Made by a program: the position numbers and the translations under genes. 64,000 bases of DNA from Caenimonas sp. SL110 (GTDB lineage Bacteria; Pseudomonadota; Gammaproteobacteria; Burkholderiales; Burkholderiaceae_C), in the NCBI RefSeq assembly GCF_001044395.1, contig NZ_JANU01000059.1:62001-126000 (forward strand). The letters are read 5' to 3'. The notes beneath the pieces were generated by a model that did not search any database, was not told where the DNA came from, and saw only the letters and a program-made list of their open reading frames with translations. Shown piece by piece: positions 1 to 64,000 of the stretch. The number at the start of each line of letters is the position of its first letter. Position 1 is the first letter of the stretch.

Positions 1-126
1 CCTTGGCGGACAGGCATGTCCGCATGAAGTCATTGAACGCCAATGCAGTTGAGACGGGGTGTCGGTACCGTGCCGATTTGTTGTCGGACGGTAACCGATC
101 GTTGCGTCATCGAGCGATGCTCAGGC

Positions 127-498
127 TTATTGCTGGCCGGGTGCCATCGGGGGTCCGGCCTCGACGGGACCCTGCGGCTGGCCCCACTCGTTGGCAGGTC
201 CACTGGGTTGCACGAAGAAATAGATCAGGATCAACCAGCCCACCAAGGGGATCAGGCCCAGCAGCAGGAACCAGCCGCTCTTGCCGATGTCGTGGAAGCG
301 GCGTGCGCCCACGGCGAGCGCAGGCAAGAGCATCGCCAGCACGCCAATCGCATAGAGAAAGTTGTGCAACATGCCCAGGATGGCCAGCACGACGAACTGG
401 AACAGCGCGAACCACCAGAACTCGGGACGCGCGGCGCGGCCCTTGAAATCGACGTACTTGTTAAAGCAGGTCGTGACTGCCTGTTTGATGTCGTCCAT
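127..498 (-). CDS. DUF805 family inner-membrane protein
   Basis: Small membrane protein of 123 residues with the two hallmarks of DUF805: an N-terminal GRAARPEFWWF motif (about residues 20-30) and an ARRFHDIGKSGW motif (about residues 65-76). Between and after them lie three or four hydrophobic segments (about 29-50, 50-64 and 78-97). The C-terminus is a Pro/Gly/Gln-rich tail of about 25 residues, probably cytoplasmic. The function of DUF805 proteins is unknown. It stands alone, about 90 bases downstream of pgi on the same strand. Family assignment is confident; no role can be given. Confidence 0.85.
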   Translation of the reverse strand: MDDIKQAVTTCFNKYVDFKGRAARPEFWWFALFQFVVLAILGMLHNFLYAIGVLAMLLPALAVGARRFHDIGKSGWFLLLGLIPLVGWLILIYFFVQPSGPANEWGQPQGPVEAGPPMAPGQQ

Positions 499-588
499 GC
501 GCGCTCCTCATCTCGTCTGCCGGGAACAGTCCCGCGGCGATGATATGCCCAACCCCCGCGAGAAGATAGCCAGAAGATGAGCGGCGGC

Positions 589-2139
589 TCAACGTGGTGA
601 CAGCATGCGCACCAGCGCCGCAGACGACGCATCCAGTCCCGCGACATCGCCACTGGCCAGCCGCGCCGAGATGTCCCTGGCGAGAACCTTGCCCAGCTCG
701 ACCCCCCACTGGTCGAAGCTGTTGATGCCCCAGATCGATCCGCTCACAAACACGCGGTGCTCGTAAAGCGCCAGGAACGCACCAAGACTTGCCGGCTCCA
801 GCCGGTCCAGCACAAAGAAAGTGCTGGGACGATTGCCCGGAAAGTCGCGATGACCGCCTGCATCGTGCTGGCCCTGCATCAGCGCCTGCGCCTGCGCGAT
901 CGCGTTGGCCATCAATTGCAGGTGATGGTCGCCCAGGTCGTGTGCGGGCTGTTTGACCGCAATGAATTCCACCGGCGTCACCTGCGTGCCCTGGTGCAGC
1001 ATCTGGAAGTAGGCATGCTGCCCATTGGTGCCGGGCTCGCCCCACAGCACAGGCGATGTCTCGACACCCATGGCGCGGCCCTGCGCATCGACACGCTTGC
1101 CGTTGCTTTCCATCTCCAGTTGCTGCAGGTATGCAGGCAGTCGTTTCAGGTGGCTGTGATACGGCGCAATGCTGCGGCTGGCAAAACCGTGGAAGTTGCG
1201 ATACCAGACATCGAGCAGTCCCAGCCGCACCGGCAGGTTGCTCTCCAGCGCAGCCGTCTGGAAGTGCATGTCCATCTCGTGTGCGCCTTGCAGCAGCGAT
1301 CGAAACCCTTGCGCGCCGATGGCAATCGCAATCGGCAACCCGATCGCCGACCACAGCGAATAGCGTCCACCCACCCAGTCACGAAACCCGAACGTCGTGG
1401 TGATACCGAACTCGCGCGCCGCGCTGATGTTGGTGGTGAGCGCGGCGAAATGCCGTGCAATGTTGCGTCCGCCCTGCGACTCGAACCAAGCCTTTGCCGA
1501 ACGCGCATTGGTCATGGTCTCGATGGTCGTGAACGTCTTGGAGGCAACCAGGAACAAGGTGCTCTCGGGGCGCACACGTTTGAGCACGCCATCGATCTCG
1601 TGCCCATCCACATTGGAGACGAAGTGAAAGCGCTTGCCCGCAACCGCATAGGCCTCAAGCGCCGCCACGGCCATCTGCGGCCCGAGGTCCGAGCCGCCAA
1701 TGCCGATGTTCACGATGTCGGTGATAGCCGTATCGCCGCGTACCTGCGACGCATACGCGAGCATCGCATCGAGCGTGTCGTGGACTTCGGCGAGGTCGGG
1801 ATCGCTCACCGCGCCTCTGGGCGTGCGCAACAGCCAGTGCTTGACCGCACGTTCCTCGGTGTTGTTGATGAGCTCGCCGGCGAACATCGCATCCCGATGC
1901 GCTTGGAGCCCACACTCGCGCGCGAGCTGCATCAGCAACGCCTGGGCGCGCGCGTCGATCAGGTTCCTGGAGAGGTCTGCAAACACATGAGGTGCGTGCT
2001 GGCTGAAAGCCGCAAGACGGCCTTCATCGGTCTTGAAAGCATTGCGCAGATCAAAACCACGCGCGCCTTCGCCCCACAGATGCTGCAGAGCGCGCCATGC
2101 TGGCGTTTCGTCACAGCGCGGCCTATCGGGTTGATTCAT
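589..2139 (-). CDS. pgi: glucose-6-phosphate isomerase
   Basis: Interconverts glucose 6-phosphate and fructose 6-phosphate in the cytoplasm. The 516-residue protein carries both family signatures, WVGGRYSLWSAIG in the middle and FDQWGVELGK near the C-terminus. It also has the sugar-phosphate-binding segment VASKTFTTIETMTN and the catalytic-region stretch GEPGTNGQHAYFQMLHQGT. It is somewhat shorter than the roughly 550-residue enterobacterial enzyme. It lies just downstream of a three-gene ABC importer on the same strand (57-base gap), and zwf is on the other side of that importer. Hexose-phosphate isomerisation, oxidation and probably import are therefore grouped. The identification is secure. 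Confidence 0.97.
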   Translation of the reverse strand: MNQPDRPRCDETPAWRALQHLWGEGARGFDLRNAFKTDEGRLAAFSQHAPHVFADLSRNLIDARAQALLMQLARECGLQAHRDAMFAGELINNTEERAVKHWLLRTPRGAVSDPDLAEVHDTLDAMLAYASQVRGDTAITDIVNIGIGGSDLGPQMAVAALEAYAVAGKRFHFVSNVDGHEIDGVLKRVRPESTLFLVASKTFTTIETMTNARSAKAWFESQGGRNIARHFAALTTNISAAREFGITTTFGFRDWVGGRYSLWSAIGLPIAIAIGAQGFRSLLQGAHEMDMHFQTAALESNLPVRLGLLDVWYRNFHGFASRSIAPYHSHLKRLPAYLQQLEMESNGKRVDAQGRAMGVETSPVLWGEPGTNGQHAYFQMLHQGTQVTPVEFIAVKQPAHDLGDHHLQLMANAIAQAQALMQGQHDAGGHRDFPGNRPSTFFVLDRLEPASLGAFLALYEHRVFVSGSIWGINSFDQWGVELGKVLARDISARLASGDVAGLDASSAALVRMLSPR

Positions 2140-2196
2140 GCGCGCATTATTGCCCGCGAACGCAGCGCCGTGGGCCGCCCTGGACTGCAGATTGGC

Positions 2197-3261
2197 TTAC
2201 CCGACCTGCACGACCGACACGCCGTGATCGGCCAGCCCCAGCCCTACATCGCTGCCCAGCTCAAGCACGCGCCCCAGGTCGGACGACACGACAAAAATAG
2301 GCCCCAGTTCCGTCTCGAAGGTGTACTCGTAGATGCTGCCCAGGTAGGCGCGCTTGGCAAGGCGCGCGGCCAGGCCCACGCCCGGTGGCCCGATATGCCA
2401 CGCCTCTGGTCGCACCGCGACCTTGACCGCACCTTCGTTCAAGGCGTGGCGCGCACGGATGCGCAGCGGCCCCAAAGCGACGGAACCTGCGGCATCTGCG
2501 CGTGCTGGAAACAGCATGGCCTCGCCCATGAAGCCCGCCACGAATTCGGTGGTCGGATACTCATAGAGATCCTGCGGCGTGCCGCTTTGCGCGATGACAC
2601 CGTGGTCCATCACGATGATCTGATCGCTGACTGCCAGCGCCTCGCTCTGGTCGTGCGTGACATAGGCGACTGTCAATTTGAGCCGCTGCTGCAGTGAGCG
2701 AATCTCCTCGCGCATCTCACGCCGCAGACGCGCGTCCAGGTTGGACAGCGGCTCGTCAAACAGCAGCACCGCGGGCTCCAGCACCAGCGCGCGAGCCAGT
2801 GCCACGCGTTGCTGCTGGCCGCCCGACAGCTCGCTGGGCAAGCGATCGTCGAAGCCGACCAGCCCGACGTTGCGTAGAGCATCGACAGCGCGCGTGCGCG
2901 TCGATGCTGGCGAGACGCCCGACATCTTCAATCCGTATCCCACGTTCTCCAGCACGTTCATGTGCGGAAACAGTGCATAGCTCTGGAACATCATGCTCAC
3001 GTTGCGCTCGGCAGGGCCCAGCGTGGTCACGTCGCGTCCTTCGATGAAGATCTGCCCGGAAGTCGGCGACTCGAGGCCCGCGATCATGCGCAGCGTGGTG
3101 GTCTTGCCGCAGCCCGACGGTCCGAGGATGGTGGTGAGCGTGCCCGTGGCCGCGCGAAAGCTGATGCCCCTGACCGCCATCGGCGCCGAGACATCGCTGC
3201 CATAGCGCTTGGTGACGTTGCGAAATTCAATGCCGTTTGCAGAATCTGCGGTAGCCATCAA
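2197..3261 (-). CDS. ABC importer ATP-binding subunit (AfuC/FbpC/PotA-like)
   Basis: The 354-residue ATPase energises the adjacent importer. Walker A is GPSGCGKTT (about residues 48-56), the ABC signature is LSGGQQQR and Walker B is VLLFDEPLSNLD. The C-terminal third (about 240-354) is a TOBE-like domain, as in the iron/spermidine/sulfate group. Its start overlaps the permease stop by four bases (ATGA), so the two are translationally coupled. Sequence type alone would suggest iron(III) or polyamine, but placement between pgi and zwf points to a sugar phosphate (see the binding protein). Confidence 0.92.
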   Translation of the reverse strand: MMATADSANGIEFRNVTKRYGSDVSAPMAVRGISFRAATGTLTTILGPSGCGKTTTLRMIAGLESPTSGQIFIEGRDVTTLGPAERNVSMMFQSYALFPHMNVLENVGYGLKMSGVSPASTRTRAVDALRNVGLVGFDDRLPSELSGGQQQRVALARALVLEPAVLLFDEPLSNLDARLRREMREEIRSLQQRLKLTVAYVTHDQSEALAVSDQIIVMDHGVIAQSGTPQDLYEYPTTEFVAGFMGEAMLFPARADAAGSVALGPLRIRARHALNEGAVKVAVRPEAWHIGPPGVGLAARLAKRAYLGSIYEYTFETELGPIFVVSSDLGRVLELGSDVGLGLADHGVSVVQVG

Positions 3262-5468
3262 GTCGCTCCCTGCGCTGACAAAGGCGCCACATGCTTGCGC
3301 CGTCCGAGCTTGCGCTCGCCGACCAGAAACTGGATCAATGCGGTCACACCGCTCATGAGAATGATCAGCACCGTGCAGTACGCAAGCGCCACACCGTAAT
3401 CACCATTGCCGACGCGGCCGATGATGTAGGTCGTGGCGAGTTCGTTCTCTGCCGTGACCAGGAAGATCACCGCCGACACCGTGGTGATCGCGCGCACGAA
3501 GCTGTAGACGAGCGCCGCGACCAGTGCAGGCTTGAGCAGCGGCAGCACCACGTAGCGCAGCGTCTGCACGCTGGACGCACGCAGCATGACCGAGGCTTCG
3601 TCAAGTGATCGATCAAGCTGCTTGAATGCGGCTGTGCCCGCCCGCACACCCACCGGCAGATTACGGAACATGAAGCACAGCACGATGATGAGCCCGGTGC
3701 CCGTGAGTTCGAACGGCGGCACGTTGAAGGCCAGGATGTAGCTCACGCCCAGCACCGTGCCGGGAATCGCAAACGCCAGCAATGCGGAAAACTCGAACAG
3801 TCCCTGGCCCTTGAACTCGGTGCGAGCCAGCAGGTACGCGATGAGCAGGCCCAGCGTCGCGGTCATCGGCGCGGAAATCGCCGCGAGCTTGATCGTCGTG
3901 AAGAACGAGTTCCAGGCAGTGCCCGCCCACACCAGCCCGAACTGTCCCCACTCCAGCGAGAACGCAGTCCTGAAGTGTGCGAGTGTCAATGTGTAGTCGC
4001 GTCCCCATGTCTGCACGAAGCCGCCGGCGAAGGCGAAGAGGTACACGACGAGGGTGAAGGCCATCCACGGCAGCGCGATGCCGTACACGAACTTGCGCAC
4101 GCGCGGCGGCAGCGGCATCGCCACGCCTGAATCACCCTTGCCGCTCACGGTGGTGTAGCTGCGTTTGCCGAGCACGAAGCGCTGCAGCGCAAACACGCCC
4201 AGCGCGAACAGCGTGAGTATCCATGCGAGCGATGCGGCGCGGCCCTGGTCGTATTGCGCGCCGACGATCGCAAAGAAGATTTCCGTGGACAGCACCGAGA
4301 ACTGGCCGCCGACCACGACCGGGTTGCCGAAGTCGGCCATGCTTTCGATGAAGCCGACCAGGAAGGCATTGGCAAGGCCGGGCTTGAGCAGCGGCAGCGT
4401 CACCGTCATGAAGGTGCGCTGGGGGCTCGCGCGCAATGTTTGCGCAGCCTCTTCCAGGCTGGGCGCGACGCCCTGCACCACGCCGCGCATGATCATGAAT
4501 GCGATGGGGGTGAACGCAAATGTCTGCGCGATCCATACGCCGAACCAGCCATAGAACCAGCGCGATGGCGCAAGGCCGAACCACGATTCGAGCAACTGGT
4601 TGACGATGCCCGCGCGGCCAAACAACAGGATCAGGCCGAGTCCCACGACAAACGGCGGCGTGATGATCGGCAGCATCGCAAGGATGTTGAGCGGCTTTGA
4701 ATAGCGGCTGCCCGCGCGCTCGGCCATCAGCGCCATCAAGGTTCCGAGCACGGTGGTGCTGAACGCAGTCAGCAGGCCCAGGAACAAGGTGTTCCAAGCC
4801 ACGCCGCAGCGCACGCCGCCGTACAAGCAGTTGAGGCCGAAATTGCGTTCGTTGCCGATCCGCTCCCACATCGCGGCGATGGAGATGCGCCCTTCCTCGG
4901 TGTAGAACGCACTTGCCAGCGCCTTCAGGACGGGGAACAGGATGAACAGGGCCAGCAATGTTCCGCAGCCGACGACGGCCGCAGCGATGAACAAATCGCC
5001 CTTGAAGAAGCCGCGCCGCGCGATGCCCAATGCAGTGATGACGATGAGCGAAGCCAACGCAACGAAGCCGCCCCAGCCGATGCCGAACTGGTTTTTGGCA
5101 AGCTCGCCGAAGCTGCGATTGAGCAGCTCGCTGTTCCAGCCCTTCGCGCCGATCAGGAAGCCCGCCAGGCCCAGACCCAACACGCCGATGAGGCCACCTG
5201 CGATCAGCAGCGCACCCTGCTTGCGACCCGGCTGCTGCATCGCGCCGAACGCAGCGACGACCAAGCCAACCAGCCCCAGCCAGAGCCAGCTGCGCCCGTA
5301 CACGGCGGCCTGCATGAGTCCGTTCGCCTTGTCATCACTGCCGAAGACAAAAGGGAAGGCCAGCAGGCCGTTGCCATCTTGCAGCGCATACCAGGGCAGC
5401 AGCAAGTAGCCGAGCAGGCCCGTGACGAGCCATGCCCAGATAGCGAGATTGGCGGCCGGTGTTTTCAA
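3258..5468 (-). CDS. ABC importer permease, fused two-domain (AfuB/FbpB-like)
   Basis: The 736-residue inner-membrane permease has two fused binding-protein-dependent transport domains. Each has the EAA coupling loop that contacts the ATPase: EEAAQTLRASPQRTF in the first half and DEASVMLRASSVQTL in the second, both followed by PLLKP. About 130 residues of extra N-terminal membrane segments precede the first domain. Length and duplication match the FbpB/AfuB type, in which one polypeptide supplies the whole channel. It overlaps both neighbours by four bases (start with the binding protein, stop with the ATPase), so the three genes form one transcript. Confidence 0.92.
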   Translation of the reverse strand: MKTPAANLAIWAWLVTGLLGYLLLPWYALQDGNGLLAFPFVFGSDDKANGLMQAAVYGRSWLWLGLVGLVVAAFGAMQQPGRKQGALLIAGGLIGVLGLGLAGFLIGAKGWNSELLNRSFGELAKNQFGIGWGGFVALASLIVITALGIARRGFFKGDLFIAAAVVGCGTLLALFILFPVLKALASAFYTEEGRISIAAMWERIGNERNFGLNCLYGGVRCGVAWNTLFLGLLTAFSTTVLGTLMALMAERAGSRYSKPLNILAMLPIITPPFVVGLGLILLFGRAGIVNQLLESWFGLAPSRWFYGWFGVWIAQTFAFTPIAFMIMRGVVQGVAPSLEEAAQTLRASPQRTFMTVTLPLLKPGLANAFLVGFIESMADFGNPVVVGGQFSVLSTEIFFAIVGAQYDQGRAASLAWILTLFALGVFALQRFVLGKRSYTTVSGKGDSGVAMPLPPRVRKFVYGIALPWMAFTLVVYLFAFAGGFVQTWGRDYTLTLAHFRTAFSLEWGQFGLVWAGTAWNSFFTTIKLAAISAPMTATLGLLIAYLLARTEFKGQGLFEFSALLAFAIPGTVLGVSYILAFNVPPFELTGTGLIIVLCFMFRNLPVGVRAGTAAFKQLDRSLDEASVMLRASSVQTLRYVVLPLLKPALVAALVYSFVRAITTVSAVIFLVTAENELATTYIIGRVGNGDYGVALAYCTVLIILMSGVTALIQFLVGERKLGRRKHVAPLSAQGAT

Positions 5469-6484
5469 CGGGGCAGCGAGTTCACATCCTTTTCCCAGCG
5501 GGAGATAAGACGCCTGCGCTCAGTGCTTGAGCCGTACTTGGCGTAGTCGTAGTCGATGAACCTGATCTTCTTGAAATCAGGCACGTTGGGGTCAACCTTG
5601 GCGCCCTTGTTCGAAGGCACCTGGAACGACTTCGCTGCGAAGGCGATCTCCTGCGCGCTGGGGGTCAGCGCCCATTCATAGAACTTCTTGGCGGCTTCGA
5701 GGTTGCGGGAGCCCTTGATCAGACTCATCGAGCCGATCTCGGCGCCCGTGCCATCGGCGGGCGTGATCGTCTCGACCGGAAACCCGTTCATCTTTTCGCC
5801 GGGGCCGTCATGCACGAAGCTGATCGACACGGCCGTCTCGCCGCGCGCGACCGCCTTGATGGGGCCGGTGCCAGAGCGCGTGTAGGTACTGATGTTCTTG
5901 TGCAGGCCCTTGAGGTACTCGAAGGCCTTGTCTTCGCCCATCAACTGCACGAGCGTTGCGATCATGGTGTACGAGGTGCCGCTCGATGCGGGATTGGCCA
6001 CCTGGATCTCGCCCTTGTATTGCGGCTTGAGCAGGTCGGACCATGTCTTGGGAACAGGCAGCTTCTTCTTGGCCAGCAGCTCGGGGTTGTAGCCAAAGCC
6101 GAGCGGGCCCGAGTAGATGCCCACCGTCTTGAAGCCCGACTGCTGCGCCTGCTTTTGCGCCCAGGGATGCAGTTGCGTAAGGGTCGGCGATTTGTATTCG
6201 AGCGAGAGGCCCTGCTCGGCCGCCTGCAGGTGCGGGTCGCCGGTGCCGCCGAACCAGACGTCGGTCTTCGGGTTCTCTTTTTCGGCGATGAGCTGCGCGA
6301 GTGCTTCGCCCGAGCCCTTCAACGCGACGTTGACCTTGGTGCCCGTCGTGCGCGAATACACGGTGGCCATGTTGTTGCACCAGTCGGCCTGCACCGAACA
6401 GATGATGTTGACCTGCCCCTGCGCAGCCGCACCAAACGAAACACCGGCCAATGCAAACGCCGACGCCAGCAGCGACTTTCTCAT
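5465..6484 (-). CDS. periplasmic binding protein, AfuA-like (probable phosphorylated-sugar binder)
   Basis: The 339-residue solute-binding protein has a Sec signal peptide (MRKSLLASAFALAGVSFGAAAQ). The mature part has the type II periplasmic-binding fold seen in FbpA/AfuA proteins, with conserved segments VWFGGTGDPHLQAAEQG, GPLGFGYN, ANPASSGTSYT and EIGSMSLIKGSRN. The adjacent tyrosine pair used by true ferric-binding FbpA proteins is not evident; the corresponding region reads SFVHDGPG. AfuA of Actinobacillus, long called an iron protein, has been reported to bind hexose phosphates, and the pgi/zwf/HexR setting fits that substrate. Substrate is inference; the transporter class is clear. Confidence 0.85.
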   Translation of the reverse strand: MRKSLLASAFALAGVSFGAAAQGQVNIICSVQADWCNNMATVYSRTTGTKVNVALKGSGEALAQLIAEKENPKTDVWFGGTGDPHLQAAEQGLSLEYKSPTLTQLHPWAQKQAQQSGFKTVGIYSGPLGFGYNPELLAKKKLPVPKTWSDLLKPQYKGEIQVANPASSGTSYTMIATLVQLMGEDKAFEYLKGLHKNISTYTRSGTGPIKAVARGETAVSISFVHDGPGEKMNGFPVETITPADGTGAEIGSMSLIKGSRNLEAAKKFYEWALTPSAQEIAFAAKSFQVPSNKGAKVDPNVPDFKKIRFIDYDYAKYGSSTERRRLISRWEKDVNSLPR

Positions 6485-6499
6485 GGGATCACCCTCAAA

Positions 6500-6512
6500 G
6501 TAATTTGGTTAC
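6500..6512. promoter_or_regulatory. candidate HexR-like operator near the binding-protein gene
   Basis: GTAATTTGGTTAC is a near-palindrome (GTAA, 5-base centre, TTAC) close to the core of the described HexR box (GTART-WWW-AYTAC type). It lies 16 bases upstream of the binding-protein start codon. A HexR-type regulator is encoded 1.6 kb away. Match by eye only. Confidence 0.35.
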
Positions 6513-6610
6513 GCTTTCGAGAATAGTCTCCGCCAGCAGGTGAGCAGCTTGGGGAAAACACCAGTGAAATCCGCAAACGAATACCAGTGGCCGCTGCGGC
6601 ACCGATGAGG

Positions 6611-6625
6611 TGAAACTAAGTTACA
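6611..6625. promoter_or_regulatory. candidate HexR-like operator near zwf
   Basis: TGAAACTAAGTTACA lies 28 bases upstream of the zwf ATG. The right half (GTTACA) matches the HexR half-site well; the left half (TGAAAC) matches less well. Together with the box at 6500 it would let one regulator control both the importer and zwf. Low to moderate confidence. Confidence 0.3.
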
Positions 6626-6652
6626 GTGGCACGTCACTTCCACCGCAAGACC

Positions 6653-8119
<1,467 letters not shown>

Positions 8120-8149
8120 CCGCGCGCTGAACGTCATCACTGATCCCAC

Positions 8150-8995
8150 ATGCTCGATCGCATCAAGGCTTCGCTGCCATCCCTCGCGCCCGCCGAGCAG
8201 CGCGTGGGTCGCCTGGTGCTGAGTGACCCGCGCACCTTTGCGAATTTACCCGTGAGCGAACTGGCCGAGCGCGCGCAGGTGAGCAAACCCACTGTTGTTC
8301 GTTTCTGCCGCAGCGTGGGTTACGACGGCCTTTCCGATTTCAAGCTCAAGCTCGCGGGAAGCGTGAGCGAGGGCGTGCCCTTTATTCATCGCAGTGTCGA
8401 TGCGGACGACAAGACATCGGATGTGCTGGTCAAGGTGATCGACAACACCGTGGCGGCGTTCTTGAAGTACCGCAATGACGCGTCGAGCTCGGTGATCGAG
8501 AAGGCGGTTGATGTGCTCGCCGCAGCCTGCAAGCAGGGCCGGCGTATCGAGTTCTACGGCGTGGGCAATTCGGGCATCGTGGCACAGGATGCGCAGCACA
8601 AGTTCTTTCGCCTGGGCGTGAACACCATCGCGCACAGCGACGGCCACATGCAGGTGATGAGCGCGTCGATGCTGGGCGCGGGCGATTGCCTTGTCGTGAT
8701 CTCGAACTCGGGCCGCACGCGCGACCTGATGGATGCCTGCGACATTGCGCGAAAGAACGGTGCGACGACGATTGTGCTGACTGCCACCGGATCGCCACTG
8801 GCGACAGCCGGTCACATTCATCTGGCCGCCGATCACCCCGAAGGCTATGACCGATACAGCCCGATGGTGTCGCGACTGCTGCACCTGATGATCATCGATG
8901 TGCTCGCGACAGCCGTCTCACTGCGGATCGGAGCGAAGCTGCAACCGATCCTGCGCGAGATGAAGAACAATTTGCGGAGCAAACGGTACGCGTGA
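8150..8995 (+). CDS. hexR: RpiR-family transcriptional regulator, HexR type
   Basis: The 281-residue regulator has an N-terminal RpiR-type helix-turn-helix (about residues 1-77; VSELAERAQVSKPTVVRFCR is the recognition region). The C-terminal SIS sugar-phosphate-binding domain spans about 120-255, with the GVGNSGIVAQDAQHKFFRLG and ISNSGRTRDL loops that hold the phosphate. HexR proteins sense 2-keto-3-deoxy-6-phosphogluconate and repress or activate zwf and Entner-Doudoroff genes. Position directly behind zwf, and two HexR-like boxes in the zwf/importer intergenic region, support the hexR assignment over other RpiR members. Confidence 0.88.
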   Translation: MLDRIKASLPSLAPAEQRVGRLVLSDPRTFANLPVSELAERAQVSKPTVVRFCRSVGYDGLSDFKLKLAGSVSEGVPFIHRSVDADDKTSDVLVKVIDNTVAAFLKYRNDASSSVIEKAVDVLAAACKQGRRIEFYGVGNSGIVAQDAQHKFFRLGVNTIAHSDGHMQVMSASMLGAGDCLVVISNSGRTRDLMDACDIARKNGATTIVLTATGSPLATAGHIHLAADHPEGYDRYSPMVSRLLHLMIIDVLATAVSLRIGAKLQPILREMKNNLRSKRYA

Positions 8996-9018
8996 ACGCT
9001 TCTGCTTCGCACAACGCA

Positions 9019-10293
9019 TCAGTCCTCGAAATCTTCCGGGTCGTCCTGCGGCACGATGACGACAGAATCCCGTCCCTCGTACGGCACGCCCTCGCGATTG
9101 TCGAAGCGGACAATGCCAACCGGGTCTCCCGAACGAAAGCCAGTAGCGCTCAGGTTGAAGCGGCATACCAGATCGGCGATGCCGTCGTTGTTGACGTCCC
9201 TTGCGCGCATGCACTGATTGAGCGACGGTTCGCTGCCGGTGCGACCGAAAGTCAATGTGGATTGCTTGACCAGCTTGGGGGCATCGAAGGTCGATGTCGA
9301 AAGGATGGCGACTTTGACTTTGCCCCGGCTGCGCGGGTTGATGTTGTTGGTTGACTTGCCGGGGCGGATGTCAACGGCTGCGGTGTAGCCCTGTACATCC
9401 ACCAGTGTCCGGCGACCGCTGCCGTCGGCATTCTGGATGGCGATGGATGCCATCGCCTTGGACTTCACCGGTTCTTCGGTGACCACGATCTGCCCCGTCT
9501 TGGTCCACATGGGGTCATAGCCGTAAGAAGCCGGGAGCTTTCTCAAGCCTGATCCATCCGGCTGCACCATCCAGAGCAGATGTCCCTGCAACCGTTCGTC
9601 CCGGCTCGTCGAGAACACAATACCGGAGCTGCCCCAGTCAGGGTCCCAATCGAAGAAGCCGGTCGAGGTGATGGCTTTCAGACTGGTTCCGTCGGTTTTG
9701 ATCGTCATCAGCCGGGCTGTTTCCCGGTCCGTTACGGAAAAAACAATTTCGTTGCCTGCCGGAGAGAAGCTGGGACCGTGTTCCTGCTGTGGCAACGACG
9801 TCAATTGCTGCTGTTGACTCCCGTTCGCATTCATCAGCCAAATGTCATATGTCCCGTGCATGTCGGAGACAAAAGCAATCTTTGATCCATCTGGTGACCA
9901 CGCGGGTTTCCAGTTCCGGGCGCCGTTGGACGTCAGCTTTGCCAGCGCGGCCCCGTTAGGGAGCGTGATCCAGATATCGCTTTTCTCACCGTCCACGACG
10001 GTGTAGGCGATTGTTCGCCCGTCGGGCGACCAAACGGGATCCGAGTGCAAAACCCTCGGGTTCGACTGCGCGGCCGAAGTCACTCGCCGCAGACCTGTCC
10101 CGTCAAATCGTACTGCCCATAAACGACTGGGACCGTCAAAGTCGGCTGAAAAAACGATCTCCGTTCCGAGTGGGGACGGCGAGGGGGAGGTGGCAATCAC
10201 GCCGACTTTGTCCGGAGAAGCGAATGCGAGAGTTGCCGCCAACGCCAGACTCGCAGCCATCGTGCGAATTGTCAGGTTCAAGATTTTCATCAT
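9019..10293 (-). CDS. secreted TolB-like beta-propeller protein with a C-terminal calcium-site-like domain
   Basis: The 424-residue protein has a signal peptide (about residues 1-26) and then five or six PD40/TolB-type propeller blades, visible as repeated WSPDG(S/R)(K/T)IAF and DIW(I/L) segments (about 35-290). The last 110 residues form a separate domain with VKVAILSTSTFDA, DVNNDGIADLVCRF and GRDSVVIVP, a module found at the ends of many secreted bacterial proteins. The DxNxDGxxD loop looks like a calcium site. It lies 12 bases downstream of an amidase gene, so the two probably act together outside the cytoplasm. It is not the canonical TolB of the Tol-Pal cluster: no tolQRA or pal is near. 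Confidence 0.8.
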   Translation of the reverse strand: MMKILNLTIRTMAASLALAATLAFASPDKVGVIATSPSPSPLGTEIVFSADFDGPSRLWAVRFDGTGLRRVTSAAQSNPRVLHSDPVWSPDGRTIAYTVVDGEKSDIWITLPNGAALAKLTSNGARNWKPAWSPDGSKIAFVSDMHGTYDIWLMNANGSQQQQLTSLPQQEHGPSFSPAGNEIVFSVTDRETARLMTIKTDGTSLKAITSTGFFDWDPDWGSSGIVFSTSRDERLQGHLLWMVQPDGSGLRKLPASYGYDPMWTKTGQIVVTEEPVKSKAMASIAIQNADGSGRRTLVDVQGYTAAVDIRPGKSTNNINPRSRGKVKVAILSTSTFDAPKLVKQSTLTFGRTGSEPSLNQCMRARDVNNDGIADLVCRFNLSATGFRSGDPVGIVRFDNREGVPYEGRDSVVIVPQDDPEDFED

Positions 10294-10305
10294 TTGTTGG
10301 ATTTC

Positions 10306-11412
10306 TTAGTTGCCAAAGAATGCGTCGAGGCTGCTTCTTACCGCAGCAGCTATTCGAGCGGGTGCGTCCGGGGAATGAAGGCGCTCCTCGTCTTTGCCGG
10401 AGACTCGCGCGGTTTCAACGAGCACCGCGGTCATCCTTGTCACATTGGGTTTGAGTACGGCTATATCGTCGATTTCCACCCTGCTACCCCTGTTGTTAAC
10501 GCCGAGGCTGGAGGAAACGGAACTGGCCAACAAGTCGGCGAGCGGCTTCGATTGCGGTTTTAGGATGTGGTAATGCGTAGACGAACCGTGCGCAAATGGG
10601 AAGGAAATTGCCGTGCCTGGCACGATCGCCGGAGCGTTCGCGTGAATCGAGATGAACACCTCGGCTCGTTCGAAAGCCGCCTTGGCTCCCCGCTGAAGGT
10701 AGGTCGGACAGTCATTCACATTGCGCTTGGTAAGCACCACCTTGTAAGCAGTCGGCGGTAGCACTCGCTCGATTTCAAGTGCAATTGCAACGGTGAGGTT
10801 GTCCTCCTTCAGTTTGCCTGGCGGTGGATTGGAAGCGGGAAAGTCGGTCAGACCGATCGTTCCAGGGGGCAGCCCTTTTGCTGCGCAGCTGAGCCCATGG
10901 CCCGGATCGATAGCCACAATCCGCAGCGGCTTCGCGCCATAGCAAAGCGGCCCTTCATAGGTTCCGGCCCAATAGATCCCGCCGTCGTTCGGCCAATACT
11001 CGGTGTAGCCAGCAGGGCAGGTGAACGGTTCGCGCTGCCCCACCACGGTGAGCCAGGCGGTTTCTGCGGGCTGGCCCTGGGACCAGACGACGTTGATTTG
11101 CATCGACGCATACTGCCGCTGACCGCGTGAGCCCAGGGTCCATCCGGAAAGCGATCCGTAGCTGAGCGAGTAGGTGATTTGCGTGAAAAAAGTGTTGAAG
11201 GCCGACTGGGTGAACCCCACCGCCGCACCCGCGCTCGAAAATTGCGGTGAGGCGAAACCGGACGCAGCGGTTGCGGTGTAAGCCCAAGGGGACGAAATGT
11301 TGGGAACACATTCGTACGTTTTCCCTTCAATGACGCAAGGGGCCGCTTGCGCAGCGATCCCCCATGAAAGCAGCGCAAACGCCAGCGCCGCCCTGACGAT
11401 CCAGTCTCTCAA
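10306..11412 (-). CDS. N-acetylmuramoyl-L-alanine amidase (Amidase_3) with a novel N-terminal domain
   Basis: Zinc amidase expected to cleave the amide between N-acetylmuramic acid and the stem peptide. The catalytic domain spans about residues 165-368, with the zinc histidine in AIDPGHGLS, a zinc glutamate in LKEDNLTVAIALEIE, a second histidine in VFISIHANAP and a catalytic glutamate in AVLVETARVSG. A signal peptide covers about residues 1-23. Residues 25-160, with paired cysteines (CVIEGKTYEC, FTCPAGY, PLCYG), match no domain I recognise. The likely start is a TTG with a GGGAG ribosome site five bases upstream. Probably an operon with the TolB-like gene. Confidence 0.83.
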   Translation of the reverse strand: MRDWIVRAALAFALLSWGIAAQAAPCVIEGKTYECVPNISSPWAYTATAASGFASPQFSSAGAAVGFTQSAFNTFFTQITYSLSYGSLSGWTLGSRGQRQYASMQINVVWSQGQPAETAWLTVVGQREPFTCPAGYTEYWPNDGGIYWAGTYEGPLCYGAKPLRIVAIDPGHGLSCAAKGLPPGTIGLTDFPASNPPPGKLKEDNLTVAIALEIERVLPPTAYKVVLTKRNVNDCPTYLQRGAKAAFERAEVFISIHANAPAIVPGTAISFPFAHGSSTHYHILKPQSKPLADLLASSVSSSLGVNNRGSRVEIDDIAVLKPNVTRMTAVLVETARVSGKDEERLHSPDAPARIAAAVRSSLDAFFGN

Positions 11413-11493
11413 TATTGCTCCCGTTAAAGCTTGAACTCTAACGTTATTGCAATACTTAATGACTCACTTTTTCAGTGAATTAGTTCCGGAGAG

Positions 11494-11996
11494 TTAGTCG
11501 TGGGGTCTGGTGAAGTACTCGACCCCGACCTTGAGCTCTTCATAAATCAGGTAGTCCGTCGGCGTCATACCGAGCGCCGCATAGGTCTGCTGCGCAATGT
11601 CGTTGTCTTTCTCGACGTAGAGGCGAAATCCGCAGACAGCGGCATCAGCCTTCGCGAGGTCGCGCACGTATTCGTAGAGTCGCCGGTACACACCTTGCCG
11701 ACGCCAGTCCTTGACGACGTACACGCTCTGGATCCACCAGAAGATGCCGTTGCGCCAGTCGCTCCACTCGTTGGTGATCATCAGCCCCGCGACGACTTCG
11801 CCACTCTCGTCTTGCGCAACGATGTAGAAACCCATCGCCGGGTTTTCAATGAGGCGGCGCACGCCCGCACCGATCACCTCGGGCATCAACACCTTGTGCT
11901 CGGTCTCCAGCGCCATCGCCGCGTTGAACGCAGCAATGGTCGCCGCATCGCGCAGCTCGCCCTTGCGCAGCGTCAGCGATGCGGCGTCACGTTGGG

Positions 11997-12000
<4 letters not shown>
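11494..12000 (-). CDS. GNAT-family N-acetyltransferase
   Basis: The acetyltransferase domain begins at [20 protein letters not shown] and includes the acetyl-CoA loop [18 protein letters not shown] and the terminal [10 protein letters not shown] segment. The reading frame stays open upstream to 12117, but that extension is the antisense-frame shadow of the ABC gene. No ATG or GTG lies at the right place. I take the CTG at 12000, which overlaps the ABC stop by four bases and has GAAGAAGG six bases upstream. It is the last gene of the peptide transport operon and may acetylate an imported or released amine. Domain is clear, start is uncertain. Confidence 0.75.
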
Positions 12001-13006
<1,006 letters not shown>

Positions 13007-13010
<4 letters not shown>

Positions 13011-14008
13011 GCTGTGGCTCCGACGCTGGCAGAGCGAGTCACCACGCCATGCGCATCGTGCAGCCAGCAAGCCGCGCGAGTGGCACCCGCGTCGAGCAAC
13101 TCGGGCCGTTCAACCGTGCAGCGGTCGAACACGCGCGGGCAGCGCGGGTTGTACGCGCAGCCCTTGGGGATGGCGGTCAGGCGCGGCATCGATCCATCGA
13201 TCTGGTTCAGGCGCTCGCGGTCGATGGTGATGTCCGGGATCGCGGCCATCAGGCCGGATGTGTACGGATGCGCCGGCTGGTTGATGACTTCATGCACCGG
13301 GCCGATTTCAGCAATGCGACCGGCATACATCACGGCTACGCGGTCGCAGGTTTCGGCGATCACGCCCATGTCGTGCGTGATCAGCATGACGGCAGCGCCG
13401 CGCTCCTTGCAGATACGCTTGAGCAGCTGGATGATCTGCGCCTGGATGGACACATCAAGCGCCGTGGTCGGCTCGTCGGCGACGATCAGCTTGGGCTCAG
13501 CCGCAAGCGCCAGCGCAATCACGACGCGCTGTCGCATGCCGCCGGAGAACTGGTGCGGGTAGTGATCGATGCGCTCCGCGGCTGCAGGGATGCCGGTGTC
13601 TTCGAGCAGGCCGATCGCGCGACGCTTGGCTTCCGCATCATTGACTGGCAAGTGCGCCTGTATCGTCTCCGTCAGCTGGCGTCCGATGGTGTACAGCGGA
13701 TTGAGCGAGGTCAGCGGGTCCTGGAAGATCGCGCCGATCTTGCGCCCGCGTATGTGACGCATCTGGTCGAACGTCATGTTGTCGATGCGCTGGCCTTCCA
13801 GCAGCACCTGGCCTGATGCGATGCGGCCCGGCGGCTCCAAGAGGCCGATGATCGCCGCGCCTGTGAGCGACTTGCCCGCGCCGGATTCTCCGACCACGCC
13901 CAGGATTTCGCCGGGTGCGATGTCGAAGGAGATGTCGTCGATGGCGCGCAAGGTGCCGCGCCGGCCAGGGAATTCGACGATGAGGTTTTGTACTTGCAGG
14001 AGACTCAT
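13007..14008 (-). CDS. peptide ABC transporter ATP-binding subunit (DppD/OppD-like)
   Basis: First ATPase of the peptide importer, 333 residues. Walker A is GESGAGKSL, the signature is FSGGMRQRV and Walker B is [12 protein letters not shown]. The C-terminal [14 protein letters not shown] cysteine motif matches the Dpp/Opp extension. Walker A has Leu after GKS, where Ser or Thr is usual; GxSGAGKSL is common in this subfamily and compatible with activity. It sits 13 bases downstream of the DppC-like permease and overlaps the second ATPase. The two ATPases presumably form the asymmetric heterodimer of this class. Confidence 0.93.
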
Positions 14009-14021
14009 TGTTCTTGTGCTC

Positions 14022-14933
14022 TCAACGAAGTCTCGGGTTGAGCGCGTCGCGCAGCCAGTCGCCCAGCAGGTTCACCGACAGCGCGATCAGGATCAGCATG
14101 ACACCCGGGAAGATGGTGATCCACCACTCGCCGGAGAAGAGGTAATCGTTACCCACGCGGATCAGCGTGCCCAACGATGGCGAGGTCGGCGGAACGCCCA
14201 CGCCCAGGAACGACAGCGTGGCTTCGGTGATGATGGCAGAGGCCACATGAATCGTGGCCAGCACCAGCACCGGGCCGGTCACGTTCGGCAACACGTGCCG
14301 CACCATGATTCGAAGCGGCGCCACGCCGGTCACTCGCGCGGCTTGCACGTATTCCTTGTTGCGTTCGACCATGGTCGAGCCGCGCACCGTGCGCGCGTAC
14401 TGCACCCAACCCGTGAGCGTGATCGAGACGATCAGCACGCCGAAGGCTAGCCCCTCGTGCGCCTGGGGGAACATGGCACGCCCGACACCCGCGATCAGCA
14501 GCGCGACCAGGATGGATGGAAACGACAGCATCACATCGCACAGGCGCATGAGGAAGGTGTCGATCCAGCCGCCGCGAAAACCAGCGAGCAACCCGAGCGA
14601 CACGCCAATGATCATCGAGAAGACGACCGACGCGATGCCGACGACCAGCGAGATGCGGGCACCGTAGATCAGGGCCGACAGGATGTCCCGGCCCTGGTCG
14701 TCTGTACCCAGCAAATACTTGCGCGAACCGAGCGCATCCCATGCCGGCGGAAGCCGTGCATCGGACAGCACCAGGGTCGTCAGGTCGAACGGGTTGTGCG
14801 GCGCTACCCAGCCTGCAAAGACGGAGCAGAAGAGGCACACGAAGGCGATGGCGCCGGCCAGCATCGCAACCGGGGAGGTGCGAAAGCTGTAGCCGACATC
14901 GCTATCGAACCAGCGGGCAAGGGTCTGTTTCAC
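14022..14933 (-). CDS. peptide ABC transporter permease (DppC-like)
   Basis: Inner-membrane permease with the OppC N-terminal segment (MAGAI-type first helix at about 25-47) followed by five more helices and the EAA-like loop YVQAARVTGVAPLRIMVRHVLPN. I take the GTG at 14933, overlapping the binding-protein stop (GTGA), giving 303 residues; an in-frame GTG at 14951 would add six. Its partner permease (DppB-like) is not adjacent: an M20 hydrolase and a binding protein lie between them, an unusual but collinear arrangement. Confidence 0.92.
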   Translation of the reverse strand: MKQTLARWFDSDVGYSFRTSPVAMLAGAIAFVCLFCSVFAGWVAPHNPFDLTTLVLSDARLPPAWDALGSRKYLLGTDDQGRDILSALIYGARISLVVGIASVVFSMIIGVSLGLLAGFRGGWIDTFLMRLCDVMLSFPSILVALLIAGVGRAMFPQAHEGLAFGVLIVSITLTGWVQYARTVRGSTMVERNKEYVQAARVTGVAPLRIMVRHVLPNVTGPVLVLATIHVASAIITEATLSFLGVGVPPTSPSLGTLIRVGNDYLFSGEWWITIFPGVMLILIALSVNLLGDWLRDALNPRLR

Positions 14934-16513
14934 TTCTTGACGGTGATCCACTTGAAGGGCATGAAGTTGTCGGCGAGCTGGACCAGTTCAACCTTCTTGC
15001 TCACGCCCCAGGCCAGCGACTGCTGGTGCAGCGGGATGTGGCCGATGTCGTCGCTGTGGATCTTGGACGCACTGCGGATCATCGTGGTGCGCTTGGCCTT
15101 GTCGGTCTCACCCTGCATCGCAAGGGTCAGCTTGTCGAGTTCGGGGTTGCAGTAAGCGCCCAGGTTGAACTGGCCGGTGCCCTTGTCGTCGGGGCAGCGG
15201 GTCAGCGCATTGAACGCGTTGTGCGCGTCATAGGTGGTGGGCGTCCAGCCGAGCATGTAGAAGCTCGTGTCGCGGCGCAGGATCTTGGGGAAGTAGGTTC
15301 CCTTGGTTTCTGCAGCGAGGTTGATCTTCACGCCGATGCGCGAGAGGTTGGCAGCCACTGCCTGGCAGATGCGCGCGTCGTTGACGTAGCGATCGTTGGG
15401 GCAGTTCATGGTCACTTCGAAGCCTTGCGGATAACCCGCGTCGGCCAGCAGCTTCTTCGCGCCATCCGGGTCGTAAGGCAGGCGCTTGTTCTGGTCGTCT
15501 GCAAAGCCGTTGATGCCAGGCCCGAACATGAGGGCCGTCGGCTTGGACGCGCCGCGCATGACCGTCTTCTGGATCGATTCGATGTCGATGCCCTGGTACA
15601 CCGCCTGGCGGACGCGCTTGTCCTTGAAGGGGTTCTTGCCCTTGATGTTGGAGTAGAGCAGTTCGTTGCGCGCCTGGTCCATGCCCAGGAAGATCGTGCG
15701 CAGCTCGGGGCCGACGATGACCTTCGCGCCGGCCGACGCATTGATGCGCTCGACGTCCTGCAGCGGCACGGGCTCCATCACGTCGACTTCGCCGGTCAGC
15801 AGCGCTGCAACGCGCGTGGCGTCATTGCCGATGGTCGTGAAGATCACGTCCTGCACGTTGCCGTCGATCTTGCCCCAGTAGCTGCCGTTGCGGGTGAAGG
15901 TGCTGCGCACATTCGGCTGGCGCTCACGCAGGCGATAGGGGCCTGTGCCATTGGCGCGGAACGACGCGGCGTTCTCGATGCCCTTGCGACGGTCCACCGG
16001 GCGCGCAGCCTGGTTTTCTTCGCACCAGGCCTTGCTCATGATGTAGGTGGTGGAAAGCTGGTCCGGCAGGATGGGGAACGGCGCCTTGGTTTCGACGTCG
16101 ACCACGAATTCGCTGACCTTGCGCACTTCCTTGATTTCGCCGACCACGCCCTTGAAGTCACCGCCGTCATCGGCCGCACGCTTGAGCGAGAACACGACGT
16201 CGTCAGCAGTGAACGGCTTGCCGTCATGGAACTTGACGCCCTTGCGCAGTTCGAAGCGCCACACCGTGGGCGACACGGCTTTCCACGATGTCGCGAGTGC
16301 GGGGGTGAGCGACAGGTCCTTGCCGCGGCCGACCAGCGGCTCATAGACGTTGCCGGTCACAGACAGCTGCAGCGACTCGTTGAGCGAGTGCGGGTCCATC
16401 GAAAGGGAGTCGCCCTGGTTGGCTATGCGCACGGTCTGCGCCTGCGCGCCTGCGGCCAGCATTGCCAGCGTGGTTGCCGCAGCGATTGCTGTGAGATGGG
16501 ACTTGAATTTCAT
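14930..16513 (-). CDS. peptide ABC transporter solute-binding protein (family 5), second copy
   Basis: The 527-residue periplasmic family-5 binding protein starts with a Sec signal peptide (MKFKSHLTAIAAATTLAMLAA, cleavage near AGAQAQ). Family features are FELRKGVKFHDGKPFTADDVVFSLKRA, GTGPYRL and the KRVRQAVYQGID helix. Segments such as NPFKDKRVRQA, YDPDGAKKLLADAGYPQGFEV and FYMLGW recur almost unchanged in the binding protein at 18909, so the two are paralogues within one operon. Having two binding proteins for one permease pair suggests two related ligands. Confidence 0.93.
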   Translation of the reverse strand: MKFKSHLTAIAAATTLAMLAAGAQAQTVRIANQGDSLSMDPHSLNESLQLSVTGNVYEPLVGRGKDLSLTPALATSWKAVSPTVWRFELRKGVKFHDGKPFTADDVVFSLKRAADDGGDFKGVVGEIKEVRKVSEFVVDVETKAPFPILPDQLSTTYIMSKAWCEENQAARPVDRRKGIENAASFRANGTGPYRLRERQPNVRSTFTRNGSYWGKIDGNVQDVIFTTIGNDATRVAALLTGEVDVMEPVPLQDVERINASAGAKVIVGPELRTIFLGMDQARNELLYSNIKGKNPFKDKRVRQAVYQGIDIESIQKTVMRGASKPTALMFGPGINGFADDQNKRLPYDPDGAKKLLADAGYPQGFEVTMNCPNDRYVNDARICQAVAANLSRIGVKINLAAETKGTYFPKILRRDTSFYMLGWTPTTYDAHNAFNALTRCPDDKGTGQFNLGAYCNPELDKLTLAMQGETDKAKRTTMIRSASKIHSDDIGHIPLHQQSLAWGVSKKVELVQLADNFMPFKWITVKK

Positions 16514-16551
16514 CGGGAACTCCTTGTTGCGATGAGGAAAGGTTTATGAAA

Positions 16552-17778
16552 TCAGTTGGTGCCGAGCGGCAGCGATTGCTCCACCAGGCTCGCATGCAGC
16601 GCCGAGCCCAAAGGCAGGATGTCGTCGTTGAAATCGTAGCGGGCGTTGTGCAACATGCAGCTGCCTTCGCCACCCTGCCCGATGCGCAGGTAAGCGCCGG
16701 GCTTGACCTGCAACATGAACGAAAAATCTTCAGCGCCCATGCTGGGCTCCATGTCGCGCACGACGTGTTCAGCGCCGACCAGCGCCTGCGCGACGTCTGC
16801 CGCGAACATCGCTTCGCGCGCGGAGTTGATCGTCGCCGGATAGACGCGTTCGTAGGTGACTGTTGCCGTTGCACCGAAACCGAGCGCGACAGCGCTGCAC
16901 AGCTCGTTGAGGCGCCGCTCTATCAATGCCTGCACATCCGGGTTGAATGTGCGGATGGTGCCGACGATGCGTGCCTTGCCCGGGATCACGCTCATCGCGT
17001 GCAGGTCGCCCGCTTCGATGGCGCACAGGCTGACGACGGCGCCGTCGATGGGGCGCACGTTGCGCGACACGATGCTCTGGGCCGCTGTGATGATGTGCGC
17101 GGCCACCAGCACCGGATCGACCGCGAGATAGGGATGCGCGCCGTGGCCGCCTCTGCCCGTGATCTCGATGGTCACCTTGTCGGCTGAGGCCATCATCGCG
17201 CCATCGTTGGTGCCGATGTAGCCGGGCTTCATGCCGGGCCAGTTGTGCATGGCATAGACCGACTGCACGGGGAACCGCTCGAACAGGCCGTCTTCGATCA
17301 TCGCCTTCGCGCCTGCAAAACCCTCTTCACCCGGCTGGAAGATCAGGACGGCCGTGCCATCGAAGTTACGTGTCTCTGCAAGGTAGCGTGCCGCGCCGAC
17401 CAGCATGGTGACGTGACCGTCATGGCCGCAGCCGTGCATCATTCCGGTCTTGGCTGACTTCCAGGGCACTTCTTTCTGGTCGGTCATGGTGAGTGCGTCC
17501 ATGTCGGCGCGAACGCCGACCATCGCGCCGCGCGTATCGGTGCGGCCCTTGATGATTCCCACGACGCCCGTCTTGCCGATACCCGCATGAATCTCATCGA
17601 CGCCGCACAGCTTGAGCGCTTCCTGCACGCGCCGCGCGGTGTAGACCTCTTCGAATCCGAGTTCAGGATGCGCGTGCAGATCGCGGCGCAGCGCGGTGAG
17701 CTCCGGGTGGAACTGCGAGATGTGCGCGAACGGGCGTCCGTTGGCCTGCAGTCGATGGTGCATGACGGGAGCCAGCAT
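16552..17778 (-). CDS. M20-family amidohydrolase (hippurate hydrolase-like)
   Basis: Metal-dependent hydrolase of the M20/AbgB-HipO group, 408 residues, expected to release an amino acid from an N-acyl or peptide substrate. Metal-site motifs are visible: GVRADMDAL, MHGCGHDGH and FQPGEEGFAGAKAMIEDG, the last with the usual Glu pair. The ISGRGGHGAHPY-type dimerisation-lid histidine segment is present (EITGRGGHGAHPY). The ATG at 17778 shares its A with the upstream permease stop (TGATG). No signal peptide is evident, so it probably processes the imported compound in the cytoplasm. Its place inside the transporter operon implies that the ligand is an acylated amino acid or dipeptide. Confidence 0.9.
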   Translation of the reverse strand: MLAPVMHHRLQANGRPFAHISQFHPELTALRRDLHAHPELGFEEVYTARRVQEALKLCGVDEIHAGIGKTGVVGIIKGRTDTRGAMVGVRADMDALTMTDQKEVPWKSAKTGMMHGCGHDGHVTMLVGAARYLAETRNFDGTAVLIFQPGEEGFAGAKAMIEDGLFERFPVQSVYAMHNWPGMKPGYIGTNDGAMMASADKVTIEITGRGGHGAHPYLAVDPVLVAAHIITAAQSIVSRNVRPIDGAVVSLCAIEAGDLHAMSVIPGKARIVGTIRTFNPDVQALIERRLNELCSAVALGFGATATVTYERVYPATINSAREAMFAADVAQALVGAEHVVRDMEPSMGAEDFSFMLQVKPGAYLRIGQGGEGSCMLHNARYDFNDDILPLGSALHASLVEQSLPLGTN

Positions 17779-18758
17779 CAATGTCCTCCGGACTTGCCCA
17801 CGCGAAGACGCGGGTCAACCGCAAAATAAAGCAGGTCCACCACCAGGTTGATGACGACAAAAATCAGCGCGATCAGGCACAGATAGGCAGCCATCACCGG
17901 GATGTCGGCAAACGTCACGGCCTGGATGAATAGCAAGCCCATGCCCGGCCACTGGAAGACGGTCTCGGTGATGATGGCAAACGCAATGAGGCCGCCCAGC
18001 TGCAGGCCCGTGATGGTCATCACCGGCACCAGCGTGTTCTTCAGTGCGTGACCGAAATGGATCGCGCGGTTGGACAAGCCGCGTGCACGCGCGAACTTGA
18101 TGTAGTCGGTGCGAAGCACTTCGAGCATCTCGGCCCTGACCAACCGCATGATGAGCGTGAGCTGGAAGATCGCCAGCGTCACTGCGGGAAGCACGATGTG
18201 ATGCCAGCCTTTGGCTTTGAGCAGGCCGGTCGTCCACCAGCCTATTTGCACCGTTTCGCCCCGACCGAAGCTTGGGAACCAGCCCAGGTTCACCGCGAAA
18301 ACCAGGATCAGCAAGATGCCGATCAGGAAGGTAGGAAGCGACACGCCCACCAGCGACAGCGTCATGAACACCTGGCTGAGGAACGTACCGCGGCGCAGCG
18401 CCGCGTACACGCCCATCGGGATGCCGATCACCAACGCCATCAGCGCAGCGATCATCGCAAGTTCCAGCGTGGCAGGGAAACGCTCGGCGATCAGTCGTGA
18501 GACCTTGGCGCCCTGACGCAGGCTCAGGCCGAACTCGCCCTGTGCGGCATTGAGCAGGAAGTGCCAGAACTGCACGAAGAACGGCTTGTCCAGACCTAGG
18601 TCGGCACGCAGTTCGCGGATTTGCTGGGGGGTCGCGTCCTGGCCCAGCAGGAACACGACAGGGTCGCCCACATACTGGAAAAGCAGGAACGCAATGAATG
18701 CAACCGCGACCATGACGATCACGGCCTGGATCAGGCGGCGCAGGATAAAGGCGAACAT
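17778..18758 (-). CDS. peptide ABC transporter permease (DppB-like)
   Basis: Inner-membrane permease, 326 residues from the ATG at 18758 (MFAFILRRLIQAVIVMV), the normal N-terminus of DppB proteins. A longer open frame to 18884 runs through an intergenic hairpin and is not coding. The typical periplasmic segment RELRADLGLDKPFFVQFW and the coupling loop YIKFARARGLSNRAIHFGHALKN are present. It follows the first binding-protein gene after a 150-base gap that holds a terminator-like hairpin, and it is translationally coupled to the M20 hydrolase. Confidence 0.92.
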   Translation of the reverse strand: MFAFILRRLIQAVIVMVAVAFIAFLLFQYVGDPVVFLLGQDATPQQIRELRADLGLDKPFFVQFWHFLLNAAQGEFGLSLRQGAKVSRLIAERFPATLELAMIAALMALVIGIPMGVYAALRRGTFLSQVFMTLSLVGVSLPTFLIGILLILVFAVNLGWFPSFGRGETVQIGWWTTGLLKAKGWHHIVLPAVTLAIFQLTLIMRLVRAEMLEVLRTDYIKFARARGLSNRAIHFGHALKNTLVPVMTITGLQLGGLIAFAIITETVFQWPGMGLLFIQAVTFADIPVMAAYLCLIALIFVVINLVVDLLYFAVDPRLRVGKSGGH

Positions 18759-18853
18759 GCAGGCGAAGAACGAGACTTGAAGCGCTATGCAGAAGCGATT
18801 GGCGATGCTAGCAGAGCAAGAGCCGCGCCGACCTCCGGGATTTCCTTCAGGCT

Positions 18854-18887
18854 TAAACAAATATGGGCAGCCAGGGCCGCCCATATT
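18854..18887 (-). terminator. hairpin with T-rich tail after the binding-protein gene
   Basis: AATATGGGC (18860-18868) pairs perfectly with GCCCATATT (18879-18887) around a 10-base loop. Read on the minus strand the stem is followed by TTGTTT. It sits between the binding-protein stop (18909) and the DppB-like start (18758). It probably acts as a partial terminator or mRNA stabiliser that makes the binding protein more abundant than the permease. Confidence 0.65.
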
Positions 18888-18908
18888 CGTTTCAGGCGCG
18901 CAACTTGA

Positions 18909-20486
18909 TCAATTCACCTTGATCAGGCGCCAGTCGAGCCGATTGTCGGCACGGTGCGTCACATCGACACTCCTTTTCATCGCCCACGGGATGATCTGGT
19001 TGTGCAACGGGAGGTGCGACACCGTGTCGTTGGACAACTGCAGGCCCTCGGTGAGGAAGCGATTGCGCACGGGCAGGTCGGTTTCGGCCTTGATGCGGTC
19101 CACCACGACGTCCATGCGGTCGTTCTTGTAGCGGCCGACGTTGTAATTGCCATCGCCGCCCGTGCCGACGCTGCGGGTGAGCGATTGCAGGCTGTAAAGC
19201 GCATCGAAGGTTGGGACGCCCCAGCCCAGCATGTAGATGCTGGCTTCATAGCGCTGGATCATCGGGAAGTAAGTGACCAGAGGCAGCGTGCGCAACTTGG
19301 CCTTGACGCCCACCTTCGCCCACATCGCAGTGACCGCCTGGCAGATTTCCTCGTCGTTGATGTAGCGGTTGTTGGGGCACGCGAAATCAACTTCGAAGCC
19401 CTGGGGATAGCCTGCCTCAGCCAGCAGCTTCCTGGACGCTTCCGGATCGAACGGCAGGCGCTTGTGAACGGCCTCGGTCCATCCCGCCACCTGCGGCGCG
19501 ACGAGCGTGCCCGTAGGCTGCGACAGTCCGCGCATGACGACCTTGTTCAGGTTATCGCTGTCGATCGCCTGATAGAGCGCGCGACGCACCTTCACATCTT
19601 TCAGCGGGTTCTTGCCTTTGACGTTCGAGCCCGGCAGTTCGTCGCGGAACTGGTCCATGCCGAAGAAGATCGTGCGGTTCTCGACGCCGTCCATCACCTT
19701 GAGATTGGGGCTCGCGCGCAGCCTTGCGAGATCCTGCGGGCTCGGGTCCAGCACGAAATCGACTTCGCCCGACAACAACGCTGCGATGCGTGTGGCCTCC
19801 GACTTGATCGGGGTATAGATGATCTCGGTGACATTGCTGGCATTGCTGCCCCAGTAGTTGGGGTTCTTCACCAACACCAGCTTCTGGTCCGGTTGCCACT
19901 CCTTGACCATGTACTGGCCGGTGCCCATCGCATTGCGATGCGAAAACGTTTCGTCCTTGGTGCGGATATCCTTCGGCTCGACCGACCGGTTCTTTTCGGC
20001 CCAGGCCTTGCTCATGATGCGCAGCTCGGTCAGCTGGTTGATCAGCACCGGGTTCGGGCTCTTCATCATGAAGTCGACCGTGTTGTCGTTGACCTTGACC
20101 ACGCGATCGATGCCCTGCGTGTAAACCGTGTAGTTCGACGTCTTTGACATCGCGCGGTTGATCGAATAGATCACATCCTCGGCGGTCAGCGGTGAGCCGT
20201 CGCTGAACTTCACACCGGTGCGCAGCGTGAAACGCATCTGGGTCGGGCTGAGTTCGCGCCACGCAGTTGCGAGCTGCGGCTCTGCCTTGAATGTCTGGCT
20301 GTTGTAGTAAACGAGCGAATCGTAGATGGCAGCGTGAACCCCGTTGCCCAAAGCGTTGTTCTGGGAATGGATATCGAGCGTGGGGATGTCGCTGGCGCTG
20401 GACCATTTGAACGGCTTGGCGTGAACGGCAGGCGCCGCCATCGCTGCAAAAGCCGCCATGGCGAGCAATGCGTGCGTGAGTTTCAT
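18909..20486 (-). CDS. peptide ABC transporter solute-binding protein (family 5), first copy
   Basis: The 525-residue periplasmic binding protein has signal peptide MKLTHALLAMAAFAAMAAPAVHA. Family-5 features include FTLRTGVKFSDGSPLTAEDVIYSINRA, GTGQYMV and DVKVRRALYQAID. It is a paralogue of the binding protein at 14930, sharing the FDPEASRKLLAEAGYPQGFEV and IYMLGWG segments. It is the first gene of the leftward transporter operon. The hairpin behind it fits the common pattern in which the binding protein is made in excess of the membrane parts. Confidence 0.93.
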   Translation of the reverse strand: MKLTHALLAMAAFAAMAAPAVHAKPFKWSSASDIPTLDIHSQNNALGNGVHAAIYDSLVYYNSQTFKAEPQLATAWRELSPTQMRFTLRTGVKFSDGSPLTAEDVIYSINRAMSKTSNYTVYTQGIDRVVKVNDNTVDFMMKSPNPVLINQLTELRIMSKAWAEKNRSVEPKDIRTKDETFSHRNAMGTGQYMVKEWQPDQKLVLVKNPNYWGSNASNVTEIIYTPIKSEATRIAALLSGEVDFVLDPSPQDLARLRASPNLKVMDGVENRTIFFGMDQFRDELPGSNVKGKNPLKDVKVRRALYQAIDSDNLNKVVMRGLSQPTGTLVAPQVAGWTEAVHKRLPFDPEASRKLLAEAGYPQGFEVDFACPNNRYINDEEICQAVTAMWAKVGVKAKLRTLPLVTYFPMIQRYEASIYMLGWGVPTFDALYSLQSLTRSVGTGGDGNYNVGRYKNDRMDVVVDRIKAETDLPVRNRFLTEGLQLSNDTVSHLPLHNQIIPWAMKRSVDVTHRADNRLDWRLIKVN

Positions 20487-20567
20487 GGAACCCTCTTTGG
20501 AGATTTGAACGAACGCAGACTATGCACAGCCGCACTGAACCGGTCAAAAGGGGTTTCCCGAAATCCC

Positions 20568-21371
20568 CTATTGAATGGCGGGCCGAATGGAGGGCCGAAT
20601 GGAGGGCCGTCCGACTCGCACCGGTCCGTACCAGGCTTGCACGGTGCTGCGCGTGTTGTCGGTGTCGGTCATGATTCCGATGCCGACGAGGGCGCCGGGG
20701 GATTCGCCGAAAGCACGACGAAAATCAGCAGCGATGTCCCGTTCGTAATCGAGCCACTTGCCAAGCTTGAGCGCACCAGATTCGACAACGATCTTTCGAA
20801 TTCGGTCGGTACGCGGACTCGACAGCACCGTGCCCGGCACTCGCTTGTTGCACCACACGTACATCAACGTCGCGTAAGGCATTTCTTCGCCTGTGAGCGT
20901 GCGGGAGAGCTCGGAAAGCAGGGCGTTGCGTTGGGAGAATTTCGACCGATCGCCTTCAAACGCGAGGACGATTCGAACGGGTGAATCGTCAGCATCGCGC
21001 GAGAGCATGTCAGCGCCCTCTATCAACTCGGGCACTTGCCAGGAAAACCGGACATTGCCCAGATCGGTGGGTTCAATGCGCACGGTCTTGCGCATCATGC
21101 TGACCGAGGAATTGGCGGTCACGGCCACCGCCTCTCGACCATCTTTTCGCATGTATCCGAACCTGGTGGCAGTCTTTCCAGGGAATTTGAGGTGCTGCCA
21201 ACCGGAAGTTGCTGCCGCAGGCGCGGGGACTGGAGCGTTGAAAGATGCCTGTGCCCACGGACTGACGTCGATTCGCTGGGCATCAGTCTCAATTGGCCCC
21301 GTAGCGCAACTTGCGAGCGCGAGGCAGGCCATTCCCGCTGACAAACGACGGCAGACACCCAACTTCATCAT
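20568..21371 (-). CDS. DUF3047 family lipoprotein
   Basis: The 267-residue protein starts at the ATG at 21371 (GAGGAAG eight bases upstream) with a lipoprotein signal ending in ALASC. The body matches DUF3047: VRFSWQVPELIEGADM, RIVLAFEGDRSKFS, YATLMYVWCNKRVPGTVLSSPRTDRI-like segments, and GIGIMTDTDNTRSTVQAWYGPV near the end. Function is unknown; the fold is thought to be a carbohydrate-binding-like beta sandwich. The C-terminus is extended by repeated Ile-Arg-Pro-Ser units encoded by a 12-base tandem repeat. An in-frame start at 21470 would bury the lipobox and is rejected. Confidence 0.8.
   Translation of the reverse strand: MMKLGVCRRLSAGMACLALASCATGPIETDAQRIDVSPWAQASFNAPVPAPAAATSGWQHLKFPGKTATRFGYMRKDGREAVAVTANSSVSMMRKTVRIEPTDLGNVRFSWQVPELIEGADMLSRDADDSPVRIVLAFEGDRSKFSQRNALLSELSRTLTGEEMPYATLMYVWCNKRVPGTVLSSPRTDRIRKIVVESGALKLGKWLDYERDIAADFRRAFGESPGALVGIGIMTDTDNTRSTVQAWYGPVRVGRPSIRPSIRPAIQ
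20573..20608. repeat. three 12-base tandem repeats at the 3' end of the DUF3047 gene
   Basis: GAATGGCGGGCC at 20573-20584 is followed by two identical copies of GAATGGAGGGCC (20585-20608). Being a multiple of three, the array adds Ile-Arg-Pro-Ser/Ala units to the protein end without shifting frame, so copy number could vary. Confidence 0.9.
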
Positions 21372-21440
21372 GACCCCAACTTCCTCATTTGGCTGCGAGA
21401 TTAACTTGCTGCGAGATTGCGCCAAGAGGGCAATCCCCAT

Positions 21441-21467
21441 AAAAAAAGCCGCCCGAGGGCGGCTTTT
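21441..21467 (-). terminator. rho-independent terminator of the porin gene
   Basis: GCCGCCC (21448-21454) pairs with GGGCGGC (21457-21463), flanked by A and T runs. On the minus strand the stem is followed by seven T residues. It lies 58 bases past the porin stop and before the DUF3047 start, so the two genes are separate transcripts. Confidence 0.92.
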
Positions 21468-21524
21468 CAAGTTTCTTCTGTTTATCCATGCTGGCCAACT
21501 GCGTGAAGCAGGGCCAGCTGGTCA

Positions 21525-22583
21525 TCAGAATGCGTGACGGATACCGAAGTCGTAACCGCTGGACGAACCGTTGACCGTGGTCACCGAGCCGTTCAGAGCG
21601 GCAGCTGCGCCGCCGCTGTTCTTCACACGAGCGTACGTGGTGTACAGAGCCGTGCGCTTGGACAGGTTGTGGACATAGCCGAGGGCGAGCTTGCGGCTCG
21701 ACGGGCTGCCAGCAGCGTCGGTGCTGTAACGCGAGTAAGCAGCGCGGATTTCGCCAGCGCCAACCGGGAACAAACCACCCAGCAGCCAGCCGCGGCCATC
21801 AAGCGCGCCGTTCTGGTCGCGGGAGATGTGGGCCATGACCTTGCCAACGCCGAAGTCGTACTGAGCACCAATGTTGCTCTGACGAACGTCGCCAGCAGCG
21901 TAGTCGGTGCGGCTCAGAGCGAGTGCAACGTTCAGCGGGCCAGCAGCGTAGCCGAGGCGAACGCCAGTGCCAGTGCCGTCGCCGGAGGTGACGGCGCCGC
22001 TGTTGTTCTCACCACGGTAGTGCTGGAGCTGGCCGTAGAAGCCGCCCAGGTTACCCGGCAGGAAGTAGCCGATGCTGTTCGAAGCACGAACGGCGGTAAC
22101 GCCGGTGATGATCGAATTCAGGGTCTGGGTGGTGCCAACGCCGTTCGTGCCGAACGGATCGAACACGGTCAGGTTCCAGAATTGCGGGGTGTAGTCACGG
22201 CCCAAACGCAGTTCACCCCAGCCGCCAGCAAGGCTGACCGTGGAACGGCGATTGAACGTGAGGCCTTGGCCGCCAGCGTTTGCAGCAGCTGCGCCGCCGG
22301 CTTGGTTGTTCGAGTTGCTGCCAGCGCCAGTGCCATTGTCATTGGTCAGGCCAGCTTCGAGCCAGAAGGAAGCGGACATGCCGCCGCCGAGGTCTTCAGT
22401 GCCGCGGAAGCCCAGACGCGAGCTGTTGTAGCCCGAGTTGGTCAGTTGGGTCTTGTTGGACACCGAGCCACGACCGAATGCCAGGGTCGCGTCAACGATA
22501 CCGAACAGCGTCACGGACGATTGGGCAGAAGCCGAGCCAGCAGCAGCAGCCAGCACAGCCAGAGCAATCAGGGACTTTTTCAT
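21525..22583 (-). CDS. outer-membrane general porin (betaproteobacterial OmpC-type)
   Basis: Trimeric general-diffusion porin of 352 residues. Signal peptide MKKSLIALAVLAAAAGSASA is followed by QSSVTLFGIVDATLAFG, the standard first strand of Burkholderiales porins. The protein ends in Phe (YDFGIRHAF), the outer-membrane assembly signal. Other family marks are SRLGFRGTEDLGGGMSASFWLEAGL, the FNRRSTVSL and RLGRDYTPQF segments and KLALGYVHNLSKRT. The ATG at 22583 is preferred to the TTG six bases upstream; GGAG lies ten bases before it. Stand-alone gene with its own terminator. Confidence 0.94.
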   Translation of the reverse strand: MKKSLIALAVLAAAAGSASAQSSVTLFGIVDATLAFGRGSVSNKTQLTNSGYNSSRLGFRGTEDLGGGMSASFWLEAGLTNDNGTGAGSNSNNQAGGAAAANAGGQGLTFNRRSTVSLAGGWGELRLGRDYTPQFWNLTVFDPFGTNGVGTTQTLNSIITGVTAVRASNSIGYFLPGNLGGFYGQLQHYRGENNSGAVTSGDGTGTGVRLGYAAGPLNVALALSRTDYAAGDVRQSNIGAQYDFGVGKVMAHISRDQNGALDGRGWLLGGLFPVGAGEIRAAYSRYSTDAAGSPSSRKLALGYVHNLSKRTALYTTYARVKNSGGAAAALNGSVTTVNGSSSGYDFGIRHAF

Positions 22584-22924
22584 TTGCAAGTTTCTCCAAG
22601 GTTAAACAGAGGGCTCCGGTGAAGGGGGTCACGAAATGCAGGCACTTATGTGCTCCCGCCGGATCCCCGGGCCAACCTCCTTTTGGAAGGTTGTCGTTAT
22701 TGCACCAGACCGGCCTTTCTTCCGCAAAGTATTTAGGGCTCGCAATGCCGTTTCGTTGCACGCGGACAACACAACGCGCTTACCAAGTGGACCGTACGCA
22801 ACACCCCTCAAATTTGTTTCGGATTACGAAATAAGGCCTCCCCCATTTGCGGGGGTTGCGGGCTCGCGCGTTCGCAATGCGCCGGCGCACCCTGCGCGGC
22901 CCGAAGGCCACGTAAACTGTGTTG
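22584..22924. other. porin / coq7 divergent intergenic region with a long porin leader
   Basis: 341 bases without a gene must hold both promoters. In the porin leader, CAACCTCC and GGAAGGTTG (about 22673-22694) can form a hairpin. GC-rich CCCCC (22840-22844) and GGGGG (22851-22855) can pair just upstream of coq7, but no T-run follows on either strand. No clear sigma-70 boxes were found by eye. Confidence 0.5.
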
Positions 22925-23542
22925 ATGGATTCACTTATCGGCGCTGCCGACAGCGCCTTGCGAACCTTGTTCGCCAAGCCTCGTGCGTTACGGGCATGCC
23001 CGGTGGTCGCTGGAGACGAAACGCACCTCACAAACCAGGAGCGGCGCCTTTCCGGGGCGCTCATGCGAGTCAATCACGTGGGCGAAGTCTGCGCGCAGGC
23101 GCTCTACACGGCGCAGGCGCTGTCCACGTCCGATCCGGCGCTGAAAAAGCAGCTTGAAGCCGCCGCCCAGGAAGAGACCGATCACCTGGCATGGACCGCC
23201 GAGCGGCTGGAAGAGTTGGGCGACCGCCCCTCCCTGCTGAACCCGCTCTGGTATGCCGGCGCCTTCACGCTTGGCCTCGTGGCGGGGCGGTTGGGCGACC
23301 GGCGCAGCCTTGGGTTTGTGGTTGAGACAGAGCGGCAGGTTGAGCGTCACCTGCAAAGCCATCTGGAGCGCCTTCCGGCCGGAGACCACGCCTCCCGCGC
23401 GATCGTCGCCCAGATGAAATCCGACGAGGTCGCCCATGCGCAGCAGGCACTTGCCGCTGGTGCGATGGAGTTGCCTTCGCCGGCAAAGGCGCTGATGGGT
23501 GCCGCTGCTCGGGTCATGACCACTACCGCGCATTTCATCTGA
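22925..23542 (+). CDS. coq7: 3-demethoxyubiquinol 3-hydroxylase (Coq7)
   Basis: Di-iron monooxygenase that hydroxylates ring position 6 in ubiquinone synthesis, peripheral to the inner membrane. The 205-residue protein shows all six iron ligands expected of a ferritin-like carboxylate protein: Glu54 ([11 protein letters not shown]), Glu84 and His87 (EETDHLAW), Glu136 (VETERQVE), Glu168 and His171 ([10 protein letters not shown]). The ATG at 22925 follows GTG and TTG codons that could also be in-frame starts. It is the betaproteobacterial alternative to the flavin enzyme UbiF. No other ubiquinone gene is adjacent. Confidence 0.95.
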
Positions 23543-23574
23543 CGGCTCCCCGCTTCGTCGTCAGATGGGGTCGT

Positions 23575-24024
23575 TCAGGCCTCGTGCACTTCGAAGCTCG
23601 TCGTCACTTCTGCCGTGTGCGCAAGCATCGCGGTTGCAGAGCAATACTTGTGGTGACTGAGTTCGACCGCACGCGCCACCGCATCGCCCGGTATCGCCTT
23701 GCCGGTCACCGTGAAGTGCATGTGGATCTTGGTGAAAACCTTGGGGTCTATCGGCGCGCGCTCTGAGGTCAGCTTGACGGTACAGCCGCGCACGTCGTGC
23801 CGACCCCGCTTGAGGATCAGGACGACGTCATACGCGGTGCATCCGCCCGTGCCTGCCAGAACGGTCTCCATCGGCCGGGCGGCCAGATTCTGCCCACCGT
23901 TTTCCGGTCGTGCCGCATCCGGCGCACCATCCATGAGCAATACATGCCCGCTACCGGTCTCGGCGAGAAATCCCATGCCGGATTTCGCGCCCGTCGCACC
24001 AGTCCAGCTCACTGTGCATTCCAT
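23575..24024 (-). CDS. OsmC-family peroxiredoxin-like protein
   Basis: 149 residues from the ATG at 24024, starting MECTVSWTGATGAKSGMGF. The redox-active cysteine pair of the family is present at Cys62 (GTGGCTAYDV) and Cys128 (HHKYCSATAML). Such proteins reduce organic hydroperoxides or act in related thiol chemistry in the cytoplasm. The N-terminal half matches the YhfA-like branch of OsmC rather than Ohr. The open frame continues upstream to 24153, but that part runs into the promoter region of the leader RNA and is not coding. Single gene, convergent with coq7. Confidence 0.88.
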   Translation of the reverse strand: MECTVSWTGATGAKSGMGFLAETGSGHVLLMDGAPDAARPENGGQNLAARPMETVLAGTGGCTAYDVVLILKRGRHDVRGCTVKLTSERAPIDPKVFTKIHMHFTVTGKAIPGDAVARAVELSHHKYCSATAMLAHTAEVTTSFEVHEA

Positions 24025-24060
24025 CTGTTTGTTCCTGTCGCTTGAATGAAACGGCGGGTG

Positions 24061-24089
24061 CTGCATTGCAGCAAATCCCGGGCTATACT
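24061..24089 (+). promoter_or_regulatory. putative sigma-70 promoter of the ilvA-upstream RNA
   Basis: A good -10 element TATACT is at 24084-24089. The -35 at 17-base spacing (CTGCAT, 24061-24066) is weak; TTGCAG at 24066 is only 12 bases away. A start near 24096 would give an RNA ending at the terminator at 24224. Confidence 0.5.
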
Positions 24090-24095
24090 GGTTTC

Positions 24096-24224
24096 GCAGC
24101 ATAACGATTTTGTTGTGCCACCGTTGCGGCTGCACCTGTGCGTATCGCCGCAACCTCGCAAGTTGTCTCCTCCACCTTCCCTGGTGGATTTAGCCCCCGG
24201 TACGCAAGGACCGGGGGCTTTTTT
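24096..24224 (+). ncRNA. candidate three-hairpin small RNA or ilvA leader with anti-Shine-Dalgarno C-rich segments
   Basis: The stretch between TATACT and a strong terminator has no convincing reading frame but is highly structured. Stem 1 is GTTGCGGC (24123-24130) with GCCGCAAC (24147-24154). Next comes a single-stranded TCTCCTCC (24166-24173) overlapping stem 2, TCCACC (24171-24176) with GGTGGA (24183-24188), whose loop is TTCCCT. The terminator stem follows. C/U-rich loops complementary to ribosome-binding sites are typical of trans-acting bacterial small RNAs. It could instead be an attenuator leader of ilvA, whose ATG lies 37 bases beyond the T-run. No family assignment is made. Confidence 0.6.
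24193..24224 (+). terminator. strong rho-independent terminator upstream of ilvA
   Basis: GCCCCCGGT (24193-24201) pairs perfectly with ACCGGGGGC (24210-24218) around an eight-base loop and is followed by six T residues. It ends the candidate small RNA and would stop most transcription from that promoter before ilvA. Confidence 0.93.
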
Positions 24225-24261
24225 CTTGGCGCTCACTCGCCGCCGTATCATCTTTGGCTCC

Positions 24262-25806
24262 ATGAAGAAGCACCTCGCCCCAGCCGACTACCTCAAGAAA
24301 ATCCTCACAGCCAAGGTCTACGACGTGGCAGTCGAGTCAGCCCTGGAGCCTGCCAGGGCACTAGGCAGGCGACTGCACAACAAGGTGCTTCTCAAGCGCG
24401 AAGACCAGCAGGCCGTGTTCAGTTTCAAGCTGCGCGGCGCGTACAACAAGATGGCGCAACTGAGCGCTGAGCAACTCAAGCGCGGTGTCATCTGCGCGTC
24501 TGCAGGCAATCACGCACAGGGCGTCGCCATGTCGGCCCACCGGCTGGGCTCGCGCGCCGTGATCGTGATGCCGACGACGACGCCCCAGCTCAAGATCGAT
24601 GGCGTGAAAACGCTGGGCGGTGAAGTCGTCCTGCATGGCGAGAGTTATTCCGACGCGCATCAACATGCAGTCGAGCTCGAAAAGGCCCAAGGCCTGACCT
24701 TCGTGCATCCGTTCGATGACCCGGACGTGATCGCAGGCCAGGGCACCATCGCGATGGAAATCCTGCGCCAGCACCAGGGGCCGCTTGACGCTGTGTTTGT
24801 CGCCATCGGCGGCGGTGGCCTCATCTCGGGCGTGGCGAACTACATCAAGGCCGTCCGCCCCGAGATCAAGGTGATCGGCGTCCAGATGAACGACTCCGAT
24901 GCAATGATGCAGTCGGTCGCCGCAAAAAAGCGCGTGACGCTGCAGGATGTCGGCTTGTTCTCCGACGGCACTGCGGTCAAGCTGGTCGGCGAGGAAACAT
25001 TTCGCATCGCGCGCGACCTGGTGGACGAGTACATCACGGTGGACACCGACGCTGTGTGCGCCGCCATCAAGGACATCTTCATCGACACCCGCAGCATCGT
25101 CGAACCGGCGGGCGCGCTTGCAGTGGCAGCCATCAAGCAATACGTGGCGACGAACAAGACGCGCGGCGAAACCTACGCTGCGATCCTGTGCGGCGCCAAC
25201 ATGAACTTCGACCGCTTGCGCTTCGTGGCGGAGCGGGCGGAAGTCGGCGAAGAGCGCGAAGCCCTTTTCGCCGTGACCATTCCCGAAGAGCGCGGCAGCT
25301 TCAGGCGCTTTTGCGAGGTGATCGGCGAACTGCCGGGCGGTCCGCGAAACGTCACGGAGTTCAACTACCGCATCAGCGGCTCGGCACAGGCGCATGTGTT
25401 CGTCGGCCTCACGACCCACGGCAAGGGCGAATCGTCGCGTATTGCCGCCAACTTCGGTCGCCACGGATTCGAGGCGCTCGACCTGACCCACGACGAACTG
25501 GCCAAGGAGCACATCCGCCACATGGTTGGCGGTCATTCATCGCTGGCGCAGGAAGAACGACTGCTGCGTTTTGTGTTCCCCGAACGGCCGGGGGCACTCA
25601 TGAAGTTCCTGTCCCACATGCGCCCCGGCTGGAACATCACGCTTTTTCACTACCGCAACCAGGGCGCGGACTACGGACGCATTCTTGTCGGGCTCCAGGT
25701 TCCCAAGGGGGATAACAAGGCGTTCACTGCTTTTCTCAACACACTGGGCTACCCATTCGTCGAGGAAACCGACAACCCCGTGTACCGCTTGTTTCTGAAG
25801 TCCTAA
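24262..25806 (+). CDS. ilvA: threonine ammonia-lyase, biosynthetic (threonine deaminase)
   Basis: Converts threonine to 2-oxobutanoate, the committed step to isoleucine. 514 residues from the ATG at 24262. The PLP lysine is Lys56 in VFSFKLRGAYNKM, and the phosphate-binding glycine loop is AIGGGGLISGV. Two C-terminal ACT-like regulatory domains (about 325-410 and 420-514, each with a Phe-Pro or Pro-Glu-Glu-Arg start: TIPEERGSFRRF, FPERPGALMKFL) identify the long, isoleucine-inhibited type. The frame runs open upstream to 24046 through the structured RNA, but that part has no family match. Expression may depend on read-through of, or a promoter inside, the leader. Confidence 0.95.
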   Translation: MKKHLAPADYLKKILTAKVYDVAVESALEPARALGRRLHNKVLLKREDQQAVFSFKLRGAYNKMAQLSAEQLKRGVICASAGNHAQGVAMSAHRLGSRAVIVMPTTTPQLKIDGVKTLGGEVVLHGESYSDAHQHAVELEKAQGLTFVHPFDDPDVIAGQGTIAMEILRQHQGPLDAVFVAIGGGGLISGVANYIKAVRPEIKVIGVQMNDSDAMMQSVAAKKRVTLQDVGLFSDGTAVKLVGEETFRIARDLVDEYITVDTDAVCAAIKDIFIDTRSIVEPAGALAVAAIKQYVATNKTRGETYAAILCGANMNFDRLRFVAERAEVGEEREALFAVTIPEERGSFRRFCEVIGELPGGPRNVTEFNYRISGSAQAHVFVGLTTHGKGESSRIAANFGRHGFEALDLTHDELAKEHIRHMVGGHSSLAQEERLLRFVFPERPGALMKFLSHMRPGWNITLFHYRNQGADYGRILVGLQVPKGDNKAFTAFLNTLGYPFVEETDNPVYRLFLKS

Positions 25807-25892
25807 TCACTTTGTAGGACGTCGCTGCCGTTACCAATTGCAACGTCTGCCAGTGTTGGGTAGCATGCAAGCCCCGAACCAGGACGAAGACC

Positions 25893-26456
25893 ATGAAGTA
25901 TCTTTACGTAATTTTGATGAGTGTATTTCTGGCCGCTTGCGGCGGCGGGGGCGGAGATAACGCGCCTGTCGATGAACTGGCCGCCAACCCGGCGCTGCTC
26001 AACTCGAACAACCAGACCGTGCGGATGGACCGCACAGGTACCTATGCGATGGAAGTCACCGGCGCCAACAACGTCGTCACCATCGCGACGAAAAACAAGC
26101 TCACGCGCCTCACGCTCACCGGCACACTCAACCGCCTGGTCGTTGAGACACTCGCTGAGATCGGCATCATCGACGTGCCCGGCGCAAACAACACCGTGGT
26201 GCTCCAGAACAACGTGATCGTCAACGACTTGCGCGTGACGGGTGCCAATTCGGTCGCGACCATTGGTGCCGCAACGCGCGTCGACCGCCTCCTGGTCTCG
26301 GGCAGCAACACCATTGTCACCATAGAAGCCCTGACTTCAACAGTGCCGGCAATCACGCTGTCGGGCAGCAACATCACAGTACGCATGCCGATCGGCTTCA
26401 AGGCGACGACGACCGTCACGAACACCGGTTCGAACAATCTCATCATCGAGTACTGA
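25893..26456 (+). CDS. DUF3060-like repeat lipoprotein
   Basis: 187-residue lipoprotein with lipobox LMSVFLAAC followed by a Gly/Asp linker. The mature part is a regular beta-rich repeat in which VTGANNVVTIATKNKLTRL-like units recur: VPGANNTVVLQNNVIVNDL, VTGANSVATIGAATRVDRL and VSGSNTIVTIEA. This looks like a small right-handed beta-solenoid of the DUF3060 kind. Function unknown; probably periplasmic. Free-standing gene between ilvA and the CobS-like gene. Confidence 0.75.
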   Translation: MKYLYVILMSVFLAACGGGGGDNAPVDELAANPALLNSNNQTVRMDRTGTYAMEVTGANNVVTIATKNKLTRLTLTGTLNRLVVETLAEIGIIDVPGANNTVVLQNNVIVNDLRVTGANSVATIGAATRVDRLLVSGSNTIVTIEALTSTVPAITLSGSNITVRMPIGFKATTTVTNTGSNNLIIEY

Positions 26457-26478
26457 CGCGGCTGGTTACGATGCGCAG

Positions 26479-27237
26479 GTGAAATACCTGAGCCCTTACC
26501 TCGCAGCCGTCCACCACTTCACGGGCCTGCCGATCGCTGCCGGGCTGAAGCATTCAGCAGGGTTGGATGGCGAGCTGCCCCAGGCCCGGGCGGAACACTA
26601 TCCCGGAGTCGGGTGGCTCGTGGGCCTCGCAGCCTGCGTGGTGTTTGCGGTGTTTGGCGTGGCACTCCACGCCAGTGCATTCACGCCGCTGGTCGCTGCA
26701 CTGGCGTGCCTGGCGGCCACCATGGCCATCACCCACACCCTGCACGAGCAGGCGTGGGCCAGCCTGTTTGATGAGGGCAAGCCAGGGCCGCCGACGCGCC
26801 CGATCCTGGCGCTGGTCATGGGAGTCATCGCCCGCCTGGCATTGCTTGCCGTCCTGGCCGCACACTCGCCCGCTGCCGTCCTGGCTGCCTTGTTTGCAGG
26901 GCATGTGGTCTCGCGCTTTTGGCCGCTGGTGCTTCTTCGGACACTTGCGTGGTCAACAGCTGATGCAGCGAACGATTCATTGCCGCTGAACAATGGCATC
27001 GACAACCGGGCGCTCGGAATCGCTGTTGCCTGGTGCCTCGTTCCAATCGGGCTGGTGGCCTGGTCGCAGGGCGCCGCATTTGCAGTTGCGGGTGTGCTCA
27101 TGAGCGGGCTGGCCCTGCTGGGCCTGAGGCAATGGGTGTCCAGGTCTGGACGGGGTCTCGACCGAACCAGTTTCTTTGCCAGCCAGCTGGTTTGCGAAAT
27201 CGGCTTTTATGTCGGCGCGGCAGCCGGACTGCGCTAG
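26479..27237 (+). CDS. CobS-like integral membrane protein (adenosylcobinamide-GDP ribazoletransferase family, divergent)
   Basis: 252-residue polytopic protein starting at a GTG. The opening YLAAVHHFTGLPIAAGL, the helix order and the LFAGHVVSRFWPLVLLRTLAW segment match CobS, which joins the lower ligand to cobinamide in the last steps of cobalamin synthesis. The family's acidic metal motif (usually a GGxHxDGxxD-type run) reads THTLHEQAWASLFDEGKPG here, so most of the conserved Asp residues are missing. No other cobalamin gene is nearby. It may be a diverged CobS or a paralogue with another substrate. Confidence 0.6.
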   Translation: MKYLSPYLAAVHHFTGLPIAAGLKHSAGLDGELPQARAEHYPGVGWLVGLAACVVFAVFGVALHASAFTPLVAALACLAATMAITHTLHEQAWASLFDEGKPGPPTRPILALVMGVIARLALLAVLAAHSPAAVLAALFAGHVVSRFWPLVLLRTLAWSTADAANDSLPLNNGIDNRALGIAVAWCLVPIGLVAWSQGAAFAVAGVLMSGLALLGLRQWVSRSGRGLDRTSFFASQLVCEIGFYVGAAAGLR

Positions 27238-27242
27238 TCGCA

Positions 27243-27686
27243 TCAACGGCGCAGCGGCAACTCCAGCGTCACGAGTACCGGACCATCGACGCGTGCAGCG
27301 AGCTGCGCCTTGCGCTTGTCGACAAACTTGAGCACCACGCCGTCGTCCACGGCTGCCCCGATTCGAAACGGCCGGGCGGGCTTTCCGTCCACGGCAATCA
27401 ACGCCGCGCCTTCATTGCCGGGGCTGGCCACGACGCCGAGCAGAGCGAAACGACTGGCCATGCTCGCCACCGGGGCCGCGGTCGCGAATACGGGAGCCGA
27501 ACCCAGCAGTCGGGCTACCGCAACCGGATCGGCTGTCGGTGTCGCACGAACCACGGGGGCCACGGGCACCGGCGCGGGCCGGGCCGACAGCTTCAGCCCC
27601 CAATACACAGCCGTTGCCGCGACCAGCGCCCAGACGACGAAGGTCGCTCCTGCTACGGTCCATCTGCTGTGCATGTTGCTCACCAT
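27243..27686 (-). CDS. gspC: type II secretion system protein C, short form
   Basis: 147-residue bitopic inner-membrane protein: cytoplasmic start, one helix (about residues 12-32), then a periplasmic HR domain with SRFALLGVVASPGNEGAALIAVDGKPA and the hydrophobic LVTLELPLRR end. GspC links the inner-membrane platform to the secretin. It lacks the PDZ or coiled-coil end of long GspC proteins, as is common in betaproteobacteria. It is transcribed away from gspG, with 36 bases between the two starts. A longer open frame on this strand (to 28217) overlaps gspG and is a shadow. Confidence 0.83.
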   Translation of the reverse strand: MVSNMHSRWTVAGATFVVWALVAATAVYWGLKLSARPAPVPVAPVVRATPTADPVAVARLLGSAPVFATAAPVASMASRFALLGVVASPGNEGAALIAVDGKPARPFRIGAAVDDGVVLKFVDKRKAQLAARVDGPVLVTLELPLRR

Positions 27687-27722
27687 GCGGCGATTATCAT
27701 TGAAGCGAATCGACCCACACCC

Positions 27723-28163
27723 ATGAAGCATTACCCCACCAAGCTCCTGCGCCTGCGCGCCGCCGGTTTCACCCTGATCGAACTGATGGTGGTCCTCGTG
27801 ATCATCGGCGTGCTTGCGGCCCTGATCGTGCCCAACGTCCTGGACCGCGCCGACGACGCACGATCCACCGCAGCGCGCACTGACGTCAACAACGTCATGC
27901 AGGCACTCAAGCTCTATCGCCTGGACAACCAGCGCTATCCCACCAGCGAACAGGGCCTGGAGGCGCTGGTCAACAAGCCAACCGTCGGCCCCGCCGCGCC
28001 GAACTGGCGCCGTTACCTGGAGAAGCTCCCCAGTGACCCGTGGGGCCGTCCGTACCAGTACCTCAACCCCGGCATCAAGGGCGAGATCGACGTGATGTCC
28101 TTCGGCGCCGACGGCCAATCCGGCGGCGAGGGCAAGAATGCGGACGTCGGCTCCTGGCAGTAG
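27723..28163 (+). CDS. gspG: type II secretion major pseudopilin
   Basis: Major subunit of the periplasmic pseudopilus, 146 residues. The prepilin peptidase site is after Gly15 (RAAG/FTLIELMVVLVIIG), giving Glu5 in the mature protein. The C-terminal SYDPxGRPY-type calcium loop appears as DPWGRPYQYLNPG and SFGADGQSGGEGKNADV. First gene of the rightward gsp operon; its 3' end overlaps gspH by 26 bases. Confidence 0.97.
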   Translation: MKHYPTKLLRLRAAGFTLIELMVVLVIIGVLAALIVPNVLDRADDARSTAARTDVNNVMQALKLYRLDNQRYPTSEQGLEALVNKPTVGPAAPNWRRYLEKLPSDPWGRPYQYLNPGIKGEIDVMSFGADGQSGGEGKNADVGSWQ

Positions 28164-28593
28164 CCACGTTCGCCGGCAGGGATTCACCCTGCTGGAAATG
28201 CTCATCGTCATCGCCATCGTCGCGATTGCAAGCGCTGGCGTGAGCTTTGCGATACGCGACTCGCAATCGACCCAGCTCGAACGCGAGGCACAGCGGCTCG
28301 CGTCCCTGCTCGAATCCGCACGCGCCCAATCGCGCAGCAGTGGCGTGGCCGTGCGCTGGTACGCGGTCGATGGCGGCTTTCACTTCGACGGCGTGCCGCC
28401 CAGGACAATGCCCGAAAGCTGGCTCGTGGAGACCACGCACGTACGCGGCACCGCAACCCTGATCCTGGGCCCCGAACCCATCATCGGGAAGCAGTCGGTC
28501 ACGCTGGGTTCGAGTGCAGCGCCGGACCGCAGCCTGCGCATCTCCACCGACGGCCTGCGCCCGTTCGCAGTCAGCGCCGATGCCGCGCCCTGA
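28138..28593 (+). CDS. gspH: type II secretion minor pseudopilin H
   Basis: 151 residues with a type IV prepilin leader cut after Gly15 (VRRQG/FTLLEMLIVIAIV) and a C-terminal GspH domain ending in ISTDGLRPFAV. It is thought to join the pseudopilus shaft to the tip. It overlaps the end of gspG and is six bases from gspI. Confidence 0.9.
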   Translation: MRTSAPGSSHVRRQGFTLLEMLIVIAIVAIASAGVSFAIRDSQSTQLEREAQRLASLLESARAQSRSSGVAVRWYAVDGGFHFDGVPPRTMPESWLVETTHVRGTATLILGPEPIIGKQSVTLGSSAAPDRSLRISTDGLRPFAVSADAAP

Positions 28594-28599
28594 CCGCCA

Positions 28600-28965
28600 A
28601 TGAAGCGCAGCACCGGCTTCACGCTGATCGAGATCCTGGTGGCGCTCGCCATCGTTGCGATCGCGCTGGCGGCCGGCCTGCAGTCGACCACCGCGCTCAC
28701 CAACAACGCCATGCGCCAGTCAAGCGTGCTGCTCGCACACATCTGCGCCGAAAACGAACTGGTCAAGACGCGCCTTGCACGCCAGATGCCGGACATCGGC
28801 GAGTCGACCATGACCTGCGAGCAGGCCAATCGCACGTTCGGGGTGACGATCTCGGTCCTGCCAACGCCCAACCCGAGTTTTCGCCGTGTCGATGCGCAGG
28901 TCTTCGACGACAACGAAAGCAAGTCGCCGGTGCTGCGTCTTTCAACCGTGGTGGGACGGTACTGA
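28600..28965 (+). CDS. gspI: type II secretion minor pseudopilin I
   Basis: 121-residue minor pseudopilin with a very short leader (MKRSTG/FTLIEILVALAIVAIAL). It contains AHICAENELVKTRLARQMPDIG, the region that packs with GspJ and GspK in the tip complex. The stop overlaps the gspJ start. Confidence 0.92.
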   Translation: MKRSTGFTLIEILVALAIVAIALAAGLQSTTALTNNAMRQSSVLLAHICAENELVKTRLARQMPDIGESTMTCEQANRTFGVTISVLPTPNPSFRRVDAQVFDDNESKSPVLRLSTVVGRY

Positions 28966-29648
28966 TGCGCCAGCGCGGATTCACCCTGGTCGAACTGCTC
29001 GTGGCGCTCTTTGCGATGGCGCTGCTGGCCGTCATGAGCTGGCGCGGCCTGGACGGCATGGCGCGTGCACAGGAACAGACCGAGTCCCGCTCTGCCGACG
29101 TGCTGACCCTGCAGGTGGGCCTGGCCCAATGGGCGGCAGACCTGGACGCACTCATCGAAGTCCCGCAGGCCCCGGCGCTCGAATGGAATGGCCGCGTGCT
29201 GCGCCTCACGCGGCGTGGCACCAGCTCGCCCGTCGACGGCGTGCTGGTCGTGGGATGGACACGTCGCGTCGTCAATGGCAACGGCACATGGCTGCGCTGG
29301 CAGTCGCCACAGGTCACAACGCGCGGCGATCTGCAGGAAGCATGGCTCAAGGCTGACCAGTGGTCGCAAAATCCCGCCAGCGACGACATCGCGCGCGAAG
29401 TCGCGGTGACTCCGCTGCAGGACTGGCAGATCTTTTTCTTTCGCGAAAACGCCTGGACCAATCCGCAATCCAGCGCCGCGACGACGCAGCCGCCATCCGG
29501 GATGGCTCTGGCGCCTTCGCCCGCGACGCCGGTCGCGGCAGTGCCCGATGCGGTGCGGCTGGTCGTGACCTTGCCAGAGGGCCAGGCCTTGAGCGGCACC
29601 ATCACGCGCGACTGGGTGCGTCCGACGCTCGGAAGGCCGCAACCGTGA
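28965..29648 (+). CDS. gspJ: type II secretion minor pseudopilin J
   Basis: 227-residue minor pseudopilin, leader MRQRG/FTLVELLVALFAMALLAV, then MSWRGLDGMARAQEQTE, a family-conserved segment. It is part of the I-J-K tip. A Pro/Ala-rich stretch around residues 170-190 is extra relative to many homologues. It overlaps gspK by four bases (GTGA). Confidence 0.93.
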   Translation: MRQRGFTLVELLVALFAMALLAVMSWRGLDGMARAQEQTESRSADVLTLQVGLAQWAADLDALIEVPQAPALEWNGRVLRLTRRGTSSPVDGVLVVGWTRRVVNGNGTWLRWQSPQVTTRGDLQEAWLKADQWSQNPASDDIAREVAVTPLQDWQIFFFRENAWTNPQSSAATTQPPSGMALAPSPATPVAAVPDAVRLVVTLPEGQALSGTITRDWVRPTLGRPQP

Positions 29649-30658
29649 AGCGAAGCATCCCCCTGCGATCGACGCTTGCACAACGCGGCGCCGCACTGCT
29701 GATGGCGATGCTGACGGTCGCCCTGGTTGCCACCTTCGCCACGGCCGCCCTCTGGCAGCAATGGCGCAGCGTCGAAGTTGAGACGGCCGAGCGCGCGCGC
29801 GTGCAATCGACCTGGATCCTCACGGGCGCGCTGGACTGGGCGCGCCTGCTGCTGCGCGAGGACGCCCGACCCAACGGCAGCAAGGTCGACCACCTCGCCG
29901 AGCCTTGGGCCGTGCCACTGCAGGAAGCACGCCTGTCGAGCTTTCTCGCAGCCGACAAGAACAACACCGCAGACACCGGTCCCGAGGTGATGGAGGCATT
30001 TCTCTCTGGCCAGATCATCGACCAGCAATCGCTGCTGAACGTGAACAACCTGGTCGTGGGCGGAAAAGTCTCCGTCCCCGACCTGGAAAGCTTCGTGCGC
30101 CTGTTCGAACTGCTGGGCCTGCAGCGCGCCGAGCTGGACAAAATGGCTGAGAACCTGCGCTTTGCCACCGATGCGGCCGAGAACAACCGCACGGCCATCC
30201 CGCAAGCGCCCATCAAGCCGCAAAAGATCGAGCAGCTCGCCTGGCTCGGCCTTTCACCGGCAACCATTTCGGCGATACAGCCCTACGTCACCCTGCTGCC
30301 CGCGCATGTGCCGGTCAACCTCAACACGGCGAGCGCCGAGGTGATCTACGCGGTCTCGCCGCGCCTGTCGATGGCCGAAGCGCAACAACTCGTCTCCGCG
30401 CGCGAACAGGCGCACTTCAAGAACGTGAGTGCCGCATCCGACCTGCTCGGCGGATCGGAGAAGCTGCCCGACAGCGAAACGGTGGATGTGAAAACCCAGT
30501 TCTTCGAGGTGCGATCGCGCCTTCGACTGGAAAACCTGGTGGTCGAGGAGCGTGCCGTTCTGCAGCGACCCCCCAACACGTTCGAGGTCAGTGTGGTTCT
30601 GCGTGAACGTGGCATCACGAACCCCACCGCGCTCTCGCAACTGGTGCCCAAACGCTGA
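29645..30658 (+). CDS. gspK: type II secretion minor pseudopilin K
   Basis: Tip pseudopilin, 337 residues from the GTG at 29645. The leader is cut after Gly15 (AQRG/AALLMAMLTVALVATF); as normal for GspK, the mature protein has no Glu5. The helix-hairpin-helix-like region VPVNLNTASAEVIYAVSPRLS and the C-terminal EVRSRLRLENLVVEERAVLQR are typical. An upstream open frame to 29360 is gspJ in another frame. Confidence 0.93.
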   Translation: MKRSIPLRSTLAQRGAALLMAMLTVALVATFATAALWQQWRSVEVETAERARVQSTWILTGALDWARLLLREDARPNGSKVDHLAEPWAVPLQEARLSSFLAADKNNTADTGPEVMEAFLSGQIIDQQSLLNVNNLVVGGKVSVPDLESFVRLFELLGLQRAELDKMAENLRFATDAAENNRTAIPQAPIKPQKIEQLAWLGLSPATISAIQPYVTLLPAHVPVNLNTASAEVIYAVSPRLSMAEAQQLVSAREQAHFKNVSAASDLLGGSEKLPDSETVDVKTQFFEVRSRLRLENLVVEERAVLQRPPNTFEVSVVLRERGITNPTALSQLVPKR

Positions 30659-30702
30659 CGCGCGCCCGGGCGGCCTCGACCTTCCTACAATCTGACCCAC
30701 TC

Positions 30703-31911
30703 ATGAGCGCCCTCGTCGTCTTCCTTCCAACGCACCCGGTCACGGCATCCACCGAATTCGATTTCGCGGTGACCACCGACGGCACCACGGTTTCGGATCA
30801 CGGCACTGCCGCCGCCGCCCTGTTGCCTTCCGCCACGCGGGCCGGTGTCGAGGTGGTCGCCCTGGTGCCCGCATCCATGCTCTCCTGGCATCGGGTGGAT
30901 CTGCCCAAAGGCGTGGCCGCTGCGCCGCAGCGCCTGCGCGCCGTACTGGAGGGCCTGCTCGAAGACCAGCTGCTCGACGAGCCCGAAGCCCTGCACTTTG
31001 CATTGCAGCCGCAATCGCGCGGTACAGGACCCCAATGGGTAGCCACCTGCGACAGGGTGTGGCTGCGCGCGGCCGTTCATGCGCTCGAAGCCGCAGGCCG
31101 CCCCGCCACGCGCATCGTTCCCGAATTCGCTCCGGAAGGCGAGCCTGCGCTCTACGCGCTGGGCGACCCAGAGCAGCCGATGCTTGTGGTCGCCGGCGAC
31201 GATGGCGTCACGACCTTGCCGCTGTCGTCGCAGGCGCTGGGCCTCTTGCCATCGCTGCCCGAGGGTACGCCTTGCATCGCCGAGCCCGCCGTTGCGGCCA
31301 TCGCCGAACAGGTCTTGCAGCGCCAACCCGTGCTGCGCCATCCGGCCGAACGCTGGCTGCAATCGGCGCGCTCGTCCTGGGATCTCGCGCAACTCGAATT
31401 TTCCAGCTCGGGGCGCGCACGCGCAATCAAGAAGCTGGGCACGGCCTGGGCCGACCTGCTCGCAGCACCTCAATGGAAGCCGGCGCGCTGGGGCGCGATT
31501 CTGGTGGTGGTGATCAACCTCGTGGGCCTGAATGCATGGGCCTGGCGTGAGCGTTCTGCCCTTGACGACAAACGCGTTGCGATACGCACCACACTCACCT
31601 CGACCTTTCCCCAGGTCAAGACCGTGGTCGATGCGCCGCTCCAGATGGAGCGCGAAGTGGCGACGCTTCGCCAGGCGACCGGTGCCACCTCGGGAAGCGA
31701 CATGGAAGCCATGCTGGGCCTGCTCAGCACCGCAGTACCCGCGCAGACCACACTGACCGGACTCGAATTCGCCAACGGCGAGCTGCGCGCAAAGGGCCTG
31801 GCCGCCCCGCCTGCCGACGCAGCCAGCATCGTCGCCAACCTCAAGAGCCAGGGCTACACCGCAGCCATGCAAGGCGACACACTGGTCATGAGCCTGGGGG
31901 CCGTACGATGA
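30703..31911 (+). CDS. gspL: type II secretion inner-membrane platform protein L
   Basis: 402 residues: an N-terminal cytoplasmic actin-like domain (about 1-255) that holds the GspE ATPase, one membrane helix (about 265-285, GAILVVVINLVGLNAWAW), and a periplasmic ferredoxin-like domain. The HRVDLPKGV segment is conserved in the family. It overlaps gspM by four bases (ATGA). Confidence 0.92.
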   Translation: MSALVVFLPTHPVTASTEFDFAVTTDGTTVSDHGTAAAALLPSATRAGVEVVALVPASMLSWHRVDLPKGVAAAPQRLRAVLEGLLEDQLLDEPEALHFALQPQSRGTGPQWVATCDRVWLRAAVHALEAAGRPATRIVPEFAPEGEPALYALGDPEQPMLVVAGDDGVTTLPLSSQALGLLPSLPEGTPCIAEPAVAAIAEQVLQRQPVLRHPAERWLQSARSSWDLAQLEFSSSGRARAIKKLGTAWADLLAAPQWKPARWGAILVVVINLVGLNAWAWRERSALDDKRVAIRTTLTSTFPQVKTVVDAPLQMEREVATLRQATGATSGSDMEAMLGLLSTAVPAQTTLTGLEFANGELRAKGLAAPPADAASIVANLKSQGYTAAMQGDTLVMSLGAVR

Positions 31912-32390
31912 GCAGGGCAGAGTTCATTCGCCAACGCTGGGCCGCCTTTGCGCCTCGCGAACAATTTCTGGTCGGCTCTGCAGTTGTCATCGTCGCCGCT
32001 GCCCTGTTCTGGCTGGTCGCCATCGGCCCCGCGCTGACCACACTGCGCAGCGCTGAATTGCAGCGCCGAACGCTCGACGCGCAGTTGCAGACGATGCGCG
32101 GATTGCAGGCGCAGGCCCAGGCCATGCAGGCCCAGCCCCGGCAGAGCTACGACGAGGCATCGCGCCTGCTGGAGCTGTCGGTGCGCCAGCAACTGGGTGC
32201 CTCGGCCCGCATGCAGATCCAGGGCGAACGCGTCACGCTGACGCTCACGGGCACCTCGCCGGACGCTCTGGCCAAGTGGCTGACGCAGGCACGAGTCAAC
32301 GCGCGCGCGCTGCCCAGCGAAGCCCGGCTCAATCGCAACGCTGCCGGCCAGTGGGAGGGCACGCTGGTGGTGACCCTGCCGCCGCGCTGA
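31908..32390 (+). CDS. gspM: type II secretion inner-membrane platform protein M
   Basis: 160-residue bitopic protein: short cytoplasmic start (RWAAFAPREQFLVG), one helix (about 23-45, AVVIVAAALFWLVAIGPAL), a coiled-coil-prone stretch, then a ferredoxin-like periplasmic domain. It partners with GspL. The coding order L-M-N is standard. Confidence 0.92.
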   Translation: MSRAEFIRQRWAAFAPREQFLVGSAVVIVAAALFWLVAIGPALTTLRSAELQRRTLDAQLQTMRGLQAQAQAMQAQPRQSYDEASRLLELSVRQQLGASARMQIQGERVTLTLTGTSPDALAKWLTQARVNARALPSEARLNRNAAGQWEGTLVVTLPPR

Positions 32391-32414
32391 GCCGCCCGGG
32401 TCCCTGAAGTCGCC

Positions 32415-33209
32415 GTGCCGCGCGCCGCATCCTATCTAGCGCCCCGTGGATCGTGGGGCTGGGCAGCCGGCGGGGCCGCGCTGGGGCTGATCTTCGCCTT
32501 GCTGTGGTTCGCCCCGGCTCGCTGGCTTTCGAGCGCGGTGCAAAGCGCAACCGAAGGACGCGTCGTGCTCAGCGACCCGCGCGGCACCGTCTGGACCGGC
32601 TCCGCGCAATTGATCCTCACCGGCGGCGCGGGCAGCACCGATGCACTCGCCCTGCCGACCCGGCTCGACTGGCGGATATCCCCGCGCTGGAACGGCATTG
32701 CCGCGCGGCTCGAATCGGCCTGCTGCACGACCGCCCCGCTCGCCCTGCGCATCGCCCCTCGCTGGGGCGGCATGCGGATCGCGGTCCAAGACGGCGGCGC
32801 GCAGCTGCCTGCTGCCCTGCTGGCGGGTCTGGGGACGCCCTGGAACACGTTACAGCTGGAAGGCGAACTGCAACTGGCCACGCAGGGGCTTTCAGTAGAA
32901 TGGGTTGAAGGCCGCCTGTCCATTGCGGGACGGGCCGAACTCAGGGCGCAGCGGCTGTCGTCGCGCCTGTCCACCTTGAGGCCCATGGGCAGCTATCGCA
33001 TCACCATCCTGGGCGGCGACACGCCGGCCCTGACCCTTGAAACCCTGGAAGGCGCGTTGCAGCTGAACGGGGCCGGCCAATGGGTCGGTTCGAGGCTGAG
33101 ATTCACCGGCACCGCCAGCGCAGCGCCAGACCGCGAAGATGCCCTGGCCAACCTGCTGAACATCATCGGACGGCGCACGGGCGCGCGATCCATCATCACT
33201 TTGGGATGA
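32415..33209 (+). CDS. gspN: type II secretion protein N
   Basis: 264 residues starting at a GTG, with one N-terminal membrane segment (about 14-35) and a periplasmic domain containing LSDPRGTVWTGSAQLILTGG and the closing RTGARSIITLG. GspN is an accessory subunit found in only some type II systems; its exact job is not known. The gspD ATG follows its stop by one base. Confidence 0.87.
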   Translation: MPRAASYLAPRGSWGWAAGGAALGLIFALLWFAPARWLSSAVQSATEGRVVLSDPRGTVWTGSAQLILTGGAGSTDALALPTRLDWRISPRWNGIAARLESACCTTAPLALRIAPRWGGMRIAVQDGGAQLPAALLAGLGTPWNTLQLEGELQLATQGLSVEWVEGRLSIAGRAELRAQRLSSRLSTLRPMGSYRITILGGDTPALTLETLEGALQLNGAGQWVGSRLRFTGTASAAPDREDALANLLNIIGRRTGARSIITLG

Positions 33210-33210
33210 C

Positions 33211-35286
33211 ATGAATCAACGACTGGCTCTACTGACTTTGGCCTTCGCGATGGCGATCGGCGCACCTGCCTTCGCCCAGGCGCAGCGCTCGCGCGAACCG
33301 GTCACGCTTAATTTCGTCAACGCCGACATCGAGGCGGTGGCGCGCACCATGGCAGCCATCACCGGCCGCAACATCGTGGTCGATCCGCGCGTGAAGGGCA
33401 CGATCAACCTGTCGACCGATCGCCCGGTTGCGCCGGCTGTCGCCTACAACCAGTTCCTTGCTGCGGTACGGCTCTCAGGATTCACCATTGTCGAATCGGG
33501 CGGCCTGCTCAAGCTCGTGCCCGAAGCCGACGCCAAGCTGCAGGGCGGCGCGGTGTCCACCGGACCTGTCGCCGGCAACCAGATCGTCACGCAGATTTTT
33601 CGCCTGAACTACGAGCCGGCGGCCAACCTGGTGCCCATCCTGCGGCCCCTCATCAGCCCCAACAACACGATCAACGTGAACCCGGGCAACAACTCGCTGG
33701 TGATCACCGATTACGCGGACAACCTGCAGCGCATCGGGCGCATCATCGGCGCGCTCGACGTGTCGAACGCGACCGACGTCGAAGTGCTGCCGCTGCGCTA
33801 CCAGCTCGCTCCCGATCTCGCTCCGGTCGTCCAGCGCCTGGTCGATTCGGGCAGCGCGGGCACGGCGGTCGCCGCAGCGCCCGGGCAGGCGGACACCTCG
33901 TTTCGCACCACGGTGATCGCCGAAGTGCGCAGCAACTCGCTGCTGGTGCGCGCATCCAATGCAGCGCGATTGAACCTCGTGCGCTCACTCGTGCAAAAGC
34001 TCGACCAGCCCGGATCGCAGAGCCCCACCGGCAACATCTACGTCGTCTACCTGAAGAACGCCGAAGCCGCCAAGCTCGCGGTCACGTTGCGCGCCGCGCT
34101 CGCTGCGACGGGCACTTCCGCAGCGACCGGCGCTGGTGGCGCGGTCACGACGATCACGGCCGGTGCGCAAGGCAGCCCCGCCACTGCGCCGATCGCCGCA
34201 TCCGCGCAACCTTCGACAGGCGGACAGATCCAGGCCGACCCTGCCACCAACTCCCTGATCATCACCGCCGCCGAACCGCAGTACCGCCAGATTCGCGCTG
34301 TGATCGACAGGCTCGACGCACGACGTGCGCAGGTGTTCGTTGAAAGCCTGATCGCCGAAGTCAACGCCGACAAGGCAGCCGAGTTCGGCATTCAATGGCA
34401 GAACGTTTTCGGCTCGCAAAACAGCAGCAAGCTCGGCGTTCTGGGCACCAACTTCTCGATCGGCGGGCAGAACATCATCTCGCTGCAGCAAGGGGCCGCC
34501 ACCGGCAATGTTGCACCGTCCGCCGGCATCAACTTCGGCGTGCTGCGCAATGTCAACGGCGCGTTTGTTCTGGCCACACTTGCGCGTTTCCTGGAGAGCA
34601 ACGGCGACGGCAATATCCTTTCCACGCCCACGCTGCTCACGCTGGACAACGAAGAAGCCAAGATCGTCATCGGCCAGAACGTGCCGTTCGTCACGGGCCA
34701 GTACACCAACTCCAACAGCGGCTCCAGCGGCAGCGTCAACCCGTTCCAGACGATCGAGCGCAAGGACGTGGGCCTGACGCTTAGGGTGAAGCCGCAGATC
34801 AGCGAAAACGGCACCGTGCGCCTGCAGATCTTCCAGGAAGTCTCCAGCGTGCAGGCTTCTTCGATCAACTCGGCCACCGGCCTCATCACCAACAAGCGCT
34901 CGATCGAATCGGCCATCCTGGTGGACGATGGCGCGATCGTCGTGCTCGGCGGCCTGCTGCAGGACGAGTATTCGGGCAACCAGGAAAAGGTGCCTGTGCT
35001 GGGCGACGTGCCGGGCATCGGCAACCTGTTCAAGTCCGAAGTGCGCAGCCGCAAGAAGACCAACCTGATGGTGTTCCTGCGGCCTGTCGTGGTTCGCGAT
35101 GCGGCCGCCAGCGATGCGCTTTCGCTGGACCGCTACGACATGATGCGCGGCAAGCAGGAAGACGCGCAGCCGCGCTCCAGCGTGGCCGTGCCAATCAATG
35201 AGGCCCCCGCCCTGCCGCCACTGCAGCGAATTCCCGCCCCCGTTCCACCGGGCAGCGGACCGGCCTTGCCGCCCATCGGAAGGTAA
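33211..35286 (+). CDS. gspD: type II secretion secretin
   Basis: 691-residue outer-membrane channel subunit. Signal peptide MNQRLALLTLAFAMAIGAPAFAQA is followed by the N0 domain (VTLNFVNADIEAVARTMAAITG), N1-N3 domains (IVTQIFRLNYEPAANLVPILRPL and repeats), and a C-terminal secretin core with VPVLGDVPGIGNLFKSEVRS and KKTNLMVFLRPVVVRD. An Ala/Gly/Thr-rich insertion at about residues 295-345 interrupts the N3 region. The Pro-rich tail (APALPPLQRIPAPVPPG) may be the pilotin-contacting S region. It lies three bases before gspE. Confidence 0.96.
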   Translation: MNQRLALLTLAFAMAIGAPAFAQAQRSREPVTLNFVNADIEAVARTMAAITGRNIVVDPRVKGTINLSTDRPVAPAVAYNQFLAAVRLSGFTIVESGGLLKLVPEADAKLQGGAVSTGPVAGNQIVTQIFRLNYEPAANLVPILRPLISPNNTINVNPGNNSLVITDYADNLQRIGRIIGALDVSNATDVEVLPLRYQLAPDLAPVVQRLVDSGSAGTAVAAAPGQADTSFRTTVIAEVRSNSLLVRASNAARLNLVRSLVQKLDQPGSQSPTGNIYVVYLKNAEAAKLAVTLRAALAATGTSAATGAGGAVTTITAGAQGSPATAPIAASAQPSTGGQIQADPATNSLIITAAEPQYRQIRAVIDRLDARRAQVFVESLIAEVNADKAAEFGIQWQNVFGSQNSSKLGVLGTNFSIGGQNIISLQQGAATGNVAPSAGINFGVLRNVNGAFVLATLARFLESNGDGNILSTPTLLTLDNEEAKIVIGQNVPFVTGQYTNSNSGSSGSVNPFQTIERKDVGLTLRVKPQISENGTVRLQIFQEVSSVQASSINSATGLITNKRSIESAILVDDGAIVVLGGLLQDEYSGNQEKVPVLGDVPGIGNLFKSEVRSRKKTNLMVFLRPVVVRDAAASDALSLDRYDMMRGKQEDAQPRSSVAVPINEAPALPPLQRIPAPVPPGSGPALPPIGR

Positions 35287-35289
35287 GGC

Positions 35290-36702
35290 GTGCGCTATCC
35301 GCTTCCTTACGCGTTCGCGCGCGGTCACCAGTTGCTGCTGGAAGACGATGGGCAGACGCTGACGCTCTGGCATCCTGCTGCGCCGGCCTCGGCCGCGCTG
35401 ACCGAAGTGATCCGCAAGTACGGCGTGCGCGCACTGCACCCGCTCGACAGCGGCGCTCTCGCGCAACGCATCAGCGCGGCCTATGCGCAGGGCGAATCAA
35501 GCGCGGCCACGGTGGTGAGCGAAGTACAAAACGACGCCGATCTGTCGCGCATGATGCAGGAGCTGCCGGCGGTCGAAGACCTGCTGGAGACCAGCGACGA
35601 CGCACCCATCATCCGCATGCTCAATGCGCTGCTGACGCAGGCGGCGCGCGACGGCGCAAGCGACATCCACATCGAGCCTTATGAGCGGCATTCGTCCGTG
35701 CGCTTTCGGGTGGACGGCACGCTGCGCGAAGTCGTTCAGCCCAATCGCGCACTGCATGCCGCACTCATCTCGCGCCTGAAAATCATGGCCGAACTCGACA
35801 TCGCAGAAAAGCGCTTGCCGCAAGACGGCCGCATCTCGCTGCGCATCGGCACACGCGCGGTGGATGTGCGCGTTTCCACCTTGCCCAGCGCTCACGGCGA
35901 GCGCGCGGTGCTGCGACTGCTGGACAAGAGCGAATCGAAGCTGAGCCTTGAATCGGTCGGCATGACTGGCGACACGCTCACCCGGTTTCTCGAACTGATC
36001 ACGCAGCCGCACGGAATCATCCTGGTCACCGGCCCCACGGGCTCGGGCAAGACGACAACGCTTTATGCCGCGCTGGGACGCCTGGACGCGGGCAGCAGCA
36101 ACATCATGACGGTCGAAGACCCGATCGAGTACGAACTGCCCGGCATCGGCCAGACGCAGGTCAACGCCAAGATCGACCTGGACTTTGCCAAGGCCTTGCG
36201 CGCAATCCTTCGGCAGGACCCGGACATCATCATGATCGGCGAGATCCGCGATTACGAAACCGCCCAGATCGCCATCCAGGCATCCCTCACCGGTCACCTC
36301 GTGTTGGCAACACTGCACACCAACGATGCAGCCAGCGCCGTCAACCGGTTGATCGACATGGGTGTGGAGCCGTTTTTGCTCAGCTCGTCGCTGTTGGGTG
36401 TGCTCGCGCAGCGGCTCGTGCGCAAACTCTGCGTTCACTGCCGCGTGCAAGGCGACACGGCGTGGCAACCGCGCGGCTGCGCGGAATGCGGCCAGACCGG
36501 CTACCAGGGCCGCACCGGCGTGTTCGAACTCATGATCGCCAACGATGCGATCCGCGCGCAGATTCACAACCGCGCAGCAGAAGCCGACATCCGCGCCGCC
36601 GCGCTGTCGGCGGGCATGAAGCTCATGCGCGAGGACGGCGAGCGACTGGTGCGCGAAGGCGTGACGTCGCGCGAAGAGCTGGTCCGCGTGACGCGCGAAT
36701 GA
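35290..36702 (+). CDS. gspE: type II secretion ATPase
   Basis: 470-residue cytoplasmic hexameric ATPase starting at a GTG. Walker A is [10 protein letters not shown] (about residue 247), the Asp box is [10 protein letters not shown] and Walker B is [12 protein letters not shown]. The His box is [15 protein letters not shown], and the tetracysteine zinc motif is formed by KLCVHC and GCAECG. Unlike most clusters, no gspF follows: a 20-base tandem repeat begins exactly at the 3' end of this gene. Confidence 0.96.
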
Positions 36703-36760
36703 ATGACGTGACGCGCGAATGAGTGACGTGACGCGCGAGTGAATGGCGTGACGCGCGAGT
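36681..36760. repeat. four 20-base tandem repeats spanning the gspE stop
   Basis: The core CGTGACGCGCGA recurs at exact 20-base spacing in four copies. The first copy encodes the last residues of gspE (Val-Thr-Arg-Glu); the others follow the stop. The period is not a multiple of three, so the copies are in different frames. It looks like a slippage product at the point where gspF would be expected. Confidence 0.9.
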
Positions 36761-36767
36761 AATTCGG

Positions 36768-36959
36768 TTACTGCGCGACCCGCTCCGGCAGACCCGGCGT
36801 TCCCGGAAGCTCCACCGGCACCACAGGGCGCCCGGTTTCATCTTCAGCCGGCGGAACACCCGGCCTGGGGTCGCCCGGCTGCGGATCAGGATTGCCGATG
36901 GGGGGAATCGATTCCGGTGCGGGCACATCCGGATCGCTGCCTCGTGACTGCTGGCTCAT
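36768..36959 (-). CDS. small proline/glycine/aspartate-rich protein
   Basis: 63-residue protein starting MSQQSRGSDPDVPAPESI, with an excellent AAGGAG ribosome site upstream of the ATG at 36959. It is almost wholly Pro, Gly, Asp, Glu and Val and is predicted to be disordered. It has no signal peptide or recognisable domain. It resembles small disordered proteins of unknown role seen in Burkholderiales genomes. The frame stays open upstream to 37124 without support. Moderate confidence, resting mainly on the ribosome site and biased composition. Confidence 0.55.
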   Translation of the reverse strand: MSQQSRGSDPDVPAPESIPPIGNPDPQPGDPRPGVPPAEDETGRPVVPVELPGTPGLPERVAQ

Positions 36960-37174
36960 GACTTTCTCCTTGAAGTCAATACTAATCGCGCAAGCTGTGA
37001 AAACTGGCCTCTTTCCCTTACACGGACTGAACCCGCAAGCCCACGCGCTGCCGATGAGTTCGCCATTAAGGTCGAACCAACTGAAGTCGTACGGCAAGAC
37101 ATGTCGCTCGCAAACCTCTCGCATTCACCGTAAATTGCCGCCCTTCAGCAGGCAGCCGGGAACCGGATACTCAT

Positions 37175-38077
37175 ATGCCCAGCTACCGTTTTGGCACACC
37201 GCCTTTCACCACCACGACCTTCACTTCCCCCTTTGCAGGCACCGACGACGGTATCAACGCACTGGTCAACAAAGACTTCACCATCAATGGCAACGGCGGC
37301 AATGACAAGGTCGTCACCGCTGGTGGCAACGACACCATCACCACCACTTCGGGCAACGACCTGATCAAGGCCGGCGATGGCAACAACACCGTGAACGCAG
37401 GCGACGGAACCAACATCGTCAAGTCGGGCACCGGCAATGACACCATCACCACAGGCTCGGGCGTCGACGAGATCGAAGCCGGCGACGGCAACAACACGGT
37501 CGATGCCGGTGACGGCACCAACACCGTGACCACCGGCGCAGGCAATGACACGATCACCACAGGCGCAGGCCAGGACCTGATCAAGGCCGGCAGCGGCGAC
37601 GACATCATCACTGCGGGTGCCGGCGCGGACCGGATCGTCGCAGGATCAGGCGACGACAGTGTCAATGCGGGCGAAGGCAACGACTGGATCAATGCGGGCG
37701 GCGGCACCGACTCGCTGATCGGTGGCGGCGGGCATGACACATTCGCCTACCGTTCATTGGCCGACGCTGTCACCGGCGCCGACACGATCTCCGACTTCAA
37801 CACGTCCAATCCGGGCCTGGAAGGCGAAGGCGACATCCTGCACTTCAACGGCCTGGTCAACGACTTCACCAACGCACCCAGCGCAACCACGCTGGCCAAG
37901 CTGGTGGCGAGCGGTCACCTGAGCTTCAGCGGTGACAGCGAGACCACGGTGATCAGTTTCGACAGCAACGGCGACGCCGCTGGCGGCCAGTTCGGCACGC
38001 TGGTGACGCTGGTCGGCGTTGCATTCACCACCGAAGGCGATGCGGTGATTGCGTTCAACGACAACGTGCTCGTCTAG
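37175..38077 (+). CDS. RTX calcium-binding repeat protein, probable type I secretion substrate
   Basis: 300-residue secreted-type protein without a Sec signal. Residues about 35-185 consist of some 14 glycine/aspartate nonapeptide-like repeats (GNDTITTGAG, GDGNNTVNA, GSGDDIITA) that form a calcium-loaded beta roll. The C-terminus (HDTFAYRSLADAVTGADTIS through VIAFNDNVLV) resembles the C-terminal targeting region of type I secretion substrates (VCA0849-like). It has no enzymatic domain: the whole protein is N-cap, repeat and signal. No type I transporter genes are adjacent. It converges with the flavoprotein gene and the two stop codons share the bases CTAG. Confidence 0.85.
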   Translation: MPSYRFGTPPFTTTTFTSPFAGTDDGINALVNKDFTINGNGGNDKVVTAGGNDTITTTSGNDLIKAGDGNNTVNAGDGTNIVKSGTGNDTITTGSGVDEIEAGDGNNTVDAGDGTNTVTTGAGNDTITTGAGQDLIKAGSGDDIITAGAGADRIVAGSGDDSVNAGEGNDWINAGGGTDSLIGGGGHDTFAYRSLADAVTGADTISDFNTSNPGLEGEGDILHFNGLVNDFTNAPSATTLAKLVASGHLSFSGDSETTVISFDSNGDAAGGQFGTLVTLVGVAFTTEGDAVIAFNDNVLV

Positions 38078-39507
38078 GCAGACTGAGTCGCGGTGGCGGC
38101 TTGCCCTGTCTCTGACAGCCGGTCAAAGTTGGCCATCGCCGCTGCGCCATTCGTGCGCAGCCGCACCAGGATCTCCTGCTTTTGCGCATCGGTCCGGTCG
38201 AGCTCGGCCACCATTTTTCCGAACGCGTCGAGGCGGCACGAGCGCATCCACTGGCGCAACTGCTTGTCCTGCGACCACTGGAATGAATTCATCATGCTCA
38301 CCTTCGAGGCGAGGGCATAACCGGCCAGGTCCTTCGGAAACGGCACGGGTTCGCACAGCAGGTTCTTGCGCGCCTCGTCGCCGCCGTGCACTTCGACGTA
38401 CGCAGTGAGCGAAGCGCTCAACACCACCAGCGGCGCACGCAGCAACTGGACAACGATCTTCTCGCCCTGGAACACGGGCGAGTTCTGACGGGCCTGGACG
38501 GCCGAGGCCGTGCAGTCCACGTACAGCGTATCGGGGTCCATATCGATGCGACCCTGCTCCAGCACCATCGCATCGCGCTCCAGGGCCAGCACACGGCCCT
38601 TGCGAATCACCTGGGTGATCGTGCGCAGCAGCTCCACTTCACCGGTGGAGATCGTCGCGTAATGAAACATCGTGGGCTTTTGCGCCGGGTCGATGCGCAG
38701 CATCTGCCCCAGCGCCTCCAGCCGCAAAAAGAGGTCGTCGATCGACTCCGCCTCGCCGAACGCGGCCAGCTTGTCAGCCTCGCCGCCGATGCTGTCATTG
38801 AAGAACTCCAGTCCGGGCTGCGTGTGCAGGCGGTTTTGCAGCCACGAGTCACGCGGCACCACCCACTGGATAGACGTTGGCGATGCGCCGTTGCGCAGCA
38901 ACCAGACGGCAGCGTCCATCGCTGTCTTGCCGGCACCCAGGATGCAGAACTTCTGCGGCACCGTACGACCTGCGAGCTGCAACCACAACTGCGGCAGCGC
39001 GTTGGGCGGCACCCGGCGCACACCTGGGGCGACCGCAAAGCCAGGGGTGTGCGTCGCGGGAATGTCAGGTGCGAAGTGGCTGGCATCCACCGTCTTGCGG
39101 CGCACCGTGACATCGGTTTGCGCCCCGGACAAGAGGGAAACGATGCGCCCTTCACCGGTGTAGTTGCTCATCGGGAAGTAGCTGACGCGTCCGCTGGGCA
39201 GAAACCTCTGGTGCATCAGCTTGCTGTAGTAGGTATTGATCTCCGGCCCGCTCGCCATTTCATACAGACCGCTGTTGGGACCGCTGTCGTCCTTGCGGCG
39301 GCTGCCCAGTTCAGTGGAATTGACACCGTAATAGGCCGATGGCTGGTGCAGCGAGACAAAGGGGTACGCGTCGAGCCAGTGGCCGCCCGGTGCGCTTCGC
39401 CGATCAACGATGGTGATGTGCGCGTCGCTCTCGTCGAGCAAGGTATCGGCGAAGGCCATGCCCACCGCTCCGCTGCCGATGATCAGGTAATCGGTTTCCG
39501 TTTGCAT
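38074..39507 (-). CDS. FAD/NAD(P)-binding oxidoreductase, monooxygenase-like
   Basis: 477 residues from the ATG at 39507 (AAGGGG five bases upstream; the GTG six bases earlier would be too close to it). The N-terminal FAD-binding motif is YLIIGSGAVGMAFADTL, with VDRRSAPGGHWLDAYPFVSLHQPS following, as in flavin-containing monooxygenases. A second dinucleotide fold is at about residue 190 (FCILGAGKTAMDAAVWLL). The substrate is unknown. It stands alone, convergent with the RTX gene and 33 bases downstream of the protease partner gene. Confidence 0.8.
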   Translation of the reverse strand: MQTETDYLIIGSGAVGMAFADTLLDESDAHITIVDRRSAPGGHWLDAYPFVSLHQPSAYYGVNSTELGSRRKDDSGPNSGLYEMASGPEINTYYSKLMHQRFLPSGRVSYFPMSNYTGEGRIVSLLSGAQTDVTVRRKTVDASHFAPDIPATHTPGFAVAPGVRRVPPNALPQLWLQLAGRTVPQKFCILGAGKTAMDAAVWLLRNGASPTSIQWVVPRDSWLQNRLHTQPGLEFFNDSIGGEADKLAAFGEAESIDDLFLRLEALGQMLRIDPAQKPTMFHYATISTGEVELLRTITQVIRKGRVLALERDAMVLEQGRIDMDPDTLYVDCTASAVQARQNSPVFQGEKIVVQLLRAPLVVLSASLTAYVEVHGGDEARKNLLCEPVPFPKDLAGYALASKVSMMNSFQWSQDKQLRQWMRSCRLDAFGKMVAELDRTDAQKQEILVRLRTNGAAAMANFDRLSETGQAATATQSA

Positions 39508-39540
39508 AGTCACCCCTTGTTCGGTGCGCCTGGGCGCCGC

Positions 39541-40113
39541 CTACTTTGCGCTGGTTTGCATCCACCAGTTCGGACTCGCCGCCAGTACGTCGCCCGATTC
39601 GAAAATGACATTGGCCGCCTGCAGCGATGCCGCTCCCGGCAGCGTGTCGATGCGAAACCAGTTCTTGCCGAAGTCCATCGCACGGGCTTTGGCGAAGCCG
39701 CGCGCTGCGACCCAGGCATCGACCTGCTCGCGGGTCCAGTCCGGCTTGAACTTGACCAGCACGCCTCCGGGCAACGCCATCAAACGGCCGCTGGCGGCCT
39801 GGCCCCGGACGAACACCGGCGTCAACGAACTGGTGGCGCCAGCATCGGGCGTATTCAAGGGCGACGCTGGCATCCGGTAGATGCGCACGACGCTGTCGCC
39901 TGCCACGCGGCTCACCCCTGGGGCGAGAGACGCCTGCGGACCGCTTGCGGTCCCGGCGAAGTCTGCGGCGAGATAAGGCACCTGGCTGATCGTGACCTTG
40001 CGTGCGCCGTCGTAGTAGTAGCTGGCGCCATCAGCCATGGCAGTGCCTGTTGCAAGCACGGCGAGCGATGCGCACAGGGACCGAAGAATCTGGGAAAAAC
40101 GGGATGTAGTCAT
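39541..40113 (-). CDS. secreted prodomain-like partner of the S8 protease (external chaperone/inhibitor candidate)
   Basis: 190-residue protein from the ATG at 40113, with a signal peptide ending near GTAMA. The C-terminal half (about 105-190: GVLVKFKPDWTREQVDAWV, then SLQAANVIFESGDVLAASPNWW) looks like a subtilase N-terminal prodomain of the fervidolysin type, including the closing Ala-x-Pro-Asn. It has no protease domain itself. It lies 17 bases downstream of a kexin-like S8 protease, the same arrangement as Aeromonas sobria serine protease and its ORF2 external chaperone. The expected role is folding and inhibition of the protease in trans. Inference from fold resemblance and context. Confidence 0.7.
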   Translation of the reverse strand: MTTSRFSQILRSLCASLAVLATGTAMADGASYYYDGARKVTISQVPYLAADFAGTASGPQASLAPGVSRVAGDSVVRIYRMPASPLNTPDAGATSSLTPVFVRGQAASGRLMALPGGVLVKFKPDWTREQVDAWVAARGFAKARAMDFGKNWFRIDTLPGAASLQAANVIFESGDVLAASPNWWMQTSAK

Positions 40114-40130
40114 GGTGGGTCTCCGGTGCT

Positions 40131-42098
40131 TCAGTACCCGTAGGCCTTGATGGACCATGCGGTCAAGGTGCTGGCGCTGGCCTGGTCGCCGATGCGCAGC
40201 GTCCAGGTGCCATCGGCCGGCTCACCCATCAGCCGCACGACACCGAAGCGAAACCCGCCCTGCAACGCATTGCCGCATGGCACCGTGGTCGGATTGTTCG
40301 AGTCGCTCGTGTCCTTGCACTGGTGCACCGCGCTCAATGTGCTCACCGTTCCCGAAGGACTCGTGAGCGTGATGTCCAGCGTGCCGAAGTCAGCCGCCGT
40401 GGCATCGACCGTGACATCGAGGAATTCCAGCTTGCTGATGCCCGAGCCTCCCAGCACCACGGTGCTGGCCAGCGGGACCGCGATGGACCCGATCTGCGCA
40501 GGCGTCGCCTGGTTTGCCACCACCGTCTTTTGCGCCGGAAGGTTCACCCACGTGCGAGCAGTCGCCACTGCGGCAGAGGCATCGGCGGCCCCGAACCCGT
40601 ACTCATGATTGACGCCCAGACCCGCGCCATTGGTCACCCAGCCCGGATTCGTCGGATCGTTCTTGCGCGCGGTCGTGGCCAGGATCGCGCGAACATCACG
40701 CCAGCCCAGTGCAGGATTCATCTCCAGCATCAGCGCAGTGATGCCTGCGACCTCTGGCGTGGCCGCCGACGTGCCGTTGATGCAGCGCGTGTAGTTGGGA
40801 ATGCCCGCATAGTCGTTGTAGGCGTCTGCCGTCTTGGAGCCCGTGCCATTGTTGTAACCGGCATCGCCCATGATGTCGGCCGAAGTCACCGCATGGGTGT
40901 CGCAGAACTCGCCGCCGTATCCCATCACCAGGATGTTGGAGCCCGGCTCGGAGTACGACGACCGCTTGCCCTGGTCATTGAGCGCGCCGATCGCCAGCAC
41001 ACCCTGGTAGTTGGCCTGCCCGTCGTGGTCCGAGCGATCGGCGGCTGCGCCGTTGCCACCTGCCCAGGTATAGACCACGCCCTTGCCGCCGCGTCCAGTC
41101 GTGATGCCGGTATCGATGGCGTCGCGCCAGGCCTGGCTTGCCGGGTGAGCCATGCCGGTGCCATCGGGCGCGCCGTAACTGTTGGTGTAGATGTGGTTGT
41201 CGGCCAGGTCCTTGACGACAGCGCCGGCCCCGAACTGGTCCATGCTGGCGGCCAGCAGGTTGTAGCCGACCATGCTCGCGTTGAAGGCCACGCCGGTGAC
41301 GCCGATGCCGTTCTGCCCACGCGCGGCCGCCAACGCCCCGCACGATGTGCCGTGGCTGCCAGTGGTTGACGATGGATCGCCGTAGGCGTCGACGCGGTAG
41401 TCCCAGCTCTTGCCGGCAATGACGCGGAAATCCTCGTGATTGACGTCCAGCCCATCGTCCACCACGGCGATGCGGATGCCGGCGCCGGTGACGTGGTTCC
41501 AGGCCATCGTCACGCGCAGGTCCTCGCCTGCAAGACCGGGCACGCCGTTGAACCCGGCCTGCCCTGTGTTTTGCAAATGCCACTGCTCGCCGAACAAGGG
41601 ATCGTTCGGGATCAGCGGACCCAGGGGAGCACCGCCGCCGACACTCACCAGGCCGGTCGCGCTCAAAACCACATTGGTGTAGGTGGTGCCCGCCACCAGC
41701 AACTCAGGCAGGGTGATCTGGTAGGTCGCCGGGTCATAGGCGTTGTAGCTGGTCCTGGGTGTATCGAGACCGCCTGCCAGCACCTGCCCCCAGGTGACCA
41801 CCACGTCGGTGTAGCGCATGTCGCCCACGACGATGCTGCCCATGGTCACGCGGTCGGGCGTTGCCAGGTCGAGCGTTGTGGGAGGAAGGACGGTGGGGGT
41901 AGGCGCTGTGGTCGTCGCCAGGGGCCTGGCAAGGGGACCGGCCGCCCTCGCGAGTGCTTGCGCCGAGAGCGGCCCACCGGTGGCTGCGACGGGTGGGGCG
42001 GGTGCTGCGAACTCATCGCCACCGCCGCAGGCAACGAGCACCGCTGCCGCGAGCACGCCAAGAAAATGTCCAGAAAACGCAGATCCAGGCAGGCGCAT
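40131..42098 (-). CDS. S8 (kexin-like) serine protease with P domain, lipoprotein
   Basis: 655-residue secreted protease. Signal peptide with lipobox VLVAC (Cys24). An N-terminal region follows, rich in beta repeats (VVVGDMRYTDVVVTWGQV, TTYTNVVLSATGLVSVGGG). The subtilase domain spans about 175-520, with catalytic Asp214 (AVVDDGLDVNHEDF), His249 (GSHGTSCG), oxyanion Asn348 (WAGGNGA) and Ser443 (NGTSAATPE). The DDG and GTSC contexts are kexin/furin-like. The last 120 residues form the P domain (proprotein convertase type). It appears to lack an internal prodomain, which the next gene seems to supply. It may be a type II secretion substrate or an anchored outer-membrane protease. Confidence 0.9.
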   Translation of the reverse strand: MRLPGSAFSGHFLGVLAAAVLVACGGGDEFAAPAPPVAATGGPLSAQALARAAGPLARPLATTTAPTPTVLPPTTLDLATPDRVTMGSIVVGDMRYTDVVVTWGQVLAGGLDTPRTSYNAYDPATYQITLPELLVAGTTYTNVVLSATGLVSVGGGAPLGPLIPNDPLFGEQWHLQNTGQAGFNGVPGLAGEDLRVTMAWNHVTGAGIRIAVVDDGLDVNHEDFRVIAGKSWDYRVDAYGDPSSTTGSHGTSCGALAAARGQNGIGVTGVAFNASMVGYNLLAASMDQFGAGAVVKDLADNHIYTNSYGAPDGTGMAHPASQAWRDAIDTGITTGRGGKGVVYTWAGGNGAAADRSDHDGQANYQGVLAIGALNDQGKRSSYSEPGSNILVMGYGGEFCDTHAVTSADIMGDAGYNNGTGSKTADAYNDYAGIPNYTRCINGTSAATPEVAGITALMLEMNPALGWRDVRAILATTARKNDPTNPGWVTNGAGLGVNHEYGFGAADASAAVATARTWVNLPAQKTVVANQATPAQIGSIAVPLASTVVLGGSGISKLEFLDVTVDATAADFGTLDITLTSPSGTVSTLSAVHQCKDTSDSNNPTTVPCGNALQGGFRFGVVRLMGEPADGTWTLRIGDQASASTLTAWSIKAYGY

Positions 42099-42225
42099 TG
42101 CAGCTCCGTTGACCTCAAGTTCATCGGCACTCGACCGACATTGAAATCAAGTTCGGCGGCGGACGCGAACTGCTGCGTCGGGGTGGACGTTATCACCGCA
42201 AACGCACCGACGCAATAATTTCGTT

Positions 42226-42900
42226 CTACAACTGCGCGAGCACAGCGTGCGCAGCGGACTCTGACGATGCAGGGTTCTGGCCGGTGATCAGCTTGCCGTC
42301 GGTGACGACGTGCGGCTGCCAGTCGGGGCCCTTGCTGTACTTGCCGCCGTTTTCGACGAGCATGTCTTCCACCAGGAACGGCACGATCTTCGTGAGTTGC
42401 GCGGCCTCTTCTTCGGTGTTCGTGAAGCCGGTGACCTGCTTGCCCTTCACGAGTGGCGAGCCGTCTTTGGCGCGGACGCGGCGCAACACCCCCGGCGCGT
42501 GGCAGACGGCAGACACGGTCTTGCCTGCGGCGGCCATCGATTCGATCAGCGCGATCGAATCGGCGTCTTCGGCCAGGTCCCACAGCGGACCATGCCCGCC
42601 CGGATAGAACACGGCGTCGAAGTCGTCGCCCGACACATCGCGCAACATCCGGGTGCTCGACAGTGCGGCCTGCGCAGCGGCGTCGGACTTGAAGCGGCGG
42701 GTCGCATCGGTCTGTGCGTCGGGCGCGTCGCTCTTGGGGTCGAGCGGCGGCTGGCCGCCCTTGGGGGAAGCGAGCGTGACCTGCGCGCCTGCGTCCTTGA
42801 ACACGTAATACGGAGCGGCAAATTCTTCGAGCCAGAAGCCGGTCTTCTTGCCCGTGTCGCCGAGCTGGTCGTGCGAGGTCAGCACCATCAGAATTTTCAT
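42226..42900 (-). CDS. DJ-1/PfpI family protein (Hsp31/glyoxalase III-like)
   Basis: 224 residues with the class I glutamine amidotransferase-like fold. The nucleophile Cys is in SAVCHAPG at about residue 133, with Glu in TGFWLEEFAAPYYVF and FYPGGHGPLWDLAEDADS nearby. This matches the larger Hsp31/HchA-like branch, which detoxifies methylglyoxal and other glycating aldehydes. Monocistronic; upstream is a 204-base gap with no gene. Confidence 0.88.
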   Translation of the reverse strand: MKILMVLTSHDQLGDTGKKTGFWLEEFAAPYYVFKDAGAQVTLASPKGGQPPLDPKSDAPDAQTDATRRFKSDAAAQAALSSTRMLRDVSGDDFDAVFYPGGHGPLWDLAEDADSIALIESMAAAGKTVSAVCHAPGVLRRVRAKDGSPLVKGKQVTGFTNTEEEAAQLTKIVPFLVEDMLVENGGKYSKGPDWQPHVVTDGKLITGQNPASSESAAHAVLAQL

Positions 42901-43104
42901 GGGATGTTTCCTTGTTGGGTTATTGCAGTGAACCCATCACGATAGGACGGCGGTCGCGGGGCGACCAGCGCCGCAGGCTCAAGTTGGTGTCGGACGAAGC
43001 CACCAGCCCTGGCAGCCTACTTATTCGGCCGCACCCACTTGCTCAGAGGCACCAGCGCCACGCAGACGCTCAGTTGCCCTTGGGCGGGGGCGAGGCCGTC
43101 AGCC

Positions 43105-44358
43105 TCAGTGGAGGACCGGCATCAGGGCCAGAATCAGGCTCAGGCCACCGAGCCGCAGGCGCATGTCCTTTGGCGACCGGCGCCTCGTGACCAGCCATGC
43201 TCCGACCAGCGCCGATGCCAGGAGTGCAAAGTAGATCGCCGTCCCCTGCGCGGTGGTCCATGCGAACTGGTGCGCATCGTCCACCAGCTCACACTCGAGC
43301 CACCAGGCGGCAGCGACAGCACCTGCGGCCCATCCGACGAGGCGCAGCGCGGGGAAACTTTCAGGTACCCGGCCCAGCCGCAGGGCCTGATCGTAGAGCT
43401 CGTCCAGCACGACCTTGCCTGTCGGCTTTCCCTTCCAGAGGGTGAGCCGCTCATCGAGGGCACCCGCCAGGCGGCGGATCGTTCGTAATGCAGTCGCGGG
43501 CCGAAGCAGATGCCGCAGCGGCCGGTGCGCCGCGAGCACACGCGTGACGCGCTCGTGATTGCCTTCGATGCGTGATTCGCATGCGGCGGCCTTGTCAGCC
43601 GCCCTGAACACCATGGTCAGATTGCCGCCGTCGGGCGAGAGTCGATGGTCAATCGCCTGCAGCCCATTGCAACTGGCCAGCGCCTGCAAAGTCGCGACAT
43701 TGAAGTGATAAAGGTGAGCCGCGTGAAACGTGCTGCGGGGAGATTGACACGTCGCCTCGATGTTGGGCACTTCCACGACAAGCAGACCCTGCGCAGCCAG
43801 CACGTGGCGAAGCTTGCGGAGCACCGCGCCGGGATCCTCCGTGTGCTCCAGGACATGCCAGATCGTCACCAGATCGCGACTTGCCGCCTCAAGCTCGACA
43901 TCCCCGATAAAGCCGCGCCGGATGTCCAGGGCGTATTCGCGCTGGGCGTATTGCGCGTACCCGACGTTGGGCTCCACCCCCACGACATGCAGCCCAAGCC
44001 TGGTGAGCAGGTAAGAGAACTCTCCGCCGCCGCTGCCCACGTCCAGCACACGCATGCCCGGGCGCAGGAAGCGCTTGATCCTGGACCACCTGTCCAGTGC
44101 TACCCGGCCCGCGCGAAGCACATGCCTGGGCCGTGGCTCGAATGTGTTCTTGTAGGCGCGGCGGTAATCCTGCTCGTAGAACTGGCGGGAATCGAACGGC
44201 CGGGGATCGACCCAGACCAGCCCGCAACCTTCGCAAGCGACGGTGCGCAGCGCCGCGCCATTGCGATCATGGGAGCCGACGACGGTGGCCAGGGAGCCCC
44301 GACACAAGGCACAGGGGAGCGTGGTGCATACGGGGGCTGCAGGTGGGACTGAAGTCAT
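43105..44358 (-). CDS. SAM-dependent methyltransferase with N-terminal zinc ribbon and C-terminal membrane segments
   Basis: 417 residues from the ATG at 44358. Residues 15-47 form a four-cysteine ribbon (CALC and CEGC), and residues about 90-215 a class I methyltransferase with GMRVLDVGSGGGEFSYLL (motif I) and LVTIWHVLEHTEDP. This order is found in methyltransferases acting on nucleotide- or lipid-linked sugars. After about residue 320 come at least three hydrophobic segments (LRLVGWAAGAVAAAWWL, GTAIYFALLASALVGAWLV, LGGLSLILALMPVL), so the enzyme is probably held at the inner membrane. No cell-surface polysaccharide cluster is adjacent. The open frame upstream overlaps the GntR gene and is not coding. 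Confidence 0.8.
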   Translation of the reverse strand: MTSVPPAAPVCTTLPCALCRGSLATVVGSHDRNGAALRTVACEGCGLVWVDPRPFDSRQFYEQDYRRAYKNTFEPRPRHVLRAGRVALDRWSRIKRFLRPGMRVLDVGSGGGEFSYLLTRLGLHVVGVEPNVGYAQYAQREYALDIRRGFIGDVELEAASRDLVTIWHVLEHTEDPGAVLRKLRHVLAAQGLLVVEVPNIEATCQSPRSTFHAAHLYHFNVATLQALASCNGLQAIDHRLSPDGGNLTMVFRAADKAAACESRIEGNHERVTRVLAAHRPLRHLLRPATALRTIRRLAGALDERLTLWKGKPTGKVVLDELYDQALRLGRVPESFPALRLVGWAAGAVAAAWWLECELVDDAHQFAWTTAQGTAIYFALLASALVGAWLVTRRRSPKDMRLRLGGLSLILALMPVLH

Positions 44359-44432
44359 TGCAACGGGATTACATCCGAATTGCGCAACGATGCACAGGTC
44401 ACACAGCGCAAAGCCCGCATGAGCATGAGGCT

Positions 44433-45215
44433 TCAGGCGGCGGACACGTCCAGGCGCCGATTGTTTGGCGGAATGAATGACTCGAGGTAGTAGAGCGGCT
44501 CGCGGCCGGCGAGCGCCGCGCTCTCCAGCAGCATGCCGCGCGTGCCGGCCTTGACGCCTGCAGCGTCCGCAGCTTCCTGGGAGAACTTGACAAAGGAGAC
44601 GCGCTGACGCATCTCGGTCACCAGCATGTTGCTCTCCCCGCCGAGCAACTGCTTGAGGTTGGCGCCGGCTAGCGTCTCCAGCGGCGCGGCTGCGATGCCG
44701 GGAAAGGCGTCCGCGCGGAAGTAGAAGCGATTGAACAGGTTGAACTCCGCATTGACGCTGATCCGGCGCGCGATCCGCACGACCGCACCGTCGGACGGAC
44801 CCAGCCATTCGGACCACGGGCCACGCTCATGAATCCGCTCGCGCGACAGCACTTTGGGGAACAGGGGCAGAAACCGGGGCTCTCCCTCCCCCCCCAGGAA
44901 ACGCAGGTAGAGAGGCGAGTCGATCGCGGCGCGACTCTCGGCGACATAGGTGCCGCTGCCTTGCGTGCGTACGAGCAGGCCTTCGTCGGCCAGGTCCCGC
45001 AGCGCGCGCTGCACGGTGCCCAGGCTGAACCGCGTGAGGCGCGCCAGCTCACGCTCGGGTGGCAGCTGGCTGCCGGGTTTCCAGTGGCCGCCGCGGATGG
45101 CCGCAGCTAGCGTTTCGCGCAACTGCGCGTACTTCGCCAGGCCGGGCACGACCGCACGGGCGTACTGGTCCATCAATTGGTTGGAATCGCTGTTTTGGTT
45201 CATCTCGGCTGCCAT
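44433..45215 (-). CDS. GntR-family (HutC/UTRA) transcriptional regulator
   Basis: 260 residues: winged-helix DNA-binding domain at about 25-95 (LRETLAAAIRGGHWKPGSQLPPERELAR and RFSLGTVQRALRDLADEGLLVRTQGSGTYVA), then a UTRA ligand-binding domain (about 110-255). It is divergent from the Bug / flavoprotein / hydrolase operon and probably controls it, through the palindrome within the promoter spacer. An alternative start is the ATG at 45203. Confidence 0.9.
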   Translation of the reverse strand: MAAEMNQNSDSNQLMDQYARAVVPGLAKYAQLRETLAAAIRGGHWKPGSQLPPERELARLTRFSLGTVQRALRDLADEGLLVRTQGSGTYVAESRAAIDSPLYLRFLGGEGEPRFLPLFPKVLSRERIHERGPWSEWLGPSDGAVVRIARRISVNAEFNLFNRFYFRADAFPGIAAAPLETLAGANLKQLLGGESNMLVTEMRQRVSFVKFSQEAADAAGVKAGTRGMLLESAALAGREPLYYLESFIPPNNRRLDVSAA

Positions 45216-45243
45216 CGGGCGGTATGGTACCTCGACTGCCTTT

Positions 45244-45272
45244 TTGACATGTGCTCTATAGCACTGTAGTAT
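45244..45272 (+). promoter_or_regulatory. sigma-70 promoter with a palindromic operator in its spacer
   Basis: Perfect -35 TTGACA (45244-45249), 17-base spacer, and -10 TAGTAT (45267-45272), 44 bases before the Bug gene start. Inside the spacer GTGCT and AGCAC (45251-45255 and 45260-45264) form an inverted repeat around CTAT. A bound GntR dimer there would block RNA polymerase. Confidence 0.8.
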
Positions 45273-45316
45273 TGGCTCATTGAAAACGTAAAACGGTCCA
45301 CCGAAGGAGACACCCC

Positions 45317-46288
45317 ATGACTGTGAAGAACCTGATCGTTTCGCTCGCCGCCGCAGCGGCCGCGCTAACCGCCCATGCCGCTGACCCAGTGCAGTGGCCC
45401 ACGAAGCCGGTGAAGATCACCTTCGGCTTCCCGGCGGCAAGCGCCACCGATGTGATCGCCCGCACCGTCGGCCAGAAGCTGTCAGAGAAGTGGGGCCAGC
45501 CCGTCGTGATCGAGAACCGGCCTGGAGCCGGTGGCAATCTCGGCAGTGAAATCGCGGCACGAGCGCCTAACGACGGCTACACCATCTTCTTCGGAACCGT
45601 AGCGAACGCGATCAGCACAACGCTCTACAGCAAGCTGAACTACGACTACCTGAAGGACTTCACCCCGGTCACTCTGGTGGCTACGACGCCGCTGGTGCTG
45701 GTGGCGAACCCGTCGCTGCCGGTGAAGAACGTCAAGGAGCTCGTCGACTACGCCAAGGCGAATCCCGACAAGCTCAACTTCGGTTCGGGAGGTGTAGGCA
45801 CGTCCAACCACCTGGCCGGTGAGATGTTCAAGGCTGAGACCCGAACCCAGGTGACCCACGTGGCTTACAAGGGCACGCCGGCCGCCTATACCGACCTGTT
45901 CAGTGGTCAGGTTTCGCTGATGTGGGACAACATCGTTGCCGTGACAAACCATGTGAAGACCGGACGGCTCAAGCCCCTGGCGGTCACCAGCGCGAAGCGC
46001 TCCGCGTCGCTGCCGGACGTGCCCACCATGGCTGAATCCGGGTTGCCGGGATTCGAGGCGGTGTCCTGGATCGGGGCGCTGGTGCCGGCCGGCACGCCGC
46101 AACCCATCGTCGACAAGATTCACACCGACCTCGTCGCCGTGCTGCGCATGCCGGAAGTCAGGGAGAAGCTCGGTGCACTGGGCGCCGAGGTGGTTGGCAA
46201 TACGCCCGAGCAGTTCGCGGCTTGGAATCGCAGCGAGATCGCCAAGTGGGCCAAGGCCATCAAGGAATCCGGCGCGCGCGTGGAGTGA
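45317..46288 (+). CDS. Bug-family (TctC) solute-binding protein
   Basis: 323-residue periplasmic protein of the tripartite tricarboxylate transporter type, greatly expanded in Burkholderiales. Signal peptide ends near TAHA. Signature segments are WPTKPVKITFGFPAASATDVIAR, VIENRPGAGGNLGSE, NFGSGGVGTSNHLAGEMF and GQVSLMWDN. Such proteins bind small carboxylates. The membrane partners (TctA/TctB) are not here and are usually encoded elsewhere. It is first in an operon with a flavoprotein and an epoxide hydrolase. GAAGGAG ribosome site. Confidence 0.94.
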   Translation: MTVKNLIVSLAAAAAALTAHAADPVQWPTKPVKITFGFPAASATDVIARTVGQKLSEKWGQPVVIENRPGAGGNLGSEIAARAPNDGYTIFFGTVANAISTTLYSKLNYDYLKDFTPVTLVATTPLVLVANPSLPVKNVKELVDYAKANPDKLNFGSGGVGTSNHLAGEMFKAETRTQVTHVAYKGTPAAYTDLFSGQVSLMWDNIVAVTNHVKTGRLKPLAVTSAKRSASLPDVPTMAESGLPGFEAVSWIGALVPAGTPQPIVDKIHTDLVAVLRMPEVREKLGALGAEVVGNTPEQFAAWNRSEIAKWAKAIKESGARVE

Positions 46289-46319
46289 GCCCGGGCGCAA
46301 CATCAACGAAAGAACCAGC

Positions 46320-47702
46320 ATGACCAGGACCAAGATCAATGAGCCAGCGCGGGAGACCCCGGTGCTGATGGAAGCGGACGTCGTCATCGTCGGAGGCGGC
46401 ACGACCGGGCCAATCGCAGCAATCGCCGCGGCGCGGCGCGGCAGCAAGGTAGTGCTCATCGAGCGCTTCGGCTCCCTGGGCGGCATCCTCACGCTCGGGC
46501 TGAACACCAAGCCCTCGGGCGCCATCATCGGGGGCATCCCCCTGGAGATCTGGAACCTCGCCCGTACAGTCGGCGGCGCGGGCGACGACTACATGGCGAC
46601 GACCAAGACAGGTGGCGTGAAGATCGCATCGCCGACCGATCCGGAAATCATGAAGATGCTGCTGACGCGGCTGTGCGTGGAAGCCGGCGTCCAGATCCTG
46701 TTCGAGACCTTCGTTTCAGCACCGGTTGTCGAGGATGGCGTGGTGACCGGCGTGATCATCGAAGGCAAGGGCGGACGCCAGTTCGTCGGCGCCAAGGTGC
46801 TGATCGACTGCTCTGCCGACGCCGACATGGCGGCCAAGGCCAAGGCGCCCTTCGTCATGGGCTCCGGCGGGGCCGATGCAAAAATGCAGCCGGTGTCGAT
46901 GTACTTCATCATGAAGAACGTCGATCTGAACCGGCTGGCCGAATGGGCACGCACCTGCGACGACATACCGGCGCGCGCGATTCCCCCGGACGAGGCGGGC
47001 CTGGCCTATGGACTGTGGCTGACGGGCTTCAACGGCATGCTGCGTCGCTTCCAGGAAGAAACCGGCGTGAAGCTGCAGCGCGACAACATCACGCTCAAGA
47101 CCGCCGACGGCCAGATGTACGTGAACGCCACCCGCGTGCTCGGAGTGGATGTGTTTTCGCCCAAGGAATTCACCGCCGCCATCCTGGAGTGCTACCGCCA
47201 GATCGAGGGCGTGTGCCGCTTCCTGAAGGAACGCGTCCCCGGCTTCGAGGCGGCCCGCCTCGGGCAGGTATCGCCCATCCTGGGCGTGCGCGAGACGCGT
47301 CACATCCTGGGTGAATACACCCTGACCGGTGCGGACTCGCGCGGCGAGACCCGGTTCGAAGACACCATCGCCGCCGACAACTCGGCACTGGACATCCACG
47401 ACCCCAAGGGCGGCGACGTCGACTTCCAGAGCATGCCCCCGTACGAGATTCCCTACCGTTGCCTGGTGCCGCAAGGCGTCGAGCAACTCCTGGTTGCGGG
47501 GCGCTGCATTTCGGCAGACCACGAGGCGCACGCGCGTTCGCGCAACATGCCGGCGTGCATGTCCATCGGCCAGGCCGCTGGCGTCGCGGCGGCCATTGCG
47601 GTGGAAGAAGGCGTTTCGGTGCGCAGGGTCCCCATCGCAAAGGTGCAGGCTGCGCTGCGCGAGCTAGGCATGCCACTGCACGCTGAAGACGTGCCCGCCT
47701 GA
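46320..47702 (+). CDS. FAD-dependent oxidoreductase (PF12831-like)
   Basis: 460 residues from the ATG at 46320. N-terminal FAD motif is ADVVIVGGGTTGPIAAIAAARRG with VVLIERFGSLGG following; the C-terminal FAD segment is LVAGRCISADHEAHARSRNMPACMSIGQAAGVAAAIA. This organisation matches the PF12831 group, often found beside Bug proteins and GntR regulators in degradation operons. The reaction is unknown; presumably oxidation of the compound bound by the Bug protein. It follows the Bug gene by 31 bases. Confidence 0.85.
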   Translation: MTRTKINEPARETPVLMEADVVIVGGGTTGPIAAIAAARRGSKVVLIERFGSLGGILTLGLNTKPSGAIIGGIPLEIWNLARTVGGAGDDYMATTKTGGVKIASPTDPEIMKMLLTRLCVEAGVQILFETFVSAPVVEDGVVTGVIIEGKGGRQFVGAKVLIDCSADADMAAKAKAPFVMGSGGADAKMQPVSMYFIMKNVDLNRLAEWARTCDDIPARAIPPDEAGLAYGLWLTGFNGMLRRFQEETGVKLQRDNITLKTADGQMYVNATRVLGVDVFSPKEFTAAILECYRQIEGVCRFLKERVPGFEAARLGQVSPILGVRETRHILGEYTLTGADSRGETRFEDTIAADNSALDIHDPKGGDVDFQSMPPYEIPYRCLVPQGVEQLLVAGRCISADHEAHARSRNMPACMSIGQAAGVAAAIAVEEGVSVRRVPIAKVQAALRELGMPLHAEDVPA

Positions 47703-47739
47703 TCGCGCGCGGTAGCGGGATGCAGCAGGACAAGAGCCG

Positions 47740-48894
47740 ATGAATGCTGACGTGCTTTATGGCCAGGAGATCCTGCCGCAGGGCGTGCGCTCGCGCCTGG
47801 TCGACAACAACAACGGCTGCACGATGCACGTGCTGGAGGCCGGCTTCGCGCAACCCGGCCGGCCGTGCGTGCTCTTGCTGCATGGCTTTCCGGAGCTGGC
47901 GTTCAGCTGGCGCAAGCAGCTCCTGTCCCTGGCTGCGGCTGGCTACCACGTCGTCGCACCGGACCAGCGTGGCTACGGTCGCAGCAGCGGTGCAGGCGTC
48001 GGCTTCGACGACGACCTGATGCCCTACACCCTGATCAACCGGGTGAGCGATACCGTGGGGCTGGTGAAGGCGTTGGGCTACGACAGCGTGGCCGCAGTGA
48101 TCGGACATGACTACGGCGCTGTGGTTGCCGCCTGGTGTGCGCTGCTGCGCCCCGATGTCTTCCGCTCGGTCGTGCTCATGAGCGCCGCCTTCCCCGGGGC
48201 ACCGATGCTGCCCAAGGGCACCTCCGGGGCCCCGCCCAAAGGCACATTGCCTCTCTCGGGTCTGCCTGAGACGCTGGCAGCGCTGCCGACGCCGCGCCAG
48301 CACTACCGCTGGTACTACTCGACACGCAATGCCAATGCAGACATGTGGCACTGCCCGCAAGGCGTCCACGACTTCATGCGGGCGTACTTCCACGTCAAGA
48401 GCGGCGACTGGCCCGGCAACGAGCCGTATCCGCTGGCTTCGTGGGCCGCCAGCGAAATGGCCCGGCTGCCGACGTACTACGTCATGGAGCTGGGCCAGGA
48501 CATGGCGCAAACCGTCGCCCGGGAAATGCCCGCTGCCAACGAGATCGCCCGCTGCGCCTGGCTGACCGACGCCGAACTGGCCGTCTATGGCGACGAGTAC
48601 GGACGCACCGGGTTCCAGGGCGGCTTGCAGGGCTACCGCGTCGGCACCGACCCGCGTTTCAGCGGTGAGCTGAAGGCCTTCTCGGAGCGCACCGTCGACG
48701 TGCCGGCGATGTTCATCTCAGGCGCGAGAGATTGGGGAACCTACCAATCGCCCGGTGCGCTGGAGCGTATGAGCGAGATCTGCACCCGGTATCGCGGCAC
48801 CCACCTGATCGAAGGCGCCGGTCATTGGGTGCAGCAAGAGCGACATGAAGAAGTAAACGAACTGCTCAAAGAATTCCTCATTGCAGTGCGATGA
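47740..48894 (+). CDS. alpha/beta hydrolase, epoxide hydrolase-like
   Basis: 384 residues. The oxyanion motif is HGFPE (48-52) and the nucleophile is Asp124 in IGHDYGAVVAAW. An Asp nucleophile with HGFPE is typical of epoxide hydrolases and haloacid-type dehalogenases rather than esterases. The catalytic histidine is in IEGAGHWVQQERHEEV near the C-terminus. Third gene of the GntR-controlled operon. An epoxide or halogenated intermediate is likely; the exact substrate is unknown. It is the last gene before the defence island. Confidence 0.88.
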   Translation: MNADVLYGQEILPQGVRSRLVDNNNGCTMHVLEAGFAQPGRPCVLLLHGFPELAFSWRKQLLSLAAAGYHVVAPDQRGYGRSSGAGVGFDDDLMPYTLINRVSDTVGLVKALGYDSVAAVIGHDYGAVVAAWCALLRPDVFRSVVLMSAAFPGAPMLPKGTSGAPPKGTLPLSGLPETLAALPTPRQHYRWYYSTRNANADMWHCPQGVHDFMRAYFHVKSGDWPGNEPYPLASWAASEMARLPTYYVMELGQDMAQTVAREMPAANEIARCAWLTDAELAVYGDEYGRTGFQGGLQGYRVGTDPRFSGELKAFSERTVDVPAMFISGARDWGTYQSPGALERMSEICTRYRGTHLIEGAGHWVQQERHEEVNELLKEFLIAVR

Positions 48895-48901
48895 GGGCAA
48901 A

Positions 48902-49378
48902 TCAGAGCAGCCCGGACTCCGCCATCGAGATCGCACCGCAGTCACTCGTGATGATGTGATCGAGCACACGAACTTCGACGAGGCCGAGGGCGAGCTTGAG
49001 CGTTTGCGTGAGCGATTCATCGGCCTTGCTGGGCAGGCACATGCCGCTTGGGTGGTTGTGATGAAGGATGACGCAAGCCGCGTTCTTCGCCAGCGCCTGC
49101 CGCGCCACCTCGCGCGGGTACACAGCGGTTTGTGAAAGCGTGCCGCGAAAAAGCGGCTCGTAGTCGATCAGGCGGTTGTGCGTGTCGAGATACATCACGG
49201 CGAAGACTTCGTGCGTGAGGCCCTGGGCCTGCAGGCGCAGGAAGTGCATGACGGAAGATGGGTTGTCGAAGACATCGCGGCGCTGGAAGCGCGAGCGCAG
49301 GATGGACAGGGCTTGGAGGATGGTGAGGTCTTCTTCCAGCGGGTGGAGGGGCGGGAAGAAATTTGTCGCGGTTGCCAT
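48902..49378 (-). CDS. RadC/JAB-domain protein, short form
   Basis: 158 residues from the ATG at 49378. The JAMM metal motif is intact: LHHNHPSGMCLPSKADESLT with an upstream Glu (HEVFAVMYLD). The helix-hairpin-helix domain of full-length RadC is absent. Despite the historical DNA-repair name, this short type is common on islands and integrative elements, where its role is undefined. It is divergent from a small XRE regulator. Its stop lies eight bases from the end of the hydrolase gene, marking the left island boundary. A start eight codons upstream (49402) is possible. Confidence 0.88.
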   Translation of the reverse strand: MATATNFFPPLHPLEEDLTILQALSILRSRFQRRDVFDNPSSVMHFLRLQAQGLTHEVFAVMYLDTHNRLIDYEPLFRGTLSQTAVYPREVARQALAKNAACVILHHNHPSGMCLPSKADESLTQTLKLALGLVEVRVLDHIITSDCGAISMAESGLL

Positions 49379-49403
49379 CAATTTTCCTGTCACCAATGTC
49401 ACG

Positions 49404-49421
49404 ATTAGTGCGTGGCCTAAT
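49404..49421. promoter_or_regulatory. candidate operator between radC-like and XRE genes
   Basis: ATTAG (49404-49408) and CTAAT (49417-49421) form an inverted repeat with an eight-base centre, in the 69-base divergent region. Nearby TGTCAC occurs twice (49389-49403). It could be the autoregulatory site of the XRE protein. By eye only. Confidence 0.35.
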
Positions 49422-49447
49422 AGTGTACAAGCCGCGAGAGTCGATCC

Positions 49448-49663
49448 GTGGCAAAAAATCTACGTCAACGGTTTGGTGAACGTGTTCGAGAGCTTCGGAC
49501 GGCCGCGGGGTTCTCGCAAGAAGCGTTCGCGGACAAGTGCGGTTATGCGCGCAGCTATATGTCGCGCGTGGAACGGGGGACGGGCAATCCGTCGCTCGAT
49601 GCGATTGAGGTGTTTGCGAAGGCTTTGAGGGTTGAGCCGGCGGAGTTGTTCAGTCGAACGTGA
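49448..49663 (+). CDS. small XRE-family regulator (controller-protein-like)
   Basis: 71 residues starting at GTG, almost entirely one helix-turn-helix domain: RVRELRTAAGFSQEAFADKCGYARSYMSRVERGTGNPSLDAIEVFAKALRV. Size and layout are those of restriction-modification controller (C) proteins and small island repressors. Its proximity to a restriction island makes a regulatory role there plausible, but the main defence operon begins more than 14 kb away on the other strand. Confidence 0.9.
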   Translation: MAKNLRQRFGERVRELRTAAGFSQEAFADKCGYARSYMSRVERGTGNPSLDAIEVFAKALRVEPAELFSRT

Positions 49664-49712
49664 TACGTGTTGAGGCGATCAGGTTGTCCAAGCTCGCAAG
49701 GCGCGATTGCGA

Positions 49713-49994
49713 TTACTTATCACCTCGCGTGACGGCATTCATTCGCTTCCAGTCATCCGGACCGTAACTGAGCCCCATCCTCCTGCACTGAGCTGCTTTC
49801 GCCAGTTCCTGTCGCACTGCTGCCGCATTGTCCGCAGGCACGATTCTGGCGCTCAAGCGAGTCTCCATGTTCTTGATGTCCAGATCGCGGGGGCACTGCG
49901 GTGCGCCATTGACATACTCGACGGGGGGCAAACTCTGCGCAAGCGCCGCCCCCGAAACCACGACAGTCACTAACAACGATGTAGTCTTCTTCAT
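49713..49994 (-). CDS. small secreted protein of unknown function
   Basis: 93 residues from the ATG at 49994 with a Sec signal peptide (MKKTTSLLVTVVVSGAALAQ). The mature part has two cysteines (APQCPRDLDIKN and KAAQCRRMGLSYGPDDWKRM) that could form a disulfide. No family recognised; periplasmic location expected. An alternative start lies four codons upstream. Confidence 0.6.
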   Translation of the reverse strand: MKKTTSLLVTVVVSGAALAQSLPPVEYVNGAPQCPRDLDIKNMETRLSARIVPADNAAAVRQELAKAAQCRRMGLSYGPDDWKRMNAVTRGDK

Positions 49995-50665
49995 CTTTCC
50001 CTCCAAAAGCCGCCGATGAGTTCCGGCATCTGATGATGCACAGAGGTCGGCGGATGCCTTGATCTTCGCTCACTCGAATGAAGCGCCCGAATCGCGGATG
50101 TTGATGCTGGACATCAGGGCTCCGGCGGGAGGGGGCAGGTCAAGTGAACTTGCTCTTCTTCACAACATGCTCCTGGGGGGCTTTCATCATGCCGAATTTC
50201 TCTGTAACTGAACGGTCCCAAATCCGGGTACAGGGTCAGAAGCCGGAAATCTCTACTGCCGAGCGGTACTAGGTTGAGTACAGGGTCAACGCGCTTCACA
50301 GCAAGCAAGCGATTTCACTTCAAACCCGAGGAACGTTTCGTCGTGCTAAAGCGTTGGGGACGCGTTTTCGCCTTCGACTGGTTAGAAAACGGCAATCCAG
50401 GCGCAGAATTGCTGGAACAAGCGGTGTAGCAAGGTCCAAGCAATGCCCACGGCCATCGGTAGTGACTTTTCAGATTCCGCCAAAACGAGTAAAGCAATGC
50501 TTTGGCCGAAATCTCCCCTTGGGGTAGCTGAGGGACATTCTCCACCTCACCCAAACTTCCGGGTCGCGTGGAGTCAGCAGTGTGACCCGCTGGGGATCTG
50601 AATGCGCAGATTGGCGATGTAGAACCTGTGTAAGCTCTGATCGAAGACGATACGCGGAGGCTGAT
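49995..50665. other. gene-poor stretch with possible remnants
   Basis: 671 bases without a confident gene and with base composition visibly less GC-rich than the flanks. Two diverged copies of a sequence ending in GTACAGGGTCA (near 50228-50239 and 50277-50288) suggest a short duplication. A 51-codon frame from a TTG at 50274 to 50429 reads protein-like (for example FDWLENGNPGAELLEQAV) but has no start or ribosome-site support. Most likely decayed mobile or accessory DNA. Confidence 0.5.
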
Positions 50666-50962
50666 ATGGCGCGAATTACCAAACAGTTTCTAACGAGCAG
50701 GCTTCGCTACCGCGACTATGAGATGGATGACGTCGAGGTCACGGTGACACCAATGTCAAAGGTGGCTGCCGCCAAAGGCACCTCCATTTGGCTGAACTTG
50801 CATTCTGGACGATCTCGTCGCCAGGCAATCGCTCTATCGCGCGAGGATGTGCGTTCGCTTAGCGTCGAACTTCTTCGCTCACTAGAAACGGATAGAGAAC
50901 TGCATGCCGCTTTGAAGGAATACTTCGCTCTAGGGCGACACGATCGCCCAATCGAGGGGTGA
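50666..50962 (+). CDS. hypothetical small protein in the defence island
   Basis: 98 residues from the ATG at 50666, which has GGAGG seven bases upstream. No signal peptide or membrane segment. The beginning is basic (MARITKQFLTSRLRYRDYEM) and the end is helical (LSVELLRSLETDRELHAALKEYF). No domain recognised. The longer frame from 50582 has no ribosome site. Base composition is lower in GC than the housekeeping part. Confidence 0.6.
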   Translation: MARITKQFLTSRLRYRDYEMDDVEVTVTPMSKVAAAKGTSIWLNLHSGRSRRQAIALSREDVRSLSVELLRSLETDRELHAALKEYFALGRHDRPIEG

Positions 50963-51039
50963 TCCACAGCAATCCGGATTGGGCTTTGACATCCCAATTC
51001 AGAATTCATTCGTCCTTGTAAAACTGTCCAGCAGACGGC

Positions 51040-51432
51040 TTAGGTCTGACGATTTACGACTTGTGGACGAAGGTGCATCAGCTGCCCGGCCTTAGCAGGC
51101 AGTCTTTGAAACGCATGCCACCTATCGCGCGCGAGCCGTGCCTGCACTATCTGTACGAACCGCTCGGGACTTGGAGGGTCGCTTCGCTTGTGTCGCGCTT
51201 GGTTGCAACGCCGACATGCCGCGACGATGTTACTTTGGTTATCACCTCCACCCTCACATCGCGGCACTAGATGCTCGGCAGTGCATTGCAATTGTCTGGC
51301 CTGACGTCGGGTGTAGCCGAATAGCTGGATCAGTTCATGGGGTAAGTGCATCCACATTTCGAACCCGCAGTAGAAGCATCGGCCACCTTGCAAATGGAAT
51401 GCGGCGAGTCTAGAACGGTGAAGAATTTTCAT
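51040..51432 (-). CDS. HNH endonuclease
   Basis: 130-residue nuclease. The zinc-holding cysteine pair CFYC is near residue 19 and a second pair is in CRRCN. The HNH core is TAEHLVPRCEGGGDNQSNIVAACRRCNQARHKR, in which the catalytic His, central Asn and terminal His are all visible. Stand-alone HNH proteins of this size occur in islands as nicking or restriction nucleases. Divergent from the NERD gene; no methyltransferase partner is adjacent. Confidence 0.85.
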   Translation of the reverse strand: MKILHRSRLAAFHLQGGRCFYCGFEMWMHLPHELIQLFGYTRRQARQLQCTAEHLVPRCEGGGDNQSNIVAACRRCNQARHKRSDPPSPERFVQIVQARLARDRWHAFQRLPAKAGQLMHLRPQVVNRQT

Positions 51433-51700
51433 CAGGGACTCCAGTTAAGGTTGTCCCCGATGGCCTACAGCTCAGAGCGGGCATCGGCGGTTATCCGGCC
51501 GATGATGCTGCGCGTTGCGCGACAGCGGTCCCAGAAGCCTGGGCGCACGATTAGTCTAGCCCCAAACCGTGCGCTTAGGAAGTTAGCGATAGAGCGGTAA
51601 TACGAAACTTCCCCCAGCCCTTCAACGCTTGGCCGTACAGTTGTCCGCGCACTGCTGCGGCGATAAGCTGCGGCACTACAAAAACATTCAGGAGGCTGAA

Positions 51701-52678
51701 TTGCTATTAAAAACCGCCGACGACAAATCCAAGCGCCTTTCCCTCCTTGAGGACTTGCAAAAGTCGCCGTTGCTCGATGCAAAGCAAAAGACATGGCTTC
51801 GTCAAGAACTCGGGCGCTTCCGCAAAGGCATTCAGGGCGAGCGGGATTCTGCCTACTACCTTGATCAGTACTTCAAGGGAGGCGAGAACCACGTCGTCTT
51901 GCACGATTTGCGGTTCGTCGTGGATGGCGACGTTGCACAAATTGATCACCTGATCATCAATCGCGGATTCGGCATGTACCTGATTGAGACAAAAAACTAC
52001 GGGGGAAGTCTTTCGATCAACGATCACGGGGAGTTCACCGCTGAATACGATGATGACCGATTCGGCATTCCATCTCCGATTGAGCAGAGTCGCCGGCACG
52101 AACGCATTCTGAAGCGACTGTTATCGACTTTGGGCATTGCTAATCGCACCGGTGCTTCAATTGATTGCCACCACTTGGTGATGCTTCACCCCAAGGCCAT
52201 CATCCAGCGGCCCCCAGCTAAGATCTTCGACACTAGCAACGTGATCAAGGCCGACCAGTTTCCGACCTGGCATGGTCAGTTTGTCGAGAAGACCGTGGGT
52301 TTCGCCGGTGCACTAAAGATGGTCGTGAACGTTCGGTCACTGGACACGGTTAAGGAGTGGGGCGAGATGCTCATGCGACAACATCGGCCCGCAAACCTAT
52401 TGGACCTGCCTGACTTTATGCAGCCTCGTGGCCGGGCTGCGACGCCGGCGGTGAAGGGCGAACAGGTAGCTGCACCGGCGACTAACATCGGGGCGCAATC
52501 GCCGGTCCTCTCTGTGGCTGCTCAATCTTCTGGGGGTGAAAGCCAGCCACTGGCGCGGAAACTTATTTGCGCTCACTGTAGTTCGAAGATCACGTTTCCT
52601 GAAGGGAAGTTCTGCTGGAACAACGAAAAGCGTTTCGGGGGACTTCAGTACTGCAGAGAGCATCAGGCGTTGTTCTGA
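51701..52678 (+). CDS. NERD-domain nuclease-like protein with C-terminal zinc motif
   Basis: 325 residues from a TTG at 51701 with a strong AGGAGG five bases upstream; no ATG is suitably placed. The NERD domain (about 45-165) has the nuclease-like pattern GIQGERDSAYYL, VVDGDVAQIDHLIINRGFGMYLIETKNYGG, in which Glu, Asp and Glu-x-Lys form the putative PD-(D/E)xK site. A low-complexity linker (about 245-285) leads to a four-cysteine C-terminal finger (LICAHCSS, GKFCWNN, YCREHQ). It is probably a DNA-processing nuclease of the island. Convergent with mcrC. Confidence 0.85.
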   Translation: MLLKTADDKSKRLSLLEDLQKSPLLDAKQKTWLRQELGRFRKGIQGERDSAYYLDQYFKGGENHVVLHDLRFVVDGDVAQIDHLIINRGFGMYLIETKNYGGSLSINDHGEFTAEYDDDRFGIPSPIEQSRRHERILKRLLSTLGIANRTGASIDCHHLVMLHPKAIIQRPPAKIFDTSNVIKADQFPTWHGQFVEKTVGFAGALKMVVNVRSLDTVKEWGEMLMRQHRPANLLDLPDFMQPRGRAATPAVKGEQVAAPATNIGAQSPVLSVAAQSSGGESQPLARKLICAHCSSKITFPEGKFCWNNEKRFGGLQYCREHQALF

Positions 52679-52745
52679 AATCTTCCTGAGTTGCTCGCTC
52701 AACCATTTTTGCAATGAACTAGGTGACGTTCAAAAGGCGTCGGTC

Positions 52746-54047
52746 TCAAGGGCGAGACAGTAGCCGGCCGACAATGCCGGTCAAATCACCCATCCGCAGC
52801 GGAAGGCGGTCGTCATCGACGTCGACACACAATATGCGGACGGTGGCCGCGACCCCATTGATCGGCGGCAGTCGAAACTCGGTGTTGACGGCTGCAATGA
52901 GCCCGTGGTGCCGCGGATATATCAACGCCAGCTCCGTACATCGGAAAGCAGTGGCATACGCGTTCATCTGATACATGTCCGCTTCGCTCGGCACTTGTCG
53001 ACCTTTGCGATCCAGCTCCAGGAGCTTCCATTTCGTGTCTGCGATCGCCACGACTTCGGAGCCTCGCTGAATCACAAGATCGGGCCGGAGCGCAAAGCTC
53101 GGCTCATCCCGACCTGCCGCTGCCACCATGGCCAGTGTGCGAGTGGAATCTTGAGTCAGCACCTGTAGGTCGGGATGTCGGCTCGCTTGTCGTCGCAAGG
53201 TGTTTGCCACAGCCGACTCGAACAGCTTGTTCATGTCAAACAGCAACGCCGGGGCTTCGTTTCGACCTGCTCTAAGCGCGGGCGCCAAGAGCGCCAGAAT
53301 CCAACGGGCCCAGTCAATCGCCGTTCGGTAGCGCTCGGCGCGCCTATCGAAGTTGAGCCGAACCACCTCTACCGGTGTGAGCTGTCCATCGTTGACCTCA
53401 TCGAGAACGCCCAGAAGCTCAACCCATCTGCGGTTAAGTTCAACGCTGCGAATCCATGGCCTGGTGACCCGAATCGCCTTCTTCAACACGCGGTTCCATA
53501 CGTTGTCGGCAGTCAGTTCGTCGAACGCACAAGCGATGAGGTCGGGGCGATTCGCGTGAACGCCCATCTGCCGTCCGACCACGATACGGCCACGCACGAG
53601 GCACAAATCTTCCTCGTGCTCCTGGTACTGCCTGAGCAGGCCACCGCGAAGGACGCTGCTGACTGAATCAAAGAACGCGGCAATGAAGGCTTCGAGTAGG
53701 GGCGCGCGGCGCAGATGTTGCCCTGCAGGGAGGTGCTGAAACTGAGGGAAGCGGTCGGTCAGCTTCAGAAGACGAAGCAGAACTCCGCGACATTGCTCCG
53801 CCGTGTCGTTGCCGCCTTGAGTCTTTGGCAGAACCTCCAAGACGCGCCCGCCCAGACTGACAACGCCGCAGTACTGCGCGAGCTTTAATTTTCGGTGGCC
53901 CAGCTCGCAGAATCCGCGCCTTAGTTCGCCGATCTGCGCGAGAGCCTCAGCCTCTGCCGGGGTCAGGCTTCCGCCAACCCCTTCGGCAGTGATGGGGATA
54001 GGCTGGTGCTCCAGCGCTGTTAGGAACCTCGCGGACGCGGCAGTCAT
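52746..54047 (-). CDS. mcrC: McrC-family nuclease subunit
   Basis: 433-residue partner of McrB in modified-cytosine-type restriction. The N-terminal half carries the McrC beta region (YCGVVSLGGRVLEVLPKTQGG), and the C-terminal PD-(D/E)xK nuclease reads FALRPDLVIQRGSEVVAIADTKWK, with Asp and Asp-x-Lys in place. The MNKLFESAVANTLRRQ segment and the closing LCVDVDDD tail are typical. It follows mcrB by ten bases and is the last gene of the seven-gene defence operon. Confidence 0.93.
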   Translation of the reverse strand: MTAASARFLTALEHQPIPITAEGVGGSLTPAEAEALAQIGELRRGFCELGHRKLKLAQYCGVVSLGGRVLEVLPKTQGGNDTAEQCRGVLLRLLKLTDRFPQFQHLPAGQHLRRAPLLEAFIAAFFDSVSSVLRGGLLRQYQEHEEDLCLVRGRIVVGRQMGVHANRPDLIACAFDELTADNVWNRVLKKAIRVTRPWIRSVELNRRWVELLGVLDEVNDGQLTPVEVVRLNFDRRAERYRTAIDWARWILALLAPALRAGRNEAPALLFDMNKLFESAVANTLRRQASRHPDLQVLTQDSTRTLAMVAAAGRDEPSFALRPDLVIQRGSEVVAIADTKWKLLELDRKGRQVPSEADMYQMNAYATAFRCTELALIYPRHHGLIAAVNTEFRLPPINGVAATVRILCVDVDDDRLPLRMGDLTGIVGRLLSRP

Positions 54048-54057
54048 TTGCTGCTGG

Positions 54058-56298
54058 TTAGGCGGTTGGGATCACCCCAGGCGCATCTTCATAGATGCCG
54101 CGAAAGCCGCTGGCTGTCCAACTTGCTGGCGACGTAACAATGAAGCGCGAACGATCCCCTGGGCCCCCGTCAAGTTGCTGGCACCCGAACAGGCCACCGA
54201 AGCTCAATTGCTCCTCTTTCACGAACGCCTGATCCCCTGTCGTTGAGAGCACCAGAGCAACGCGAGAGAAGTCGTCGAAGAAGTACTCCTGCAGCAGCGG
54301 AATCAACTGCTTTGCGAACGCCTCCCTAACGCTGTCTAGGGTCTGCGCCTTCATCAAGTAGGCGTGGCCAATGCGGTGGTCGCGATCTAGCAGGTACTCC
54401 AACCGGTCGTTGATCCGCCTAAGCAGCGAACCAAGCTGGACACCTTCGACGACGGTGGCCAGCGTTTCATAGTCCGGCCCGCGCTCTTCGAACTGGAAGC
54501 GCCGCCTCAGGGCAACATCCAGGAGCGCGATCGAGCGATCCGCCGTATTCATCGTGCCGTAGATATCGAGATTCTTTGGCACTCCAAACGGCCGCTCAGC
54601 TGAGTCTGCCTGCTCCTCACCCGGCAGGTGCACTGCCAGACCCTCGACCAAGCGTCCCTGCGCGTCAAACACCGCGCGCTTGTCCGGCTCGATCAACGTA
54701 ATCAGCTCGCCAAAAACCTTGGCGATGTTGGCCCGATTGATTTCATCGATGAACAGCGCGTAGCGCTTGCCAGGGTTCGCATGCGCCTCGTCGCAGATCT
54801 GCTTGAACTTGCCGTCAACCAAGCGGAACTGCGTTGCTCCATCCTCGGCGATCCTGACCGGCCGAATTCCACGCACGAAGTCTTCGTAGGTGAACGAGGG
54901 GTGAAAAGTCACCACCTTGTACCGATGGATGGCTTCCGTGGCTGCCTTCGGTCCGGCCTTCAACGTCCGCCAAAGTTGCGCTGACTCATCATCCTGTTCT
55001 TGCCAACCAGGTATCAGCTGCCAGTCGCCAGCTTCGCGTTTGTCGAAAAGGTACGGTGGCCGGCGGATGCTGATGTTGACTGTCTTGCTGGTCTCTGGTG
55101 TGTGCTCCTGCAGGTATCCCCACAGCGTGGCCTGAACGCCGGCCGGCGCCCTGCCGCGTTGCTTTGCCTTCGCGTGGACCCACCGATGGGCTCGGATCTC
55201 TGGCACCCTTGCCGGGTGCCCCAGGTCGGCCAGTGCCGCCGCGATGACACTGCGCCAGCCATGTACCGTCAAGGTCTCCTGTAGCCAGCTCTCGGGGTCG
55301 ACGTCGTTGGGGGCGTCGGTGTAGTCCTTGAAGCGTTCTCGCAACCAGTGAGTCTTGCCGGTCCCAGGGGGGCCATACACGATCAAGTTCGTCGGTGCCG
55401 CCATCTGCGGGACTGGTGTGGCGGCAGCCTTCTGTTTCGATGACTCCGCAGCCGACGGCTCTTGGACTACTGGTACTGCAACCAGCTCCTCATCCTGTTT
55501 GGCTGAGCGCCACTGCGCCTCCAGCGGCGGCTCGTAGAAGTCCAGCGCCTTGCCGGGGTACTTCGCCTCGCAGTCTCGCCGCAGCTTGAGTAGCGCGTCA
55601 TCAAGCTGCCGATCCGTCCAACCTTTCAACTGCGACCGCGATGCGACCTTGAAACCCTCCAGCACAGAGATCCTGTCTCGATTGGAAGACATGCGCTCAA
55701 CCCGATCCGGATAGGCGAAGTAGCGCAGCATGTGGCGGAACTGCCGATCGCCATCACGCTGCACTGATTCAATCCACTCCACGAATCGTTCATAGTCTTC
55801 AAAGATCGACTTGCGATCCGAAGTCGACTTCGATTTCATCGACTGGGCAAGTGCAATCAGGTAGGCCAGCTCCTTCCACCGCAGGTTGTTGTAGGCGGTC
55901 CCCGCAGAGCCAACTCCCTGCACTACCTCAGATTCGAGCATCGGGTTGTCAGGCGGGAGCGTCTCCCCAGACCACGACCAGACGTCACGAACATGCTGGC
56001 GCTTCTTCTCGGCTCCGACATTTGACGGAAACAAGAGGAGCACCCACATCATTTCAGCCATCAATTGGCGGCCGGCTGGGCTCGCTGCCTCCATCTGACC
56101 TCGTAACTTGGTCATGAAGTCGTCGTCGCCAGCATCCAGATGGTCGACGAAGGCCGAGCGCAACTCCTCAATCAGAGGTGGGGTCCAGAGCGAGCGATCG
56201 CTCAGCAAAGATCCATCCGCCCAAAGGCAACGCTCGATCCATCTTTGCGCCGCTAACAAGAGGCGTGTGACATCGCGGTCGTGGAATTTGCGAGCCAT
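54058..56298 (-). CDS. mcrB: McrB-family AAA+ translocase with atypical N-terminus and an inserted helix-turn-helix-like domain
   Basis: 746-residue GTPase/ATPase motor of the McrBC pair. Walker A is VYGPPGTGKTH (about residue 309), Walker B is ALFIDEINRANIAKVFGEL and sensor 1 is YGTMNTADRSIALLDVALRRRF. The first 290 residues do not look like the usual 5-methylcytosine-reading domain; the FRHMLRYFAYPDRVERM segment may be a different specificity module. Between Walker A and Walker B some 190 residues are inserted, including WRSVIAAALADLGHPARVP, WGYLQEHTP and PYLFDKREAGDWQLIPG. This pattern resembles HARE-type winged helices. It is 25 bases downstream of the HNH gene. Confidence 0.9.
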   Translation of the reverse strand: MARKFHDRDVTRLLLAAQRWIERCLWADGSLLSDRSLWTPPLIEELRSAFVDHLDAGDDDFMTKLRGQMEAASPAGRQLMAEMMWVLLLFPSNVGAEKKRQHVRDVWSWSGETLPPDNPMLESEVVQGVGSAGTAYNNLRWKELAYLIALAQSMKSKSTSDRKSIFEDYERFVEWIESVQRDGDRQFRHMLRYFAYPDRVERMSSNRDRISVLEGFKVASRSQLKGWTDRQLDDALLKLRRDCEAKYPGKALDFYEPPLEAQWRSAKQDEELVAVPVVQEPSAAESSKQKAAATPVPQMAAPTNLIVYGPPGTGKTHWLRERFKDYTDAPNDVDPESWLQETLTVHGWRSVIAAALADLGHPARVPEIRAHRWVHAKAKQRGRAPAGVQATLWGYLQEHTPETSKTVNISIRRPPYLFDKREAGDWQLIPGWQEQDDESAQLWRTLKAGPKAATEAIHRYKVVTFHPSFTYEDFVRGIRPVRIAEDGATQFRLVDGKFKQICDEAHANPGKRYALFIDEINRANIAKVFGELITLIEPDKRAVFDAQGRLVEGLAVHLPGEEQADSAERPFGVPKNLDIYGTMNTADRSIALLDVALRRRFQFEERGPDYETLATVVEGVQLGSLLRRINDRLEYLLDRDHRIGHAYLMKAQTLDSVREAFAKQLIPLLQEYFFDDFSRVALVLSTTGDQAFVKEEQLSFGGLFGCQQLDGGPGDRSRFIVTSPASWTASGFRGIYEDAPGVIPTA

Positions 56299-56323
56299 GA
56301 TTGAGGTCCAGTGCTAGTCATAG

Positions 56324-57448
56324 TTATGGAGCTGCGACACCCAGCTTGCCAGCATCGAACAAGCCAACAGCCTTGCAGGCTTGTAGGAAGCTATGCTTCA
56401 GGAAGTTGCCGTTGGCATATGGCGACTTTTGAGTGTGCCGACTGACATCTTGGAGGTACTTTTCTGGCGGCTTGCCTTCTGCGCCAGTAGACTTTTCATT
56501 CCAGCGCCATTCATCCAACACTTCAACAAGCCACGCCGTTCCATCGACACCGAGCAGCTTTGCTCGGTAACGTTCCTCAATGCCGTACACATCTTTCCAA
56601 GTCTCGATTTGATCTGCAACTCCTGCCGGGCCGAAGGAGAGGTCAACCTCCGCAGGCGTCATCGTCTGGAGGTCTACCCGCGTCAGAGTCACCTTGATAT
56701 CGATCCCGGGGTGAGCCTTCGAGAAGGGAAAGAAAACCTTCCGCCTCGTCGCAGCACGGGTAGGATCTTTTGGCGTGAACGCTGGATCTTTGCTGGTCTT
56801 GTAACTGCTATTGCAGTGGTGGCACGCCGGAACAAGATTTCGGAAGTTAATGGAATTAAACGGGTATATCGCTTTGGGCAAGTAGTGGTCATACGCCTCT
56901 CGCCTTGAGTGGTACTCGCCCAAAAGGTCGCTAATTCCACAGAATGGACACTTGTCCCCATTGTTCTTCCGCACAAAGGCTTTGTAGTGACTGGTGATGT
57001 CGCCGATCTTGTCTCTCAGCGCCGCCAGGCTCAGCAGCGAGTCCGAGTACAGGCCCTTGAAAAAGTCTGCCAGTTGTTCGCTGAGGACAGGATGTGAAGC
57101 AGCAATGTCAACATAGCGAGCGAGATGCACCCTCGGCCCGTTGGCACACAAGTCTTCCAGACTGTTGTTGCCCTGATGCCACCGTTTGAACTGCGCGATC
57201 TCACGCCGGGGCAAGCCTGAGAAGCTTTCATAAATGGCCTGCACCTGTGCGTAGAACCGATCGCCAGCCTGCGTATCGCCGTAGGCAAACGATGTCATCA
57301 CCTCTTTGAGTGGCGGATTGGCGTCAAAAAGGTCCAAGGAAAAGGCACCTGCCTTCGGTGCGCGGCACCAAACTTGGTAGACGATGAAATTGATGAAGCG
57401 ATGCATGCGCTCCATCTGATGTGGAACATAGGTGTAGGCGAACAACAT
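56324..57448 (-). CDS. HNH nuclease partner of the adjacent ATPase (PtuB-like)
   Basis: 374 residues. A central HNH module (about 165-220) comprises KCPFCGISDLLG, then YDHYLPKAIYPFNSINFRNL and VPACHHCNSSYKTSKDP: two CxxC zinc pairs flanking the Asp-His and Asn positions. Long N- and C-terminal regions have no recognisable domain. The start shares a base with the ATPase stop (TGATG), so the pair is translationally coupled. ATPase plus HNH is the composition of Septu (PtuA/PtuB) defence and of the retron-associated version; here the pair lies between hsdS and mcrB. Confidence 0.82.
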   Translation of the reverse strand: MLFAYTYVPHQMERMHRFINFIVYQVWCRAPKAGAFSLDLFDANPPLKEVMTSFAYGDTQAGDRFYAQVQAIYESFSGLPRREIAQFKRWHQGNNSLEDLCANGPRVHLARYVDIAASHPVLSEQLADFFKGLYSDSLLSLAALRDKIGDITSHYKAFVRKNNGDKCPFCGISDLLGEYHSRREAYDHYLPKAIYPFNSINFRNLVPACHHCNSSYKTSKDPAFTPKDPTRAATRRKVFFPFSKAHPGIDIKVTLTRVDLQTMTPAEVDLSFGPAGVADQIETWKDVYGIEERYRAKLLGVDGTAWLVEVLDEWRWNEKSTGAEGKPPEKYLQDVSRHTQKSPYANGNFLKHSFLQACKAVGLFDAGKLGVAAP

Positions 57449-59238
57449 CAGGCCGTCACCTCCTCGGGGCCCGTCTGATCGCTAGCAAGAATTGCCTGGA
57501 TCAACAGTACCTTTTCCACCGAATCACCGAGCTGCTTCTGGATCTTTGCGATCAGTTCTTCCTTGCTCTCGCCACCCTGCTCAAAGCGGGCGCGCAGTTC
57601 GCCCAGCAGTTCTTGTGCGTGGCCGCCGATCGTCTCGCGCTTACCAAAGGTCGTCATAGTGATCTTGTTGATGGATGCGCCCAGGGTGTTGTAATCAGGG
57701 CGGCTGATCGTGACTAATCCGCTCTCTCGGTCCTTCTCGAAGACCAGCACTTTTTCCGGTTTGCTATCCGAGATAAGGAAAGGCGAGTGCGTGGTGATCA
57801 GCATCTCTTGCCCTACTTTTCCCGAATCGGATAGGCACTGGCGCAGGCGGGTAATGAAGTTAGCGCGCCAATTCGGGTTGAAGTGCGTCTCGGGCTCGTC
57901 GAGTAGGAATAGGCTGTTAGTCCCCCGGAATAGCAGACACAAGCCGAGGCTGTGCAGCAACTGATGCTCGCCGTCCGACAGTTCCTTGAGCATCATCGAT
58001 CGCGTCACGCCCTGTTTGGAAAAGCGCACGAATTTGAAACGCATGATGCGCTGGTCAGACGCCAGCGTTGGCACAGTCTCACTGACGTAGTGACTAGTTG
58101 AACGGTACAGATCGGCCTTGAGCGCATCGCTTACGGCATAAAGATTAAGCGTCAGCAGTACCTGAAACGCCTGGAACAGGGCCAGCGGCGAGCCTTCGAA
58201 GTTCTCACGAAACGCCTGCTTGACACCGTCATTCACCCAGTAGTCGAGCACCAACGTGTCGGTGGCTGCATCGACGTAACTCAATGTCGCACAGCGCTTG
58301 AGAGCGCTCACTATCAGCGAGGACTTCTCATCGCCCTCGATCAACTGCATAAGGTTCAGGCGGTAGTGTCGGTCGCCGGCGTCATCCGTTTCCGCGCGCA
58401 AGGCGGGGTTGCTAGCCACGATGTCATCAAGTGATTGGCGCTGGTTGTGGTCCTCGCTGGCGAAGTCGGCGAGTTGGTCCGGCGCAATGGGGATGCTGCG
58501 TCGGAGGATGATGCGAAACTCCCGCAGCGCCTCGATGCCGATATCCTCGCGGAAAGGCTGCAGCGTGGCATGGTCCTGAAATAGCAGGTTGCACAGCAAG
58601 ATCGCTTGACTAAAGCCGTTATCCAAATAGGCCAGCCGTGTGTCCGGGTGGCCGGGATAGCTCAACTGCCGGTGCAGCGAATTCCAGTATTCGTCGAACT
58701 GCACAAAGCGCAGTTTGAAGAACGGCAGGCTGAGAATTTCGTTCTCGCCGGACGAGTAGCCCAGCACGTACTGGGGCAACAGAATGTCGGCATGACCACC
58801 TTTGAATGCCTCATAAACGTCCGTATCAAAGGCGCTCTGGTTCGCCCACTGGAAGCGCACAGACTCGCCAGGGGCTTTCCAGACGGCGACCCGAGCCCAC
58901 TCCGGGCCATCCGGGCGGATGTATTCGGGCGGGACACGCATTAGGTAGTCCAGCTCAAACGCCGCTGGAAAAAAGCCCTGATCCGCGTTTTGCAATAGCT
59001 CGGGCAGAAAGCTGCGCCGCACACGCAGGATCTCCAACTGAAAGAAGATTGACGCTAGCGCTTCGAGCAGGTTGGACTTGCCGCTCCCATTAGAACCAGC
59101 GCACACAAAGGGCGCAAAAGCTTCGGGCTCTGTTAGTTCGTCCTGCAAACTCCATTCAGTGCGGAAATGATGCTCAAAACCAAAGGGCAAGCTGCGAAAG
59201 CCGGCTGGGTCGGTGATTTTGAGGCGCAGCAATTTCAC
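57448..59238 (-). CDS. restriction-associated ABC/SMC-type ATPase (PtuA-like)
   Basis: 596 residues. Walker A is CAGSNGSGKSNLLEAL (about residues 46-61). The ABC signature is LKELSDGEHQLLHSLG and Walker B with D-loop is LFLLDEPETHFNPNWR. The switch histidine lies in LITTHSPFLISDS. No TOPRIM nuclease domain follows, which separates it from OLD proteins. ATPases of this sort are known as companions of type I restriction genes. It overlaps hsdS by four bases and the HNH gene by one. It probably senses or holds DNA and controls the HNH nuclease. Confidence 0.85.
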   Translation of the reverse strand: MKLLRLKITDPAGFRSLPFGFEHHFRTEWSLQDELTEPEAFAPFVCAGSNGSGKSNLLEALASIFFQLEILRVRRSFLPELLQNADQGFFPAAFELDYLMRVPPEYIRPDGPEWARVAVWKAPGESVRFQWANQSAFDTDVYEAFKGGHADILLPQYVLGYSSGENEILSLPFFKLRFVQFDEYWNSLHRQLSYPGHPDTRLAYLDNGFSQAILLCNLLFQDHATLQPFREDIGIEALREFRIILRRSIPIAPDQLADFASEDHNQRQSLDDIVASNPALRAETDDAGDRHYRLNLMQLIEGDEKSSLIVSALKRCATLSYVDAATDTLVLDYWVNDGVKQAFRENFEGSPLALFQAFQVLLTLNLYAVSDALKADLYRSTSHYVSETVPTLASDQRIMRFKFVRFSKQGVTRSMMLKELSDGEHQLLHSLGLCLLFRGTNSLFLLDEPETHFNPNWRANFITRLRQCLSDSGKVGQEMLITTHSPFLISDSKPEKVLVFEKDRESGLVTISRPDYNTLGASINKITMTTFGKRETIGGHAQELLGELRARFEQGGESKEELIAKIQKQLGDSVEKVLLIQAILASDQTGPEEVTA

Positions 59239-60785
59239 GCCTGTACAGCCTTGAGTTCGATATGGTTGCCCGCGGCATTAAACCCCTGCGTCAGAGTGCC
59301 ATCGGCCAGCGCATCGAACACCCACGCCTTGATGTGCTCGTAGTCGTTGGCGCCTAGCGCGAAGTCGTTGTCCGGGTGCATTTCTGCCAGCCGGGTTTGC
59401 ACCGCCGCCATGAAGTGCTGCACCAAAAACGGCGTGCGGCCCAACTGACCGCGATAGGCCTCCAGCCACTGCGCGATCAAACCCACGCGCGCCTCGGCGC
59501 TCTCCTGCGCAGCGAACGGGTTGTCGCTCTCAGGCAGGTTGACGGCCAGGTTTTGGAGGGTGGCACTGTGTAAGGGTACTACTGCCACAGGTCCCTCTTC
59601 TTCAGCGCGTATGCCCGGCGACGGCACGCGCGATAGATCCAGTTCGCCCTTGAAGGCCTGTTGGCTCAACGCGCCGTGAAGCGTTTCCAGATCGGCGAGG
59701 CTTTGTTGGCAGGGGATTTTGATCCTATAGACATTTTTCACTGCCTCCGAAAATTGGATTTGAAGATCCTTCGGAGGACGAATCATTGGCGTGCTGTTAC
59801 AGACAGTCTTGTTCATGTAAGGAAGCGTCGTCTGCGAGGCGTTCTGATACATGTACTTTTGTTGGAACCATAAGGAGTACATAAAAAACTCCTCGCTCAT
59901 CACCTTTGAGACTTGAAAGGCATGAATTTGCTGGTTTATCACCATGTCACTACCGGTGATACTGACAACACCCAAGTCGCCAACGCAGGTTAATAGCACG
60001 CTTGATTTCGGAACAACTCTCGCACGGACTTCTTGGATCTCTTCATCCGACAAGCCGATTCCGCCGCGCGATCTCTCCGTAACTCCGAGGGGCTGCAGGT
60101 CACCAGTTGTAACCCATGGTGTTCCTCCGCTAAATGTCTTCGGCTTATCTCGTCCAGGGACAATGCAATCTGCGTAGTCAATGGCAGTCTTCTTCTCCCA
60201 GCCTTTCTCATTGCGCATAGGGTCCCCAAAAAGCTCAAGAAACAAACTCTTGAGCAGGTCGTCGAGTTGTTGCAGCTGCTGTTTGCGCTGGGCGATCAGC
60301 CCTTCCACTTTTCCGAGCAGATGGTCAATCTTGATTTGATCGGCCAGGGGAGGAAATGGGATTTCGAGATCAAGAAAGTCTGCTTTTGTTAGGCTCCGTC
60401 TACGCGCGACAGCTCCCTGCATGCGCGACGCGTAAAGACTTCTGGCCTGGGACGACCGCAGATAGCGCTCAAGATAAGGAATGTGGCAATCCGCCTCGTT
60501 CTTGAGCCTCCAGATATCGTAGGCCGGGCTCACAATTCCCGCTGGATATTTGGTCTGAAATCCCAGTACGCCTTCGTCAATTGGGAATCCGACGACAAGC
60601 TCATTCTTATATGCGATGCGGTAGTTCGACGTGTCTGAACTGGCAATACGCTTCTTGAACTTGTCTGCTTGGTCCACCAAGCCATGTTTCATTGTGATTG
60701 AAAGCACTGGAAGGTCCTGACTACCAGCACGGTGGCGACCAGACTGATCCAAGATTTCACCAAGGGGTTTGGCCGCCCAACTCAT
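59235..60785 (-). CDS. hsdS: type I restriction-modification specificity subunit, with C-terminal extension
   Basis: 516 residues with two target-recognition domains, each followed by a conserved helix: PFPPLADQIKIDHLLGKVEGLIAQRKQQLQQLDDLLKSLF (about 142-180) and the shorter QFSEAVKNVYRIKIPCQQSLADLETLHGALSQQAF (about 345-380). About 130 residues are added at the C-terminus (from PSPGIRAEEEG to the end, with AEARVGLIAQWLEAYRGQLGR); these are not part of a standard HsdS and resemble a small helical module. It overlaps hsdM and the ATPase gene by four bases each. Confidence 0.93.
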   Translation of the reverse strand: MSWAAKPLGEILDQSGRHRAGSQDLPVLSITMKHGLVDQADKFKKRIASSDTSNYRIAYKNELVVGFPIDEGVLGFQTKYPAGIVSPAYDIWRLKNEADCHIPYLERYLRSSQARSLYASRMQGAVARRRSLTKADFLDLEIPFPPLADQIKIDHLLGKVEGLIAQRKQQLQQLDDLLKSLFLELFGDPMRNEKGWEKKTAIDYADCIVPGRDKPKTFSGGTPWVTTGDLQPLGVTERSRGGIGLSDEEIQEVRARVVPKSSVLLTCVGDLGVVSITGSDMVINQQIHAFQVSKVMSEEFFMYSLWFQQKYMYQNASQTTLPYMNKTVCNSTPMIRPPKDLQIQFSEAVKNVYRIKIPCQQSLADLETLHGALSQQAFKGELDLSRVPSPGIRAEEEGPVAVVPLHSATLQNLAVNLPESDNPFAAQESAEARVGLIAQWLEAYRGQLGRTPFLVQHFMAAVQTRLAEMHPDNDFALGANDYEHIKAWVFDALADGTLTQGFNAAGNHIELKAVQA

Positions 60786-62491
60786 CCCACCACTCCCTTC
60801 AGCTCCAGCAGCTGCCGCACGATCCCGCTTTTCACCTTTACAAGCTCCGCCTCATCCACATCGCCCACCTCGGCCTGGATCAACCGGTCCAGAATAACGG
60901 CCGGCGAGTCGTAGTGAACTTCCTCGAACACGTCATCCTTGTAACGGGACAGCGAAAGGTCGAAATTGTTCTTCTCGTCTGCGATCTCGGTGCGTGGCAC
61001 CAAAAAGCATTTGGCGGTGCGGTCGGTGTCAGCGGCCTGGCTGCGGGCGTGGTATCTGACAACGATGTCCTGCAAGTCGCCATAGCCCTCCTGCTTGCTG
61101 CGTTTGTCGTCCAGCGAATAGCCGTCGGCGGCCATTTCGTAAAACCAGACGTGTTCGGTGGCGGGCTTGTCCACTTTGTCCTTCGGCCCCCAAACCTTTG
61201 TGAACAGCAGGATGGCGGTGCTGACCCCGGCATAGGGTTTGAACACGCCACTGGGCAGGGTGATGACGGCTTTGAGGTCGCAACGCTCGACCAGCAATTG
61301 GCGCAGCGTTCTGAAAGCGCCGCCGGAGCCGAACAGCACGCCCTGCGGCACGATCACACAAGCCGTGCCGCCCTTCTTCAGCAGGCGATAGATGTTTTCG
61401 ACAAACAGCAGCTCGGTCTTGGTGGTGCCCAGTTGCAGGTTTTCGTTGATGTCGCCCTTGTCGATGCTTCCGGTAAAGGGCGGGTTGGCCATCACGATGT
61501 CGTACTCGGATTCCTCGGTGTAGCTCTTGCTGAGGGTGTCCTTGTAATCAATGTGCGGCACGTCGATACCGTGCATCATCAGGTTCATCAGCCCCAGACG
61601 CACCATGGTTGCGTCGATGCCGTAGCCCCACAGTGAGCTGGCCAAAATGGCTTGGACCTTCTCGGTGAGGGCCGCAGCGAGCGATGTGCGGACAAAGCCG
61701 TCTTCATCGGGCGTGAGATTCGTTGTGCCGGCCTTGATAGCCAGTTGCGTGACGATGTACTGGTAGGCACCGAGCAGGAAGCCGCCGGACCCGCAGGCCG
61801 GGTCGGCGATCTTGTGGCCCAGCTGCGGCTGCACCAGATCGGCCATCAGCTTGATGATGTGGCGCGGGGTGCGGAACTGGCCGTTCTTGCCGGCGGTGGC
61901 GATCTCGGACAGCAGCATTTCATAGACGTCGCCCTGGATGTCCTGGAACGCCTGGCCCTTGTCCTTGGAGTCCTTCTCCATCACCTCGAAGATTTCGTCG
62001 ATGGTTTTCACCGCCTCCACCAGCAGGGCTGGCTTAGGGATGATGAACACAGCGTTCTTCATGTGGTGGGTGAAGTTAGACTCCGCGCCGTTCAGGTCCT
62101 TGAGGAACGGGAACACGTTGTCTTGCACGTGCTCCAGCATCCGATCTGCCGGGCTGACGAATTTGAACTCACTCCAGCGCAAACTGCGCCTTTCGATCGC
62201 ATACCGTTTTTCGTCTTCCAACTTCTTCAGGCGCTCCTCTGGCGAGTCTTCGTCACGAAGATTGGCCCTGAACCTCGGCGGAATCCACTTGCCATCGAAC
62301 TTCGAGGAGTATTTCTCACCCGTGAATTCGGCGTCTGACTTGCGCTTCAGGTCTAACTCATCCAGCCGCTTCATGAACAGCAAATAGGTAATCTGCTCAA
62401 TGGCCGTGAGTGGGTTGCTGATGCCACCGCTCCAGAATTTGTTCCAGAGTTGGTCAATCTTGCTTCTAAGTTCAGGGTTGTTTTGCAGCAT
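60782..62491 (-). CDS. hsdM: type I restriction-modification DNA methyltransferase subunit
   Basis: 569-residue adenine-N6 methyltransferase. The HsdM N-terminal helical domain covers about 1-150 (KIDQLWNKFWSGGISNPLTAIEQITYLLFMKRLDE). SAM-binding motif I is KIADPACGSGGFLLGAYQY and the catalytic motif IV is MANPPFTGSIDKGD, with NPPF as in adenine methylases. It modifies host DNA at sites chosen by HsdS. It is 15 bases after the hsdR stop and overlaps hsdS by four bases. Confidence 0.96.
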   Translation of the reverse strand: MLQNNPELRSKIDQLWNKFWSGGISNPLTAIEQITYLLFMKRLDELDLKRKSDAEFTGEKYSSKFDGKWIPPRFRANLRDEDSPEERLKKLEDEKRYAIERRSLRWSEFKFVSPADRMLEHVQDNVFPFLKDLNGAESNFTHHMKNAVFIIPKPALLVEAVKTIDEIFEVMEKDSKDKGQAFQDIQGDVYEMLLSEIATAGKNGQFRTPRHIIKLMADLVQPQLGHKIADPACGSGGFLLGAYQYIVTQLAIKAGTTNLTPDEDGFVRTSLAAALTEKVQAILASSLWGYGIDATMVRLGLMNLMMHGIDVPHIDYKDTLSKSYTEESEYDIVMANPPFTGSIDKGDINENLQLGTTKTELLFVENIYRLLKKGGTACVIVPQGVLFGSGGAFRTLRQLLVERCDLKAVITLPSGVFKPYAGVSTAILLFTKVWGPKDKVDKPATEHVWFYEMAADGYSLDDKRSKQEGYGDLQDIVVRYHARSQAADTDRTAKCFLVPRTEIADEKNNFDLSLSRYKDDVFEEVHYDSPAVILDRLIQAEVGDVDEAELVKVKSGIVRQLLELKGVVG

Positions 62492-62506
62492 GGGGGTGCC
62501 TGTGTG

Positions 62507-64000
62507 CTATGCAGCTAACCGTTCGGTGAGTTGCAAGATTTCGTCAATTTCGCTGGGGCTGAACACACCGCGGATGCCCCGGGGGTGGATGACCGTGAAG
62601 GGGGTGTTGATCAGGTCTCGCTTCTCTACCTTCTCGCGCTCGACGATGAAATTCTTCAACAAGTTAAGGAACTCCATTTGGCGGCTAGACAAAGTGGTGT
62701 GAGCCCGGATGAACTGGTCAAACGCAGCGCCGACTTGGTCCGGGAAGCTTCTGAGTACCTCAATACCCAGGATGTGACGTATGAATTGGATGAACCGTGC
62801 CTTGCGGTTCTTGTAGACCTGCTGAAGCAACGCCTCGGTAATGTGCGGATGTTCTTCATGCAGAAGCGCGGCCAGTGCATCGGCTTCATCGGTACTCACG
62901 GCGTCGCCGTTCTTTATCTTCTGCAGCACTGGGTTGTGCTCGGTCATTTCGGCAATCAGCGACTCGACCATTTCGCGATAGCGAGTGATGCTCACCGCTT
63001 CATGCTGCGGTCCGAACTCGACCCATTCCTTCTTGTGCAGCTCGTCGGCCAGATCGAGATGCATTTGGTCCTGGCCGGTGGTTTGCTCTCGGAACTTCAT
63101 CAGTGGGCCAAGCTTCGCAACCAAGTCGTCGTAGGAGTCTTCATCGGCCTTGGCCCAGTAGTGCGCGTTCTGCGCTGCGCGAATCAGCACCTCTTCCTGC
63201 TTTACGAAGCTGACCGAGAGCGGAAGCTCGCTGATTTGTTCCACGATGCCCTCTTTGATCGTCTCCGCCCTCTCCTTCTCTTCACTCAGCAACGCCAACG
63301 AGTATTCAAGAAGATCGCGCTCGAAGCGCATGGCCTTGAAATCGGCGTCGGAGACGGTGCGAAACAAGGGCTTGATCTCAGCACGCAAGAATTCCAGCCT
63401 CTCGTGCGTGACGCTGATCCAGAAGTCTTCTTCTTCGAGTCGAGCCAACGCCGTAGTAGCCTCCTTGATCACCACTGACTCTTTGGGCAGCACCGCAATC
63501 TGAGAGCGGAGTTTGACGATCTCGCGATCGGTGATATCAGGCAGACCACTGTCGTTTGCCTTTTCGATCTTGTCGAGCCGAAGTCCGACCAGCCGTACCG
63601 GCAATGACAGTTGCGGCTTCAGTTCCTTGCCCTTGGGGTTGAGCTTGAAGTAATCAAAGTTGTCCCAGCAATCCAGAATCAGGAAGACGTCTTTCTCAGG
63701 ACACCATGGCTTGGGCTTGTTCGCCTCCAGCAGCCGAGTGCCTCGCCCTACCATCTGCCAGAACTTGGTGTACGAGAAGACCGGCTTGGCAAAGACGAGG
63801 TTGACTATCTCGCGCACATCGATACCGGTGTCGAGCATGTCGACGCTGATCGCAATGCGGGGCATGTCGTTGTTGGTGAACTGGTCGAGCAGGCCGCCTT
63901 TGCCGTAGACGCGCGGATCGTCTGAGACCAGCACCTTGGCCAGTTCGCCGTGGTACTGGGGGAACAGCTTGTCGAAGATCTCCTCCATGCGGCGCGCATG
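62507..64000 (-). CDS. hsdR: type I restriction endonuclease subunit R, C-terminal part (cut by the window edge)
   Basis: The open frame continues to the last base of the window, so only about the final 498 residues are visible. They start within the second helicase lobe: ISVDMLDTGIDVREIVNLVFAKP (motif V) and KFWQMVGRGTRLLEANKPKP (motif VI), followed by the long helical C-terminal domain of EcoEI-type HsdR that docks on the methylase. The nuclease domain and Walker A lie outside. ATG codons inside (such as 63988) are internal. First visible gene of the leftward defence operon. Confidence 0.95.
   Translation of the reverse strand, partial: HARRMEEIFDKLFPQYHGELAKVLVSDDPRVYGKGGLLDQFTNNDMPRIAISVDMLDTGIDVREIVNLVFAKPVFSYTKFWQMVGRGTRLLEANKPKPWCPEKDVFLILDCWDNFDYFKLNPKGKELKPQLSLPVRLVGLRLDKIEKANDSGLPDITDREIVKLRSQIAVLPKESVVIKEATTALARLEEEDFWISVTHERLEFLRAEIKPLFRTVSDADFKAMRFERDLLEYSLALLSEEKERAETIKEGIVEQISELPLSVSFVKQEEVLIRAAQNAHYWAKADEDSYDDLVAKLGPLMKFREQTTGQDQMHLDLADELHKKEWVEFGPQHEAVSITRYREMVESLIAEMTEHNPVLQKIKNGDAVSTDEADALAALLHEEHPHITEALLQQVYKNRKARFIQFIRHILGIEVLRSFPDQVGAAFDQFIRAHTTLSSRQMEFLNLLKNFIVEREKVEKRDLINTPFTVIHPRGIRGVFSPSEIDEILQLTERLAA

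Follow-up and report, generated by a model that had tools for sequence, protein, structure and literature searches.

An ATPase-HNH pair within a type I restriction-modification operon of Caenimonas sp. SL110, followed by mcrBC, as a candidate second effector arm

The window, that is, the whole 64,000-nucleotide stretch of Caenimonas sp. SL110 that was analyzed, contains seven co-directional genes at its right end, running from hsdR to mcrC on the reverse strand. Recomputing the open reading frames and junctions returned the same seven genes and the same six spacings that a first-pass annotation had given (15, -4, -4, -1, 25 and 10 bases), and its description of one compact operon carrying type I restriction-modification (R-M) genes, an ATPase-HNH pair and McrBC was borne out. 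The hsdR gene extends past position 64000 and is cut at the end of contig C55, 484 bases outside the window. The features are as follows.

62507..64000 (-), hsdR, 3' part; restriction subunit of the type I enzyme, EcoEI_R_C domain (ORF, Pfam)
60782..62491 (-), hsdM; type I N6-adenine DNA methyltransferase subunit (ORF, Pfam, defence models)
59235..60785 (-), hsdS; specificity subunit of 516 aa with a C-terminal extension (ORF, Pfam)
59238..59480 (-), HsdS C-terminal domain, residues about 436-516 (predicted helices and beta hairpin)
57448..59238 (-), PtuA-like ABC-type ATPase, TIGR04435, GTG start (NCBIfam, PADLOC, Walker motifs)
56324..57448 (-), HNH nuclease with PtuB-like core, the rest a helical protein without matches (core models)
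56798..56950 (-), HNH core, residues 167-217 (conserved columns, 40 sequences)
54058..56298 (-), mcrB; AAA+ NTPase of type IV restriction (ORF, Pfam)
52746..54047 (-), mcrC; McrBC nuclease component (PF10117, 225 bits)

Besides McrC, Pfam models identified the AAA domain of McrB, HsdS, HsdM and the HsdR C terminus, with no Pfam match to the N-terminal part of McrB. HsdR, HsdM and HsdS thus occur together, as in a type I R-M system, and hsdR is full length in relatives; the mcrB AAA+ NTPase adjoins the mcrC nuclease, as in type IV McrBC systems. Between positions 52600 and 64000 we found no sigma-70-like promoters (3.5 expected from shuffles) and 13 terminator-like sites, at chance level (11.7 expected). 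All seven genes are likely to lie on a single transcript, and we go no further than likely because a 9-pair stem with a T tail sits within hsdS (60255-60233).

The ATPase scored 800.7 bits with TIGR04435 (NCBIfam; cut-off 300), the match spanning residues 1-586 of 596, and thereby belongs to this hypothetical equivalog family, which NCBI names 'restriction system-associated AAA family ATPase'. A literature search, with subscription journals and preprints outside its scope, returned nothing for this accession and name, and in it we recognized no description of the window's gene order or of HsdS-linked effectors. The Walker A, signature and Walker B residues of the ATPase were invariant across 39 sequences. 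Part matches were obtained to the PADLOC models PtuA1 (ATPase, 172.8 bits, E 3.5e-51) and PtuB1 (HNH, 34.4 bits), in both cases without applying PADLOC calling thresholds. The ATPase reached 43 bits with the NCBIfam retron Ec78 PtuA model (cut-off 500), and its profile matched solved PtuA chains with a best E of 2.3e-13.

No Pfam model matched the HNH protein at E 0.001; its core, among the 25 families listed, was matched by the PDC-M01B, PDC-M62B and PtuB models in 38-40 of 40 members. Across 40 sequences, C167, C170, D187, H188, N204, C212, N213 and K217 were invariant and C209 nearly so. The structure prediction for this protein was a good model (mean pLDDT 90.1); Foldseek against the PDB turned up nothing similar, all matches having E above 0.001, and the best profile match to PDB chains (E 0.06) was unconvincing. 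By sequence comparison, the pair retains intact motifs, with the ABC ATPase motifs and paired HNH cysteines seen in Septu, and its members are relatives of Septu and retron PtuA and PtuB.

In Septu and in retron I-A (Ec78/Eco7), PtuAB likewise consists of an ABC-type ATPase followed by an HNH protein. The likeness of the window pair is greatest in the C-terminal lobe of the ATPase and in the HNH core, and the window pair differs in being encoded within a type I R-M operon. The Septu pair is generally encoded on its own, without R-M genes, whereas a type I operon accompanies the pair in the window and at nearly every related locus. There was also a weak likeness to MADS, the methylation-associated defence system (window HsdM against MAD2, 114.7 bits; ATPase against MAD3, 29.9 bits), with scores far below the curated cut-offs of 720 and 420 bits that would place the locus in that system.

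The gene order hsdR-hsdM-hsdS-ATPase-HNH recurs in several phyla with near-fixed junctions, including a complete five-gene version in an E. coli chromosome (L159). A 1-base overlap joins the ATPase and HNH genes at 44 of 55 related loci, and 4-base overlaps join hsdS to the ATPase gene at 38 of 57 and hsdM to hsdS at 43 of 54, the window being included each time. L070, a second copy of L027, is in the junction counts (those for ATPase/HNH and hsdS/ATPase) and in the 55-HsdS set and is absent from the 57-HsdS test; L024 and L068 are the same contig, of which one was used, and L144 and L147, whose contigs are as long as those of L036 and L027, were left out of the counts. Because the same overlaps dominate in related loci, these sequence junctions are not due to chance. 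hsdM, hsdS and the ATPase and HNH genes recur together in the compared sequences, usually behind hsdR. The first-pass annotation had spoken of three modules that normally act alone, a view that does not fit the pair: it lies behind hsdM-hsdS at nearly every ATPase locus found, and the TIGR04435 name is already restriction-linked.

McrBC, on the other hand, followed the pair in 4 of 45 loci and was absent from 41, so that co-occurrence of all seven genes is not the rule. Its frequency in control type I stretches was 1/46 (p 0.20); the controls were 60 HsdM_N matches hand-picked from a list, mostly the best-scoring, of which the 46 stretches of at least 15 kb were used. Three control loci (L087, L102, L109) had weak ATPase matches (47, 42 and 32 bits), none with a match to the HNH profile. 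Had the order been confined to this strain, that would have told against the first-pass reading; it is not, since Variovorax OV329 (L032) has the complete set, with spacings that differ from those of the window by at most one base. In L018 and L058, in contrast, the resemblance of McrB to that of the window is confined to the AAA part (40% over 235 aa and 31% over 253 aa), McrC matches over 52 and 183 aa, and the McrBC genes overlap behind HNH. Judging from these comparisons, McrBC was probably acquired in three separate recruitments, and we propose that it is an occasional, optional add-on outside the core machine. The seven-gene order as a stable unit does not survive these counts.

The immigration control region of E. 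coli K-12 has the same order and direction, hsdR-hsdM-hsdS-(x)-mcrB-mcrC, but without an ATPase-HNH pair; symE takes the pair's place there, flanked by gaps of 227 and 161 bases. In principle, then, it is already known that restriction can be layered with a modification-dependent kind. According to an excerpt of PMC12707154, two promoters drive the transcription of EcoKI.

The HsdS C-terminal extension set pair-bearing loci apart. In a leave-one-out profile test with tails of at least 60% identity removed, the domain was detected in 52 of 57 pair-bearing HsdS; the full profile found it in 0 of 49 control HsdS (K-12 included) and 0 of 7 HsdS from other loci without the pair, that is, in 0 of 56 pair-less HsdS. 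The exceptions were L016 and L017, which have the ATPase and no detected domain, and L015, L059 and L066, where the domain fell below threshold (E 0.0024-0.055). Among loci fetched later, L169 had both pair and domain, and L168 and L170 had neither. In members of the same HsdR/HsdM subfamily that lack the pair (L133, L145, L168 and L170), HsdS stops before the domain. A quick HsdM tree with many open forks, used solely for the drawn places of these four loci and L171, put the four at separate points among pair-bearing loci; L171, without hsdS, was not counted for the HsdS tail, and the L146 sequence ends before the ATPase region. At the sequence level, the extra HsdS domain and the ATPase-HNH pair go together.

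Structure prediction gave the HsdS tail helices and a hairpin (mean pLDDT 86.6). Winged helices were common among its weak PDB matches, which included C-terminal domains of kleisins on SMC/cohesin heads (4i99, 6qpq), and the best profile match to PDB chains (E 0.028) was unconvincing. The Foldseek matches of the tail all had E above 0.001; for this reason the predicted model suggests only weakly a winged-helix-like tail, and a kleisin-like identity is a mere lead.

Distance comparisons used 45 of 59 loci, 14 having been dropped for broken, cut or missing genes, with a close set of 34 in which HsdM shares 70% identity or more with that of the window. Within the close set, HsdS-tail distances correlated with ATPase distances (rho 0.74) more than with those of the protein's own target-recognition part (rho 0.40) or of HNH (rho 0.05). 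The tail-ATPase correlation dropped along the DNA, from 0.72 to 0.64 to 0.40 for successive thirds of the ATPase. Since the 3' end of hsdS adjoins the ATPase gene, both joint deletion and correlated distances can be explained by linkage alone. Between the window and Variovorax, the tail region was 86% identical in DNA and most of the first half of the ATPase gene 66-73%, and these identities run against strict co-evolution of tail and ATPase.

Some loci appeared to lack an adjacent HsdR. With at least 3.5 kb available upstream of hsdM, 6 of 48 loci showed no HsdR beside hsdM-hsdS-ATPase-HNH, as judged with a narrow HsdR profile that found HsdR in few control loci. None of the upstream neighbors tested in L016, L017, L060, L061 and L062 was HsdR, and no hsdR is annotated at the locus in E. 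coli KMi006 (one of the six) or JS316. Two of the pair-less loci, L168 and L170, have a P-loop protein of 741 aa in the position behind hsdS, which exceeded the Pfam AAA_13 cut-off only in L170. Its identity as PrrC was not confirmed by the models used, of which PDC-S46 was the best. The presence of this protein there is suggestive of an effector slot behind hsdS. What these sequence comparisons add to the TIGR04435 name is the tail domain of HsdS, which is new here, together with the HNH partner of the ATPase and the putative HsdR-less forms.

Our preferred reading, at a probability of about 0.48, is that the window encodes a five-gene type I R-M system with an optional McrBC behind it, in which the pair may form a second effector arm on HsdM-HsdS. 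In the mechanism that we infer, the HsdM-HsdS methyltransferase would be the platform, and the predicted winged-helix-like HsdS tail would hold the PtuA-like ABC ATPase, which would in turn control the HNH nuclease. The complex would sense modification status, or a disturbance that phage causes through unmodified DNA or through a factor that counters restriction, and the ATPase would then license HNH to cut nucleic acid beside HsdR. McrBC would independently cut DNA with foreign modifications, its placement an occasional convenience. The platform, docking and licensing steps go beyond the recurrence, HsdS domain and motifs, which are sequence-level findings. A bolder version, tentative and on the unlikely side, has the methyltransferase as sensor platform, the winged-helix tail seating the ATPase in kleisin fashion, and interchangeable effectors in the slot (the ATPase-HNH pair where the tail is present, and PDC-S46 or other cassettes where it is not); it would work even without HsdR, making the pair a second kind of type I effector.

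A guard resembling PrrC is the rival we take most seriously, while considering it somewhat unlikely: the intact restriction complex would silence the ATPase-HNH pair, and an anti-restriction factor would free it, so that host RNA or DNA is cut and the infection aborted. PrrC, like the putative effector pair here, is an additional product of a type I operon, in its case type IC, and acts as an effector that is activated when T4 Stp inhibits EcoprrI (excerpts of PMC12707154 and PMC3874165); PrrC170 has an ABC-ATPase domain (excerpt of PMC11555353). The P-loop protein behind hsdS in L168 and L170 would suit a guard as well, although PDC-S46 was not identified as PrrC. PrrC is, moreover, a single protein and an anticodon nuclease, whereas the window and its relatives combine an ATPase with an HNH protein, have a domain of HsdS dedicated to the pair and include forms apparently without HsdR; where no HsdR lies beside the pair there may be no restriction activity to guard, though HsdM-HsdS could still be guarded.

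We consider it improbable that the pair is a hitchhiking Septu-like module, an autonomous anti-phage pair that shares the operon without contacting HsdMS. PtuAB also constitutes Septu, a system with a reported action on DNA (excerpt of PMC11555353), and the PADLOC PtuA match and the independent variation of HNH alleles (HNH-HsdM rho 0.16, close set) fit such a module; pairing with hsdM-hsdS at nearly every locus, the near-fixed overlaps, and the joint presence or absence of pair and HsdS domain do not. Least probable by far is the first-pass model, a single layered system with functional coupling between R-M, ATPase-HNH and McrBC. The short junctions shared by the window and Variovorax and the probable repeated recruitment of McrBC behind HNH speak for it, but it is weakened by the McrBC counts, which are not distinguishable from controls, by the divergent McrB and McrC of L018 and L058, and by the K-12 order without the pair.

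The usual view gives type I restriction enzymes a single effector, HsdR. Should the pair dock via the HsdS domain and replace or back up HsdR, phages that block HsdR would face a second response, and other unexplained genes beside hsdS would become testable as plug-in effectors. The HsdS domain offers a simple handle for this, and the five-gene version is at hand in an E. coli chromosome.

The operon lies on the reverse strand of the window, from hsdR to mcrC:

62507 onward, - strand, hsdR (3' part), open reading frame, cut by the contig end
60782-62491, - strand, hsdM, open reading frame
59235-60785, - strand, hsdS, open reading frame
57448-59238, - strand, ATPase, open reading frame
56324-57448, - strand, HNH protein, open reading frame
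54058-56298, - strand, mcrB, open reading frame
52746-54047, - strand, mcrC, open reading frame

Recomputed coordinates bore out the seven genes and all six spacings of the first-pass annotation (15, -4, -4, -1, 25, and 10 bases, hsdR to mcrC), with hsdR cut off where contig C55 stops, 484 bases past the window edge. Across the operon, no sigma-70-like promoters were seen versus 3.5 expected, and terminator-like sites were at chance level (13 versus 11.7 expected); a terminator-like stem of 9 pairs followed by five T, on the operon strand within the hsdS coding sequence (60233-60255, -), is possibly due to chance. A NERD-domain nuclease-like protein is encoded convergently with mcrC (51629-52678, +), its end 67 bases from that gene, and a small HNH protein weakly similar to IscB and Cas9d models is encoded at 51040-51432 (-).

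A scan for the ATPase in one genome per species gave 50 loci, to which plasmid loci and loci of other genomes were added. Nearly all of the collected loci had the order hsdM-hsdS-ATPase-HNH as far as their contigs extended, and, judged by gene order, the core of the system is five genes, hsdR-hsdM-hsdS-ATPase-HNH. The hsdM/hsdS junction was -4 in 43 of 54 loci, hsdS/ATPase -4 in 38 of 57, and ATPase/HNH -1 in 44 of 55; in 27 of 42 loci the hsdR/hsdM spacing fell between -30 and 60 bases (exactly 15 in 14). Exceptions were L066, with hsdM behind HNH, and L064 and L067, with only a partial ATPase. In the other loci a further gene separated hsdR from hsdM; among those tested were RhuM/Fic in L031, Bro-N in L043 and L170, and AlbA-type in L045, and a DUF1016 protein was inserted between hsdM and hsdS in L029. 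Broken members carried a split hsdS (L014), a broken hsdM (L019), a split ATPase (L055), a split HNH (L034), or several broken genes (L041, Pectobacterium); the last three loci point to decay inside this family. The five-gene unit is rare: of 399 genomes in the taxonomic order, counting that of the window, 3 encoded an ATPase scoring above the family cut-off, and DNA similarity to a Citrobacter gene placed it in 96 of 5426 complete E. coli genomes (11 at ≥90% identity, 85 at 60-80%). An HNH query, counted separately, also matched 96 E. coli genomes, which may be the same ones.

McrBC is an add-on to this core. In 45 loci the sequence extended 3.5 kb or more behind HNH, and McrC was present in four of them, namely the window, Variovorax OV329 (L032), an Acidovorax metagenome-assembled genome (MAG; L018), and Flavobacterium aquicola (L058), and profiles that included E. 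coli K-12 recovered the same four. The comparison set was 60 stretches with a type I hsdM from the same taxonomic order, of which 46 reached 15 kb or more; McrBC lay near one of the 60 (4 of 45 against 1 of 46, p 0.20). In that one, L096 (16527-19900), McrBC follows a type I locus that lacks the ATPase-HNH pair. The window and L032 were sisters in a quick HsdM tree (SH-aLRT 99), with 92% identity in McrB and 91% in McrC. Because the McrB proteins of L018 and L058 align to that of the window over the AAA part only (40% and 31%) and both loci fall elsewhere in the tree, McrBC was likely recruited separately about three times. The first-pass interpretation, a seven-gene composite acting as a layered system of three coupled modules, is supported in part: the observation holds, but McrBC is confined to four of the 45 loci. 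E. coli K-12 has hsdR-hsdM-hsdS-symE-mcrB-mcrC in one direction, and a review (PMC12707154) reports a GmrSD homologue replacing the McrBC locus of this region in some E. coli.

The ATPase matched TIGR04435, "restriction system-associated AAA family ATPase" (800.7 bits), and the PADLOC PtuA1 model (172.8 bits), and its alignment profile matched solved PtuA chains (best E 2.3e-13); by these matches it is related to PtuA. Residues invariant in 39 sequences were G48, G51, and G53-S55 of Walker A, L420-E424 of the signature, and D447-E448 of Walker B. The HNH protein had no Pfam match, and its confidently predicted structure (mean pLDDT 90.1) found nothing better than E 1.9 in the PDB; in 38-40 of 40 members its core was matched by models such as PDC-M01B, PDC-M62B, and PtuB, a range that covers the 25 families listed, with C167, C170, D187, H188, N204, C212, N213, and K217 invariant. 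The HNH proteins of L033, L036, and L057 are only 37% identical to that of the window despite HsdM identities of at least 70%, and HNH appears to have been exchanged separately.

HsdS carries a C-terminal extension, or tail, in which the consensus DYxxIKxxVFxALxxGxLxQ precedes a D...N.I.LK stretch. Using leave-out profiles, from which tails at least 60% identical were removed each time (threshold E <1e-3), the tail was detected in 52 of 57 ATPase-bearing HsdS. Of the other five, L015, L059, and L066 gave E values above the threshold (0.0024-0.055), and L016 and L017 scored negative. The full profile detected none among 49 control HsdS, K-12 included, or seven further HsdS of pair-less loci; a Fisher test of this contrast overstates it, since loci that are related enter as if independent. 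With a mean pLDDT of 86.6, the tail is predicted to form helices and a hairpin; it had no PDB match at E 0.001, and numerous winged helices featured among the weak matches, including C-terminal domains of kleisins in complex with SMC or cohesin heads.

Within the same HsdR/HsdM subfamily, L133, L145, L168, and L170 had neither tail nor pair, and the quick HsdM tree, many forks of which are open, puts them at different positions; L171 lacked the pair and had lost hsdS. Directly 3' of the tail-less hsdS stood the 741-aa P-loop protein PDC-S46 in L168 (7824-10049) and L170 (8774-10999). Behind the tail-less hsdS of L145 (9675-14585) were an unassigned 310-aa protein, PDC-S18, and a reverse transcriptase of the UG5-nitrilase type (1065.6 bits), while the gene next to hsdS in L133 was on the opposite strand. 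The parts of the system are of known kinds, and searches of open-licence literature gave no description of an HsdS tail linked to ATPase-HNH, an HsdR-less form, or an exchangeable slot.

HsdR was sought in the 48 loci whose sequence extends 3.5 kb or more upstream of hsdM. A search of the locus surroundings found none by profile beside six, L016 (Priestia plasmid), L017 (Hymenobacter plasmid), L060, L061, L062, and L160 (E. coli KMi006), and because the profile is narrow, upstream neighbours were checked directly. These were a Schlafen-group-3 helicase and an MrcB-N protein (L016), an integrase fragment (L017), MnmE and a YidC-like protein (L060), a GmrSD-N protein (L061), and EPSP synthase (L062); the annotation of the L016, L017, and L160 stretches contained no hsdR. 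E. coli JS316 (L161) shares the hsdM accession and hsdR-less order of KMi006. Both HsdR-less hsdM-hsdS-ATPase-HNH loci have genes for type IV secretion and an ArdC family gene nearby, and are probably in an integrative conjugative element.

Across the 34 loci whose HsdM shares 70% identity or more with that of the window, tail distances correlated best with ATPase distances (rho 0.74), above HsdM (0.50), the rest of HsdS (0.40), and HNH (0.05). Correlation with the tail fell along the ATPase thirds (0.72, 0.64, and 0.40), and the last third gave 0.37-0.49 with parts of HNH. These values fit a chain from HsdS tail through ATPase to HNH; recombination would also give the same fall-off along the DNA. 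A counter-example is the window against Variovorax, with DNA identity of 86% in the tail region but 66-73% in the first half of the ATPase gene, over most of its length.

The main rival to an HsdR-independent mechanism is a PrrC-like guard (PMC12707154 and PMC3874165). Best supported is a system, each functional step of which we infer, in which the M-S methyltransferase would act as sensor, the HsdS tail would dock the ATPase, and the docked ATPase would license the HNH nuclease with no need for HsdR. The target of HNH may be phage DNA or host RNA: Septu PtuAB is reported to act on DNA, and retron Eco7 PtuAB to deplete tRNA-Tyr (PMC11555353).
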